Notes: a model not told the origin generated them from the sequence alone. 53,516 bases of DNA from Actinomycetota bacterium (GCA_023481285.1 JAMCWL010000045.1:1-53516), one strand, 5' to 3'. Shown: positions 1 to 53,516, numbered from the stretch's first letter. Numbers and translations are program-made.

Positions 1-165
1 AATAATGGGGCTTTTAGCCTTCGTAGGGCGAGAGCGAATACCATATCCAGGATAGCGACTGGAGCCTGTCCGCCGCTTCGGGAAGGCCGCCTTGCGGCCG
101 TCTCTCGCTATCGCGAAATTTCTGCTATAAAATTTCGCCAATAATTATAGAAGAACAGGAGGCGA

Positions 166-261
166 ATGATGACTGATTCGACCATTCTCATGCTGGCCGC
201 AATTGCGGCCGTAACGATAGTTATGGTCGCGACGACCGTTATCGGCTACAACAGGTCGTAA
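166..261 (+). CDS. 31-aa single-TM microprotein (MMTDSTILMLAAIAAVTIVMVATTVIGYNRS)
   Basis: ATG ATG start; perfect AGGAGG at 157-162; hydrophobic helix; TAA at 259-261. Below the ORF-track size cutoff. Confidence 0.55.
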   Translation: MMTDSTILMLAAIAAVTIVMVATTVIGYNRS

Positions 262-281
262 TCGGGTGAGGCTTAGGCTTA

Positions 282-325
282 GGGGACGTTCTTTACAAAA
301 GTTAAAAAAGTAAAAGAACGTCCCC
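282..325. repeat. REP-like palindrome GGGGACGTTCTTT...AAAGAACGTCCCC
   Basis: 13-bp perfect inverted arms 282-294 and 313-325 around an A-rich loop, 7 nt from the purH stop. Confidence 0.75.
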
Positions 326-332
326 GAATGCC

Positions 333-1889
333 CTAATGCCGGAAGTGCCGCTTCCCCGTGAAGACCATGGGAATGCCCGCGGCGTCGGCGACCTTCAAGA
401 CCTCCTCGTCGTTGACCGAGCCGCCCGGCTGGACGACCGCCGTGGCCCCCGCCCCGATGACCACCTCTAGAGCATCCGTGAACGGGAAGAAGGCGTCGGA
501 TGCGGCCACCGATCCCCTTGTTCTCTCCGGGCCCGCTTTCTTCGCGCCGATAAAAGCCGAATCAACCCGGCTCATCTGCCCCGCCCCGATGCCCACCGTC
601 GCGCCGTCTTTGGCGTAAACGATGGTATTCGATTTGACGTGTTTCGCGACTTTCCAGGCGAAAAGCAGGTCCCGCCACTGCTGCTCGGTAGGCTTGGCGT
701 TGGATGGGACGGCCGAGCCTTCCCTCGTCTCAACGGAGAGGTCGAAGTCCTGTGCGAGAAGACCTCCGTTTACTCTTCTCAAGTCGGCGCCGAACTGGAC
801 CTTGCGCTCGGCAGCGACGTCGATCAGTCGAATGTTCTTCTTCTGAGTGAAGATGGCGAGCGCTTCTTCATCGTAGCCGGGGGCGACGACCACCTCGACG
901 AAGAGCTCTTTCATCTTTTCGGCCGTCTCCTTATCCACCACCCTGTTGAAAGCGATGACGCTTCCGAACGCCGAGACTTTGTCGCACTCGTACGCCTTTT
1001 GGTAAGCGGTCGCAATGTGCTTGGCCTCCGCGACGCCGCATGGATTGTTATGCTTGATGATGGCGCAAGCCGGCTCGTCGAATTCAGAGACGAGCGCCCA
1101 GGCAGCGTCCATGTCGAGGATGTTGTTGTAGGAGAGCTCCTTCCCGTGGAGCTGCTTGGCATTCGCGAGCACGCCGGCGGGGGCACACTCCTGAACGTAA
1201 TAGGCCGCCCTCTGGTGAGGATTCTCTCCATAGCGCAGGTCCTGAACTTTGGTAAAGACGAGCTTCAAGAGTTCCGGAAACCCCTTTTGCTCCTGGCGAC
1301 CGGCTAGGTACTCGTAGATGGTCTCGTCGTAGTTGGCGGTATGGTTGAAGGCGGCCACGGCGAGAGCGAAGCGCGTCTCCTCGGAGAGAGCCCCGTCATT
1401 CTCGGCCATCTCGCCGAGTATCTCGTCATACCGCTCCGGCTCGATGACGACAGCGACCGCTTTGCAGTTCTTGGCGGCGGCTCGAATCATCGTCGGCCCG
1501 CCGATATCGATATTCTCGATGGCCTCTTCGAGGGTGACGTTAGGCTTGGCGATCGTTGCCTCGAAGGGGTAGAGGTTGACGACGATCAGGTCGATCGGCT
1601 CGATGCCGTACTCCTTGAGCTGGAACATATGCTCGTCTTTATCTCGCTTCGCCAGGATGCCGGCGGCGATGACCGGATGAAGTGTTTTCACCCGGCCGTC
1701 AAGCATCTCCGGAAACTTGGTTACCGAGGCGACCTCCCTAACGGGGATATCGGCTTCGGCGATCGCCTTCGCCGTCCCGCCGGTCGAGATCAGTTCGACG
1801 CCCATCCCGTTCAGACCGCGAGCCAGGTCCACGATGCCCCTCTTGTCGGAAACGCTGATAAGAGCCCTCTTGATCTTGATCATCGACAT
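333..1889 (-). CDS. purH: Bifunctional AICAR formyltransferase/IMP cyclohydrolase
   Basis: 518 aa, RALISVSDK...STGGTAKAI...DGRVKTLHP; purine operon context. Confidence 0.98.
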   Translation of the reverse strand: MSMIKIKRALISVSDKRGIVDLARGLNGMGVELISTGGTAKAIAEADIPVREVASVTKFPEMLDGRVKTLHPVIAAGILAKRDKDEHMFQLKEYGIEPIDLIVVNLYPFEATIAKPNVTLEEAIENIDIGGPTMIRAAAKNCKAVAVVIEPERYDEILGEMAENDGALSEETRFALAVAAFNHTANYDETIYEYLAGRQEQKGFPELLKLVFTKVQDLRYGENPHQRAAYYVQECAPAGVLANAKQLHGKELSYNNILDMDAAWALVSEFDEPACAIIKHNNPCGVAEAKHIATAYQKAYECDKVSAFGSVIAFNRVVDKETAEKMKELFVEVVVAPGYDEEALAIFTQKKNIRLIDVAAERKVQFGADLRRVNGGLLAQDFDLSVETREGSAVPSNAKPTEQQWRDLLFAWKVAKHVKSNTIVYAKDGATVGIGAGQMSRVDSAFIGAKKAGPERTRGSVAASDAFFPFTDALEVVIGAGATAVVQPGGSVNDEEVLKVADAAGIPMVFTGKRHFRH

Positions 1890-1954
1890 AGCCTCGCCTC
1901 CGCCTCGATTATAACGGTTATTAAGCTAATCTTAGAGGAGCACGCGCACTTCTT

Positions 1955-2590
1955 TCAAGGGATCACAGACTTATCTTTCTCCGGCAAAACCCTCACTCGC
2001 CTTCCCTCGATAGCGAGGCGTCCTTCGGCGAAAAGCTTTATCGCCTGGGGCAAGACGCAGTGTTCGGCGGCGTGGATGCGGGCGGCCAGGCTCTCTTCAT
2101 TGTCATCATCGTTGACCGGTACGGCTTCCTGAAGAATAATTGGCCCGTCATCAAAAACGTCACTGGCAAAGTGAACGGTAACCCCGGTGACCTTGACCCC
2201 GAAGTCGAGAGCGTCCACTATGCCGTGCGCCCCCGGAAACGAGGGGAGGAGCGCCGGGTGGAGATTGAAAACCCGGTTCGGAAAGGCGTCGAGCACCTCT
2301 TTACCAAGCAAGCGCATGTATCCGGCCATGATGACCAGCTCGACACCGTGCTCTATAAGAATCCGGGCGATCTCCTCATTAAAAGAGGCGGCGGATTCGA
2401 AATCCTTGCGGTTAATATGAACGGCGGATACCCGCGCGCGAGCTGCCCGCTCCAGCGCAAAGGCGTCCGCCTTATCGCTAACGACCACCGTGACCGCCGC
2501 CGGCAACTCGCCGCTCGCGCACTTATCGAGTATGGCCTGGAGGTTCGATCCGGAACCGGATACCAGAACACCCAGTCTAAGAGCGCTCAA
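1955..2590 (-). CDS. purN: Phosphoribosylglycinamide formyltransferase
   Basis: [31 protein letters not shown] start at 2588-2590 preceded by AAAGGAGG is preferred over the longer ORF to 2683. Confidence 0.95.
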
Positions 2591-3608
2591 GATACCGCAC
2601 CCTCCTTTCACCTTCCTCAAGCTCGCCGATGAGATAGGGGCGCTCGTCGGCTGCTTCAAGCTCGTTGCGGACGGTCGAGGCATCTTCGGCTGCGACCCCG
2701 AGAATCATGCCGATGCCCATATTGAAGGTCGACCGCATCTCGTCGCAGCTAATATTTCCGGTTTCTCTAACGTAGTGAAAAATCGGTGGCACCTTCCAAG
2801 AACCCAGCTTGATTGAAGCGGAAATCCCTTCCGGTAGAATTCTGGGCAGGTTGTTCGTTATTCCCCCGCCGGTGATGTGTGCCATCCCCTTCACGAGGCC
2901 TCGTCTTACGAGGGGTAATAGAGCTTTAACATAAATCTTTGTCGGCTTTATGAGCTCCTCCCCCAGAGATAGGCCGCCGAAGTCGTCCTCAAGAGAGGCG
3001 CCGCTCTTCTCAATGAGGTACCTCACGAGAGAGTAGCCGTTGCTATGGAGACCGCTTGAAGCAATCCCGATCAGTACATCCCCTGTAACCAGTGACGAGC
3101 CATCAAGCAGCTTGCTTTTTTCGACGATGCCGACCGCGAAGCCAGCCAGGTCATACTCTCCCGGCGAGTAAAAGCCGGGCATCTCCGCCGTCTCTCCACC
3201 GAGAAGAGCGCAGCCTGCCAGGCGGCACCCCTCGGCGACCCCGGCCACCACTTCGGCGGCTTTTTCCGGTTCCAGCTTGCCGGTCGCCAGGTAATCGAGG
3301 AAGAAGAGGGGCTCCGCTCCCTGGACGAGTACGTCGTTTGCACACATGGCCACAAGATCGACGCCGACGGTGTCATGCTTATCGAGCGCCTGGGCTATCT
3401 TAAGTTTAGTTCCGACGCCGTCGGTCGCCCCGACGAGAACGGGTTCCGAATATCCCGAGGGAAGGGAGAACAGTCCTCCAAAGCCGCCGATCCCGCCGAT
3501 AACTTCAGGCCTCTTGGTAGAGGCCACCGCCTTTTTCATAAGCTCAACGGCCCTGTCTCCAGCTTCTATATCGACTCCCGCTTGGCGGTAGGTCGCTTCT
3601 TCCGTCAT
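2577..3608 (-). CDS. purM: Phosphoribosylformylglycinamidine cyclo-ligase
   Basis: [53 protein letters not shown]. Confidence 0.98.
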
Positions 3609-5047
3609 TTTCTAGCCCCCTCCTCCAGCATGAACTTGGCAAGTTGAACGTCACGAGGGACCGGAAGCGGGTAGTCGCCGTCAAAGCAGGCCGAGCAGAA
3701 AGTATCTTTGCTCCCGCCGGTCGCCTTGATCAACCCGTCGAGGCTCAGATAGTTGAGAGTATCAGCGCCGATGAACTCAGCGATCTCGTAGACCGACTTC
3801 GAGGAGGCGATCAGCTCGTTGCGATTGGCCGTATCGATGCCGTAGAAACAAGGCCACGCCACCGGTGGCGACGAGATGCGCATATGGATCTCGGCCGCCC
3901 CTGCTTTCTTGAGCATCGCGACGATCTTCTTGCTCGTCGTCCCCCGGACGATGGAATCATCGACAAGGGCAAGCTTCCTGCCCTTGATCACCTCTGAGAG
4001 GGGATTGAGCTTCATCCGCACGCCTAGCTGGCGAATCGTCTGGCTCGGTTCGATGAAAGTGCGTCCCACATACCTGTTCTTGATAAGGCCCTCGCCGAAG
4101 GGGATACCGGCACCCTCGGCAAAACCGATAGCCGCCGGCGTGCCCGAGTCGGGCACGCCGATTATCAGATCGACGCCGGCGGGCGCCTCGGCGGCCAGGA
4201 AGCGCCCCATCGCCCGACGGGCCCTGTAAATGAGTTGGTCTCTCAGCCGTGAATCGGGACGCGCGAAATAGACGTACTCAAAGATACAGAGGGCGCGCCG
4301 CGCCGGTTCGAACGCCTTAATGGAGATGGGACCGGATGTATCAATGACGAGAAGCTCCCCCGGTTCGACGTCGCGGACGTACTCCGCGCCGACGATGTCA
4401 AGGCCGCAAGTCTCAGACGAGATCGCCCAGCCTTTCTTCAACCTTCCCAGGGCGAGCGGTCTAATGCCATTTGGATCACGCATCGCGTAGAGCTTTTCCT
4501 CCGTCGCCACCAGAGCCGAGTAGGCCCCTTTTAGTCTTTCCATCGCTTTAATTATCGAGCCCTCTATTCCTGAGCCGTTGGCGTTCAAGGCGATGAGCGA
4601 CGCCATGACCTCTGAATCGCTTGTCGACGTAAAAACGCGACCCTCTTTCTCCAGCTCCGCTCTGAGCTCATGAGCGTTGATCAAGTTACCGTTATGGGCG
4701 AGCACAATCGAACGTCCACCGCAATCCTTGTGGACCGGTTGCGCATTCTCCCACCTCGTCGAGCCGGTCGTCGAATAGCGAACATGGCCGACCGCGATAT
4801 GCCCCGTCAGGCTCGCAATGGTTCTCTCGCTGAATACCTGGGGAACGAGCCCAAGATCCTTGTAGACGAGGATGGAGACCCCGTCGGCAACTGCGATACC
4901 CGCCGACTCTTGTCCGCGGTGTTGGAGGGCGTGCAGACCGAAATAGGTGAGACGGGCGACATCTTCCCCCGGCGCGTAGACGCCGAAGACGCCGCACTCA
5001 TCATGAAACTTATCGTCGTTCCAGGCTTCTTGGCTTCTTAGTTTCAT
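3605..5047 (-). CDS. purF: Amidophosphoribosyltransferase
   Basis: [19 protein letters not shown]; PRTase motif [17 protein letters not shown] at 5045-5047 is preferred; the ORF runs upstream to 5176. Confidence 0.96.
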
Positions 5048-5051
5048 GGAA

Positions 5052-5868
5052 CTAAACCCGCATCTCAAGTAAATTCTCTTTCGCATACTCGACGGCATTC
5101 TTGAATATCTTAAGTCCGTCTCCCTCTTCGGGCAGATGCTCCCGCGTCCACCGCGGGTGCTGAGTCCGCTCCACATAATCCTCGGGGTGCGGCATCATGC
5201 CGAAGAGCCGCCCGCTCTCATCGCAGATGCCCGCGATATGGGCGACCGAGCCGTTGGGGTTTACCGGGTAAAGACCGTGCTGCCCTCGGGCGTCGACATA
5301 GTCGATGACGATCTGGCCGTTCTTCTTTAGCCGGGCGACCATCTCATCGTTGACGACGAACTTTCCCTCGCCATGGCAGACCGGCATGTAGAGGAGCTCC
5401 CCAATGCCCTTCGTGAAGATGCACCTGGAGCTTCCGTTAACCTTGAGATACACCCAGCGATCTTCAAACTTTCCGGAATCGTTGTGGGTAAGCGTCACGC
5501 GCTGCGTCCGGTAATCTCCGTCCTGTCCTGGCAGGAGGCCCAGCTTGACCATGACCTGGAATCCGTTGCAGACGCCAAGGATAAGCTTGCCCTCGTCTAT
5601 GAAGCGCTTAATCTCGTCGAATAGCTTGTACTTGAGTTTGTTTGCCAGAACCTTACCGGAGGCGATATCGTCTCCGAACGAAAAGCCCCCCCGGGATCAT
5701 GAGAATCTGGTAATCGGCGAGACGCTTTCTCCGGTCGATCAGGTCGTTGATGTGCACTCGCTCAGCGTCAGCCCCCGCCAGATTGAGCGCGCGCTCGGCA
5801 TCACCGTCGCGGTTTATACCGGCCGCCAAGAGGACGATCGCTTTTGGCTTACGGCCGCGCGCTACCAC
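5052..5868 (-). CDS. purQ: Phosphoribosylformylglycinamidine synthase glutaminase subunit, interrupted by an apparent +1 frameshift
   Basis: N-terminal fragment 5653..5868 (KAIVLLAAGINRDGD...YQILMIPGG) and C-terminal fragment 5052..5552 (MVKLGLLPGQDGDYRTQRVTLTHN). Removing one base of the C7 run 5686-5692 (G7 on the coding strand) restores PGGFSFGDDIASGK. Confidence 0.9.
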
Positions 5869-8813
5869 TTCAGCGTCACCTGCCAGGCCCTCTTCAAACT
5901 CCCGAGCCCAGTCTCGATGAGCCTCTCCCCGCCCTTCCCCGTCACCTGGAAGGTCGGCTCATCCAGGACAACCCCTATCTTGCCTAAGGGGAGACCGCCG
6001 AATTCACGCTCAAAGGAGGCGGCGTTTTCCGGGGCGACGGTGACGATGAAGCGGGAATTCGATTCGGAAAAAAGGATGATCTCGTCCTCGAGATCGCCAT
6101 CCGTCGGAACAGCGGCGAGCGCGAGCGTCATACCGAAGCCTCCGGCAAAAGCGCTTTCGGCCGCCGCCACCCCGATACCCCCCTCGGAGCAGTCGTGGCA
6201 CGAAGCGATGAGGTTTTCTTGAATAGCCCGGTGGACGGCGCAGTATACCATCCCGGCCAGCGCGGGGTCGAGCCCCGGCGCGATGCCTCCCTTGCCGCCG
6301 ATAATCGTATGGTAGTGGGAGCCGCCCATCTCTCGCTTCGTAACGCCGACGACGTAGATGAGGTCACCCGGTTGCTTGACATCCATGGTGACGCTTTTCC
6401 GGACGTCGGGCACGATGCCCATGGCCGAAATGAGGAGAGTCGGCGGAATGGCTCTCGTCTTGCCTTCGACTTCATACTCGTTGTGGAAGGAGTCCTTGCC
6501 CGAGATGAAGGGTAGCTTCAAGCCCACAGCCGCATCGTAGCAACCCCTGACGGCGCGCACCAGTTGGGCAAGTTTAAAATCCCCGTCCGCGTTCGCCGCC
6601 GATTTGATCGGATTCCCCCAGCAGAAGTTGTCGAGTATGGCTATCCTTTCAGGATCCGCCCCCACCGCCACCGCGTTTCTTACCGCCTCGTCCACCGCCG
6701 AGCATGCCATCGCATACGGATCGACCACTCCATACTTGGGATTGATCCCATTGGAGACGGTGATCCCCCGGTTCGAGTCGCTGATAGGCTTGAGAACCGC
6801 CCCATCTGAAGGCCCGTCGCTCGCAAGACCGACAAGGGGTTTTACGACGCTCGTCCCCTGGACTTCGTGGTCGTACTGGCGAACAACCCACTCCTTTGAG
6901 CAGACGTTGAGGCTGCTCAATATCTCTTCGAGAACCTCTGCCGCGCCCCTACCAACAGGCGTCTCTTCAACTTCTTCAAACTCTCGCCAGACGGAACTAA
7001 GCCGGTAACCCGGCAGCCCGCGGTGGAGAAAGTCCATCTCCAGGCAGAGAACACTCTTGCCAGCATACTTGACGTGCATCTTTCCTGAATCGGTGAAGCG
7101 CCCGATGATGGTCGCCTCGACATCTCGGCGCCGGCATAGGTCGAGAAAGGCTTCAATATTTTCAGGAGGGACGGCGAGCGTCATCCTTTCCTGGCTTTCG
7201 GAGACCCAGAGCTCCCACGGGTCGAGACCGGAATACTTGGTCGGGGCTTTCTCGAGGTCGACCTCTGCGCCGCCCGAAAGCTCGGCCATCTCTCCGACCG
7301 ACGAGGAGAGGCCGCCGGCCCCGTTGTCCGTTATCGCGTTGTATACCCCGGCATCCCGCGCCTCCATCAGTGCGTCCTGCATCCGCTTCTGGACAATCGG
7401 GGCGCCGATCTGGACGGCTGCGATGTCCGTCCCCTCGTCGAGCTTGACCGAAGAGAAGGTCGCCCCGTGAATCCCGTCCTTTCCAATCCTTCCCCCGACC
7501 ATCACGACGAGGTCACCGGGGTTTACCGCTTTTACGTGGGAGGGCCGTCCGTTGATCTCCCGCGGCATTAAACCGCCGGTTCCGCAGTAGACCAGGGGAT
7601 TGTAAACGTAAGCCTCGTCGAAGAGAATCGCTCCGTTCACCGTCGGGATGCCGATCTTGTTGCCGCCGCTCTCAACCCCTTTGCGGACGCCCTTAAATAC
7701 CCGCTTCGGGTGGAGGATGTGGCCGGGCAGTCTTTCCGCTGGAAAGTCCGGGGGCCCGAAGCAGAAGACGTCCGTATTGAAGACGAGGTCGGCGCCCAAA
7801 CCCGTTCCCATCGGATCCCGGTTCACGCCGACGATGCCGGTCTCCGCCCCGCCGAATGGATCGAGGGCGGAGGGGTGATTGTGCGTCTCTACCTTGAAGC
7901 AAATGTTATGCTCCTCGTCCAGGCGCACCACCCCGGCGTTGTCCGTGAAGACGGAGACGAGCCAATCCCCTTTGGTTTTACCGACCTCGTCCGTCGCGCG
8001 CTTGATATATGTCTTGAAAAGGGATTCTATCCGCTCGGTCCGCCCTCCCTCCGTGTGAATGATCGTCGCGTTAAAAATCTTGTGCTTGCAATGCTCGCTC
8101 CAGGTCTGGGCGAGCATTTCGAGCTCGACGTCAGTCGGCTTATGTCCAAGCCCCAAGGAGGCGCGCTCGGCCCGGACACCGGGCCGCCGAAAGTACTCCC
8201 GTATCGCGCTCATCTCGTCCAAGTTCAGAGAGAGTATCCCTTTGCGGGAGATATTGAGGAGCTCTTCGTCGGAGACGTTCAGGTCGATTTCGGCGACCGT
8301 TGGTTCCTTCGCCGCCGGCATGGCAAAAGTTCGCCCGCCGGGCTGGCTGTCGCTCCGCCCGATAGAAAAAGTTTCGATGATGGGGTTGGCGAGAAGGCCG
8401 ACCGTTATCCTCTCGGCATCCTCATCCGTGAGCTCCCCGTCGATCGCGTAGAGGCGCGAGGTGTGGACCGTCTCTCCATCGCACAGCACCACGCCCAGGA
8501 GATCTTCGATACCTTCGACGGCCGTCACTCCCACGTTGTCGGTCACCCCAGGTTTGTAGCCTACGTCAATCGCGACCGAAAAATCCTTGACCAGCGGTTC
8601 GTTGATTGAAAAGTGCTGGGTAATCGGGTCGGCAAGAAGCTCGGCGGCTATAAAATTGACCTTCTGCGCGGGGAGGGTGGCGGTGATCGTATAAACGTCG
8701 ACCGTGCGGACGCGCTCCACATCTATCCCCAGGTCCTCCGCGATCGATCGCCGCACCGATTCGCCGAGAGCATCCCTGACGCCGTCCTTGAAGCCGACTT
8801 CAATGCGCCACAC
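5862..8813 (-). CDS. purL: Phosphoribosylformylglycinamidine synthase with N-terminal duplicated PurS-like domains fused to PurL
   Basis: 983 aa; QTWSEHCKHKIFNA and CFKVETHNHPSALDPFGGAETGIVGVNRD; PurS-like tandem halves in the first ~160 aa. Confidence 0.96.
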   Translation of the reverse strand: MWRIEVGFKDGVRDALGESVRRSIAEDLGIDVERVRTVDVYTITATLPAQKVNFIAAELLADPITQHFSINEPLVKDFSVAIDVGYKPGVTDNVGVTAVEGIEDLLGVVLCDGETVHTSRLYAIDGELTDEDAERITVGLLANPIIETFSIGRSDSQPGGRTFAMPAAKEPTVAEIDLNVSDEELLNISRKGILSLNLDEMSAIREYFRRPGVRAERASLGLGHKPTDVELEMLAQTWSEHCKHKIFNATIIHTEGGRTERIESLFKTYIKRATDEVGKTKGDWLVSVFTDNAGVVRLDEEHNICFKVETHNHPSALDPFGGAETGIVGVNRDPMGTGLGADLVFNTDVFCFGPPDFPAERLPGHILHPKRVFKGVRKGVESGGNKIGIPTVNGAILFDEAYVYNPLVYCGTGGLMPREINGRPSHVKAVNPGDLVVMVGGRIGKDGIHGATFSSVKLDEGTDIAAVQIGAPIVQKRMQDALMEARDAGVYNAITDNGAGGLSSSVGEMAELSGGAEVDLEKAPTKYSGLDPWELWVSESQERMTLAVPPENIEAFLDLCRRRDVEATIIGRFTDSGKMHVKYAGKSVLCLEMDFLHRGLPGYRLSSVWREFEEVEETPVGRGAAEVLEEILSSLNVCSKEWVVRQYDHEVQGTSVVKPLVGLASDGPSDGAVLKPISDSNRGITVSNGINPKYGVVDPYAMACSAVDEAVRNAVAVGADPERIAILDNFCWGNPIKSAANADGDFKLAQLVRAVRGCYDAAVGLKLPFISGKDSFHNEYEVEGKTRAIPPTLLISAMGIVPDVRKSVTMDVKQPGDLIYVVGVTKREMGGSHYHTIIGGKGGIAPGLDPALAGMVYCAVHRAIQENLIASCHDCSEGGIGVAAAESAFAGGFGMTLALAAVPTDGDLEDEIILFSESNSRFIVTVAPENAASFEREFGGLPLGKIGVVLDEPTFQVTGKGGERLIETGLGSLKRAWQVTLKW

Positions 8814-9541
8814 TAAACGGCGGCCCCCTTTACCCGAGCGAGAATCTCCTGGTAGGCATCCTCGACGCGGCCCAGGTCCCGGCGAAACCTATCTTTATCG
8901 AGGCGCTCTCCGGTTGCTTTATCCCAGAGCCGGCAGGTGTCCGGCGATATCTCGTCGGCGAGGACCAATTCCCCCGCCTTCCTACCGAACTCCAGCTTGA
9001 AATCGACGAGGGAGAGGCCGAGTAGATCGAAGAACCGGGAGAGAATCTCGTTGACCTTGAGAGCGATCTCCCTTAAACGCGACACCTCGTCGGGAGTTGC
9101 GACGGCCAGCTCGGCGATGTGGTCTTCGTTCACGACAGGGTCCCCAAGGACGTCATCCTTGTAGTAAAACTCGACGATCGCTTTCTTAAGGGCCTGCCCC
9201 TCCTCGTAGCCGAGCCGCTTTGCGAGGGAACCGGCGGCGATATTCCGTCCGATGACTTCGAGCGGTACCATCTCGAGCCGGTCGGTCACAAGCTCGTTCG
9301 CCCCTTGAAGCGAGCGAAAATGGGTCTTTATCCCCGCCTCTTCGAGTAGCTTGAATAGCACGGCGGAGACTTGCGCGTTCACCGATCCCTTCCCGGTGAT
9401 CTCGCCCTTCTTCTTGCCGTCAAAGGCGGTTGCTGAATCTTTAAAATAGTGGACGATGACGTCCGGCTCGTCGGTGGCGTAGACGATCTTCGCCTTTCCT
9501 TCATATAGCTTTTCCCGCTTCTCCGCCATCAGCTTGTCCAA
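8813..9541 (-). CDS. purC: Phosphoribosylaminoimidazole-succinocarboxamide synthase (SAICAR synthase)
   Basis: KLYEGKAKIVYATD, VVNEDHIAE, LVDFKLEFGR. Confidence 0.97.
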   Translation of the reverse strand: MDKLMAEKREKLYEGKAKIVYATDEPDVIVHYFKDSATAFDGKKKGEITGKGSVNAQVSAVLFKLLEEAGIKTHFRSLQGANELVTDRLEMVPLEVIGRNIAAGSLAKRLGYEEGQALKKAIVEFYYKDDVLGDPVVNEDHIAELAVATPDEVSRLREIALKVNEILSRFFDLLGLSLVDFKLEFGRKAGELVLADEISPDTCRLWDKATGERLDKDRFRRDLGRVEDAYQEILARVKGAAV

Positions 9542-9654
9542 TATCCTAGAATCCAGCCTTTAACGTCTGGCACCTATAATCCAGTATCTTTGACTAAGCA
9601 TCAAGAATCCGCTTTTGCCTTTACTCTTCGTATCCAGTATCCAGCGTCCGCTTT

Positions 9655-10263
9655 TTACCTATACTCAACCACTTCCGAAAGCTCCTTGCGGGATCGTGAA
9701 TGCGGATTTTCCTTCGGCTTCCCGATCGGAATAAGCGCAACCAGGAACCACTCTTCTCCGACGCCCACGAGCTTCTCGATCGCCTTATCGGCTATCGTCG
9801 GCCCGGTCATCCAGCACGCCCCATACCCTAGAGCCTCGGCCGCCAGCAGGAGGTTCTGGATGGCCGCGCCGCATGACTGCTTGGCCGAATTGATCTTCCT
9901 GGGTTGGCCGTGCGCCGCCATGATAGAGCTAATGACGGACGGCGCTTCGCAACCGAAAACCGTTATGACGACGGGCGCCTGGTCAAAAAAGGTGAAGTAG
10001 CGCGCGTACGCTTCAACCTTCGATTCGAGCCCTTTGGCCTCATCCCATGTGGTTATCTCGGCAAGCTTGTCCTCAACGGCTTTTCTCAAGTTGGCGAGAA
10101 GGGCCTTGTTCTCGATGACTACAAAGCGCCAGGGCTGCGAGTTGGCTCCCGATGGGGCGCGGATCGCCGTGGCGAGCATCTTCTCAATATCCTCCCGCGG
10201 GACTGGCGTACCTTCAAACTTTCGGATGCTGCACCGGTTGTTGATGGCTTCAAACAGATCCAT
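9655..10263 (-). CDS. Nitroreductase family protein
   Basis: MDLFEAINNRCSIRKFEGTPVPREDIEKMLATAIRAPSGANSQPWRFVVI. Confidence 0.93.
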   Translation of the reverse strand: MDLFEAINNRCSIRKFEGTPVPREDIEKMLATAIRAPSGANSQPWRFVVIENKALLANLRKAVEDKLAEITTWDEAKGLESKVEAYARYFTFFDQAPVVITVFGCEAPSVISSIMAAHGQPRKINSAKQSCGAAIQNLLLAAEALGYGACWMTGPTIADKAIEKLVGVGEEWFLVALIPIGKPKENPHSRSRKELSEVVEYR

Positions 10264-10273
10264 CCCGTCCTCC

Positions 10274-11575
10274 TTAGATGGTCAACCCCTCAAGCCTCTT
10301 GAATATAACACCGATGTTTCGTAAGAAATACTTCTCATCGAAGCTTGCGTCTATCTCCGCCCCGGAGAGAAGCTTCTTTATTTCCGGATCGGCCGAGACG
10401 AGCTCCTTGAAACCGCCCTCCCCCCGCCAGGCGGCCATGGCGTTTTTCTGAACGATCTCGTAGGCCTCCTCGCGCATAACGCCCTTATCGACGAGGGCCA
10501 AAAGCAGGCGACTGGAAAAAACGATCCCACCCATTTTTTGGAGATTGCGACGCATGTTCTCCGGATAAACGCTCAGGCCGTCGATAACCCAGGTGAGCTT
10601 GGCGAGCATATAATCGAGAAGCGTTGTCGAGTCGGGGATGATGATCCGTTCGACGGATGAGTGGGAAATATCCCGCTCGCCCCAGAGAGCGACGCTCTCA
10701 AGAGCCGCCACCGCATTCCCCCGAATGACGCGCGCCAGACCCGTCAAGCGCTCGCATGTAATAGGATTCCTTTTATGGGGCATGGCTGAAGAGCCTTTCT
10801 GCCCTTTGCGAAAGGGCTCCTCGACTTCGAGAATGTCCGTTCGCTGGAGGCTCCTTATCTCGACGGCTATCTTTTCGATCGTCGCCGCGCAAACGGCAAG
10901 CGCCGACATGTACTCGGCGTGCCTGTCCCGCTGAACGACCTGGCTGGAGACAGGGGCGATCTTGAGGCCGAGCTTTTGGCAGACCATCGCCTCAACCCGG
11001 GGGTCGACGTTCGAATAGGTGCCGACCGCTCCTGAAAGCTTCCCCACCGATATCGCCTCTTTGGCCCTCTTCAAGCGCTCGTAGTTTCGGGCCATTTCGA
11101 AGGCCCAATTGGCAAGCTTTAACCCGAAGACGGACGGCTCGGCGTGAATGCCGTGGGTGCGCCCGGCCATGACGGTCTCCTTGAACTCAAACGCGCGCCT
11201 CTTCAGTAGGTTTACCGCCTCCCCGACATCCATGAGAAGAATGTCGATCGCCTCCCGCATCAGCAGGGAAAGGCCCGTATCGACGATGTCGGAAGAGGTC
11301 AGTCCGTAATGGACGTAGCGCGATGCGGGTCCTACGTTCTCCGCCACGTTGGTGAGAAAAGCGATAACGTCGTGATCGACCTCCTTCTCGATCTCGTCGA
11401 TGCGAGCGACGTCGAAGCGAGCTTTGGATTTAACCTCTTCAAGCGCGTCCGCCGGGATGGCGCCGAGCTCCGCCCAGGCCTCCATGGCCGCTATTTCGAT
11501 CTCAAGCCACTTGGCGAATCTGTTCTCGGGCGCCCATATGGCCCCCATCCGGGGGCGGGTGTAACGCTCAATCAC
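10274..11575 (-). CDS. purB: Adenylosuccinate lyase
   Basis: MIERYTRPRMGAIWAPENRFAKWLEIE, signature GSSAMPHKRNP. Confidence 0.98.
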   Translation of the reverse strand: MIERYTRPRMGAIWAPENRFAKWLEIEIAAMEAWAELGAIPADALEEVKSKARFDVARIDEIEKEVDHDVIAFLTNVAENVGPASRYVHYGLTSSDIVDTGLSLLMREAIDILLMDVGEAVNLLKRRAFEFKETVMAGRTHGIHAEPSVFGLKLANWAFEMARNYERLKRAKEAISVGKLSGAVGTYSNVDPRVEAMVCQKLGLKIAPVSSQVVQRDRHAEYMSALAVCAATIEKIAVEIRSLQRTDILEVEEPFRKGQKGSSAMPHKRNPITCERLTGLARVIRGNAVAALESVALWGERDISHSSVERIIIPDSTTLLDYMLAKLTWVIDGLSVYPENMRRNLQKMGGIVFSSRLLLALVDKGVMREEAYEIVQKNAMAAWRGEGGFKELVSADPEIKKLLSGAEIDASFDEKYFLRNIGVIFKRLEGLTI

Positions 11576-12060
11576 TCCTGAAAGCTCACCCCTTCTATCT
11601 TAGACGCCATCTCCATTTTGTAGGCGGCAAGCTTGTCGGCGAGGGCGCTGTCGGAGAGGGAGAGAATCTCGGCAGCCAAGATCGCCGCGTTCTCAGCCGC
11701 CCCGATTCCAACGGTTGCAACCGGTACGCCGCTGGGCATCTGAACCGTTGAGAGCAGAGAATCCATGCCCCCTAGATCGGACGTCTTCATCGGCACCCCG
11801 ATGATCGGAATGGTCGTCAACGAAGCCATAACGCCGGCGAGATGGGCCGCCTTGCCGGCGGCGGCGATGATGACGGCCACGCCGCGGGAGGCTGCCGACG
11901 CCGCATAATCGTGGGCGAGCTTCGGGCTCCGATGTGCGGAAACGACTCTTACCTCGTAGTCGATTCCAAAGCGGGCCAGCGCCTCTTCGGCGGGACGCAT
12001 CTGCGCGCGGTCCGACGTGCTGCCCATCACTATCCCAACCAGAGTGTTCTTATCGCCCAT
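11572..12060 (-). CDS. purE: N5-carboxyaminoimidazole ribonucleotide mutase
   Basis: VGIVMGSTSDRAQMRPA, VVSAHRSPKLAHDYA. Confidence 0.97.
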   Translation of the reverse strand: MGDKNTLVGIVMGSTSDRAQMRPAEEALARFGIDYEVRVVSAHRSPKLAHDYAASAASRGVAVIIAAAGKAAHLAGVMASLTTIPIIGVPMKTSDLGGMDSLLSTVQMPSGVPVATVGIGAAENAAILAAEILSLSDSALADKLAAYKMEMASKIEGVSFQE

Positions 12061-12078
12061 TCAGACCCCACACCTCAA

Positions 12079-12099
12079 TTTCTAGTTTCTAGTTTCTAG
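12079..12099. repeat. Three perfect tandem copies of the heptamer TTTCTAG spanning the purD stop codon
   Basis: tttctag x3, flanked by CTCAA on both sides. Confidence 0.9.
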
Positions 12100-13386
12100 T
12101 CTCAATTTTCCTGATGCTTCCTGCTCGACAGCCCGAATCGCGATATCTTTCCGATAATGCATGCCATCGAATTTAATCCTGGCCAAAGCCTCGTAAGCTT
12201 TATTGCGGGCCTCCTCGAAAGTCGTCCCTAAAGCGCTCACGTTCAAAACCCGGCCCCCGCTAGTCAGGATCTTGCCGTTCGCGCGTGAGGTACCGGCGTG
12301 AAAGATCGCGGTGCCGGTTTCTTCCGCCTCTTCAAGGCCGCTTATCTCAAAACCGGTTTTGTGCTTGCCTGGATAACCCCCGGAGGCAAGCACGACCGTA
12401 ACGCAGGGTTGCGAGGACCAGTCAAGCTTTTGCCCAGCCAGCCTTCCTTCGGCGACCGCGAGCATGACGTCTATCAGATCGCTCTTGAGCCTAGGCAAGA
12501 TCGCTTGGGTTTCGGGATCGCCAAAGCGGGCGTTGAACTCCATGACTTTGGGCCCGCTCTTTGTTAGAACGAGACCGGCGTAAAGAACGCCCCGGTAGTC
12601 GATGCCCTCGGTGGCAAGCGCAGCCACAATCGGCACCAGCACCTCTGAGACGATCTGCTCGTAAACCGGTTCGGTGAGTATCGGAACCGGCGAGTAAGAG
12701 CCCATCCCGCCGGTATTCGGACCCATATCCCCGTCGTAAACGCGCTTGTAGTCCTGGGCTGGAACCATCGGTATGACCGTCTTGCCGTCCGTAAAAGCGA
12801 GGAGCGAGAGCTCGGGTCCGTCCAGATACTCCTCGATCAGAACCCTCTCTCCCGCTTCGGCGAAAGCTCCGTCGACGAGGGCTGACCTGATCGCTTTCTC
12901 GGCCTCTTCGAGATCGGCCGTGACGACCACGCCCTTGCCCGCCGCCAGCCCGTCCGCCTTTATCACGTAGGGCGGCTCGGCCCCCGCAAGGTAGTCAAGG
13001 GCCTTGCCGTAAACGGTGAAGATGCCCGCTTTCCCCGTCGGAATTCCATACTTCTCCATCAGCGATTTGGCAAAGCTCTTGCTCCCTTCGAGTAAAGCAC
13101 CCTCTTTGCGCGGTCCAAAAGCCTGGATTCCAGCGGCTTCAAGCGCATCAACCAGGCCTTCAACAAGAGGCGCTTCCGGACCCACGATAACCAGGTCGAT
13201 CTTGCGCTCCTTGGCAAAAGAGACGATGGCCTTGACGTCAGTCGCCCCGAGAGAGACGCATTCGGCGATCGCATCGATGCCGCCGTTCCCAGGCGCGCAG
13301 AATAGCCGCGAGACTTTCAGGCTCGCGGCGATCTTCCAGGCCAGCGCATGTTCGCGGCCACCACTTCCAATGAGTAAGACCCTCAT
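12082..13386 (-). CDS. purD: Phosphoribosylamine-glycine ligase
   Basis: MRVLLIGSGGREHALAWKIA, ATP-grasp; ATG at 13384-13386 is preferred (ORF open to 13428). Confidence 0.97.
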   Translation of the reverse strand: MRVLLIGSGGREHALAWKIAASLKVSRLFCAPGNGGIDAIAECVSLGATDVKAIVSFAKERKIDLVIVGPEAPLVEGLVDALEAAGIQAFGPRKEGALLEGSKSFAKSLMEKYGIPTGKAGIFTVYGKALDYLAGAEPPYVIKADGLAAGKGVVVTADLEEAEKAIRSALVDGAFAEAGERVLIEEYLDGPELSLLAFTDGKTVIPMVPAQDYKRVYDGDMGPNTGGMGSYSPVPILTEPVYEQIVSEVLVPIVAALATEGIDYRGVLYAGLVLTKSGPKVMEFNARFGDPETQAILPRLKSDLIDVMLAVAEGRLAGQKLDWSSQPCVTVVLASGGYPGKHKTGFEISGLEEAEETGTAIFHAGTSRANGKILTSGGRVLNVSALGTTFEEARNKAYEALARIKFDGMHYRKDIAIRAVEQEASGKLRLETRN

Positions 13387-13521
13387 TTCGGCTCCATATT
13401 GAGCTTCAGCCAATCGCAAAGTTCCCATTTGATTTTAGCTAAAAGAAGACACCCACCGCAATAAAGAGAGAGAACGCATATCTCTTTTTCGGTCTCCGGC
13501 AATGCCACCTACCAATTGCAA

Positions 13522-13662
13522 CACCATGTTTTGCCCGATGGTGACGGGGGTATTTCGGAAGCGTTGCTACTTAGCCGAAATGGAAAGGGGCGCTCGGCTT
13601 TCCAGCCTGATGGTTTTCAGGTCAGAGGTCATGCCGCTGGGCAGCACTAGCAGGGGACGAAA
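13522..13662. promoter_or_regulatory. Structured divergent intergenic region (several adjacent hairpins)
   Basis: CACCAT/ATGGTG (13522/13538), ATTTCGG/CCGAAAT, TGGAAAG/CTTTCCA, CCTGA/TCAGG and TGCC/GGCA read by eye. Confidence 0.4.
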
Positions 13663-13665
13663 GTA

Positions 13666-15936
13666 ATGTTGGGGGCAGGTGGTATGCGAGGGTCCCTTAG
13701 CGACAGGTGGGAGAGCGGACGGGAAAGAGATCGCGAGACCGAGGTTCTTCCTATCAAGTTGTATAGGGGACGCGCCGGAATCAACGAGCGCCGCTGGATC
13801 GAGCAGCTCGTAAGCATGCTAACGCTCGTCTCGACAACCCTCATTTTGTTCTATTTTTTCCGCCCCGATCTCTTGCTATCTACAACGACGACGACGGGTG
13901 GAGATACAGGGGCTCACCACTACATCCCTCTCTTTCTAAAGAACTACCTGCTGCCCAGGGGGCGGATAACGGGCTGGGCTCCAGGATGGTATGCCGGCTT
14001 TCCGGCGCTCACCTTCTACTTCCCACTGCCGGCTCTTCTGATAGCGGCGCTTAGCTACCTGATCCCGTACCAGATTGCTTTCAAGCTGGTAACGGTAGCC
14101 GGATCTTTCATGTTGCCCCTCGCCGCCTTCGCGACCTTCAAGATGTTGGACTTTGATTTTCCGATGCCGGAGGCGGCCGCTCTAATGTCGATCCCATTCC
14201 TCCTCATGGAAAGCTTCACAATAAACGGGGCCAACCTGCTATCGACGCTCGCCGGGGAGTTCGGCTATTCGATCGCTTTTGCCCTTGTCCTTCCGTTAAC
14301 AGCCTTGTTCTACAGGACCATGGCAAACGGGCGGTCCATCGTTGCCGGCGCTTTCACCCTGGCGGCGACCGTTCTCAGCCACGCGGTCCCCGCTATCATC
14401 GCCGTCGCTTCCATCTTGCCCTCTGTCATCGGTAGGAATGCCCATCTCCGCTTATGGCGTCTACTATTGATTCTGTCTCTCGGGTTTGCCCTCAGCGCTT
14501 TCTGGAGCCTCCCGTTCATCGCCAAGCTCGGCTACGCGGCGAGGATGGTCTGGCAGCAAACGAGCGATCTTGAAAACATCATCCCTCGTGAGATAAGGAT
14601 GGTTGCTTTAGCCGGAGCCCTGGGGCTTGTAGGGGCGATCCTTAAAAGAGAGCGAAGGTTGGCGCCCTTCATGTCGCTAGCCCTACTCTCGCTCCTCCTC
14701 TACTTCTACCTTCCGGACGGTCCTATCTGGCGAGGACGCTTCCTTCCCTTCTGGTACTACGCCATCATGATCTTTGCCGCTTACGCTATCTCTCTTCTGG
14801 CCCGAACCCTCGCCGGTTTCGCCCGCCGGATTGGCCTCTTCCCGACCATAGCCTCTGCCCTTGTTCTTTCGATGGCCGGCTGGACTATGGTCCTGCCGCC
14901 TATTCGTGAAGCTAGGCTCGCTAGGAGCTGGATCGAGTGGAACTACTCCGGCTACGAGAGAAAGCCGGCCTGGCAGCTATACCGGAGAATAAACGACAAG
15001 CTCAAGAGCCTGCCACCCGGAAGAGTAATGTGGGAGTACTCACCAGCTTATGGAAAATTCGGCACGCCCAGAGCCTTTGAGATCATTCCCTACTGGACGG
15101 GTAAGCCCACCATGGAGGGAACCCTCATCGAGTCGTCTCTAACGGCCCCCTTTCACTTCATAAACCAGGCTGAAATATCCCCAAAACCGACGCGCGCCGT
15201 GCCTGGAATCACTTATCCGGATTTTAGTTTTGAAATGGGCGTGAAGCACCTCGAGCTCTACAACATCAAATACCTGTTGGTCACGTCCGAAGAGGCGAGG
15301 GCGGCGGCTGATTCTTCGAAGCAGTTAAAGCTCTTAAAGAGGACCGGGGAGTTTTCCATCTACGAGGTAGCCACCGACGGCTACGTCTCAATCCCCAAGT
15401 ATCGCCCCCTGAAGGGAAAAGAAAGGTTCTGGCATGAAACCTCTTTATCCTGGTACAAAGATGAGGACAAGCTCGACGTCCCGATAGTCTTCGGGTCCGA
15501 TCGAGCTCTCTCCGCCTTTAAGGAGGTGGGACCGGACCTAAAGCACTTCTCCAAGACCCCGCTAAGCATAAAAGGCGGCGTAAGCGAGATAAGCCTCTCT
15601 AATGAGGAACTCAAGTTCAAGACCTCGGCAATCGGCCTCCCTCACCTCGTAAGAATCTCCTACTTCCCGAACTGGAAGGCGGAGGGAGCTTACGGGCCGT
15701 ACCTCGTCACTCCTTCCATCATGATGGTCATCCCCAGAGAAAACGAGGTCAGGCTCTACTACGGCAAAACGCTCGCCGACTATGTTGGAGTGGGATTAAC
15801 GATCGCCGGCCTACTTGCCTGCCTTATCCTGGTGCTGCGCCGCCCTGCACGGACTTCGAAGTACAGGAGATCGATAACCTTTCTCCCACCCAGAAACTTG
15901 AGACTGGAAAGTGAAAAAGACGGTAAATACCTATAA
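13666..15936 (+). CDS. Polytopic membrane protein, 6-pyruvoyl-tetrahydropterin-synthase-related (GT-C-like) family
   Basis: TTTTGGDTGAHHYIPL...GWAPGWYAGFPALTFYFPLP; many TM segments; start uncertain. Confidence 0.7.
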   Translation: MLGAGGMRGSLSDRWESGRERDRETEVLPIKLYRGRAGINERRWIEQLVSMLTLVSTTLILFYFFRPDLLLSTTTTTGGDTGAHHYIPLFLKNYLLPRGRITGWAPGWYAGFPALTFYFPLPALLIAALSYLIPYQIAFKLVTVAGSFMLPLAAFATFKMLDFDFPMPEAAALMSIPFLLMESFTINGANLLSTLAGEFGYSIAFALVLPLTALFYRTMANGRSIVAGAFTLAATVLSHAVPAIIAVASILPSVIGRNAHLRLWRLLLILSLGFALSAFWSLPFIAKLGYAARMVWQQTSDLENIIPREIRMVALAGALGLVGAILKRERRLAPFMSLALLSLLLYFYLPDGPIWRGRFLPFWYYAIMIFAAYAISLLARTLAGFARRIGLFPTIASALVLSMAGWTMVLPPIREARLARSWIEWNYSGYERKPAWQLYRRINDKLKSLPPGRVMWEYSPAYGKFGTPRAFEIIPYWTGKPTMEGTLIESSLTAPFHFINQAEISPKPTRAVPGITYPDFSFEMGVKHLELYNIKYLLVTSEEARAAADSSKQLKLLKRTGEFSIYEVATDGYVSIPKYRPLKGKERFWHETSLSWYKDEDKLDVPIVFGSDRALSAFKEVGPDLKHFSKTPLSIKGGVSEISLSNEELKFKTSAIGLPHLVRISYFPNWKAEGAYGPYLVTPSIMMVIPRENEVRLYYGKTLADYVGVGLTIAGLLACLILVLRRPARTSKYRRSITFLPPRNLRLESEKDGKYL

Positions 15937-16000
15937 GGTCGATTTGATGAAAAAGCACTACCAGTTTCTTAGAGCGGTTAACCTGAGAGCAGCGTTGCTT

Positions 16001-16006
16001 TATAAT
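16001..16006 (+). promoter_or_regulatory. Putative -10 (TATAAT) with -35 TTAACC for the GT39 gene
   Basis: 17-nt spacer; -10 ends 11 nt before ATG 16018. Confidence 0.45.
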
Positions 16007-16017
16007 CGGCCATAGAT

Positions 16018-17529
16018 ATGGCCCAAACGAACGGGGAGCGCACGGCCAAAAGAGCCTTTATCGATCGTCGCTACTGGCTGGCGACGGCGGTTGTAGCCGT
16101 CCTCGTGGCGATCGCCCTCTCCCGCGGGATAACCCGCCCTTGGGTGGGCTATCACGAGGCCTGGAACGGGGCGTGGTTCTCCCTCATCGCCAGAAACTAC
16201 CTCCTACATGGTCTGCTTGAGACCAAGTTAGGCCAGGTGATAAACCCGGTTCCTGTTCCACCGGAGGCCTTCGGCTATTACGCGGGCCACCCGCCTCTCC
16301 TGCCCCTTGCAGTCGCGATGTTTTTTAAGATTTTCGGCGAGTACGAGTGGTCGGCGAGACTCGTCCCCATTCTTTTTTCCACCGCCTCGGCGCCCCTCGT
16401 CTTTTTGGTCGGCCGGGAGTTGTGGGGACGCCGGGCCGGTTTTATCGGCATGGTCGCCTTCGTCGTTAACCCTATGTTTCTTTACTTCGGACGCATGGTC
16501 GACCACGAAGCGCCCGTCACCTTTTTCGCGTTGCTCTCGGTGCTTTCGTATATCAGGTGGGCAAGAGGGGATGGACGCTACCTCTGGATGCTTTCCGCTT
16601 CGCTCTTTCTCGGCGGGATTACCGATTGGCCCGCTTACTATCTCATCCCGATACTAGGTCTGCACTACCTTGTCTTCATCAAGAAAAAAAGTTTTCTTGC
16701 AGCGGTACCTTTAGCTGCCGCCATAGCTACGCTTGGTCTGATTTACCTTCAGATAAGATGGCTGGGCTCGGCAGCCTACAAGGAGATAGTCGGCTCCTTC
16801 TTCATCCGCACCAATCTGAACAGCGATCAGGCCACGACCATCACGCTATTCAAGCTGCTGCGCGCTCAGGCCCTGAACGCAAATTGGCTTTTTACAACAC
16901 CGCTTCTCGCCACCGGAGCGCTCGGCCTGGTAGTGGCGTCGGCCCCTCGATATAAGCAAGAGAGATCCTTTGCCGTCTCCCTTTTGGTGGGCCTTTTCGC
17001 CTTTGGGGCGATTCACGTCCTTCTCTTCAAGCAGGGCGCGATGAACCACTCCTACTGGTTATATTACTTCTTGCCCTTTCTCGCCCTCTCCGCGGGCATC
17101 GCCCTCGATTTTATATCCTCGGTCTTACCGAAATGGGTCTCCCCTTTACCAACCTTCGCCGTCATCTTAGCGATCGCCCTCATCGCAAGATCGACGCTCA
17201 CCGGCATTCACCAGAGCGACAACTGGGAGCTATCTCTTTTTGGCAAGACCGCCGCTTCAATGACGAAGCCCGGCGATGTAGTTTTGACGTCGCTCTCATC
17301 CCGAGCCTTCGGCACCGTCTTCATGATGTACTACACCCGGCGTACCGTCGTCGACCTGACCGACGGTCTCCCAAAATTCAAGCGCGCCCTGTTGGAAAAT
17401 CCTACGGCGGCTCTGATGGTGACCTATCGGAATGCGACCGACGCTGAATTGCAGAAGTACCTCGATGAGAATTACCGCCGGAAAGAGCGAGGGAACTTTC
17501 TCTTCTACGAGCTGCGAAAGCCCAAATAA
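16018..17529 (+). CDS. Glycosyltransferase family 39 / ArnT-like membrane protein
   Basis: GITRPWVGYHEAWNGAWFSLIARNYLLHG...ARLVPILFSTASAPLVFLVGRELWGRRAG. Confidence 0.85.
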   Translation: MAQTNGERTAKRAFIDRRYWLATAVVAVLVAIALSRGITRPWVGYHEAWNGAWFSLIARNYLLHGLLETKLGQVINPVPVPPEAFGYYAGHPPLLPLAVAMFFKIFGEYEWSARLVPILFSTASAPLVFLVGRELWGRRAGFIGMVAFVVNPMFLYFGRMVDHEAPVTFFALLSVLSYIRWARGDGRYLWMLSASLFLGGITDWPAYYLIPILGLHYLVFIKKKSFLAAVPLAAAIATLGLIYLQIRWLGSAAYKEIVGSFFIRTNLNSDQATTITLFKLLRAQALNANWLFTTPLLATGALGLVVASAPRYKQERSFAVSLLVGLFAFGAIHVLLFKQGAMNHSYWLYYFLPFLALSAGIALDFISSVLPKWVSPLPTFAVILAIALIARSTLTGIHQSDNWELSLFGKTAASMTKPGDVVLTSLSSRAFGTVFMMYYTRRTVVDLTDGLPKFKRALLENPTAALMVTYRNATDAELQKYLDENYRRKERGNFLFYELRKPK

Positions 17530-17551
17530 GGGATGGGGCCTTGATAATGGA

Positions 17552-19531
17552 TCAAGCCTGCATCCGTGGATGGAGGGCAATCACAGCCAGATCGTCCTCT
17601 ATTTTCCCACGTGCAAATTCGAGCGCACTCCGGGCAATGATGTCAGCCACTTTGCCCGCGCTTTGCCCGTAGGATTTGCCCATCGCCAGCCTGATCCGCT
17701 CCTCACCGAAAAGGTCCGGTCCTCTTCTCGCCTCCGTCAAGCCATCGGTATATAAGACGAGATATCCGGGTATCTTCAGTTCATCTTCCGTTTCCTCATA
17801 AGTTACGTCGTCAAACGCCCCCAATGGCAAACCCTGCGCTTTCCTAAGAAAACGGCATTCCGGATCGCAAAGAAGTGTGGACGGATGGCCGGCGCTGGCA
17901 TAGGTAAACGCGTAGTCGGATTTCAATACGACGACCAGAACCGTTACGAACTGCTCGGATGTGGTCGTTTTTGTCAATACCTGGTTCGCCCTGGTAAGCG
18001 CAGAGCCGGGAGATGAGTCCTCATAAAGAAAAGCCCTTATGGTGTTTTTCGCCGAAGATGTAAGCGCCGCTGCGTTGAGGCCCTTGCCCGAAACATCGCC
18101 GATCACCACCCCGAGTCCATCCGTGGGTAGCTCGATAAAGTCGTAAAAGTCTCCACCAACTGTCAGCCCGGCAGTTGCCGGCTCGTAACGAACGCCGATC
18201 TCCAAACCCTTGACGTATGGAATTGGCGAGAGCAGGCTCTGTTGGAGAACCTGGGCGATACGACGCTGTTCTTCCAGAAGAGCATTTTCCAGCGTAATTC
18301 CAAGCTGGTTACCGACTGTTCTGAGAAAACGTTCGTCGTCTCCGCTGAACTCTTGACCGGCGACGGTAGCTACCAATATCACAAGACATCTTTCTTTAGT
18401 CGCAAAAGGAATGAGCGCGAAGGATTCATATTTTGACGGTTTGTCGAGCGCCGTTTTTATCTCGTTATAGTCGGCGACCTTTCCGAACAAGGCCTTGCAC
18501 TCCTTTCCTATGAACCCTATCAGCCCCTCACCTAGTCTGATGTGCGTCTCGGCCTGCCTGGCGACATACTTATCGGATAAACCCTTCGCTGCTTCGAGCC
18601 ACAACTCGTCTGTTTCCGGACGTTTCATGAAAATCGCGCCCGCTTCAGCCGGCAACGTCTTTAAGATGTCACCTAGAATCTCAGGAATTATTTCCGAGAT
18701 GCGCGCCGCGTGGATTATTTTGTTCGTGAGATAGTCGAGGGCTTTGAGCTCCGTTTCGCGTTTTTCGCGGAGTAACTTGTCTTCCTCATCGAATACACGC
18801 ATCCCCAGTAGAGCAAATGTGGCCACCCCTACCGCGATGATCGCTCTAATAACGAAAACAGGAAAGCCAAATATACGTTTGAAAGCTTCATTGTTCAGAA
18901 CCGACCCCGGCCAGAAGGTCGTTTTTCGAACAATTAGCCCACCGAAGAACGCGTTCGCCAAAAAGAACACGGTCACCGGCAGCATATAAAGAGCAACGTT
19001 TTTGAATCCCGCGCTAACAAGTGCACGATACTCGATGTAGAAGGCGATACCGGCAGCCATCGAACCGGGTAGGTACAGCAAATACCTGGCGGCAGCGGCG
19101 CCGCCAAGAAAGATGCCTCGCGGCGTATCGACGACCGCCAGGACGATCACTATCACAAGCCACACGCTGAAGAAGAACAGCGGGATATATCTGAGAGCTT
19201 TCCCCCTCCCCTCTATCGCGTAGATAAGCTCGACGCCGAATTGAAAGAGAAGCCCAAGAGAGACACCGAGCGTTCCCAAGACAGTAAAAACAAAGACTAA
19301 GCTCGTGGACTCGAGCTGCTCATAGCCTGGAAACAGAGTGAGCATATCGATCCATTCGTGTAAGCCATGAACGATTCCGAAACCGGCCAGCCATGGTAGC
19401 GCGTAGACCAGAGAAAGTCTTGATCGTCTGCGAAGAGCCATGACGAGCGCCATTCCCATGGAAAAATAAGCCAGCCCGTAAAAGAAGTATATGATCACCT
19501 CGTCTTGGCGACTGAGCTGGTTGAAAAACAA
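17552..19531 (-). CDS. Membrane-bound SpoIIE-type PP2C serine phosphatase with GAF domain
   Basis: N-terminal multi-TM, GAF-like middle, C-terminal GGDFYDFIELPTDGLGVVIGDVSGKGLNAAA...YTDGLTEARRG. Confidence 0.88.
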   Translation of the reverse strand: MFFNQLSRQDEVIIYFFYGLAYFSMGMALVMALRRRSRLSLVYALPWLAGFGIVHGLHEWIDMLTLFPGYEQLESTSLVFVFTVLGTLGVSLGLLFQFGVELIYAIEGRGKALRYIPLFFFSVWLVIVIVLAVVDTPRGIFLGGAAAARYLLYLPGSMAAGIAFYIEYRALVSAGFKNVALYMLPVTVFFLANAFFGGLIVRKTTFWPGSVLNNEAFKRIFGFPVFVIRAIIAVGVATFALLGMRVFDEEDKLLREKRETELKALDYLTNKIIHAARISEIIPEILGDILKTLPAEAGAIFMKRPETDELWLEAAKGLSDKYVARQAETHIRLGEGLIGFIGKECKALFGKVADYNEIKTALDKPSKYESFALIPFATKERCLVILVATVAGQEFSGDDERFLRTVGNQLGITLENALLEEQRRIAQVLQQSLLSPIPYVKGLEIGVRYEPATAGLTVGGDFYDFIELPTDGLGVVIGDVSGKGLNAAALTSSAKNTIRAFLYEDSSPGSALTRANQVLTKTTTSEQFVTVLVVVLKSDYAFTYASAGHPSTLLCDPECRFLRKAQGLPLGAFDDVTYEETEDELKIPGYLVLYTDGLTEARRGPDLFGEERIRLAMGKSYGQSAGKVADIIARSALEFARGKIEDDLAVIALHPRMQA

Positions 19532-19560
19532 GCTCTCCTCCTGGCTGCGTTGGAAGTATC

Positions 19561-20829
19561 TTACTTAATGATCGTCTGAGTGCGCGACGGGCCAACCGAG
19601 ATGAGGTTGATTGGCACCCCGGCGATCTCTTCGATCCTCTCCACGTAGCGGCGGGTCGCTTCGGGAAGACCGCTGTACTTCGTTATCCCTCCCAGGTCGA
19701 CCTGCCAACCGGAAAGCTCCTCGTAGACCGGCGTACACTTGTGGAAAATGGTCTGGTGGGGAGGCATATGATCGAAGACTTCCCCGCCGAACTCATAGCC
19801 GACGCAGATTCTAACCGTCGAGAAGGGCGATAGAACATCGAGCTTCGTCAGGGCTATCTCGGTCATTCCGTTTATTTCAACCGCGTACTTCAGCACGACC
19901 CCGTCGAGCCATCCGCAGCGGCGTGTTCGCCCGGTCGTCGTACCGAACTCGGCGCCTACGCACTGCAGCGTCTCGCCGCTCTCTCCAGTGTCCTCGGTCG
20001 GGAAAGGACCGTAACCGACGCGGGTCGTATACGCCTTCGCTATGCCGATAATCCGGTCGATGCGTAAGGGGCTTACCCCGGTACCGACGCAGGCGCCCCC
20101 GGCCGTCGGCGAAGAGGAGGTTACGAAGGGATAAGTCCCATGATCGAGATCGAGCATCGTCCCCTGCGCTCCCTCAAAGAGAACGTTCTTTCCCTCTTTG
20201 AGCGCCCAGTTCAGGAGGTGTTCGGTATCGCCGATCATACCGTTGATCTTATCGGCGTACGCCGCGTACTCGTCGGCGATCTCGTCGAGCCCGGGTTCTT
20301 CAATCTCATAAAAATCGAAGTCCGCCCTTTTCCTGTCAAGCGCCGTCGCGAGTTTCTCCCGAAAGATCTTCATATCCAGGAGGTCCTGCACTCGCAGGCC
20401 GATGCGCGCCGCCTTGTCGGCGTAGGCCGGGCCGATGCCCCGACCGGTCGTCCCGATCTTGGCCTTGCCCAGCCTAACCTCGGTCGCTTCGTCGATCATC
20501 TTGTGATAGGGCATGATGAGGTGGGCGTTCGAGCTCAGAACAAGTTTGGGCCGGCCGACACCAGCCCTCTCGAGATCGGAAAGCTCGTCTAGAAGCGCCT
20601 TGGGGTCAACGACCAGCCCGTTCCCGATAACGGACGTTATATTAGAGTAGAGGACCCCCGAGGGCAGGAGGTGAAGCCTCAGCTCCTTGCCATCGTGGAC
20701 GACCGTATGACCGGCGTTGTGGCCTCCTTGATACCTGACGACGAAGTCCATCTCGTTTGCCAGCCAGTCGGTTACTTTGCCCTTGCCCTCATCGCCCCAT
20801 TGGGCTCCGATAACTATTATTCCAGCCAT
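19561..20829 (-). CDS. purA: Adenylosuccinate synthetase
   Basis: GAQWGDEGKGKVTDWLA; QYxGGHNAGHT; GPSRTQTI C-terminus. Confidence 0.98.
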   Translation of the reverse strand: MAGIIVIGAQWGDEGKGKVTDWLANEMDFVVRYQGGHNAGHTVVHDGKELRLHLLPSGVLYSNITSVIGNGLVVDPKALLDELSDLERAGVGRPKLVLSSNAHLIMPYHKMIDEATEVRLGKAKIGTTGRGIGPAYADKAARIGLRVQDLLDMKIFREKLATALDRKRADFDFYEIEEPGLDEIADEYAAYADKINGMIGDTEHLLNWALKEGKNVLFEGAQGTMLDLDHGTYPFVTSSSPTAGGACVGTGVSPLRIDRIIGIAKAYTTRVGYGPFPTEDTGESGETLQCVGAEFGTTTGRTRRCGWLDGVVLKYAVEINGMTEIALTKLDVLSPFSTVRICVGYEFGGEVFDHMPPHQTIFHKCTPVYEELSGWQVDLGGITKYSGLPEATRRYVERIEEIAGVPINLISVGPSRTQTIIK

Positions 20830-20831
20830 TT

Positions 20832-22220
20832 TTACCCCCTGCGTCCCGCGATCGCTCTGGCCGCGACAACGCCGCTCGCGGATGATTGGACGAGCCCTCT
20901 GGTGATGCCGGCCCCGTCCCCGACGGCAAATAGATCCGTCACCTTTGTTTCCAGCTCCGGCGAGAGCTTGATCCTCAGCGAATAGAATTTTACCTCAACT
21001 CCGTAGAGGAGCGTACCGGGCGAGCCTATGCCCGGGGCGAGCTTGTCGAGAGCCTCGATCATCTCAAGGATGTCCGAGAGGTACCTGTATGGAAGGACGA
21101 AGCTCAGGTCTCCCGGAGTCGCCTCCGCGTACGTGGGCTCGACGACCGATCTCGCCACTCTCGCTGGTGTCGAGCGCCGGCCGGCCTTTAAGTCCCCGAG
21201 CCTCTGAATTATTATGCCGTTGCCAAGAAGATTCGCCAACCGCGCGATGTACTTGCCGTAGTCGATCGGCCGCTTGAAGGGCTCGGTGAAGGCCGTCGAG
21301 ACGAGGAGGGCGAAGTTGGAGTTGTCCGTCTTTTTCTCGGCGTACGAGTGGCCATTCACCGTCGTGATATCGTCAGTGATCTCCGGCGCGACGACGCCGT
21401 TGGGACAGACGCAAAAGGTGCGCACCTGGTCCTCGAAAGATTTCGAGTAGTAAACGAGTTTTGCCTCGTAGAGCTCCTCGGTCAAGGGAGCAAGGACGGC
21501 GGCCGGCACTTCGACGCGCACGCCGATGTCAACGGCGTTGGCGGTCGTCTCCAGCCCAAGGCGATCGGCTTCACCAGCCAGCCAATCGGATCCCTCGCGG
21601 CCCGGGGCCAGGATAACGTAACGACCGAAAACATCCTCGCCCGAGGCCAGGTGGACCCCCTTGACCTCGCCGCCTTCGACGATAAGGTGAGCGGCCCGGG
21701 TCCTTGTCTTGATCCGGACGCCATGCCCCTCCAGGTGGTCACGCATAAGGCGCAAGATATCAAAGCAGCGGTCGGTGCCGAGATGCCTTACCTTCATCGG
21801 AATGAGGTGCAAGCCGGCCAGCGTAGCGCGACGGGAGAGGTTGCGGACTTTGCCCTCGTTGGTCCCGTGAATTTCTCTTGACCCGCCAAATTCTAGGTAG
21901 ATTGAGTCGATGTAGTCTATGAGCTGAGCGAGCTCGGTATTGCCGATGTACTCGCCCAGCCAGCCCCCAACATCAGTCGTTAGAGTCAGCTTCCCATCTG
22001 AAAAAGCGCCCGCCCCACCCCAGCCGGAAGTTACCCGGCAGGGCCTGCAATTTATGCACTCGCCTGTTATGCGTTCTGGACAAGAGCGCTTCTCAAGAGA
22101 CGGCCCTTTCTCCAGGATTAGAATTTTGAATTTTCCGCGCCTGATAAGCTCCAGCGCCGCAAATATCCCCGCGGGCCCGCTGCCCACGATTACAACGTCG
22201 TATCTCTCCACGTGCCCCAC
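20832..22220 (-). CDS. NAD(P)/FAD-dependent oxidoreductase (COG2509-like)
   Basis: YDVVIVGSGPAGIFAALELIRRGKFKILILEKG; C-terminal VGDGAGITRGLVQSSASGVVAARAI. Confidence 0.85.
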   Translation of the reverse strand: MGHVERYDVVIVGSGPAGIFAALELIRRGKFKILILEKGPSLEKRSCPERITGECINCRPCRVTSGWGGAGAFSDGKLTLTTDVGGWLGEYIGNTELAQLIDYIDSIYLEFGGSREIHGTNEGKVRNLSRRATLAGLHLIPMKVRHLGTDRCFDILRLMRDHLEGHGVRIKTRTRAAHLIVEGGEVKGVHLASGEDVFGRYVILAPGREGSDWLAGEADRLGLETTANAVDIGVRVEVPAAVLAPLTEELYEAKLVYYSKSFEDQVRTFCVCPNGVVAPEITDDITTVNGHSYAEKKTDNSNFALLVSTAFTEPFKRPIDYGKYIARLANLLGNGIIIQRLGDLKAGRRSTPARVARSVVEPTYAEATPGDLSFVLPYRYLSDILEMIEALDKLAPGIGSPGTLLYGVEVKFYSLRIKLSPELETKVTDLFAVGDGAGITRGLVQSSASGVVAARAIAGRRG

Positions 22221-22613
22221 CTATTTAAACGCACAAAAAAACTCAAACAGAACGCCTTAATTTCGTTCTATCTGAGCGGATGAACCGGGTGTATTTCCTG
22301 ATAAATATAGCCCAAAACGGCTGATAAGTCAACGGGAAGAACAGCTCGAAAGCATGGGCCTGCAGTTTAAGCTCATATACGATTGTTAGCACTCTTTATA
22401 AGCAAAACGACTTTCCATCTGCCTGACCGCTAAGACGCATCTCTCTAGCAATGGCAGAAGCTTCCACTAAAGGACGGTTTGTTGTAAAATATAGCTGGCC
22501 ATCGCAGACTAGAAAGAGCAGGAGATTGTATAAATATCTATACGGCGCTTCACAGTCTTTAAAGGGTCTCACTAAGTTGGCTGACCTCCAGGATTAGTAT
22601 TTTTCTCACTTAT

Positions 22614-22646
22614 AAGACCTTCAAGAAAGACCTTCAAGACCTTCAG
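22614..22646. repeat. Three direct copies of AAGACCTTCA(A/G)G
   Basis: 22614-22625, 22627-22638 and 22636-22646, in AT-rich DNA upstream of the exosortase-like gene. Confidence 0.75.
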
Positions 22647-22736
22647 CAAACAGCTTTTTATAAGGCCCTCAGCAAGCACCTTTTGGACTATGCCTTTTTA
22701 GGGTAATTATATCGTATAAGCTTATTGGAGAAAAAA

Positions 22737-23522
22737 TTGCTTAAGCGACGAGTATATCTACACAGAGGCATGTGGAGCATGACGCGGAATGCGCTCCACA
22801 TGGCAATAGGGGTAGCCTGGCTGTTCACACTGGTAGCCGCATTGGTTTTTTGGACAAGGCCCTTCTGGACTTTCCAGGCGGTTTTAACACAGAGGCTTCT
22901 CGATTTCGCAAAGGTGCCATACCGGCTGCTTTTGCTGCCGGTGATCGATTTAAGCCGCGGCATTCCGGTCTACTACCGTCCCGGCGGAAGGACCTTTGTC
23001 GTTCCGGTCGAGTATAGCTCGCTTAAGCCGGGTTTGGCCCTGTTGGTCATCCTTCTCCTGGTGATCCTAGGGCTCGCTTTATACCAGTTGAAAAGGATTG
23101 CCCTTCCGATCAGGGTTTCCTTCCTCTTCCTGCTCGTCCTCGTTGTCTCGACCATACTTTACACGAGCTTTGTCTCGCCGGTGCCTCCACACGCGGTTAA
23201 CAGGCTCTCGATCGACTGGCAATACTCCGGCGCGGTCGTGCTCCTGCTCGCCTCTTTGATCTTTGTCTTTTCGGTATTCCCCGTCAAAGGACCGCTGTGG
23301 ATTAAATTCGGCTGGCTATTCGGGATGCTCGTTTACGGAATTATCTGGAACGTCGTCAGGATCTCCGTCGTCCTCTCAACCCTTTATCATCTGGGAAGTA
23401 TGCCTTTTCTGTTGACCCATTACCTGACGGGCATCTACATCGACTTTATCTATATAGTGGCGTTCTATTCACTCGCCCTGTCCCACCTGGCCAGGCGCGA
23501 GGTGAGCGAAGTGGGGTGGTAA
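22737..23522 (+). CDS. Exosortase/archaeosortase-family (XrtG-like) membrane protein without any cysteine
   Basis: C-terminal GIIWNVVRISVVLSTLYHLGSM resembles the exosortase NxxR region; YSGAVVLLL occupies the place of the CSG motif. TTG 22737 with upstream TTGGAG is favoured; ORF track starts at 22725. Confidence 0.6.
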   Translation: MLKRRVYLHRGMWSMTRNALHMAIGVAWLFTLVAALVFWTRPFWTFQAVLTQRLLDFAKVPYRLLLLPVIDLSRGIPVYYRPGGRTFVVPVEYSSLKPGLALLVILLLVILGLALYQLKRIALPIRVSFLFLLVLVVSTILYTSFVSPVPPHAVNRLSIDWQYSGAVVLLLASLIFVFSVFPVKGPLWIKFGWLFGMLVYGIIWNVVRISVVLSTLYHLGSMPFLLTHYLTGIYIDFIYIVAFYSLALSHLARREVSEVGW

Positions 23523-23525
23523 GTC

Positions 23526-24902
23526 ATGATAATCCTGGGCATGGCGATGGTCGTCATCTTCTCCATATTGATTACCTACGCTGTCAGACACTACGGCTTC
23601 TACTGGAACCGCATGTTTGGAAAGCAGAAAAGGCCTATGCAAGACCTTGCCGGTTATTACCTGCCGAGCGTCTCGATCGTGGTGCCCATGCACAACGAGG
23701 AAGCGGTCGCCGGGAACATCCTCGAACGGCTGGCTGTGATGGACTACGCGAAGGAGAACGGCCACTACGAGGTGATCGCGATCGACGACGGCTCCACGGA
23801 CAAGACGGGCAAGATTGTCGACGAGTACGCCGGCAGGTACCCTTTCATCCGGGCGATCCACCGTGCCGGGGGCGGCTATGGCAAAGCCGACGCTCTTCAG
23901 GTCGGCTCAATGGAAGCCAGAAATGAAATTCTGCTCGTCTTCGACGCCGATTACCAGCCCTCTCGGGCTTGCATCAAGCGCCTGGTCGCTCCCTTCTGCG
24001 ACCCTGAGATCGGCCTGGTCATGGGTAGAGTCGTTCCCATAAACACCGAGCAGTCGTTGATGACTCGCCTCCTCGACCTGGAGCGGACGGGTGGCTATCA
24101 GGTGGCCCAGCAGGCCAAGCATAATCTTGATCTGGCTTCGCAATATGGTGGAACGGTCGGCGGCATAAGAAAAGACCTCCTGCAAACCCTCGGTGGCTGG
24201 GATCCCAGAAAGCTGGCGGAAGACACCGACATCACCGTACGGGCCTTCTATAACGGCTGGCGGATAGGGTATGTGAACATCGCCGAGTGCTATGAGGAGT
24301 CGGTGACGTCCTGGAAAGAGCGGCGCTTGCAGCTTGCTCGCTGGGCGACCGGTCACAATCAATGCCTCCTTTCTCATCTTGGAGCGGTTATCAAGTCGCC
24401 CGTATTGAGCTTCCTGCAGAAGTTCGACGGCATCCTCATGCTCGGCGTTTATCTGGTGCCGGTGATCATGTTAATCGGCCTGTTCCTCTCAATTACCGTC
24501 TACTTCTTCGCCGCTTTCTGGTGGTGGACCTTCTTCGCCGCGCTTCTCTTCACCCTCACCTACAACAACATCGGCAACTTTGCTTGCTTTAACGAGGTTG
24601 GGGTCGGCGCCGTCCTCGATAAGCGGGGGCGCGTCATCTGGCTGCTTCCCTGGAGCCTCTTTAACTTCTTCGCCAACGTTTGGATCTGCACCGGGTCGTT
24701 CGTAAAATCTCTGGTTATTCACGGAAACCATCGCGCGTGGGATGCCGGGGTTACCAACGGCCATGCCAACGGCAATGGGGTTAACTGGAACAAGACGAAG
24801 AAGAATGGCTCAACAAACGGTAATGGGAACGGCATCAAATGGGAGAAGACGAAGAAAAACGGTTTGACTAACGGCAATGGAAACCACAAAGGGAAGGCCT
24901 AG
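23526..24902 (+). CDS. Family 2 glycosyltransferase, cellulose-synthase-like (exosortase-G-associated type)
   Basis: SIVVPMHNEEAVAGNIL, DDGSTD, DAD, LAEDTD, QLARW; C-terminal TM segments; NG-rich tail. Confidence 0.87.
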   Translation: MIILGMAMVVIFSILITYAVRHYGFYWNRMFGKQKRPMQDLAGYYLPSVSIVVPMHNEEAVAGNILERLAVMDYAKENGHYEVIAIDDGSTDKTGKIVDEYAGRYPFIRAIHRAGGGYGKADALQVGSMEARNEILLVFDADYQPSRACIKRLVAPFCDPEIGLVMGRVVPINTEQSLMTRLLDLERTGGYQVAQQAKHNLDLASQYGGTVGGIRKDLLQTLGGWDPRKLAEDTDITVRAFYNGWRIGYVNIAECYEESVTSWKERRLQLARWATGHNQCLLSHLGAVIKSPVLSFLQKFDGILMLGVYLVPVIMLIGLFLSITVYFFAAFWWWTFFAALLFTLTYNNIGNFACFNEVGVGAVLDKRGRVIWLLPWSLFNFFANVWICTGSFVKSLVIHGNHRAWDAGVTNGHANGNGVNWNKTKKNGSTNGNGNGIKWEKTKKNGLTNGNGNHKGKA

Positions 24903-26416
24903 TGCTCAACTACGCTCTGCTGGTCTTAGCATTCCTATTCCTGGTCGCCCTCTGCTTTGTCCCCGGTCTAGTAGAGCTGCGCTGGCCCAAGGACCAGGGG
25001 CCCGTCGATATCGACCTTGATCGTGACATCGACGAGCGATACTTCTCACGCGCCTTCAAGGCCTACCTAAAGAGCGGTCTCTCGTCCGTATCCGCTAAAG
25101 CAATTCCCCTGTCGAACGTGGAGAATAGCTGGTTAAGAGGCGTGCAGGCAAAGAAAATGAGGACGTTTATCCACCGGGGCGCCGAGGACATACTGGTCAT
25201 CGATGGGGATGTGAACCTGCCGACGGGCACCGAGTGGCCGCAGGCCGCGCTTGTTCAGGGTAACCTCACCACCTCCCACAACTGCCTCCTCCTGCAGGAG
25301 GTCTCTGTGGAGGGAGATTGCCTGGTAGGGGAGAGCAACCACCTGCAGTGCCTGAGCGCAAAAAACATTAGCCTTGGCGAGAACACGATCATCGACGGCT
25401 GGATCGACGCCGAAGAAAAACTAATCACTGGAGTCGGCTGTGAAGTGCACGGCCGGGCCACGGCCGGTAAACAGATAAGGATCATGGGGATCGGCAATTT
25501 TAAGAGCCTGGCCGCACCGGTAATCGAAGTTATTTCGAGTCTCGCCGATATGCCATCCGATCAAGACCTTGAAGAAGAAATCGAGGAGATTGAGAGCGAA
25601 GCTCCTCTTCCGTTGGAGCCGGTCGCGGAAGCATCGGAAGCCATAGCCGCCCGGCCTGAAGAGTTGGAAGAGGAGATCGTTGTCCCCCCGCTAGAAGCTA
25701 CCCCCGAGGCAGAAGCGAGACCGACCGATGAAAAACTGGAGCGGGAAGTCGAAGCGATGGATTTGACGGAGTGGCCGGCTGAGTATGATTCGGTGATTTC
25801 TGGGAGCTTTCACCTGAAAAGCATCGAGGAAATTGGGGATGAGCTCCGGGGGAGGGAGGGCAAGTATATTCCGTATCGCTTTATCTTATGGCGCGCAAAC
25901 ATGCTGGGACTCGTCAACACACCATTGACCGCTCTCAAATCCGAGCAGAAGCCGGAATATATGCGATCTTCAGCGGTCTGGCTGCAGGCTCCAACTACCA
26001 TACGCGTCAAAGGTGGTCTATCCGTCCCTGAAGGTGAAACGGTCCCTTACGACTTGATCATCGAAGGCGACCTGGATAGCGACACCGGCGTCTTCTTCGA
26101 TGGGGGTCTTCACGTAAGGGGAACGGCAACGCTTGGAGAAGTAAATCAAATTCAAAGATCTTTGGTGGCCGATGGCAATGTTATACTTAGGGAGTATACG
26201 ACGGTTGGTCACTGTGTTAACGCCGGTGGCTCGGTCTTTGTTAAGACCGGCACCCGCATAGGTGTGACGGATACCGGCGGTCTGGCAGCTCGAGAAACGG
26301 TCTACCTGGAGCCGGGAGTCAACGTTCATGGCAAAATCTACGGAGAGCACGGCGTCGAAGTCCGCCAGGCGGACGACGAGATTGCTGGTATCAAATCTAC
26401 TAGCAAAGGTACGTAG
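24902..26416 (+). CDS. TM-anchored bactofilin-like/polymer-forming protein: two beta-helix-like blocks and an acidic linker
   Basis: N-terminal TM; repeating VDGDVNLPTGTEW.. / GDCLVGESNHL.. / VADGNVILREYTTVG..; E/P-rich centre. Confidence 0.6.
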   Translation: MLNYALLVLAFLFLVALCFVPGLVELRWPKDQGPVDIDLDRDIDERYFSRAFKAYLKSGLSSVSAKAIPLSNVENSWLRGVQAKKMRTFIHRGAEDILVIDGDVNLPTGTEWPQAALVQGNLTTSHNCLLLQEVSVEGDCLVGESNHLQCLSAKNISLGENTIIDGWIDAEEKLITGVGCEVHGRATAGKQIRIMGIGNFKSLAAPVIEVISSLADMPSDQDLEEEIEEIESEAPLPLEPVAEASEAIAARPEELEEEIVVPPLEATPEAEARPTDEKLEREVEAMDLTEWPAEYDSVISGSFHLKSIEEIGDELRGREGKYIPYRFILWRANMLGLVNTPLTALKSEQKPEYMRSSAVWLQAPTTIRVKGGLSVPEGETVPYDLIIEGDLDSDTGVFFDGGLHVRGTATLGEVNQIQRSLVADGNVILREYTTVGHCVNAGGSVFVKTGTRIGVTDTGGLAARETVYLEPGVNVHGKIYGEHGVEVRQADDEIAGIKSTSKGT

Positions 26417-29012
26417 TCTAGGCCTTCTGTCCTTATGCGCCCATCTCCTGATCGCCCTAGCCTTACTTGCCCTGGTACTATTTCTCTTTCCAAGCTACCT
26501 GAAACCATACTGGCCCAGCGGCTACGACACCTTCGGCCACCTGGCGAAAGTAGAGTCGTTCGCCCGGATGATTTCGCAGTACGGCAACTATGTCGACTGG
26601 TCCGACGAGTGGTATGCTGGTTACCACCCGCTCTTATTTTACCCGCCTCTTTCCTACGCATTTCCAGTTCTCTTGCGCCTTCTTTCAGTCAGCATGAGCG
26701 CGGTCGCGCGATTCAGCATTTTAGCGGGCATATGGGCGGCGGCTTTTTCCGGGTACCTTTTGGGTCTCGCCCTCTTACGTCCAGCAAATGGCGCCAGAGC
26801 GAGAATATTGGCGCTCGTTCCGGCAGTTGTTTACAGCACCATTCCGGCCGTCATCGCGCTTCAAACGGTCGCGGGCGAGTTTGCCGACTTCTGGGCGGGC
26901 GCACTGGCTCCGCTTGCGGCCGCCAGCCTCCTGCTTTGGCTTCAGTGCCGGCGTCTGAGATATCTTGCAGCGCTAGCCATCAGCCTGTCGGTTGTCTTCC
27001 TCATGCACGGGCACATCGCCACCCCACTGGGCCTCGGTTTTATCGTCGCCGCTTTCGTTTACGATTTTATCGGAGACCGAGGGGCTCGGGGTGAGCAAAA
27101 CGTTTCGGATGGAGCATACCGGGGCTTCTGGGGGACCTTGCTCGCGATGCTCCTCTTCGTGGGGTTGACCGCTTTCTGGTGGTTACCCTACTTCGTGGAA
27201 TCACCGTCTCTAGCTATTCCGAATTTAGTTCCCCTTTCAAGAACGGCTCTGCCGCTATACTCCCTCATAAACAGGAGTGTTGCAGCGGGCACCCCGCGCT
27301 ACCTTGGCTTGGTCGCGCTTTTTCTGGCAGCCCTGGGGCTCTGGCTGGGCGAGCGTAAGAAGGTTGCCCTCCTTGTCAGCCTGGCGGCTGTCGGAGTTCT
27401 AATGTTCTTGGGTCCTTCCTGGGAAGCTTATTCGCAAATCCCCGTCCTTGGGTTGGTCTTCGCCGAAAGAGCTGTCCCTCTGATCGCCGTAGCTATTTCG
27501 GGTCTCGCCATGCTTGGCGTTGCTGGTGTGGTGACACGGCTTGATCAACTATTCTCAGACAAGGCGGGCGCGCTCTCCAGCAGTCGAGTCTTTTTGCTCT
27601 TCAAGACGGTACTTATTCCGCTGGTCTTTGTTATTGCCGCCGGCTCCGCCATCTTGGCCGACGCCTCCTTCATCCTGCCGCGGACCAAGGCTCAGGCTAT
27701 GCCGAGCGACTTCTGGAAGCTGACGCAGTTTCTGGCGAAGCAGCCCAGGTCTTATGGGGCCAGGGTAGCTTTTGTCCCATCCGCCGCGCTCGATTCCTAC
27801 GCGCCAGCGCTCTCTGGCTGGCCGATCCTCGGAGGTTATCTCGTCCAGGGATCCAAGCTTTCGACGGAAATCGAATGGGTCATGTCCAGGGAGCTTACTA
27901 AAACCGACCGCCGGGCCGCGTTGGCGGCCTTCAAGCGCTGGAACATCGCCTACATCGCGGTGGACCATTATTCCAGGCCGGAGATCGCCCGAGCCCTAGA
28001 AGTCGAGTCCTCTTTCTCGAAAGTCTTCTCCACCGACTACTACTCCCTGTTCAGATACTCCTCAACCCCCGGCTATCTTGCTCCGGCGAGAAGCGTGCTG
28101 GTCGTAGGCGATTCCCGCTACATCCGCGAGACGCTCGAAAGAAGCGCGGAGGACGCCGGTGAACAGATTCTTTTTTCGGAAGGAGAGATCGACAAGCTCC
28201 GGGAAGGACGCTATGATACCATCATTTTCCCCGGCGGAACCGCACCAGAAGGATTCGAAAAGGAAGTTAAGCGCAAGGTGAGCGCGGGAGCCAACGCAGT
28301 TATCGACCTAGACGGAGCGGGGGTTAAGTCATTCATAGGCGTTAAGGTGCAGCCGGTCAGGTTCAGAGGGCCTTTACCGGTAGTCAACCTGAACGAAGAT
28401 ACTCACGTGGCGGATGCCACGTACATGGAAGGTCCGTGGGATACGGTTGAGTTCGAGGGCCTTGACGAGGTCTGGCTCTCGACGGGTAAGAAGGCACTCG
28501 CCGGCGTGAAGCGGATTGGCAAGGGGCGGGTCCTTTTCTTGGGGTTCAATCCCTTCTATCACGCCGCCTACAAAGGTGACGAATGGGAGAAACGGGAGCT
28601 CGTAGCGATGTTCCGGCGTCTAGCCGGTGACAAAAACCCCGCCTCTTCTTTTACCTACCGGTTGCTAAAAATTGTTCCGGGATCAAAACTTTTCGAGATC
28701 AACGTCGCCGACCCTACTTCAGTTCTCATATCGAGCAGTTGGAGCCCATACTGGAGCGCGTACCTCGACGGCCGCCCGCTTGCACTCAATAAAGCTCAGG
28801 ACATGCTGGTGGTGGAGGTTCCCAAAGGACGCCATCAATTCTGGCTGAAGTTCAGCAGTTGGTCCGTAGCCAGGTTGATTGGGGTCGCCATTTCCTTGTT
28901 GACCTTGATCCTGGCCGGTGCCGGTGCCTTCTTTGTCACCCGGCGCCGTTCCCAAGTGCGGGTGGCAGACGAAGCCCCCGGCTCATTGGAAGTCGGAATT
29001 GGAAGAGCATGA
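26328..29012 (+). CDS. Giant membrane protein, 6-PTPS-related/YfhO-like, with GATase-like extracytoplasmic domain
   Basis: YWPSGYDTFGHLAKVESFARM..NYVDWSDEWYAGYHPLLFYPPLSY; C-terminal WSPYWSAYLDGRPL. The first 89 nt overlap the upstream gene; start uncertain. Confidence 0.7.
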   Translation: MAKSTESTASKSARRTTRLLVSNLLAKVRSLGLLSLCAHLLIALALLALVLFLFPSYLKPYWPSGYDTFGHLAKVESFARMISQYGNYVDWSDEWYAGYHPLLFYPPLSYAFPVLLRLLSVSMSAVARFSILAGIWAAAFSGYLLGLALLRPANGARARILALVPAVVYSTIPAVIALQTVAGEFADFWAGALAPLAAASLLLWLQCRRLRYLAALAISLSVVFLMHGHIATPLGLGFIVAAFVYDFIGDRGARGEQNVSDGAYRGFWGTLLAMLLFVGLTAFWWLPYFVESPSLAIPNLVPLSRTALPLYSLINRSVAAGTPRYLGLVALFLAALGLWLGERKKVALLVSLAAVGVLMFLGPSWEAYSQIPVLGLVFAERAVPLIAVAISGLAMLGVAGVVTRLDQLFSDKAGALSSSRVFLLFKTVLIPLVFVIAAGSAILADASFILPRTKAQAMPSDFWKLTQFLAKQPRSYGARVAFVPSAALDSYAPALSGWPILGGYLVQGSKLSTEIEWVMSRELTKTDRRAALAAFKRWNIAYIAVDHYSRPEIARALEVESSFSKVFSTDYYSLFRYSSTPGYLAPARSVLVVGDSRYIRETLERSAEDAGEQILFSEGEIDKLREGRYDTIIFPGGTAPEGFEKEVKRKVSAGANAVIDLDGAGVKSFIGVKVQPVRFRGPLPVVNLNEDTHVADATYMEGPWDTVEFEGLDEVWLSTGKKALAGVKRIGKGRVLFLGFNPFYHAAYKGDEWEKRELVAMFRRLAGDKNPASSFTYRLLKIVPGSKLFEINVADPTSVLISSSWSPYWSAYLDGRPLALNKAQDMLVVEVPKGRHQFWLKFSSWSVARLIGVAISLLTLILAGAGAFFVTRRRSQVRVADEAPGSLEVGIGRA

Positions 29013-31705
29013 AAAAGATTACGGCAACCGCAGAAAGAAAATCCCGCCAAGAACCAGGTATGCCAGCGGAGGTTGGCAAGGTGGAGCGGCCGGAGGTCGG
29101 CCGCTTTCTCCCAATCCTCGCCGGAGCGGTGCTTCTTTCACTTTTAACCCTCTTTATACTCTACATTTTTCGGCCCTATCTCCGACCCGGTTTTGCCGGC
29201 GGCTACGATACCTTGATTCACTTCTTTAAAGTGGCTCAAATCAAAGAAATGTTCATTCGCTATGGCACCTATATCGATTGGAATGACCAGTGGTATGCGG
29301 GATACCACCAATTCCTCTTCTACCCCCCGCTTTTTTATCCCCTTGCTGTCCTGGCCGAACTCTTCATTAACAACCTTGAGATAACAAGCAAGGCGATGGT
29401 CGTTGCGGCGGTAGTTTTCAGCGGCTTCTCAGCGTATCTACTTGCCTACAACACCCTGCCGGCAACCGACAGAATTTGGCGGCGCAGCTTGGGAGCTTTT
29501 ACATCGGCGGTATCATACGCGCTGAGCCCGGCTCTGCTTTCTTTTATTGTCACCAGGGGCAAGTATCCCGACTACTATGCAATAGCCTTCGCCCCTCTTT
29601 GCTTCGTCTTATTGGTCCGCTGGCTTAAGTCCGACCGCCGGACCATCCCCCTGGGGTTCGCCCTGGCTCTTTCGATAATGCTCCTCCTCCACATAGATAC
29701 GGCCGTCACGCTGGCCCTCGCGTCTCTCATCTATTCGGTGCTGTACCTCAAGGCTTCGTTGTGCGAAAAGGCACGCCTCTTCAATCCAGACTACTACCGT
29801 CCCATGGCCCTGCTAGGGCTTTCTCTTATTCTCTTTGCCGGTTTGACAGCCTTCTTCTGGCTCCCATACTTGACCCAGATAAAAACGCTCGGAGCATTGG
29901 AGCAGCTTTATCCAAGCCGGGCGCCGCTGCCGCTATCCGTCTTTGCCCGCAGCCATCTGATCAACGGCATCTCCCGCTATCCAGGCATGATTGTACTGGT
30001 GCTGGCATTGCTTCCGCTGGCCCTTCGAAAGCTCAGACCGGCTGTCTGGACATGGTTCACGCTGATGATCACAGGTTTTGGGCTAAGCCTTATGCCCTAT
30101 ACGCCAATCGCCACAAGCTTACCCTCAGTTAACACGCTCTTTTATAGAAGTGGGATCGTGCTCGCCATTCTCGCGGTGTCGGTGATGGTCGGCATCACGA
30201 TCTACAGCTTAATCACTTTGAATTGGCGCCAGCGGCTTGATAAGCATTTACCAAAGTGGCTTGCAACAGCCTTAGAAGCATCTCTTCCGACTCTCTTTGT
30301 GCTAGCTGTAGTGGTGGTCATTATATTCGACTTCTCTTTTATCAGCGGCAGCGTTAAGACTTCAAAGTGGTTTAAAGGTGAAGTCCATCAAGTAGTTTCT
30401 TCCTTAAGTAAAGCGAAACAGATCGATGGAGGGCGCGTCTTAGTTTTAGCATCTCCAATAGCTGAATATACATTTCTACCAGCACTAATCGGCAAGCCGA
30501 TTGTCAACGGGTATGAAGCTCAAGCGGCCAGAATGTCGGTAGACATAGAAATCATTAAACGGGAGATGGCTAAAGGTGAGAGCGAGTCCTTTGTGCTCAC
30601 AAAATTAGATCAGCTTAACGTGCAATTCTTGCTTATCGATAGAATTGATTATCACAAACAGTTGGATAGACTACTAGCGACCAAGCGCTTTACCACCATT
30701 TTCTCAGGCAATTACTATCGTATCTTGGAGCACCGGCCGCCAGGTTTTGTCCAGCCAGTCAAGCCCATACTAGTCATTGGCTCGAACAGTGCTTATCCGG
30801 TCCAGGCACTATCGCCAACCACCGGAATCGGCTTTGTCAAGGGCGGCAATCTCATCGATGATTACTCTTCCGAGGAACTATCGAAGTACCAACTGGTTGT
30901 CCTGTATAATTTTGAGGCCCACAACGTCAATGTCGCTCAAGAGACGCTTGAGAAGTATCTAAAGCAGGGTGGGCGACTGATCGTAGCGATGGACGGGAGC
31001 TTGTCAAATCTGTTGCCCGACCAAACATTCTTGGGGGTGAAACCCAACACAAACGAATTCGCAAAAAAAAGTAAGGTCAAGGTTACTGCGGGTATGCCGG
31101 TGAAATTCTCGACCCTTAACAACCGCGACGGCAGATGGTCCGGTACTTTCTATCGGGGTTTGGATGATGTGTGGTTAACGGTCGAAGGGCAGTATCCTGT
31201 TTTGGGGACCCGTCGGATAGGCAAAGGAGAAGCGCTGTTCGTCGGTTACAATCTTTTCTACCACGCGATTTATGAAGATAATCGAACCGAGGCTGAACTG
31301 CTGCAAACCGCCGCAAAGCGCCTCCTCCAAAATGATCGGGTAGCTTTACGTTATAGCCGCGTTTCAAGTCGTCCAGGCAAGATTAGTTTTGACGTTGACC
31401 CTTCCCAGCCCACTTGGACTATGGTTTCCATGTCTTGGTCGCCCTACTGGGTGGCGTACGTTGATGGAAAAGGGGTGCCGACACGCTCCTATGAGAATCT
31501 TCTCGCGCTCTATCTGCCCTCCGGAAAACACCGGGTTGACTTGGTTTATCAACTGACGCCGGTGCACAAGATCGGCCTGGCGATCACAGCATTCGCTCTG
31601 CTTTTCCTCCTGCTAACTGGATCGATTAGGCTGAGAAACGAGTGGAGCGACCCATCAGCCCCGATGAGATTAAGCCTGCGCAATAGCTTGCGACGATTAC
31701 CTTAA
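29009..31705 (+). CDS. Giant membrane protein, 6-PTPS-related/YfhO-like (tandem paralogue)
   Basis: GGYDTLIHFFKVAQIKEMFIRYGTYIDWNDQWYAGYHQFLFYPPLFY; ATGA overlap with upstream stop; ATG 29009. Confidence 0.72.
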   Translation: MKKITATAERKSRQEPGMPAEVGKVERPEVGRFLPILAGAVLLSLLTLFILYIFRPYLRPGFAGGYDTLIHFFKVAQIKEMFIRYGTYIDWNDQWYAGYHQFLFYPPLFYPLAVLAELFINNLEITSKAMVVAAVVFSGFSAYLLAYNTLPATDRIWRRSLGAFTSAVSYALSPALLSFIVTRGKYPDYYAIAFAPLCFVLLVRWLKSDRRTIPLGFALALSIMLLLHIDTAVTLALASLIYSVLYLKASLCEKARLFNPDYYRPMALLGLSLILFAGLTAFFWLPYLTQIKTLGALEQLYPSRAPLPLSVFARSHLINGISRYPGMIVLVLALLPLALRKLRPAVWTWFTLMITGFGLSLMPYTPIATSLPSVNTLFYRSGIVLAILAVSVMVGITIYSLITLNWRQRLDKHLPKWLATALEASLPTLFVLAVVVVIIFDFSFISGSVKTSKWFKGEVHQVVSSLSKAKQIDGGRVLVLASPIAEYTFLPALIGKPIVNGYEAQAARMSVDIEIIKREMAKGESESFVLTKLDQLNVQFLLIDRIDYHKQLDRLLATKRFTTIFSGNYYRILEHRPPGFVQPVKPILVIGSNSAYPVQALSPTTGIGFVKGGNLIDDYSSEELSKYQLVVLYNFEAHNVNVAQETLEKYLKQGGRLIVAMDGSLSNLLPDQTFLGVKPNTNEFAKKSKVKVTAGMPVKFSTLNNRDGRWSGTFYRGLDDVWLTVEGQYPVLGTRRIGKGEALFVGYNLFYHAIYEDNRTEAELLQTAAKRLLQNDRVALRYSRVSSRPGKISFDVDPSQPTWTMVSMSWSPYWVAYVDGKGVPTRSYENLLALYLPSGKHRVDLVYQLTPVHKIGLAITAFALLFLLLTGSIRLRNEWSDPSAPMRLSLRNSLRRLP

Positions 31706-31880
31706 TAATGCCTTCGGGTAACGCCACTCCGCTCCGCCATGAACAGCTTGTATTATCCCTTATCCTTTGCTGGATAGGAATTTCCCCGGATGTCGCTTCT
31801 CTCTATGCAAGCTAACATCACCTCGATAACCTTGACCCCATCGAACGTATTTCTCAAAAATTAATTTCGCAGGAGACCCC

Positions 31881-31964
31881 GTGAAGAAATATTGGACAAA
31901 GTCGATGATGGTATTATCCGTGATTTTTAGCGTGCGCTACTTCGCCTGGAGATTTGGCAAATAG
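31881..31964 (+). CDS. 27-aa hydrophobic microORF (MKKYWTKSMMVLSVIFSVRYFAWRFGK)
   Basis: AGGAG upstream of GTG start; resembles N-terminal TM of cellulose-synthase-like GTs; possible remnant. Confidence 0.35.
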   Translation: MKKYWTKSMMVLSVIFSVRYFAWRFGK

Positions 31965-32197
31965 GGGGATTTGCAGCCCAGACGCTGACAGAGGATATAC
32001 ACACGGCCCTAAAGTTGCAGGCAAAGAGCTGGCGGTCGGTCTACTATAATAAGACTATGGCGAGGGGCCTGGCCCCTAATACCTTCAATAGTTTTGCCGT
32101 TCAGAGGCTCAGGCGGGGAAAGGGCTCGATGCAGGTTTGGAAAATTGACAATCCCCTAACATTAAAGGGATTGACCATCCCTCTTACAATAGACTGC

Positions 32198-33559
32198 TTA
32201 CGTGCGGGCTAGGGAGGCGAATCTCGTGTAGGGCTCTATAAAGGCGAGCTTGAGGCTGCCGACCGGACCGTTGCGGTGCTTCGCGAGAATCAGCTCGGCC
32301 GTCCCCCGTTCCTCGGCCGCGTCAGCATCACTTGGATCACCGTAAATATTTCTATGAATAAATACTACCAAATCTGCGTCCTGCTCAATTGCTCCAGATT
32401 CACGCAGGTCGGAGAGTTGCGGCTTGGCGTTCTTTCCTCTCTGCTCGACCGCTCTGGAGAGCTGGGAGAGAGCGACGACGGGAACGCTAAGCTCCTTGGC
32501 GAGTATCTTCAAGCCTCTCGAGATCTCCGCTATCTCTTGCTGGCGGCTTTCAACCCGTCGATACGACTGCATGAGTTGAAGGTAATCAACGATGATGACG
32601 CCCGGCTGGTGCCTGGAGAAGAGGCGGCGGGCTTTTGCGCGCACCTCCAGAATGCCGATGGAAGGCGTATCGTCGATGTATATCGGCGCCTCGGCCAGGC
32701 GCCCGACCGCGGCGGAGAGCTTGTTCCAATCATCGTCCCGTAAATGGCCCGTCCGCAACCTATGTGAATCGATCTTTCCTTCAGAGCACATCATCCGCTG
32801 GGCCAGTTGCTGCCTGCTCATTTCGAGCGAGAATATGGCGACCGGAACGCTCTCCAGGCCAATATTGGTGGCGACATTTAAGGCGAGCGCCGTCTTGCCC
32901 ATTGAGGGCCTGGCGGCGATTATGATGAGATCTCCCGCGTGAAGGCCTGCGGTGTAGGCGTCGAGATCCGGGAACCCGGTAGGAACGCCCGTGACGTGCT
33001 CCTTATTTTCGTAAAGATGCGCGACCGTATCAAAACCCTCGGCGAGAAGCTCTTTAATGGGAATAAAGCGCTCGCTCATCCGCTTGTTCGCTATAGCGAA
33101 TATGAGGGCCTCGGCTCGATCGATCGCCGTCTCAACATCCTCAGGGCCCTCATAACCGAGCGCCGCGATCTCGCTCGCCGCCCTGATAAGCGCCCTTAAA
33201 GCGGAATTACGCTCAACTATCTTAGCGTAGTAAGGTGCGTTCACGGCCGACGGTACAACCGAGACCAGAGTGTGGATGTACGGTTTGCCCCCCACCTCTT
33301 CCAGTTGGCCCTTTGATTTTAAGAGCTCCGCCACGGTGACCGCATCGGCTGGTTCTCCGCGGGCGTACAGATCGACCACGGCCTTAAAAATCAGCCGGTG
33401 CCCCTCCGTATAAAAAGCCTCAGGATCAACCGTCTCAACAATATCCGGGATGGTGTCGGGGGAGATAAGCAACGCGCCGAGGAGGGACTGCTCTGCTTCA
33501 AGATTATGGGGTGGGAGCTTTTCAAGGCGCTCAAAGGAGAGGCTTTTCTCGCGGGCCAC
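32198..33559 (-). CDS. dnaB: Replicative DNA helicase
   Basis: PPHNLEAEQSLLGALL; ARPSMGKTALALN; VDYLQLM. Confidence 0.98.
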   Translation of the reverse strand: MAREKSLSFERLEKLPPHNLEAEQSLLGALLISPDTIPDIVETVDPEAFYTEGHRLIFKAVVDLYARGEPADAVTVAELLKSKGQLEEVGGKPYIHTLVSVVPSAVNAPYYAKIVERNSALRALIRAASEIAALGYEGPEDVETAIDRAEALIFAIANKRMSERFIPIKELLAEGFDTVAHLYENKEHVTGVPTGFPDLDAYTAGLHAGDLIIIAARPSMGKTALALNVATNIGLESVPVAIFSLEMSRQQLAQRMMCSEGKIDSHRLRTGHLRDDDWNKLSAAVGRLAEAPIYIDDTPSIGILEVRAKARRLFSRHQPGVIIVDYLQLMQSYRRVESRQQEIAEISRGLKILAKELSVPVVALSQLSRAVEQRGKNAKPQLSDLRESGAIEQDADLVVFIHRNIYGDPSDADAAEERGTAELILAKHRNGPVGSLKLAFIEPYTRFASLART

Positions 33560-34006
33560 CTAAGCCTCCTCTACGCTGACGCTAAACTTGGCCTCGACGC
33601 CCGGGTAGATTCTCGCGACAACCTTGTGCTCCCCCAACTCCCTGATCGGCTCGGGAAGCTCGATCTTCTTACGGTCCACCTTAAGCCCCGCCTGCTCGAG
33701 AACGGCGTCCGCGATGTCCTTGGAGGTTATCGAACCGTAAAGATGGCCCTTTTCGCCGGCCTTCGCCTTGAGAGCTATCGTTTTGCTTGAGAGTTGCCTG
33801 GCGATCTCTCCTGCTTCCGCCAGCTCCTTCTCCTCCCGCCGCCTGGCCGCGGCCTTTTTCTGCTCCAGATCCTTAAGCGTGCCGGTGGTCGCCTGAGTGG
33901 CAAGTCCCCGGGGGATGAGGTAGTTCTGCGCGTAGCCGTCGGAGACGTTGACGATGTCTCCGGCCTTTCCCAAGCCCTTTACCTGCTGCTTTAAGACGAC
34001 TTTCAT
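33560..34006 (-). CDS. rplI: 50S ribosomal protein L9
   Basis: MKVVLKQQVKGLGKAGDIVNVSDGYAQNYLIPRGLA. Confidence 0.98.
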   Translation of the reverse strand: MKVVLKQQVKGLGKAGDIVNVSDGYAQNYLIPRGLATQATTGTLKDLEQKKAAARRREEKELAEAGEIARQLSSKTIALKAKAGEKGHLYGSITSKDIADAVLEQAGLKVDRKKIELPEPIRELGEHKVVARIYPGVEAKFSVSVEEA

Positions 34007-34216
34007 GGTTTGCTCCTCAACTTCCCGTCTATGTTTAACTTAACATCTACAGGATGACATTCAAGGGGTTGGGGTAAGATATTTTGCAAACATAGCAATG
34101 GTTAAGCAACCTACCGGCCGGGAGATACGAAAAGACTAGTAAAGTGGAGCTTTCGTTCCCGAGCAAACGAACTCCCCGCACTTAGAGGGCTCAAACAGAA
34201 GGTAAGAGTTTAAGTA

Positions 34217-34239
34217 AAAGGGCCGCTTGGCGGCCCTTT
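34217..34239 (-). terminator. Hairpin AAAGGGCCGC-TTG-GCGGCCCTTT downstream of rpsR
   Basis: 10-bp perfect stem immediately 3' of the rpsR stop. Confidence 0.75.
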
Positions 34240-34242
34240 ACT

Positions 34243-34473
34243 TTACTTCGGAATCGTGTACGGTAAAAGCGCCATCTCCCGCGCCCGCTTGATGGCGACC
34301 GAGAGGTCGCGCTGGTGCTGAGCGCAAGTGCCCGTCACCCGACGAGGGCGAATCTTTCCCCGGTCGCTCATGAAGCGCCGCAGCAGATTGATGTCCTTGT
34401 AGTCAATATAGTCGATCTTGTCCTTGCAAAAAGCGCAATACTTGCGTCTTGGTTTACGAATATAATCCGCCAT
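34243..34473 (-). CDS. rpsR: 30S ribosomal protein S18
   Basis: [50 protein letters not shown]. Confidence 0.98.
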
Positions 34474-34488
34474 ATCTATGCTTTCCCC

Positions 34489-34893
34489 CTAAAACGGCAC
34501 CTCTTCTTCGAGAACTTCGGCGCCGGCCGCTTCAAGCTCACCGGGGCCGTCCTCCGAAGCGCGCCCCCCGCCCAAAAACTGGATGCGCTCGGCCACTACC
34601 TCGACGACCGACCTCTTCTGGCCGTCCTGCGCCTCCCAGCTCCGCTGCTGGAGCCTGCCCTCTACAAGGATCGGCCGGCCCTTTGCGAGGTACTGGCTGC
34701 AGGTCTCCGCCTGCCGGCCCCACGCTATGACGGTAAAGAAGCTCGCTTCGTCAACCCAGTCACCAGCCGCGTTCTTGTAGCGACGGTTGACCGCGAGTCC
34801 CAGATTCGCGACGGCGGCGCCGCTCGGCGTATACCTGAGCTCCGGATCGCGCGTCAGGTTCCCCATCAGAAATACCCTATTAAGACTTGCCAT
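34489..34893 (-). CDS. ssb: Single-stranded DNA-binding protein
   Basis: [38 protein letters not shown]-terminal EEEVPF; ATG 34891-34893. Confidence 0.96.
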
Positions 34894-34912
34894 TTTCCCC
34901 ACTCCCGTTTTT

Positions 34913-35203
34913 CTACTGCTTACCGCGGCGGACGATCGTATGGCGCACAATTTCGTCCGCGATTCTCAGGACCCGGTCGAGCTCCTCGACCGTCGCGTTC
35001 TCACCCTTGAAGGCAAGGACGGCGTAGTAGCCATCCGCATGACCATTGATTGGATAGGTTAGCTTACGCTTGCCCCATCGATCTATCTTCTCAACCTTAC
35101 CCCCATTTTTCTCGATGACGTCGGAGAAGCGGCCTATGACGGCCTCCGTAGCATCCGCTTCGAGCATGGGGTCGATGATGAGCATGGTCTCGTAGTCTCT
35201 CAT
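34913..35203 (-). CDS. rpsF: 30S ribosomal protein S6
   Basis: [26 protein letters not shown]. Confidence 0.97.
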
Positions 35204-35210
35204 CTTTCAC

Positions 35211-35250
35211 CTCCCTCGGACTGATGGCCCCAGTTGGGCTGGAGCAGGAG
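35211..35250 (-). promoter_or_regulatory. Candidate S6:S18 autoregulatory leader structure
   Basis: On the minus strand CTCC (35250-35247) can pair with the SD GGAG (35214-35211); internal CCAG-CCCAA-CTGG hairpin; CCG (35219-35217) lies on the 3' side next to the SD. Confidence 0.5.
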
Positions 35251-35293
35251 TTCCCGTTGAATTCTCTCTAACAAACAGGAGTGAGACTAACGA

Positions 35294-35322
35294 ATTATAC
35301 CTCACTCACGCTCGCTGAACAA
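35294..35322 (-). promoter_or_regulatory. Putative sigma70-type promoter for the rpsF operon (TTGTTC-17-TATAAT)
   Basis: -35 at 35322-35317, -10 at 35299-35294 on the minus strand. Confidence 0.6.
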
Positions 35323-35563
35323 GAATTATCGGCGTCACCTCCCTGAACGTAAATCATGCAACCGCCCTGACGTTAGCAGCGCGGTTTTAGGACGGTCGTG
35401 ACCAAAACACGCTTCTGTGCTTTTGTTCTACGCCTAGGTCCTGTTTCCCTTCTACCAAGCGAAATTTTTTCAAGTTTTTCGCTGGATGTCTTGAAAGTTG
35501 TTTGTAAATCTATCGAGGCCCGACTTCACGAACCCTTCCAGCTTATCCTCTTACATGACCCCA

Positions 35564-36667
35564 TCAGAGGGCAAACTTAAAGAGGATGACGTCGCCGTCT
35601 TTAACCGCGTACTCCTTCCCTTCGACCATGAGGTGCCCGTGCTCTCGGGCGGCTGAGAAGGAGCCGTCCTCGACCAAGTCATTCCAGGGAACGACGTCCG
35701 CTCTGATAAAGCCACGCTCCATATCCGTGTGGATCCTGCCGGCGGCGGTCGGCGCCCTGGTGCCGGCCTTCACGGGCCAGGCACGGCATTCGCCGGATTC
35801 AATCGTGAAAAAGGTGATGAGATCGAGGAGGCGATATGATGCCCTAACCAGATTATCGAGCCCCCGTTCTTTTAGGCCAACCGCCGCCATGAACTCCTTC
35901 GCCTCCTCGTCGTTCAGCTCGGCGAGCTCCGCCTCGAGCTTAGCGGCGATGACCACCATCCCCGCTCCGTTCGCTTTGGCGACCGCCGCCACCTTGGAGA
36001 CGGTGGGGGTTGGTCCGAGAGGGGCCGAAATCTCGTCTTCGGAGACGTTCGCGATGTAGACGACCGGCTTATCGGTCAGGAGGCCGATCCCCGCGAGCGC
36101 CCTTTTCTCATCTTGTCCGAAGCCGGCATGCCTCACCGGTTCACCCCTCTCCAGAAGGTCCCGGGCCCGTGAGAGCGCCTCAGCTCTCATCCTCGCTTCT
36201 TTATCTCTCGACTCCGCCTGCTTCTTGGCTTTCTCGAGCGCCGACCCAACAACCTTGAGGTCGGCCAGGGCAAGCTCGATCTCGACGATCTCTATATCTC
36301 GCGCGGGATCGAGGCTCCCTTCAACATGGCCCACACGAGTCGAGAGATAAAGAAGTACGACATGCGCGATCGCATCGACCTCCCGAATGTAACCGAGAAA
36401 CTGGTTGCCGAGGCCTTCCCCCCTGGACGCACCCCGAACTAGGCCCGCTATATCGACAAACTTAATGACCGCCGGGACGACCCGTTTGGATTGAACCACT
36501 TCAGAGATTCGCTTAAGGCGTTCGTCTGGCACTTCGGCCACGCCGACGTTGGAACCGATAGTCGTGAACGGGTAGAGGGCGACCTCGGCGTTGGTTCTGG
36601 AAAGAGCGTTGAAAAGGGTGGTCTTCCCGGCGTTGGGAAGCCCTACTATGCCGACCTCCACGAGCAC
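35564..36667 (-). CDS. ychF: Redox-regulated ATPase YchF
   Basis: VEVGIVGLPNAGKTTLFNALSRTNAEVALYPFTTIGSN; GTG start 36667 with GAGGAG SD. Confidence 0.96.
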   Translation of the reverse strand: MLVEVGIVGLPNAGKTTLFNALSRTNAEVALYPFTTIGSNVGVAEVPDERLKRISEVVQSKRVVPAVIKFVDIAGLVRGASRGEGLGNQFLGYIREVDAIAHVVLLYLSTRVGHVEGSLDPARDIEIVEIELALADLKVVGSALEKAKKQAESRDKEARMRAEALSRARDLLERGEPVRHAGFGQDEKRALAGIGLLTDKPVVYIANVSEDEISAPLGPTPTVSKVAAVAKANGAGMVVIAAKLEAELAELNDEEAKEFMAAVGLKERGLDNLVRASYRLLDLITFFTIESGECRAWPVKAGTRAPTAAGRIHTDMERGFIRADVVPWNDLVEDGSFSAAREHGHLMVEGKEYAVKDGDVILFKFAL

Positions 36668-36668
36668 T

Positions 36669-36926
36669 CTACTCCTCTCGGGATTCGTTTCCTGCCGACC
36701 CACCGCCTTGTAAGCTACCGCTGTCTTGAGGCTCCGAGCGGTATAGATACCCTCGAAAGCGCCGGTCAAAATCGTACCGGAGAAGTCTCACGCGTCTCCC
36801 GCATTTCGTACACTTGAGACCGATATCCATCCCCGTCTTGACGACCTCCCACTCGTTGGCGCCGCAGGGGTGGGGCTTCTTTAGCTTAACGACGTCGCCG
36901 ATTTTTACCGGCACTATGTCGACCAT
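36669..36926 (-). CDS. DUF951 family protein
   Basis: IGDVVKLKKPHPCGANEWEVVKTGMDIGLKCTKCGRRV. Confidence 0.88.
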   Translation of the reverse strand: MVDIVPVKIGDVVKLKKPHPCGANEWEVVKTGMDIGLKCTKCGRRVRLLRYDFDRRFRGYLYRSEPQDSGSLQGGGSAGNESREE

Positions 36927-37001
36927 TTTATTTTTTAATTATACTCCCTGACTGGACGTTTGTCTGTTTGGCGGGAGCGTTGAAAAGCCAAAAACCAGAG
37001 G

Positions 37002-37030
37002 TTGCCTTATAAACAAAGGGCAAATAATAT
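37002..37030 (+). promoter_or_regulatory. Putative promoter TTGCCT-17-TAATAT for the ACT gene
   Basis: -35 37002-37007, -10 37025-37030. Confidence 0.5.
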
Positions 37031-37050
37031 TAGGTAAACCGCGAGGGGGA

Positions 37051-37329
37051 ATGATTATGAGCAGAGCCGTCGTCACCGTCGTGGGCGAGGACCGGGTTGG
37101 CATAGTTGCGCGTGTTTCAAGTGCGCTCGCAGAAAACGGCGTCAACATCGAGGATATCTCCCAGACGATTATGCAGGATCTTTTCACCATGATGATGCTC
37201 GTTACGGTCGACGAATCGCGAATTCCCATCGGCGATCTACAGAAAAGACTGGCCCAGGTCGGAGGGAAGATGGGCGTTCACATAACCGTGCAGCATGAAG
37301 ATCTCTTTCGCTTCATGCACCGGATCTAG
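37051..37329 (+). CDS. ACT domain protein (UPF0237 type)
   Basis: SRAVVTVVGEDRVGIVARVSSALAENGVNIEDISQTIM. Confidence 0.92.
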   Translation: MIMSRAVVTVVGEDRVGIVARVSSALAENGVNIEDISQTIMQDLFTMMMLVTVDESRIPIGDLQKRLAQVGGKMGVHITVQHEDLFRFMHRI

Positions 37330-37523
37330 TACCTTGGTACCGTAGTGCCTTGGTATCATGGTAGATAGTTGAGCGATGTATCGTGCTTCAAGTGCACGCA
37401 AGTTATATGATTGCTGCATCGAAGTAATAAATATCGGTCTTCTGCTGAATGGTCTAGTTGGTGCACCTAAGATGGGTTATGCACAAAACTTTCTACCAAG
37501 GTACCAAGAGACCAAGATACTAG
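37326..37523. repeat. ~198-bp element with terminal imperfect inverted repeats rich in ACCTTGGTA
   Basis: Left arm 37326-37364 ctagtaccttggtaccgtagtgccttggtatcatggtag; right arm 37493-37523 ctaccaaggtaccaagagaccaagatactag. Confidence 0.6.
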
Positions 37524-37533
37524 GGGACTAGGA

Positions 37534-38895
37534 ATGTTCATAAACCCCGAGGAGATTCTCGAAACCATCGAGATGATCGAGGAGCAGGCCCTCGACATCA
37601 GGACGATCACCCTGGGCGTATCGCTCAGAAGCTGTGCGGATCCGGATGGGAAGCGCCTCTGCCAAAAGATATACGACCGGGTGACGAGCGCCGCCAGGAA
37701 GTTGGTGCCGGTTGCCGATGGCTTGAGCGCCAAGTACGGCATCCCGATCGTTAACAAACGGGTGGCGGTGACGGCCATCGCCGAGGTCGCTGAGGCGAGC
37801 GATCTATCGGACTACTTGCCGGTAGCCAGAGCCCTTGATGAGGCGGCGGCGGCTACCGGAGTGGATTTCATCGGCGGTTTCTCGGCGCTCGTCCATAAAG
37901 GAATTACGCCGGGGGACGAGCGCCTCATCTCATCGATTCCGCGCTCGCTTGCCCAAACGAAGAAAGTCTGCTCGAGCGTTAATGTCGCAACCTCGAAAGC
38001 GGGCGTCAACATGGACGCAATCCTTAGAATGGCGTCGGTCGTTAAGAAAACCGCTGAGCTCACGTCCGAGAATGATGGCGTCGGCTGCGCCAAGCTCGTC
38101 ATCTTCGCTAATATCCCCGAAGACAACCCCTTCATGGCGGGCGCCTACCATGGGAGCGGCCAACCCGATATCGCCGTCAACGTTGGGATCTCCGGTCCCG
38201 GGGTGGTGCGCGCGGTCGTCGAGCGCTACCGAGAGGCGGATCTTACCCAGTTGTCCGAGATAATCAAGAAGAGCTCGTTCAAGATAACGAGGGTTGGAGA
38301 GCTCATCGGTCGGGAGGCGGCCAGGCTCTTGGGGGCCGAGATGGGCGCGATAGACCTGTCGCTGGCGCCGACGCCCACGCCGGGCGATTCCGTGGCAGGA
38401 ATTCTTGAGGCCATGGGCCTTGAAAAAACGGGCGCCCCTGGGACGACGGCGGCGCTGGCCCTCCTGAACGACGCGGTCAAAAAAGGTGGGGCGATGGCCA
38501 CCTCCTCAACCGGCGGCCTTTCAGGGGCTTTCATTCCCATCTCCGAGGACTTGGGCATGATAGACGCGGTCGAGTCGGGAGCGTTGTCTCTGGAGAAGTT
38601 GGAGGCCATGACGGCCGTCTGCTCGGTTGGGCTGGATATGATTATCATCCCTGGAGAGACGCGCGTGGAGACGATCGCCGGTATAATCGCGGACGAGATG
38701 GCGATCGCCGTGGTCAACCGTAAATGTGCTGGAGTTCGCTTGATTCCGACGCCCAATAAGAGCGAAGGTGAGCTGGCTCACTTCGGCGATCTTCTGGGTT
38801 TTGGACCCGTCATCAAGGTAAATTCTTTTAGCTGTTCCAATTTCGTCACGCGGGGCGGGAGGATACCGCCACCCCTCACGAGCCTTAACAACTAG
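37534..38895 (+). CDS. PFL/DUF711 family protein (UPF0210)
   Basis: EEILETIEMIEEQALDIRTITLGVSLRSC...GGFSALVHKG. Confidence 0.94.
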   Translation: MFINPEEILETIEMIEEQALDIRTITLGVSLRSCADPDGKRLCQKIYDRVTSAARKLVPVADGLSAKYGIPIVNKRVAVTAIAEVAEASDLSDYLPVARALDEAAAATGVDFIGGFSALVHKGITPGDERLISSIPRSLAQTKKVCSSVNVATSKAGVNMDAILRMASVVKKTAELTSENDGVGCAKLVIFANIPEDNPFMAGAYHGSGQPDIAVNVGISGPGVVRAVVERYREADLTQLSEIIKKSSFKITRVGELIGREAARLLGAEMGAIDLSLAPTPTPGDSVAGILEAMGLEKTGAPGTTAALALLNDAVKKGGAMATSSTGGLSGAFIPISEDLGMIDAVESGALSLEKLEAMTAVCSVGLDMIIIPGETRVETIAGIIADEMAIAVVNRKCAGVRLIPTPNKSEGELAHFGDLLGFGPVIKVNSFSCSNFVTRGGRIPPPLTSLNN

Positions 38896-39215
38896 GCTGA
38901 GCGCTTAATCCTGGAAGCAATAGTCTGAATCGTATCCTGAGCGCGCGAACCGACCCGCGCCACCTCTTTTGCTGCGTTGGAAGCGGACTGCTGAATTTCG
39001 TCGCTCGCCCGGTTTATCGATTGAGCGATCCTATCGCGCGTCTCGCTACCCCTGCGCGGCGCAAAGAGCATACCGATTATGAGGCCCATCGCCAAACTCG
39101 ACAAGCCGACGGTCAAAGCCAAGAGAGCATTTCTAAGGGCGTCGGAGTCTGCTTTTGACGCCGCTTCCTGAACCAGCTTTAGCGACCTTTCCGGGAGGCC
39201 CTTTAGCTGAGCCAT
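38892..39215 (-). CDS. YtxH-domain membrane protein
   Basis: SSLAMGLIIGMLFAPRRGSETRDRIAQS. Confidence 0.7.
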   Translation of the reverse strand: MAQLKGLPERSLKLVQEAASKADSDALRNALLALTVGLSSLAMGLIIGMLFAPRRGSETRDRIAQSINRASDEIQQSASNAAKEVARVGSRAQDTIQTIASRIKRSA

Positions 39216-39306
39216 TTTCCAACCTCCTTTTAGAAGAGTGCTTATTGATTTCCCGCTTTGAGGGGGGAGTAAACGGGTCCCGGAGAGCTAATAAATCTGG
39301 AGGTTG

Positions 39307-39996
39307 TCAAGGGTTTCTTGAAAGGAATTCCAGAAGCTCCACACAGCGCTTTACGTTCCACCGAAGAAGACCGACGCCGATGTCGCTTGCGGCAGAGACC
39401 GCCAGAACCAGTCCCTGTGCCGCCGGAGCTACAAAGATTATGGCTTCCGTCGTCTCGAAGGTGACAAAAGAAAGTCTTCCTGAACCAAGACGCTCACCCA
39501 TTTCGCGGCATGAGCGAAGCAATTCAGGTATGCGGGCGGCCAGAGCACCGGGATCGCCTCTTCCAGCGGAAGCGATCGGTAGGCCGTCGCCGCTTAATAT
39601 GACGGCCGTAACATCGCCAAGCTCGTCTGCGATATGCTCGACAATCTCGGTCAGACCCTGGGCTTCAGTCGCGAGGTCGTTGTCGAGGACGGCTCCCCCG
39701 CTGCTCGCCCCGTCCGAAAGAGACTCTTCCGCGTTGAGGACCGCCGTTTCAACCCCGACCGTTGTCTTCGCTACCGATGCTCTCTCTTTACCGTGGGTTC
39801 CAAGGAGAACGCCTGGGGTTTCAGCCCGATCAATAAGAGACTCCAAGATGGTCTTGTGCTCGTTAACCGCTTGCTTACGAGACTTGCCTTTCCCGGGCGC
39901 CTCTTTCTCCTCGGGCGATTCTTTTCTTTCCTTCCAATCATCGCCCTTCAGAAAGGATGCGATCAGTTCCGCAAAGTCCTTCTCATTCATCGACAT
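39307..39996 (-). CDS. Roadblock/LC7-domain protein with charged N-terminal extension
   Basis: ELGDVTAVILSGDGLPIASAGRGDPGALAARIPELL. Confidence 0.75.
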   Translation of the reverse strand: MSMNEKDFAELIASFLKGDDWKERKESPEEKEAPGKGKSRKQAVNEHKTILESLIDRAETPGVLLGTHGKERASVAKTTVGVETAVLNAEESLSDGASSGGAVLDNDLATEAQGLTEIVEHIADELGDVTAVILSGDGLPIASAGRGDPGALAARIPELLRSCREMGERLGSGRLSFVTFETTEAIIFVAPAAQGLVLAVSAASDIGVGLLRWNVKRCVELLEFLSRNP

Positions 39997-40159
39997 AGTT
40001 TTAGCCTTCAGATATTGAGCCTTTGGTCGTCTATCTTATCACACGCTCAAGGATGCTGCATATTGTCGTCGACAAAATGCAGGCTTTTAGAGAGAAGCGC
40101 GCGCTCCTATGCTTCTCGATGAGTATTAGCCTGAGACCGCTAGGTAATCGAGGGGGAAA

Positions 40160-40414
40160 TTAATAGCGCTTGGCGCTTTTTACGGGTTTGCCCACCGGAC
40201 CTTTTGGCGACTTCGAATTGACGATTTCGACATTGGTCGCCTTGTTGCCCTTGAGGCTCTGGACGATGTCGAAACGTACCTTCTGCCCCTCGCGGAGCAA
40301 TGCGCTTTCTCCCTGGATAGCTGAGAAGTGGACGAAGATGTCGTCACCACCTGGTTGAGCGATAAAGCCAAAACCTCGTGAATCGTCGAACCATTTGACG
40401 GTGCCCTCGGCCAA
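40160..40414 (-). CDS. Cold-shock domain protein
   Basis: MAEGTVKWFDDSRGFGFIAQPGGDDIFVHFSAIQ; TTG start with AAGGAGGTG. Confidence 0.97.
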   Translation of the reverse strand: MAEGTVKWFDDSRGFGFIAQPGGDDIFVHFSAIQGESALLREGQKVRFDIVQSLKGNKATNVEIVNSKSPKGPVGKPVKSAKRY

Positions 40415-40688
40415 GAGTATTCACCTCCTTGAAACAACCGCGGCCGGGTCAAAATTCGCTCATTAAAGAGAGTGGGAGCCTAGAAGGCTCGCGCCTTAAA
40501 GAGGGACTGTTCTGCGAAGCAGATTCAAGCGTTCCCAAGTCCCTTTGATTATCTACCATTTTTGCTTAAAAGTAAAACATCCCGTACAGGGTTAAAAAAG
40601 GATTATGAACTCTGAATCCTATGCGCTGGACTCGGAATCGGTAGCGCGTATGTCCAGTATCCGGAATCTAGCGTCCAGCGTCTGCTAT

Positions 40689-42302
40689 TTATCCCAACCC
40701 TCCCCTGATGCTTCCCAGACGCACTATCCAATCTCGAACGAGCTTTCCTTCAACCGACTCGTCCGTAATCAACTGCTCGGCCGTCCCAATTCCTGAAATC
40801 TCCTTGAGCATCGGTCTCATCGTCTCAAGAATCGTGTGGTAGAGCCTGTCCTCCTTCTTTTCAACGCCGGGAGTAATTCCCAGATGCTCGCCTATTAAGC
40901 GCAGGTCTTCCTCAACCTCGAAAAGCACCTCTTCGGGAATGAAGTCTGCGGCCGTCTCCAGCCTGACAAACCTCAAGGCGAAGGTCAGACTATCTTTAAG
41001 CCCTCTGTATTCGGCAACCAGGCTCTTGAGCGACTCTTCTCCAAATCGCTCGACAAGCTCGTCGACTCCCCGTCCCGTCCCGATGATCTCGGGGGGCAAG
41101 CCTATCGAATAGAGGGCCGCCGCATACGATATCGCCCTGGGGAGCTCGGCGCTTTCCGGCACCGCTATTCCGCGCAATTCGGCCGCGAGGTCGGGTTGCG
41201 AGACAAGATCGGCCATGATTGCAGGGCGGGGTAAATCTCGCGCGTAGCCGGACTCTCCCTTGCGGGCCAGTCGATCCCTCTGGCGAGGGATGATGTCGGA
41301 CAGCCTGGAGGCCACATCCGTCAATCTGTAGAATGTCTGGAGGTAGTGCTTCGAGAATACTCCTATAACGTCGAGGTAAAACTGCCTCGAGTGAACGGCC
41401 AGCGGCTTGAGGGTGGAAAGCCTCTTCTTGAGCTCGGCGGCAAGCCGCCTGGTCTCTTCAGCCCCCCGGTCGTACCTCATAGCCGATTGAATGGTTACCG
41501 TTCGAACGCCTGAATAATCGACCATGGTGTTGTCGAGGTTTTCCAGGCTCAGGCGACCTCGGAAAGGCAGCGTTCCTCCACCTAAAATAGGAGCGACTTC
41601 TATGCCGTCTCGGGAGGAGAGCTCGTAGCCATCGGCAATGCCGAGCTTAACCGCCATGGTCGCCGGGACAAGGCCGTACGAGAGGGCCATGTCGGAGAGG
41701 CCCAACATATACCGGATCCTGGCCGGTTTGACCCCCAGCTCGGTCGAGGCGGCGATATACGCCTTGAGCTCATCGTAGACGCCAAGAATCTGCGGGGCCG
41801 TTTCGAAGAGGGGTATGAGCATGATGATGCTCGGGTCGGGCGAGAGGCCAAACTCCTTGTGGGCGAGGGCGATGACGTCGTTTACCCTCTCCCTGACGGA
41901 GATCAGTTCCTCCGAGCTTCGGGTCATCGGGAGGATGACTTCGCGTACAGCGTAAAGCCCATTTCTCTTAAACGCCCGGTAGTTCGACTCAACGACCGAC
42001 ATTAAAGCCATGAGCTGGCGAAAGACGCCCTCCTCCTCGCCTGAGGGTATTCGGGGCGTCACCAGGACGTCGCGCCCGGCCGCCAAAGCATGCGCCGCCA
42101 GATCGACCACAATCTGGGAGGTCTGCTGGTAAGGGGTGAGCTTCCCCTCGAAATCGATCATTACCTCCTCAAGCCCCAGGCCGTCGGGAGGAGGGAGAAG
42201 CGCCTCGACGGCCTCCTGCGGCTCTTCCTGAATGGAGACATAGCGCGAGGCGGAATCGGGATGCTGCGTCATCATCGTTGCCGGAATGCGCGGAAGGTCC
42301 AT
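40689..42302 (-). CDS. ppcA: Archaeal-type phosphoenolpyruvate carboxylase
   Basis: 537 aa; RIPATMMTQHPDSAS; FEGKLTPYQQTSQIV; much shorter than bacterial-type Ppc. Confidence 0.85.
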   Translation of the reverse strand: MDLPRIPATMMTQHPDSASRYVSIQEEPQEAVEALLPPPDGLGLEEVMIDFEGKLTPYQQTSQIVVDLAAHALAAGRDVLVTPRIPSGEEEGVFRQLMALMSVVESNYRAFKRNGLYAVREVILPMTRSSEELISVRERVNDVIALAHKEFGLSPDPSIIMLIPLFETAPQILGVYDELKAYIAASTELGVKPARIRYMLGLSDMALSYGLVPATMAVKLGIADGYELSSRDGIEVAPILGGGTLPFRGRLSLENLDNTMVDYSGVRTVTIQSAMRYDRGAEETRRLAAELKKRLSTLKPLAVHSRQFYLDVIGVFSKHYLQTFYRLTDVASRLSDIIPRQRDRLARKGESGYARDLPRPAIMADLVSQPDLAAELRGIAVPESAELPRAISYAAALYSIGLPPEIIGTGRGVDELVERFGEESLKSLVAEYRGLKDSLTFALRFVRLETAADFIPEEVLFEVEEDLRLIGEHLGITPGVEKKEDRLYHTILETMRPMLKEISGIGTAEQLITDESVEGKLVRDWIVRLGSIRGGLG

Positions 42303-42373
42303 ATGCTATCCTCATAAGTAAAAAGCTTGAATGCTTGTAGATCAAGATGGCAGCGGGTGCTTTTCCAAAGACG

Positions 42374-42390
42374 GCACGCCATGGGCGTGC
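42374..42390. repeat. Palindrome GCACGCC-ATG-GGCGTGC adjoining the STAS-gene stop
   Basis: 7-bp perfect arms, 3-nt loop. Confidence 0.8.
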
Positions 42391-42392
42391 TC

Positions 42393-42752
42393 CTACGCGG
42401 CCAGGCCCTTAATCGCTTCGTCCCGGCTGCGAAAGACCCGTACCCAGGGGCGGTCGGTCAACCTTGTTTTCCTGACCGCGCGCTCCATCTCGTCGCCTGA
42501 GACGACCAACGCAAGCCTACCGCCATGCCCGAGCTCGGAGTGCGCCGCCTGCGCTACCACCTCGATGAGTTCGTTGTTCGTCTCGGTAACGGCGGTCAAA
42601 TCAACGATCATGTCCGCCGGATTCTGCTCCGCGGCAAGTTTTAGCGCTTCGACAGCCTCGCCCTTAGTGCTTGGCTTGAGCTCGCCGGCAATCTCGACGA
42701 CCGGCATCCTACCGCCGGTGACCTTTACACGAAGCACGGAACCCCCAATCAA
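42393..42752 (-). CDS. STAS-domain (anti-anti-sigma-like) protein
   Basis: VLRVKVTGGRMPVVEIAGELKPSTKGEAVEALKLAAEQNPADMIVDLTAV. Confidence 0.65.
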   Translation of the reverse strand: MIGGSVLRVKVTGGRMPVVEIAGELKPSTKGEAVEALKLAAEQNPADMIVDLTAVTETNNELIEVVAQAAHSELGHGGRLALVVSGDEMERAVRKTRLTDRPWVRVFRSRDEAIKGLAA

Positions 42753-42893
42753 TCAGCTCATCACTTTATCCCCATCATCGAGCGACAACTCTCTCTCGTT
42801 TGGGGGTTCGGCTAACTTTCCCGGTAAGAAGAATTAATTAATAGTACGGGGCGTTATTTGCTACTTGCGCTTACCTTACCGGCGCAAAGAAAA

Positions 42894-43002
42894 TGGGCCC
42901 GGCTTGGTAGCGTTACCATCCCCATGGGGGGATTCGCCTGTGAATCTCGCGCTTAAGCGAGCTCCATCCCTATCCGTAACTCATACCTGAAGGCTGGGCC
43001 CA
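42894..43002. ncRNA. Candidate multibranched structured RNA element between lon and the STAS gene
   Basis: Closing helix TGGGCCCGGCTT/AGGCTGGGCCCA (12 bp incl. G-U) enclosing TGGTA/TACCA, ATCCCC/GGGGAT or GATTC/GAATC, and CTCGC/GCGAG hairpins. Confidence 0.45.
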
Positions 43003-43042
43003 AACTTTGTGAGCTTGTGAAGTTCCTGCTCTTACTATACTC

Positions 43043-45412
43043 TTACTTGCCGGATAATGCAACTTTTTTCTCCCTAACGCCGCTCTGTATAGCAATCGTA
43101 AGAACCTCATCCATGCTCTCGACAAAATGGAAGGCCATCTCTTCCTTAACCTCATCGGGCACCTGGTCGAGGTCCCGCTCATTCTCCCCGGGCAGTACTA
43201 TCTCCTTGAGACCGGCGCGATGTGCGGCGAGCGCTTTCTCCTTGACTCCGCCAATGGGCAAGACATGACCCCTGATCGTTATCTCACCCGTCATGCCGAC
43301 GCTTCTCCTAGCCGGCCGACCGCTCAGAATAGAGACGAGCGCCGTTGCCATCGTTATCCCGGCGGAGGGTCCGTCTTTCGGTATGGCGCCCGAAGGGACA
43401 TGGATATGGATGTCGTATTTTGAGTAGAAATCCTCATCTATTCCCAGCTCACCCGCTCTCTTTCTCACATAAGAGACGGCGGCCTTTGCCGACTCCCGCA
43501 TAACTTCCCCCAGGTGACCGGTGAGGATGAGGTCGCCCTTGCCGGGGAGAGCCTCTGCTTCAACCGCCAGTACGTCCCCGCCCGATTCCGTCCAGGCCAG
43601 CCCGGTGGCCGTGCCGATCTCATCCTTCTGACCGGCCAGTCCGAATTTGTACTTCCTCGGTCCAAGATAGGCGGGAACGTCATCGGGGGTCAGTTTGACC
43701 TTCTTTACTTCGCCTTCGACGACCTTCCTCGCTACCTGGCGGCAGACCGAGGCGATCTTGCGCTCAAGTTCTCGGACGCCTGCTTCCCGGGTATGCTCCC
43801 TGATTATCATCCTGAGAGCCCCGTCCTCTATTGAGAGACGCCGGGAAGACAATCCGTGGGCCTTAAGTTGTTTAGGTATCAGGTGATCCTTGGCTATGTG
43901 TACCTTCTCCTCCTCGGTGTACCCAGAAAAGTGGATGACCTCCATCCGGTCTCGAAGGGCGGGAGGGATAGTGTCGAGAAGGTTGGCGGTCGTGATAAAG
44001 AATGTATCGGAAAGGTCGAAAGGGACCTCCAGGTAGTGATCTCGAAAGGCGTTGTTCTGCTCGGGATCGAGAACCTCCAGCAGGGCGGCCGTCGGGTCGC
44101 CGCGGAAATCGGCCCCCACCTTATCGATCTCGTCCATCATAAAGACGGGATTATTAACTTTTACCTGGCTCACCGCCTGGATGATGCGGCCGGGCAGCGC
44201 ACCGACGTAGGTGCGGCGGTGTCCCCTGATCTCCGCTTCATCGTGGACGCCACCGAGAGAGATCCGCACAAACTCCCTGCCCAACGAGCGCGCAATCGAC
44301 CGGCCAATCGATGTCTTTCCCACTCCAGGGGGACCGACAAAGCAGAGAATGGGCCCTTTGAGCTTCTTCGTCAGCTTATGCACCGCGAGGTACTCGAGAA
44401 TGCGCTTTTTCACCTGCTCCAGCGCAAAGTGGTCCTCGTCAAGTATCTTCGCCGCCTCAGAAAGATCGATCTTCTCCCGGCTCCGCTTGGCCCAGGGCAG
44501 GTTAACCAACCAATCGAGATAGGTGCGGATGACCGAGACCTCCGCGGCGGCCGACGGCATTTTCGAGAACCGGTCGAGCTCTTTCAGGGCCTTCTCTCCA
44601 ACCTCTTTAGGCATTTTAGCCGCGGCAATCTTCTCCCTCAGCTCCTCGACCTCCGCCGCCTGCTCATCCATGACTCCAAGCTCCTGCTGGATAGCTTTGA
44701 GCTGTTCGCGCAAGAAATACTCTTTCTGTGTCTTCGAAAGCTGGTCTCGAACTCGATTCTGGATGCGGCTTCCTATCTCAAGAATCTCCAGCTCCCTTGA
44801 GAGAAAAGTCGAGACCCTTACCAGACGATCTTTCGGGTCGATCGCCTCCAATACTTCCTGCTTCTCGTCGGTCTTAAGGTTGAGGTGAAAAGCGACGAAG
44901 TCGGCCAGGCGCCCCGGCTCTTCGATATTGGTCGCCGCCAGCAGGACTTCTTGAGGGACGGGCTTGCCGAAAGCCGCCGCCTGTTCAAATTGCGCTGCAA
45001 GGTTCCTCATCAGCGCCTCGACCTCGACCGTGCCGGCCTCGCTCTCTTCAAGGACCTTTACCTTGACCCTGAAATAGGGCTCCGTCTGTGTAAACTCGAC
45101 TATCTGAATTCGCGATAATCCCTCTACAAGAGCCTTCGCGGTTCCATCCGGTATTTTCAGCTCTTGCATGATGATCGCGGCGGTGCCGACCGAGTAGAGC
45201 TCTCCCACGGCCGGTTCCTGAATCTCCGCTTCGCGCTGGGTGATAAGCGCCACGATGTGCTCTTCTTTCATGGCCGCCTCAAGCGCTCCAACCGAGCGAT
45301 CCCGACCGACAAAAAGGGGAACGACCAGGTTGGGGAAGATAATCATGTCCCTGAGCGGTATGAGCGGTAGCTCATCCGGTATAACGATATCTTCTTTTAA
45401 GTCTTCTCGCAT
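43043..45412 (-). CDS. lon: ATP-dependent protease La
   Basis: LPLIPLRDMIIFPNLVVPLFVGRDRS; GPPGVGKTSIGRSIA; catalytic GPSAGITMATAL. Confidence 0.98.
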   Translation of the reverse strand: MREDLKEDIVIPDELPLIPLRDMIIFPNLVVPLFVGRDRSVGALEAAMKEEHIVALITQREAEIQEPAVGELYSVGTAAIIMQELKIPDGTAKALVEGLSRIQIVEFTQTEPYFRVKVKVLEESEAGTVEVEALMRNLAAQFEQAAAFGKPVPQEVLLAATNIEEPGRLADFVAFHLNLKTDEKQEVLEAIDPKDRLVRVSTFLSRELEILEIGSRIQNRVRDQLSKTQKEYFLREQLKAIQQELGVMDEQAAEVEELREKIAAAKMPKEVGEKALKELDRFSKMPSAAAEVSVIRTYLDWLVNLPWAKRSREKIDLSEAAKILDEDHFALEQVKKRILEYLAVHKLTKKLKGPILCFVGPPGVGKTSIGRSIARSLGREFVRISLGGVHDEAEIRGHRRTYVGALPGRIIQAVSQVKVNNPVFMMDEIDKVGADFRGDPTAALLEVLDPEQNNAFRDHYLEVPFDLSDTFFITTANLLDTIPPALRDRMEVIHFSGYTEEEKVHIAKDHLIPKQLKAHGLSSRRLSIEDGALRMIIREHTREAGVRELERKIASVCRQVARKVVEGEVKKVKLTPDDVPAYLGPRKYKFGLAGQKDEIGTATGLAWTESGGDVLAVEAEALPGKGDLILTGHLGEVMRESAKAAVSYVRKRAGELGIDEDFYSKYDIHIHVPSGAIPKDGPSAGITMATALVSILSGRPARRSVGMTGEITIRGHVLPIGGVKEKALAAHRAGLKEIVLPGENERDLDQVPDEVKEEMAFHFVESMDEVLTIAIQSGVREKKVALSGK

Positions 45413-45536
45413 TTAGTCTCAACCCCTACCACTTACTTCTCTAAACCGGCGTGAACTCCTGCAAGATGAAGCCTCGCCGTCCGCTTCTAACGGAATGCCG
45501 CCAAGAATAGCGGCCCTTTAAAGGTTACAATTAGAA

Positions 45537-45635
45537 ACGACGGCTGTCGAGAGTCGCCGTGGAAAGCTCCGTCGCTTCCCTTTACCGCTTTGCGGTATCG
45601 CGGAGAGCCCGCGGGGTCCCTTACGGGCACCGTCT
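45537..45635. repeat. Hairpin-dense intergenic tract (possible REP-like or structured RNA)
   Basis: CGACGG/CCGTCG, TACCGC-TTT-GCGGTA, GCCCG/CGGGC stems. Confidence 0.4.
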
Positions 45636-45686
45636 CAAGAATCTACCGTTGGAACCGATAATTATTAGAGATTTCCGGAGGTCTAC

Positions 45687-46052
45687 ATGAGCGGCCCTCT
45701 ATCGATGGTGGTAAAAGCGGCTGTAATCTTCGCGGTCTTGGGCGTCGTTGTCTACGATATTTCGGCTATTTTGATGACCCGCTACGGCGCCGGAGAGATC
45801 GCGCAGGCCGTGGCGGACGCCGCGGCCACGACCTGGCGCTCGTCGGGTCGGGACCAAGACGTCACCGTTCAGACGGCGATGAAAGTCGCCGAGCAGAAGG
45901 GCGCCAAGCTCATAGGCTTTACGGTTAAAGAAAAAGATATCCTCGTGGAGATCAAGGTAGACCCAAGACGGACGGTCGTCGCCCACTACATCTCCCAGAT
46001 CGACCAGTATGGGAACGGTGAGGCGGTCGCAAGCTCCTACATTGAATGGTAA
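45687..46052 (+). CDS. Small secreted/TM protein, TadE/pseudopilin-like N-terminus
   Basis: KAAVIFAVLGVVVYDISAILMTRYGAGEIAQAVADAAATTW; SD ccggagg. Confidence 0.6.
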   Translation: MSGPLSMVVKAAVIFAVLGVVVYDISAILMTRYGAGEIAQAVADAAATTWRSSGRDQDVTVQTAMKVAEQKGAKLIGFTVKEKDILVEIKVDPRRTVVAHYISQIDQYGNGEAVASSYIEW

Positions 46053-46189
46053 ATGTGCCCTTGCCCCCTAATCACCGGCAGACCGCTTTCCATCCGATAT
46101 TCAAAGGCGATTCTCGCTTCTTAAAGAGCAAGAACGACGGTAGCTCTGCCGGCCGTCACCAGTGCTTCGAATCGACAGTTAAAAAGGTT

Positions 46190-46195
46190 TATAAT
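46190..46195 (+). promoter_or_regulatory. Putative -10 TATAAT, 6 nt before ATG 46202 (leaderless transcript)
   Basis: ttTATAATacacccATG, no SD. Confidence 0.5.
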
Positions 46196-46201
46196 ACACC
46201 C

Positions 46202-47311
46202 ATGCAAAAAGCAGCAGGAGGGCGTAGACACCGCGATATTTTCGTGCTGGACACGAACGTTTTGCTCTACAACCCGAAAGCGATCTTCGCTTTTCCAGGA
46301 GCGGACGTCATCATACCCGATCAGGTTCTTGCCGAGCTAGACCGGCTTAAGACCACCCGGGCCGACAAGGAGCTCCGATTCCGGGGGCGGGAATTCTCCC
46401 GCATCCTCTTCGATCTCTCGGAATCTGGGAAGCTGACGGAGGGCGTCAAGTTTGGCGAGGACTCCCGTTTGAGGGTCGTCATATTCGACCCGCATAAAGT
46501 GCCCGAGAGCCTCTCCGGCAAGAATACAGACGACCGCATCCTCGGTATAGTCTACCAGTTGCAGAAGGAGAAGCCGGGTCGCGGGGTAACGATCGTCACC
46601 AATGACCTGAATATGTTGGTCAAAGCCCAGATGCTCGATATCCCGGTCACGCACTCGGGTGAGGAGTTCGCTTACGGCCGACTCAAGCGAAGTTTCGTCT
46701 GGTTGAATACGCAGAAAAAAGCTCTCTCCGCTATCGCGGTCATACTTGTGCTCGCCACGGCCATAGTCTTTTCTCAAAATATCTACGATACGGCGGCGCG
46801 GAACCAGACTCAGACGCCCGCAAGGGTCCGTGCTCAGCTTCAGCAGATTCAAGCTCAGGAGCAACAGCTTAAGGCTCAGGAGAACGGCTACCAGATGATC
46901 CTGGATAGGAATCCGAAGGATCTCCAGTCGCTCATCGGCCTCGGCAACGTCAACTTTGACCGCGGTGAAGTTTACCAGGATCCAAAGTATTATCAAAAAG
47001 CGGTCGATTACTACCTAAAAGCGCTCGAGATCGACCCGAAGAACGTAAACGCTAGGTTGTACATGGGAATCGAATACTACAAGCTGGCCATGTTCGACAT
47101 AGCGCTGGGAGAGTTCAAAAAAATTATCTCCTATCAGCCGAATAACGAGCTGGCCCACTTCTACGCGGGGTCGATACTGATGCAAAAAAGCGATTATAAG
47201 GGAGCGCTCCCCCACTTGAAGAAGTACCAGGAGATAGCTCCAAACGGAAGTGCAGCCGGGCAGGTGGCCCACTTCCTTGAACAGATACCGAAAGAGCTAT
47301 TAAAACAGTAA
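46202..47311 (+). CDS. PIN domain - TM - TPR repeat fusion protein
   Basis: DIFVLDTNVLLYNPKAIFAFPGADVIIPDQVLAELDRLK..TNDLNMLVKA; TM KKALSAIAVILVLATAIVF; TPRs YYQKAVDYYLKALEIDPKNVNARLYMG. Confidence 0.85.
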   Translation: MQKAAGGRRHRDIFVLDTNVLLYNPKAIFAFPGADVIIPDQVLAELDRLKTTRADKELRFRGREFSRILFDLSESGKLTEGVKFGEDSRLRVVIFDPHKVPESLSGKNTDDRILGIVYQLQKEKPGRGVTIVTNDLNMLVKAQMLDIPVTHSGEEFAYGRLKRSFVWLNTQKKALSAIAVILVLATAIVFSQNIYDTAARNQTQTPARVRAQLQQIQAQEQQLKAQENGYQMILDRNPKDLQSLIGLGNVNFDRGEVYQDPKYYQKAVDYYLKALEIDPKNVNARLYMGIEYYKLAMFDIALGEFKKIISYQPNNELAHFYAGSILMQKSDYKGALPHLKKYQEIAPNGSAAGQVAHFLEQIPKELLKQ

Positions 47312-47325
47312 ACGAAAGGCGTATA

Positions 47326-48243
47326 ATGACGAATCACGATCTCTTGATTATCGGTGGAGGGCCGGCCGGGCTCGCGGCGGGCCTTTACGCGGCCAGGGCG
47401 CGGCTTTCCGTCCTTCTCATCGAAAAGGAGATGGTCGGGGGGCAGATGGCGACGACAGAGCTGATCGAGAATTATCCTGGCTTTTCCGAGGGTTCGTCCG
47501 GCGTTGAACTGGCTGAAAAGATGAGGGAGCAAGCCGAGCGATTCGGCCTCAGAATTGAGCTGGACGAGGTGATGTCCGTCGATTTCACGCGTCCAGAAAT
47601 GGCTGTCACGCTGGGGGACGGCGAGCGGACGGGACGAGCCGCGATAATCGCGACGGGACGTCGACCCCAACTCCTTGGTGTTCCCGGGGAGATCGAGTTG
47701 AGGGGTAGGGGCGTATCCTACTGCGCGACTTGCGACGGCCCTTTCTTCCGGGATAAGCGGATAGTGGTCGTCGGAGGAGGCAATTCGGCCATCGAAGAGG
47801 CGCTCTACCTATCCCGCTTTGCCTCCGAGGTCGTGGTCGTCCACCGGCGCGATAAGCTACGCGCCGACCGTGTCCTTCAAGAAAGGTCGTTCAACAACAA
47901 GAAGATGCGCTTCGTCTGGGATTCCGTCGTAACCTCCATCGAGGGCGACGGAAAGGTCGAGGCGCTCGCGGTAAGGAACGTCAAGACGGGAAAGACCGCG
48001 TCGATAGCGACGGATGGCGTCTTTGTCTACGTCGGCAATCTGCCGAATACCGAGGTTTTTAAGGATGAGATCGAGCTCGATGAGCGGGGCTACGTGATCG
48101 TCGACCCGGAGCTCGCGACATCCGCGAGGGGCGTCTTTGCCGCCGGCGACGTTCGCGTCGGGCCGGCCAAGCAGGTGGCGACGGCGGTCGGCGACGGGGC
48201 GCTGGCGGTGATCTCCGCCGAGCGCTATCTTGAGAATGTCTAA
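47326..48243 (+). CDS. trxB: Thioredoxin-disulfide reductase
   Basis: LLIIGGGPAGLAAGLYAARA; redox CATC (SYCATCDGPFF). Confidence 0.97.
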   Translation: MTNHDLLIIGGGPAGLAAGLYAARARLSVLLIEKEMVGGQMATTELIENYPGFSEGSSGVELAEKMREQAERFGLRIELDEVMSVDFTRPEMAVTLGDGERTGRAAIIATGRRPQLLGVPGEIELRGRGVSYCATCDGPFFRDKRIVVVGGGNSAIEEALYLSRFASEVVVVHRRDKLRADRVLQERSFNNKKMRFVWDSVVTSIEGDGKVEALAVRNVKTGKTASIATDGVFVYVGNLPNTEVFKDEIELDERGYVIVDPELATSARGVFAAGDVRVGPAKQVATAVGDGALAVISAERYLENV

Positions 48244-48315
48244 TAACCGCGAGCCCGGGTAAAGGGGCCAGCGGCTCGGAAGTTACGTTTCAGGAGCGGT
48301 AACCGAGGGGGTAAA

Positions 48316-48645
48316 GTGAGCGAAAACGTTTTTGAAGTAAGCGATGGTGACTTCGAGGCGAAAGTCATTAAATCAAGCAAACCGGCGCTAGTCGACTTTT
48401 GGGCTCCCTGGTGCGGCCCCTGCCGCGTCGCCTCGCCAGTCGTCGAGCAGGTAGCCTCCGAGCATCATGACAAAATGCTCTTCGCGAAGCTAAACGTGGA
48501 CGAAAATCCAAAGACGGCGGCCGAATTCGAGGTTCTCTCTATTCCAACTTTTATACTCTTTGAAAAGGGCAAGCCGGTCAAGAGATTCGTTGGAGCCATG
48601 CCGAAAGACCGGTTCGTCGCCGAGCTTAAAACATGGCTTGGGTAG
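48316..48645 (+). CDS. trxA: Thioredoxin
   Basis: ALVDFWAPWCGPCRVASPVVEQ. Confidence 0.98.
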   Translation: MSENVFEVSDGDFEAKVIKSSKPALVDFWAPWCGPCRVASPVVEQVASEHHDKMLFAKLNVDENPKTAAEFEVLSIPTFILFEKGKPVKRFVGAMPKDRFVAELKTWLG

Positions 48646-48652
48646 ATGCGTC

Positions 48653-49087
48653 ATGAAGGTACTTGTTATCGACGGCATGGGCGGGTCGATCGGCTCGCAG
48701 ATCGTCTCCCGACTCCGGGAAGCCCTGCCGGAAGAGACGGAGATAGAGGTGCTCGGCACGAACGCCGTGGCGACGGCGAATATGATGAAGGCGGGAGCCA
48801 ACCGGGGCGCTTCCGGGGAGAACGCATTCCGGGTAACCGCACCCGGAGCCGATCTGATCATCGGCCCAGTCGGCATCAGCATCCCCGATTCATTCATGGG
48901 CGAGCTCTCCCCGGCAATGGCCGAGGCCGTTTCGCTCTCCCCGGCCAAGAAGCTTCTCTTGCCGCTAACTCAACCGGGCATTGAGATCGTCGGGGCGAAG
49001 GGCCAGCCGCTGCCCCACCTGCTGGACGAGGCCGTCGAACTAATCAAATTGACCCTTGGCATAGAGGAGGTGAAGGAGCGTGTGTGA
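48653..49087 (+). CDS. DUF3842 family protein
   Basis: MKVLVIDGMGGSIGSQIVSRLREALPEETEIEVLGTNAVATANMMKAGA. Confidence 0.85.
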   Translation: MKVLVIDGMGGSIGSQIVSRLREALPEETEIEVLGTNAVATANMMKAGANRGASGENAFRVTAPGADLIIGPVGISIPDSFMGELSPAMAEAVSLSPAKKLLLPLTQPGIEIVGAKGQPLPHLLDEAVELIKLTLGIEEVKERV

Positions 49088-49283
49088 GGCGAACGTCTAC
49101 ATGGAAAAAGACGGCGAGCTTGAAGTTCTGATGGAGAACGTGGCTTCAATAACGCCGCTCGAGGATCGCCTCCTCCTTGTCGACCTCTTCGGCGAACAGA
49201 AGAGAGTGAAAGCCGAGCTTAAAGAGTTGAGGCTCCTCGACCATAAAGTCATTCTGGCCCCGACTGAGGCCCCGACTGAGTAG
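49080..49283 (+). CDS. CooT-family nickel-binding protein
   Basis: MCEANVYMEKDGELEVLMENVASITPLEDRLLLVDLFGEQKRVKAELKELRLLDHKVIL. Confidence 0.9.
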   Translation: MCEANVYMEKDGELEVLMENVASITPLEDRLLLVDLFGEQKRVKAELKELRLLDHKVILAPTEAPTE

Positions 49284-49349
49284 TTGCCCGACGGCGAGGA
49301 GTCTGCTAAAATAAGAGAAATTCCAAAGGCCGTGACTACGCGGCAAAAG

Positions 49350-49398
49350 CCACGAAGGCTGCGAGCGGAAATCCGCTTACCTCGTGGTTTTCTTTTTT
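49350..49398 (+). terminator. Strong intrinsic terminator/attenuator just before the SD of the next gene
   Basis: CCACGA(A)GG...AGCGG-AAAT-CCGCT...CC-TCGTGG followed by TTTTCTTTTTT. Confidence 0.75.
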
Positions 49399-49411
49399 GA
49401 TGGGAGGTGCG

Positions 49412-49678
49412 ATGCAGATGTGCTCGACGGGAATCAACACGGCCGATTATAAGCTGGTCCTGCACCAGCAGGAGGAGCTCGCCAAGCACCTAGCCAAGAA
49501 CCTGAAGCAATGGTCCGACCTGGCGACCATGATGGGTCAGGCGGAGTTGGGCGAGAGGATCTCCGAGGCCTCAACAAAAGCGACCGAAGCTGCCGAGTCG
49601 ATCCACGGAGCCGCCCACGAGATCGATCATCTACACGATGACGACCACGATCACGGCGTAACGGTCACGAAGGTGTAA
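49412..49678 (+). CDS. Small alpha-helical protein with HLHDDDHDH metal-binding-like tail
   Basis: GGGAGG SD; sits between CooT and CbiM genes. Confidence 0.7.
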   Translation: MQMCSTGINTADYKLVLHQQEELAKHLAKNLKQWSDLATMMGQAELGERISEASTKATEAAESIHGAAHEIDHLHDDDHDHGVTVTKV

Positions 49679-49756
49679 GCAAGTTTCTTGAATAGCCGTG
49701 TGAAGCGGCTTAAGTCCTCGAAGGGCTACCGGCTCGATCCTTTTAAGGAGGCATAA

Positions 49757-50755
49757 ATGCATATTCCGGATGGCTACCTCGGTCCGCAGACCTACGGTAC
49801 GCTCTACGCGGCGATGACGCCGATCTGGATCATTGCCGCCCGCAAGGTTAAAGCGACGCTCAAGTCGAGACAAGTCCCATTATTGGCGCTGGGAGCCGCC
49901 CTCGCCTTCGTCATCCAGATGTTCAACGTCCCCGTAGTCGGGGGCTCGACGGGTCACGCGGTCGGCGCCACCGTCATCGCCATCGTCCTGGGGCCATGGG
50001 CGGCGATCATCGCGACATCGCTCACCCTGACCATCCAGGCTCTTCTTTTCGGCGACGGCGGCATCACCCTGATCGGGGCGAACTCGTTCAACATGGCTTT
50101 TCTCGTGCCCTTCGTCGGCTACTATACCTACCGGCTTATCGCCGGAGATCAACCATCCGAAAGGCGCAGGGTTATAGCGGCCGGCATCGCAGGTTATCTA
50201 TCCATTAACGCCGGCGCCGTTTCGGCGGGGATCATGCTCGGAATTCAGCCCCTCATCGCCCACGGAGCCGACGGCCGCCCCCTCTACGCTCCATATTCTC
50301 TCTCGGTGGCCGTACCCATCATGGCAGTGGAGCACCTGCTTTTCTTCGGCTTTGTCGAGGCACTCGCCACCGCCCTCATAGTAGGCTACCTGGCGCGCAT
50401 GGACAGGTCGCTCGTGGAAATGCGCCCGGCCGCAAAACCACTCAGATGGCTGTGGACGGCTATCGGGGTCCTCGTGCTCTTGACCCCTCTCGGAGCGCTG
50501 GCTCCCGGGACAGCCTGGGGCGAGTGGAGCGCCGCAGAGCTTAAGAAAATGCTCGGCTTCGTCCCGGCGGGCCTCGCGCGCCTCGAGGGATCTTGGGGGG
50601 CGCTGATGTCCGGCTACTCGACTCCGGGAATCGGTAGCCCCCTCATCGGCTACCTCGTGGCCGCGGCCGTCGGCACGGCCATCGTGATCGCCATAGCCTG
50701 GCTGCTTGGCAGAGCGCTCTCCAAGAAGGATGAGCGAAATGCACGGGAGGGATGA
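49757..50755 (+). CDS. cbiM: Energy-coupling factor nickel/cobalt transporter, CbiM/NikM with C-terminal NikN/PDGLE-like part
   Basis: MHIPDGYLGPQTYGTLYAAMTPIW; GANSFNMAFLVP; C-terminal TM extension with GIGSPLIGYLVAAAVG. Confidence 0.93.
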   Translation: MHIPDGYLGPQTYGTLYAAMTPIWIIAARKVKATLKSRQVPLLALGAALAFVIQMFNVPVVGGSTGHAVGATVIAIVLGPWAAIIATSLTLTIQALLFGDGGITLIGANSFNMAFLVPFVGYYTYRLIAGDQPSERRRVIAAGIAGYLSINAGAVSAGIMLGIQPLIAHGADGRPLYAPYSLSVAVPIMAVEHLLFFGFVEALATALIVGYLARMDRSLVEMRPAAKPLRWLWTAIGVLVLLTPLGALAPGTAWGEWSAAELKKMLGFVPAGLARLEGSWGALMSGYSTPGIGSPLIGYLVAAAVGTAIVIAIAWLLGRALSKKDERNAREG

Positions 50756-50759
50756 TTGA

Positions 50760-51671
50760 ATGGGCGGCCGCAAGCCCCGGTTCTCCGCCCTTTGGACATC
50801 CGGCAAAGACTTCTTCTGCCATTGCTGCTCCACGGGCTTCCGGCGCTCTTCCTCTTTCGCCCGTAAAGCGGCTGATGGCATCGGCAAGGCCGTGGCGGAC
50901 GTTCTGGCCGACGACGAGGTGGCCGCGCGGGATGGCGCTCTCCAAAAAGTTGATCCCAGAGTAAAGCTCACGCTCCTCGCCATCCTCGCCGTCACGGCGA
51001 GCCTCATTCACTCTCCCGCCCTCCTCGCCATTCTATATGGTATTGGGCTCGTCCTGGCCCGGCTATCCCGAGTGGAGGTCGCCTCGCTCGCGCGGAAGGT
51101 CTGGTTTTCCGCGGGCTTCTTCGCGGCCGTCATCGCTTTGCCGGCGACGACGTCATCCATAACGCCCGGGCCGATCTTCGTCGCGCTCGGTCCCATCGCC
51201 ATCAGCGAGCCTGGAATTCTCGGCGCAACCACCCTCGTGTTGAGAGTGGTTGCCTCGGCCAACTTCGCGCTCCTCATAGCGCTAACGACGCGCTGGCCGG
51301 ACATCTTAAGAGGGCTCTCGGCCCTCAAGGTTCCGGAGGTCTTCGTCACGACTCTCGGGATGTCGCAGCGGTACGCGATCTCCCTTTTAAGAACGGTTCA
51401 TCAGCTTCATCTCGCCAAAGAGAGCCGTACGATAGGCCGCTTCCCCGCTTCAGAGGAGCGGCGCTGGGTAGCCGGAAGAATGGCTTTCGTCGTGAAGAAG
51501 TCGGTAAAGATGAGCGACGAAGTCTACAATGCGATGCTCTCCCGGGGCTACTCGGGCAGCATCCATGCTCTCTCGCCGCTCAAGGCGGGGGCGCGCGATC
51601 TTGCCTGGCTTCTATCGGCCGTCCTTTTGAGCATGGCGCTTATCCTGATAAACTACCGGGTGGTAATCTGA
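50760..51671 (+). CDS. cbiQ: CbiQ-type transmembrane (ECF-T) component
   Basis: DPRVKLTLLAILAVTASLIHSP...MSDEVYNAMLSRGYSG. Confidence 0.9.
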   Translation: MGGRKPRFSALWTSGKDFFCHCCSTGFRRSSSFARKAADGIGKAVADVLADDEVAARDGALQKVDPRVKLTLLAILAVTASLIHSPALLAILYGIGLVLARLSRVEVASLARKVWFSAGFFAAVIALPATTSSITPGPIFVALGPIAISEPGILGATTLVLRVVASANFALLIALTTRWPDILRGLSALKVPEVFVTTLGMSQRYAISLLRTVHQLHLAKESRTIGRFPASEERRWVAGRMAFVVKKSVKMSDEVYNAMLSRGYSGSIHALSPLKAGARDLAWLLSAVLLSMALILINYRVVI

Positions 51672-52489
51672 TGAATGAAATGCTCAAACTGACCGATGTC
51701 GAACACGCATATGCCGGAGGCATCACGGCCCTTTCCCGGATAAACCTCGCCATTCGCCCCGGCGAGCACGTCTCGATCATCGGGGCGAACGGTTCGGGAA
51801 AGTCGACGCTCCTGAAGATGATGAACGGCCTTGTCTTCCCATCGAGCGGCGAGGTCACCGCTTACGAACGTCGGCTCACGGAAGAAGCTCTAGAAGAGCC
51901 CGCATTTCGCCGCGAGTTCCGGTCGCGAGTCGGCTTCGTATTTCAAGACGCCGACGTCCAGCTCTTCTGCCCGAGCGTCTTCGATGAGCTTACATTCGGA
52001 CCCCTTCAATTGGAGATACCCGCAGTGGAGATCGAACGTCGAGTCGGTGACGTCGCACGCGCCTTGCGCATCGATGGGCTGCTTGCTCGGGCTCCCTACG
52101 GCCTCTCCGGGGGGGAGAAAAAGCGGGTGGCGATAGCGTCGGTCTTGACCATCGAGCCGGAAGTCCTGCTTCTCGACGAGCCGACCAACGCGCTCGACCC
52201 TAGGAGCCAGGTCTGGCTATTGAACCTCCTTTTCGAGTTGAAGCGGGAGGGGAAGACCGTGGTGGCTGCGACCCATGACCTATCGATCGTCGAAGATTTC
52301 GCCGACCGCGTCGTCGTCCTCTCCGAGGCGCACGAGGTGGTAGCCGACGGCCCTACCCGCGAAGTGCTAGCCGACCGGGAGCTTCTGCTCTCCGTCAACC
52401 TGATACACGAACACGCTCACCGTCACGGTGAGGTCATCCACATGCACGAGCACGGCCACGCCACCGGCCTCGACCATGGCCACAAGTAG
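51671..52489 (+). CDS. cbiO: CbiO/NikO ATP-binding protein with His-rich C-terminus
   Basis: GANGSGKSTLLKMMNGL; LSGGEKKRVAIASVL; tail HEHAHRHGEVIHMHEHGHATGLDHGHK. Confidence 0.94.
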   Translation: MNEMLKLTDVEHAYAGGITALSRINLAIRPGEHVSIIGANGSGKSTLLKMMNGLVFPSSGEVTAYERRLTEEALEEPAFRREFRSRVGFVFQDADVQLFCPSVFDELTFGPLQLEIPAVEIERRVGDVARALRIDGLLARAPYGLSGGEKKRVAIASVLTIEPEVLLLDEPTNALDPRSQVWLLNLLFELKREGKTVVAATHDLSIVEDFADRVVVLSEAHEVVADGPTREVLADRELLLSVNLIHEHAHRHGEVIHMHEHGHATGLDHGHK

Positions 52490-52601
52490 TCGCCTGGCCG
52501 GACATACCCTCGGGTGCTACTCGGGCTGTTCGGCTTTTTCTTCGATCCCCGCGATGTGCTATCCTTTTTATGCGTTGAACTAATTCACAAGCGGAGCGGA
52601 C

Positions 52602-53513
52602 GTGACTGAGATCGTGGTGAGGCGGCACGTTCATATCAAAGGCGTCGTCCAAGGGGTGGGTTTTCGTCCCTTCATCTACCAGCTCGCGCGCGAGCACGCC
52701 CTTACCGGTTGGGTTTTGAACGACTCCTCGGGCGTGATCGTCGAGGTGGAGGGTTCGCCAGCCGACGTCGAGGCTTTTATCGAAGAAATCCCCTCAAAAG
52801 CGCCCCCACTGGCCAGACTTGAATCGCTCGATTTGAGCGAGGTGCCAGCGGACGGCGACATCGCCTTCACGATCAGAAAGAGCCGGGAGGAGGAGGGCGA
52901 GTTCGTCCTCGTCTCGCCCGATATCGCCACATGCGACGATTGCGTGGCCGAGCTCTTCGACCCGGCCGACAGGCGCCATCGCTATCCCTTCATCAACTGC
53001 ACGAACTGCGGCCCCCGCTTCACGATCATCGAGGATATTCCCTACGACCGGCCCAAGACGACAATGAAGAAGTTCCCGATGTGTCCCGACTGCCTTCAAG
53101 AGTACGAGGACCCGATGGACCGGCGCTTTCACGCTCAGCCGAACGCCTGCCCGACCTGCGGACCAAGATTGGAGCTCCGCATTCGTGCCCACGACTTGGA
53201 CCCGGAAAGCATGACCCCGACCGATTTCAAGGCCGTCGAGACGGACGATCCGGTAAAGAAGACAATTGGGCTGCTCGCCGAGGGCAAGATCGTGGCTATC
53301 AAGGGGCTGGGCGGTTTCCACCTTGCTTGCGATGCCCGGAATGAGGCGGCCGTCGCCGAGCTTCGCCGGCGGAAGCACCGCTATGGCAAGCCGCTCGCGA
53401 TCATGGCCGCCGACGTCGATACGGCCAGGAAGTTCTGCCGCGTGAGCGAAGACGAGGCCGGGATTTTAGCGACCCCACAGCGGCCGATAGTGCTACTGGA
53501 AACCAAAAAATGA
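52602..53513 (+). pseudogene. hypF: Carbamoyltransferase HypF, N-terminal part only; ORF ends prematurely inside the YrdC-like domain at an A6 run (3 bp before window end)
   Basis: Acylphosphatase VHIKGVVQGVGFRPFIYQLA; CDDC and CTNCGPR zinc-finger motifs; YRYPFINCTNCGPRFTI-like region; GTG start. Confidence 0.9.
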
Positions 53514-53516
53514 GAC

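Follow-up and report, generated by a model that had tools for sequence, protein, structure and literature searches.

The window is a stretch of 53,516 nucleotides that makes up a whole contig of the 2.17 Mb draft genome G000, which belongs to the Actinomycetota, class Ca. Aquicultoria, as do its relatives (e.g. L041, Ca. Oleimmundimicrobium americanum). Five plus-strand genes, referred to here as Xrt, GT2, BAC, PT1, and PT2, are packed between positions 22725 and 31705. The genes and the features within them are as follows:

22725-23522, plus strand: Xrt, an exosortase/archaeosortase-family membrane protein without Cys (TIGR04178 is the top NCBIfam match; orthologues in G022, G025, G029, and G055)
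23214-23231, plus strand: DWQYSG motif of Xrt (aa 164-169), whose Tyr aligns with the catalytic Cys (ECSA/ECTA) of 10 Cys-containing exosortases
23358-23360, plus strand: Arg212 codon of Xrt, exosortase NxxR motif, retained (invariant in the six Cys-less Xrt; aligns with the canonical Arg)
23418-23420, plus strand: His232 codon of Xrt, HxxxG motif, retained (invariant in the six Cys-less Xrt; aligns with the canonical His)
23526-24902, plus strand: GT2, a PgaC/IcaA-like processive polysaccharide synthase (PF00535, PF13632, PF13641; best NCBIfam model PgaC)
23943-23951, plus strand: DxD motif of GT2 (DAD), from a motif scan
24330-24344, plus strand: QxxRW motif of GT2 (QLARW), from a motif scan
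24902-26416, plus strand: BAC, an N-terminal TM helix and two hexad-repeat beta-helix domains with a Myb/SANT-like middle (AlphaFold, homologous halves, 6-residue period)
25145-25534, plus strand: beta-helix domain 1 of BAC, aa 82-211 (AlphaFold, homology of the halves, periodicity)
25772-25921, plus strand: Myb/SANT-like three-helix segment of BAC, aa about 291-340 (modelled as three helices; PDB profiles of Myb match weakly, E 0.03-0.7)
25973-26362, plus strand: beta-helix domain 2 of BAC, aa 358-487 (AlphaFold, homology of the halves, periodicity)
26328-29012, plus strand: PT1, a PTPS_related GT-C-type membrane glycosyltransferase-like protein (PF10131; clade with the G025 and G029 PTPS)
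29009-31705, plus strand: PT2, a second PTPS_related GT-C-type protein (PF10131; clade with the G022 and G034 PTPS)

The five consecutive, tightly spaced or overlapping genes described in the sequence-only reading were reproduced, both in their open reading frames and in their junctions. Xrt and GT2 are separated by a 3 nt gap, GT2 and BAC overlap by 1 nt, BAC and PT1 overlap by 89 nt, and PT1 and PT2 share an ATGA overlap, which suggests a single operon. The operon is flanked on the left by a minus-strand block ending in the gene of an FAD-type enzyme and purA, and on the right by a minus-strand block with the genes for the replicative helicase, ribosomal protein L9, and SSB (all named from their translations). 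Scans for promoters and terminators in the region immediately before 22.7 kb found nothing on the plus strand. A separate pair of GT-C-type genes lies approximately 5-9 kb upstream of the operon (window 13666-15936 and 16018-17529); the scores obtained for this pair were 68.7 bits to PF10131 in the genome search, but without an hmmscan match, and 52.9 bits to PMT_2.

The start codon of Xrt is likelier to be the TTG at 22737 than the TTG at 22725, with a GGAG 6 nt upstream and a position that aligns with the relatives. In NCBIfam, each of the six Cys-less Xrt proteins matches the exosortase-family model TIGR04178 best (18.0, 23.1, 22.1, 25.8, 21.9, and 16.6 bits by hmmscan; curated cut-off 23 bits). 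This supports the family assignment first proposed, although the window protein alone scores a weak 18-21 bits against that cut-off. Scores in the genome searches ranged from 19 to 29 bits overall, and the relatives in G025, G022, and G029 exceeded the cut-off with 25-28.8 bits. When 150 relatives were searched with TIGR04178, the proteins over the cut-off were ten Cys-containing candidates and the Cys-less orthologues, with the rest below, and no other exosortase over the cut-off was found in the genomes with a Cys-less Xrt. No Pfam match was found for Xrt, a PDB sequence search returned no match, and none of the 18,950 NCBIfam models is dedicated to Xrt or to BAC. The profile-profile alignment of Xrt with the Cys-containing XrtG-like group is marginal (E 0.015) and covers the C-terminal half that carries the Arg and His. 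The AlphaFold model of Xrt, built from the six sequences, is poor (pLDDT 60), and a Foldseek search with it found no significant structural match.

The lack of the catalytic Cys noted from the sequence is confirmed: the window protein has no cysteine in its 265 residues, and the catalytic column is occupied by Tyr, Phe, or Thr in all six proteins while the Arg and His are kept. The [E/Q/A]C[S/T/C/A][A/G] motif of the Cys-containing proteins corresponds to DW[QR][YFT]S[GA] in the Cys-less Xrt, and Asp164 and Asp240 are invariant across these six sequences (the full sample behind the Xrt motif statements) and are replaced by other residues in the aligned Cys-containing XrtG-like proteins. The archaeosortase ArtA is thought to form a thioester via Cys173 (PMC7157517). 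Since Xrt has no Cys nucleophile, the thioester of the sortase reaction cannot form. No description of Cys-less exosortases was found in the open literature.

The operon had been proposed to be an expanded XrtG system. The scores speak against this, as the XrtG model TIGR03110 gives 10.8 bits on the window Xrt (cut-off 102.75) and the XrtG GT2 model TIGR03111 gives 33.4 bits on the window GT2 (cut-off 363.95). XrtG-like loci with the Cys do occur in Aquicultoria (G016, G018, and G024) and also in G038, which belongs to another class. They begin with a gene for a secreted protein, followed by Xrt and then GT2, with a PTPS gene after GT2 in three of the loci; the G024 contig ends within GT2. The Xrt proteins of these loci score 72-95 bits with TIGR03110, and the GT2 of G016, the one such GT2 scanned, scores 272 bits with TIGR03111. 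The C-terminus of the secreted protein consists of [IV]P[TI]LG, a hydrophobic stretch, and basic residues, an IPTLGYP-like sorting tail. A profile of this tail gave one match per genome, adjoining Xrt, in G016, G018, G024, and G038; as these four genomes were used to build the profile, their recovery is a consistency check. The same profile, specific to this tail type, found no tail in G000, G025, G029, or G055 and noise only in G022, and the window operon has no gene for a CTERM substrate. In the GT2 tree the XrtG-type group is set apart from the window GT2 by a branch of 3.4 changes per site. The window locus is thus not XrtG plus extras, though it has the same kinds of parts. The tailed secreted proteins beside the XrtG-like genes (L065:5372-7918, L066:3386-4915, L064:6698-8173, and L068:2241-4793) carry in this tail a candidate undescribed CTERM sorting signal, which NCBIfam did not flag in the three that were scanned.

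GT2 matches the Pfam family Glycos_transf_2 with 94 bits and directly follows Xrt in every Aquicultoria copy, as expected of the dedicated glycosyltransferase that had been suggested. It has the complete motif set of processive synthases (D, DxD, ED, and QxxRW), one N-terminal TM helix, C-terminal TM segments, and a predicted cytoplasmic, NG-rich C-terminus with two WxKTKK motifs. The WxKT motif is common among membrane GT2 proteins, and the idea that it serves as a BAC-binding peptide was considered and dropped as evidence on that account. The best curated model is that of the poly-beta-1,6-GlcNAc synthase PgaC (TIGR03937), at 113.6 bits and far below its cut-off of 422, and the nearest model of a C55-P-sugar synthase (PRK10714) gives 37 bits. 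Neighbouring genes, for a NodB-type deacetylase (G064) and for UDP-GlcNAc 2-epimerases (G022 and G029), provide a hint that the sugar polymerized may be an N-acetylhexosamine. The catalytic motifs are kept in the GT2 of all five Aquicultoria Xrt loci and in that of G064. The GT2 homologue of G055 has lost all four motifs, with Xrt and BAC still present, and the Xrt-GT2-BAC set of that genome therefore cannot be a polymer synthase. This homologue (L014:10018-13146, between the Cys-less Xrt and BAC) lies on a very long branch, and its C-terminal tail is long and acidic. The GT2 proteins of two relatives (L011:11394-13040 and L013:991-2703) have a TPR-like cytoplasmic C-terminal extension.

BAC has a short N-terminus, one TM helix followed by basic residues, and two predicted beta-helix domains with a helical segment between them, in agreement with the membrane-anchored beta-helix protein of the sequence-only reading. 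From the positive-inside rule we infer a probable N-out, C-in topology. AlphaFold models both beta-helices with a pLDDT of about 90, the two are homologous (E 5e-15), and the hydrophobicity of both has a period of 6 residues. The further label of bactofilin-like did not hold, as the Pfam bactofilin family PF04519 gives 10.7 bits on the window protein and at best 16.2 bits, in G055, against a gathering score of 27.9. The top PDB profile matches are LpxA-type hexapeptide proteins (E 8e-6), a Foldseek search with the BAC model found no significant match (BacA probability 0.21), and no member of the bactofilin family was found in the G000 genome. It is safer to regard BAC as a predicted hexad beta-helix scaffold rather than a bactofilin.

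PT1 and PT2 both exceed the cut-off of PF10131, PTPS_related (86 and 123 bits; cut-off 26.4), a member of the GT-C clan (PMC7801869), as had been claimed for these membrane proteins. Each has about ten or more TM segments (about 10-12 in PT1), followed by a large soluble C-terminal part and a final TM helix. The first outer loop carries a DWxD/E motif whose Asp90 is conserved across the module family. The two were also described as duplicated, which stands as an ancient paralogy and in no other sense: in the PTPS tree, in which the PT1 row is long and of unusual composition, PT2 groups with the G022 and G034 proteins and PT1 with the G025 and G029 proteins, both with support of 100/99. Most simply, the pair would derive from an old duplication, with a single member surviving in each of the other loci.

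The module recurs outside the window. Xrt orthologues occur in the Aquicultoria genomes G022, G029, and G025 (two copies) with identities of 61, 51, 50, and 46%, and a remote one (23%) occurs in G055, which belongs to another class of Actinomycetota. A survey of genomic neighbourhoods found that co-occurrence of the genes is conserved, with the order Xrt-GT2-BAC-PTPS at four further loci in the three other Aquicultoria genomes; in one G025 copy the contig end cuts the PTPS gene. The flanks of these loci differ, and the same gene order at 46-61% Xrt identity in differing flanks is beyond chance. Incomplete forms are Xrt-GT2-BAC without an adjoining PTPS in G055, GT2-BAC-PTPS at a contig edge in G034, BAC at a contig edge in G041, and GT2-BAC followed by a NodB-type deacetylase in G064, where no Xrt was found. 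The G064 pair (L062:8962-11687), whose downstream neighbour combines a GATase-like segment recognized by eye with the NodB-type deacetylase domain, represents an Xrt-free form of the module. A UDP-GlcNAc 2-epimerase gene adjoins the module in G022 and G029. Upstream of Xrt in G055 are two secreted-looking proteins (L014:6725-7555 and 7907-8686) with PGD...NT-type segments that recall TasA/camelysin-like proteins; neither has a Pfam or NCBIfam match.

An Xrt profile search found convincing copies in 4 of 37 genomes of the class and 5 of 399 genomes of the phylum, so the module is rare and patchy. This sensitive profile was applied within Actinomycetota; the broader scan covered 85,488 species genomes with two short peptide patterns alone, and its matches were loci of the same Aquicultoria species only. 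No Xrt homologue was found on plasmids. Weak Xrt matches in G110, G101, and G326 were discarded for small scores, partial coverage, and longer open reading frames, and an Xrt fragment in G034:C160 was rejected.

We hold with moderate confidence that the operon encodes a synthase-dependent machine for a cell-surface glycan, with Xrt as a membrane subunit that does not sort proteins. The families, the motif states, the conserved gene order, and the lack of the class's own CTERM-type tail and of another exosortase are read from the sequence; we infer which sugar is used, that a complex forms, what Xrt does, and how the proteins are oriented in the membrane. GT2 would polymerize a sugar, probably an N-acetylhexosamine, and thread the polymer through its own membrane channel. 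BAC, anchored in the membrane with its beta-helices in the cytoplasm, may scaffold or cluster the synthase. On the outer face, PT1 and PT2 would decorate the polymer with side sugars taken from polyprenyl-phosphate donors, comparable to YfhO with teichoic acids; GT-C proteins are known to modify wall polymers with sugars from C55-P-sugars (PMC8035078). Xrt may be a membrane subunit whose Arg/His pocket binds an anionic lipid or glycan and which couples export, modification, or anchoring. This reading draws on the gene order conserved in five Aquicultoria loci of differing contexts, the retention of Arg and His without the Cys in six Xrt proteins, the complete set of processive motifs in GT2 with PgaC as its best model, the Xrt-free pairing of GT2 and BAC beside a polysaccharide deacetylase, and the two neighbouring epimerase genes. 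It also draws on the lack of an IPTLG-type tail and of another exosortase here, in contrast to the tail adjoining the four Cys-containing XrtG-like loci; a glycan rather than a protein-sorting function, as originally suggested, is the better reading. Against the glycan machine are the poor Xrt model, the marginal half-length profile alignment, and the dead GT2 in G055. The last is the chief fact that this reading leaves unexplained, and it speaks for a structural role of the Xrt-GT2-BAC core in that lineage at least.

Among the alternatives, multi-component transmembrane glycosylation is unlikely. GT2 would make a C55-P-sugar, Xrt would be a flippase or helper replacing GtrA/Wzx, and PT1 and PT2 would use an unrelated wall polymer as the acceptor for the sugar. 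A GT-A enzyme, a small polytopic protein, and GT-C enzymes together fit the parts list (PMC8035078), with PT1 and PT2 of GT-C type; however, GT2 has the QxxRW motif and matches PgaC far better than PRK10714, and Xrt matches exosortases, not flippases. It is distinctly unlikely that Xrt is an active transferase with another nucleophile (e.g. Asp164 or Asp240 with Arg212 and His232) that moves a lipid or glycan to an acceptor. The kept Arg and His and the two invariant Asp residues, which differ in the XrtG-like proteins, are consistent with such chemistry, but they come from six sequences, the search for IPTLG-type tails gave no substrate signal, and the structure model is not trusted. A chiefly structural or positioning role of the conserved Xrt-GT2-BAC core in the envelope, with enzymatic synthesis secondary, appears improbable; G055 retains all three genes despite its dead GT2, and beta-helices of the sort predicted for BAC often oligomerize, but the catalytic motifs persist in the GT2 proteins of G064 and of all five Aquicultoria loci that have Xrt. 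Ordinary XrtG protein sorting with unrecognized substrates is very improbable, for although XrtG loci share the Xrt, GT2, and PTPS parts, every member here lacks the catalytic Cys, the XrtG models score far under their cut-offs, and neither a substrate gene in the operon nor an IPTLG tail in the genome was found.

More tentatively, the glycan-machine reading may extend to a possible lineage of the exosortase family that gave up peptide chemistry and became integral to a complex of glycan synthase and GT-C proteins, where it would serve as a binding subunit or, with a new Asp-Arg-His site, as a transferase. To our knowledge, the moiety that bacterial exosortases join to their substrates and the reason for the frequent presence of polysaccharide genes beside them are both unsettled. 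A lineage that has neither nucleophile nor protein substrate yet retains GT2 and GT-C proteins points to the glycan machinery as the partner of importance. On the wider reading, exosortase folds would bind and handle lipid-linked glycans, and the GT2 and GT-C neighbours in XrtG-type loci would make the moiety that exosortases attach. BAC would be an unnamed synthase partner present in several lineages of Actinomycetota. As loci with and without the Cys occur in one class, the role of the glycan machinery can be tested by comparison.

Several known systems share parts with the operon. Like bactofilins (PF04519), BAC is predicted to form a regular beta-helix and suggests a membrane-linked scaffold, but it falls below the Pfam cut-off, has a TM anchor, and has two beta-helices split by a Myb-like segment; it resembles hexapeptide (LpxA-type) helices as well. 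The CsbB-GtcA-YfhO glycosylation system likewise combines a membrane GT-A protein with a GT-C protein that has a large extracytoplasmic C-terminal domain, whereas the window operon has a processive GT2, contains no gene for a GtrA flippase, and has PTPS_related rather than YfhO as the best family of its GT-C proteins. The poly-N-acetylglucosamine systems PgaABCD and IcaADBC provide the closest GT2 models (PgaC/IcaA) and a parallel to the NodB-type deacetylase beside the G064 GT2-BAC pair, but the operon lacks PgaD/IcaD and PgaB/IcaB and has Xrt, BAC, and the GT-C proteins. The XrtG system of Gram-positives (TIGR03110/03111, Firmicu-CTERM) also places an exosortase-fold gene by a GT2 and a PTPS-related membrane protein; the window operon differs in having no catalytic Cys or CTERM substrate, a GT2 of another subfamily, and an added BAC gene.
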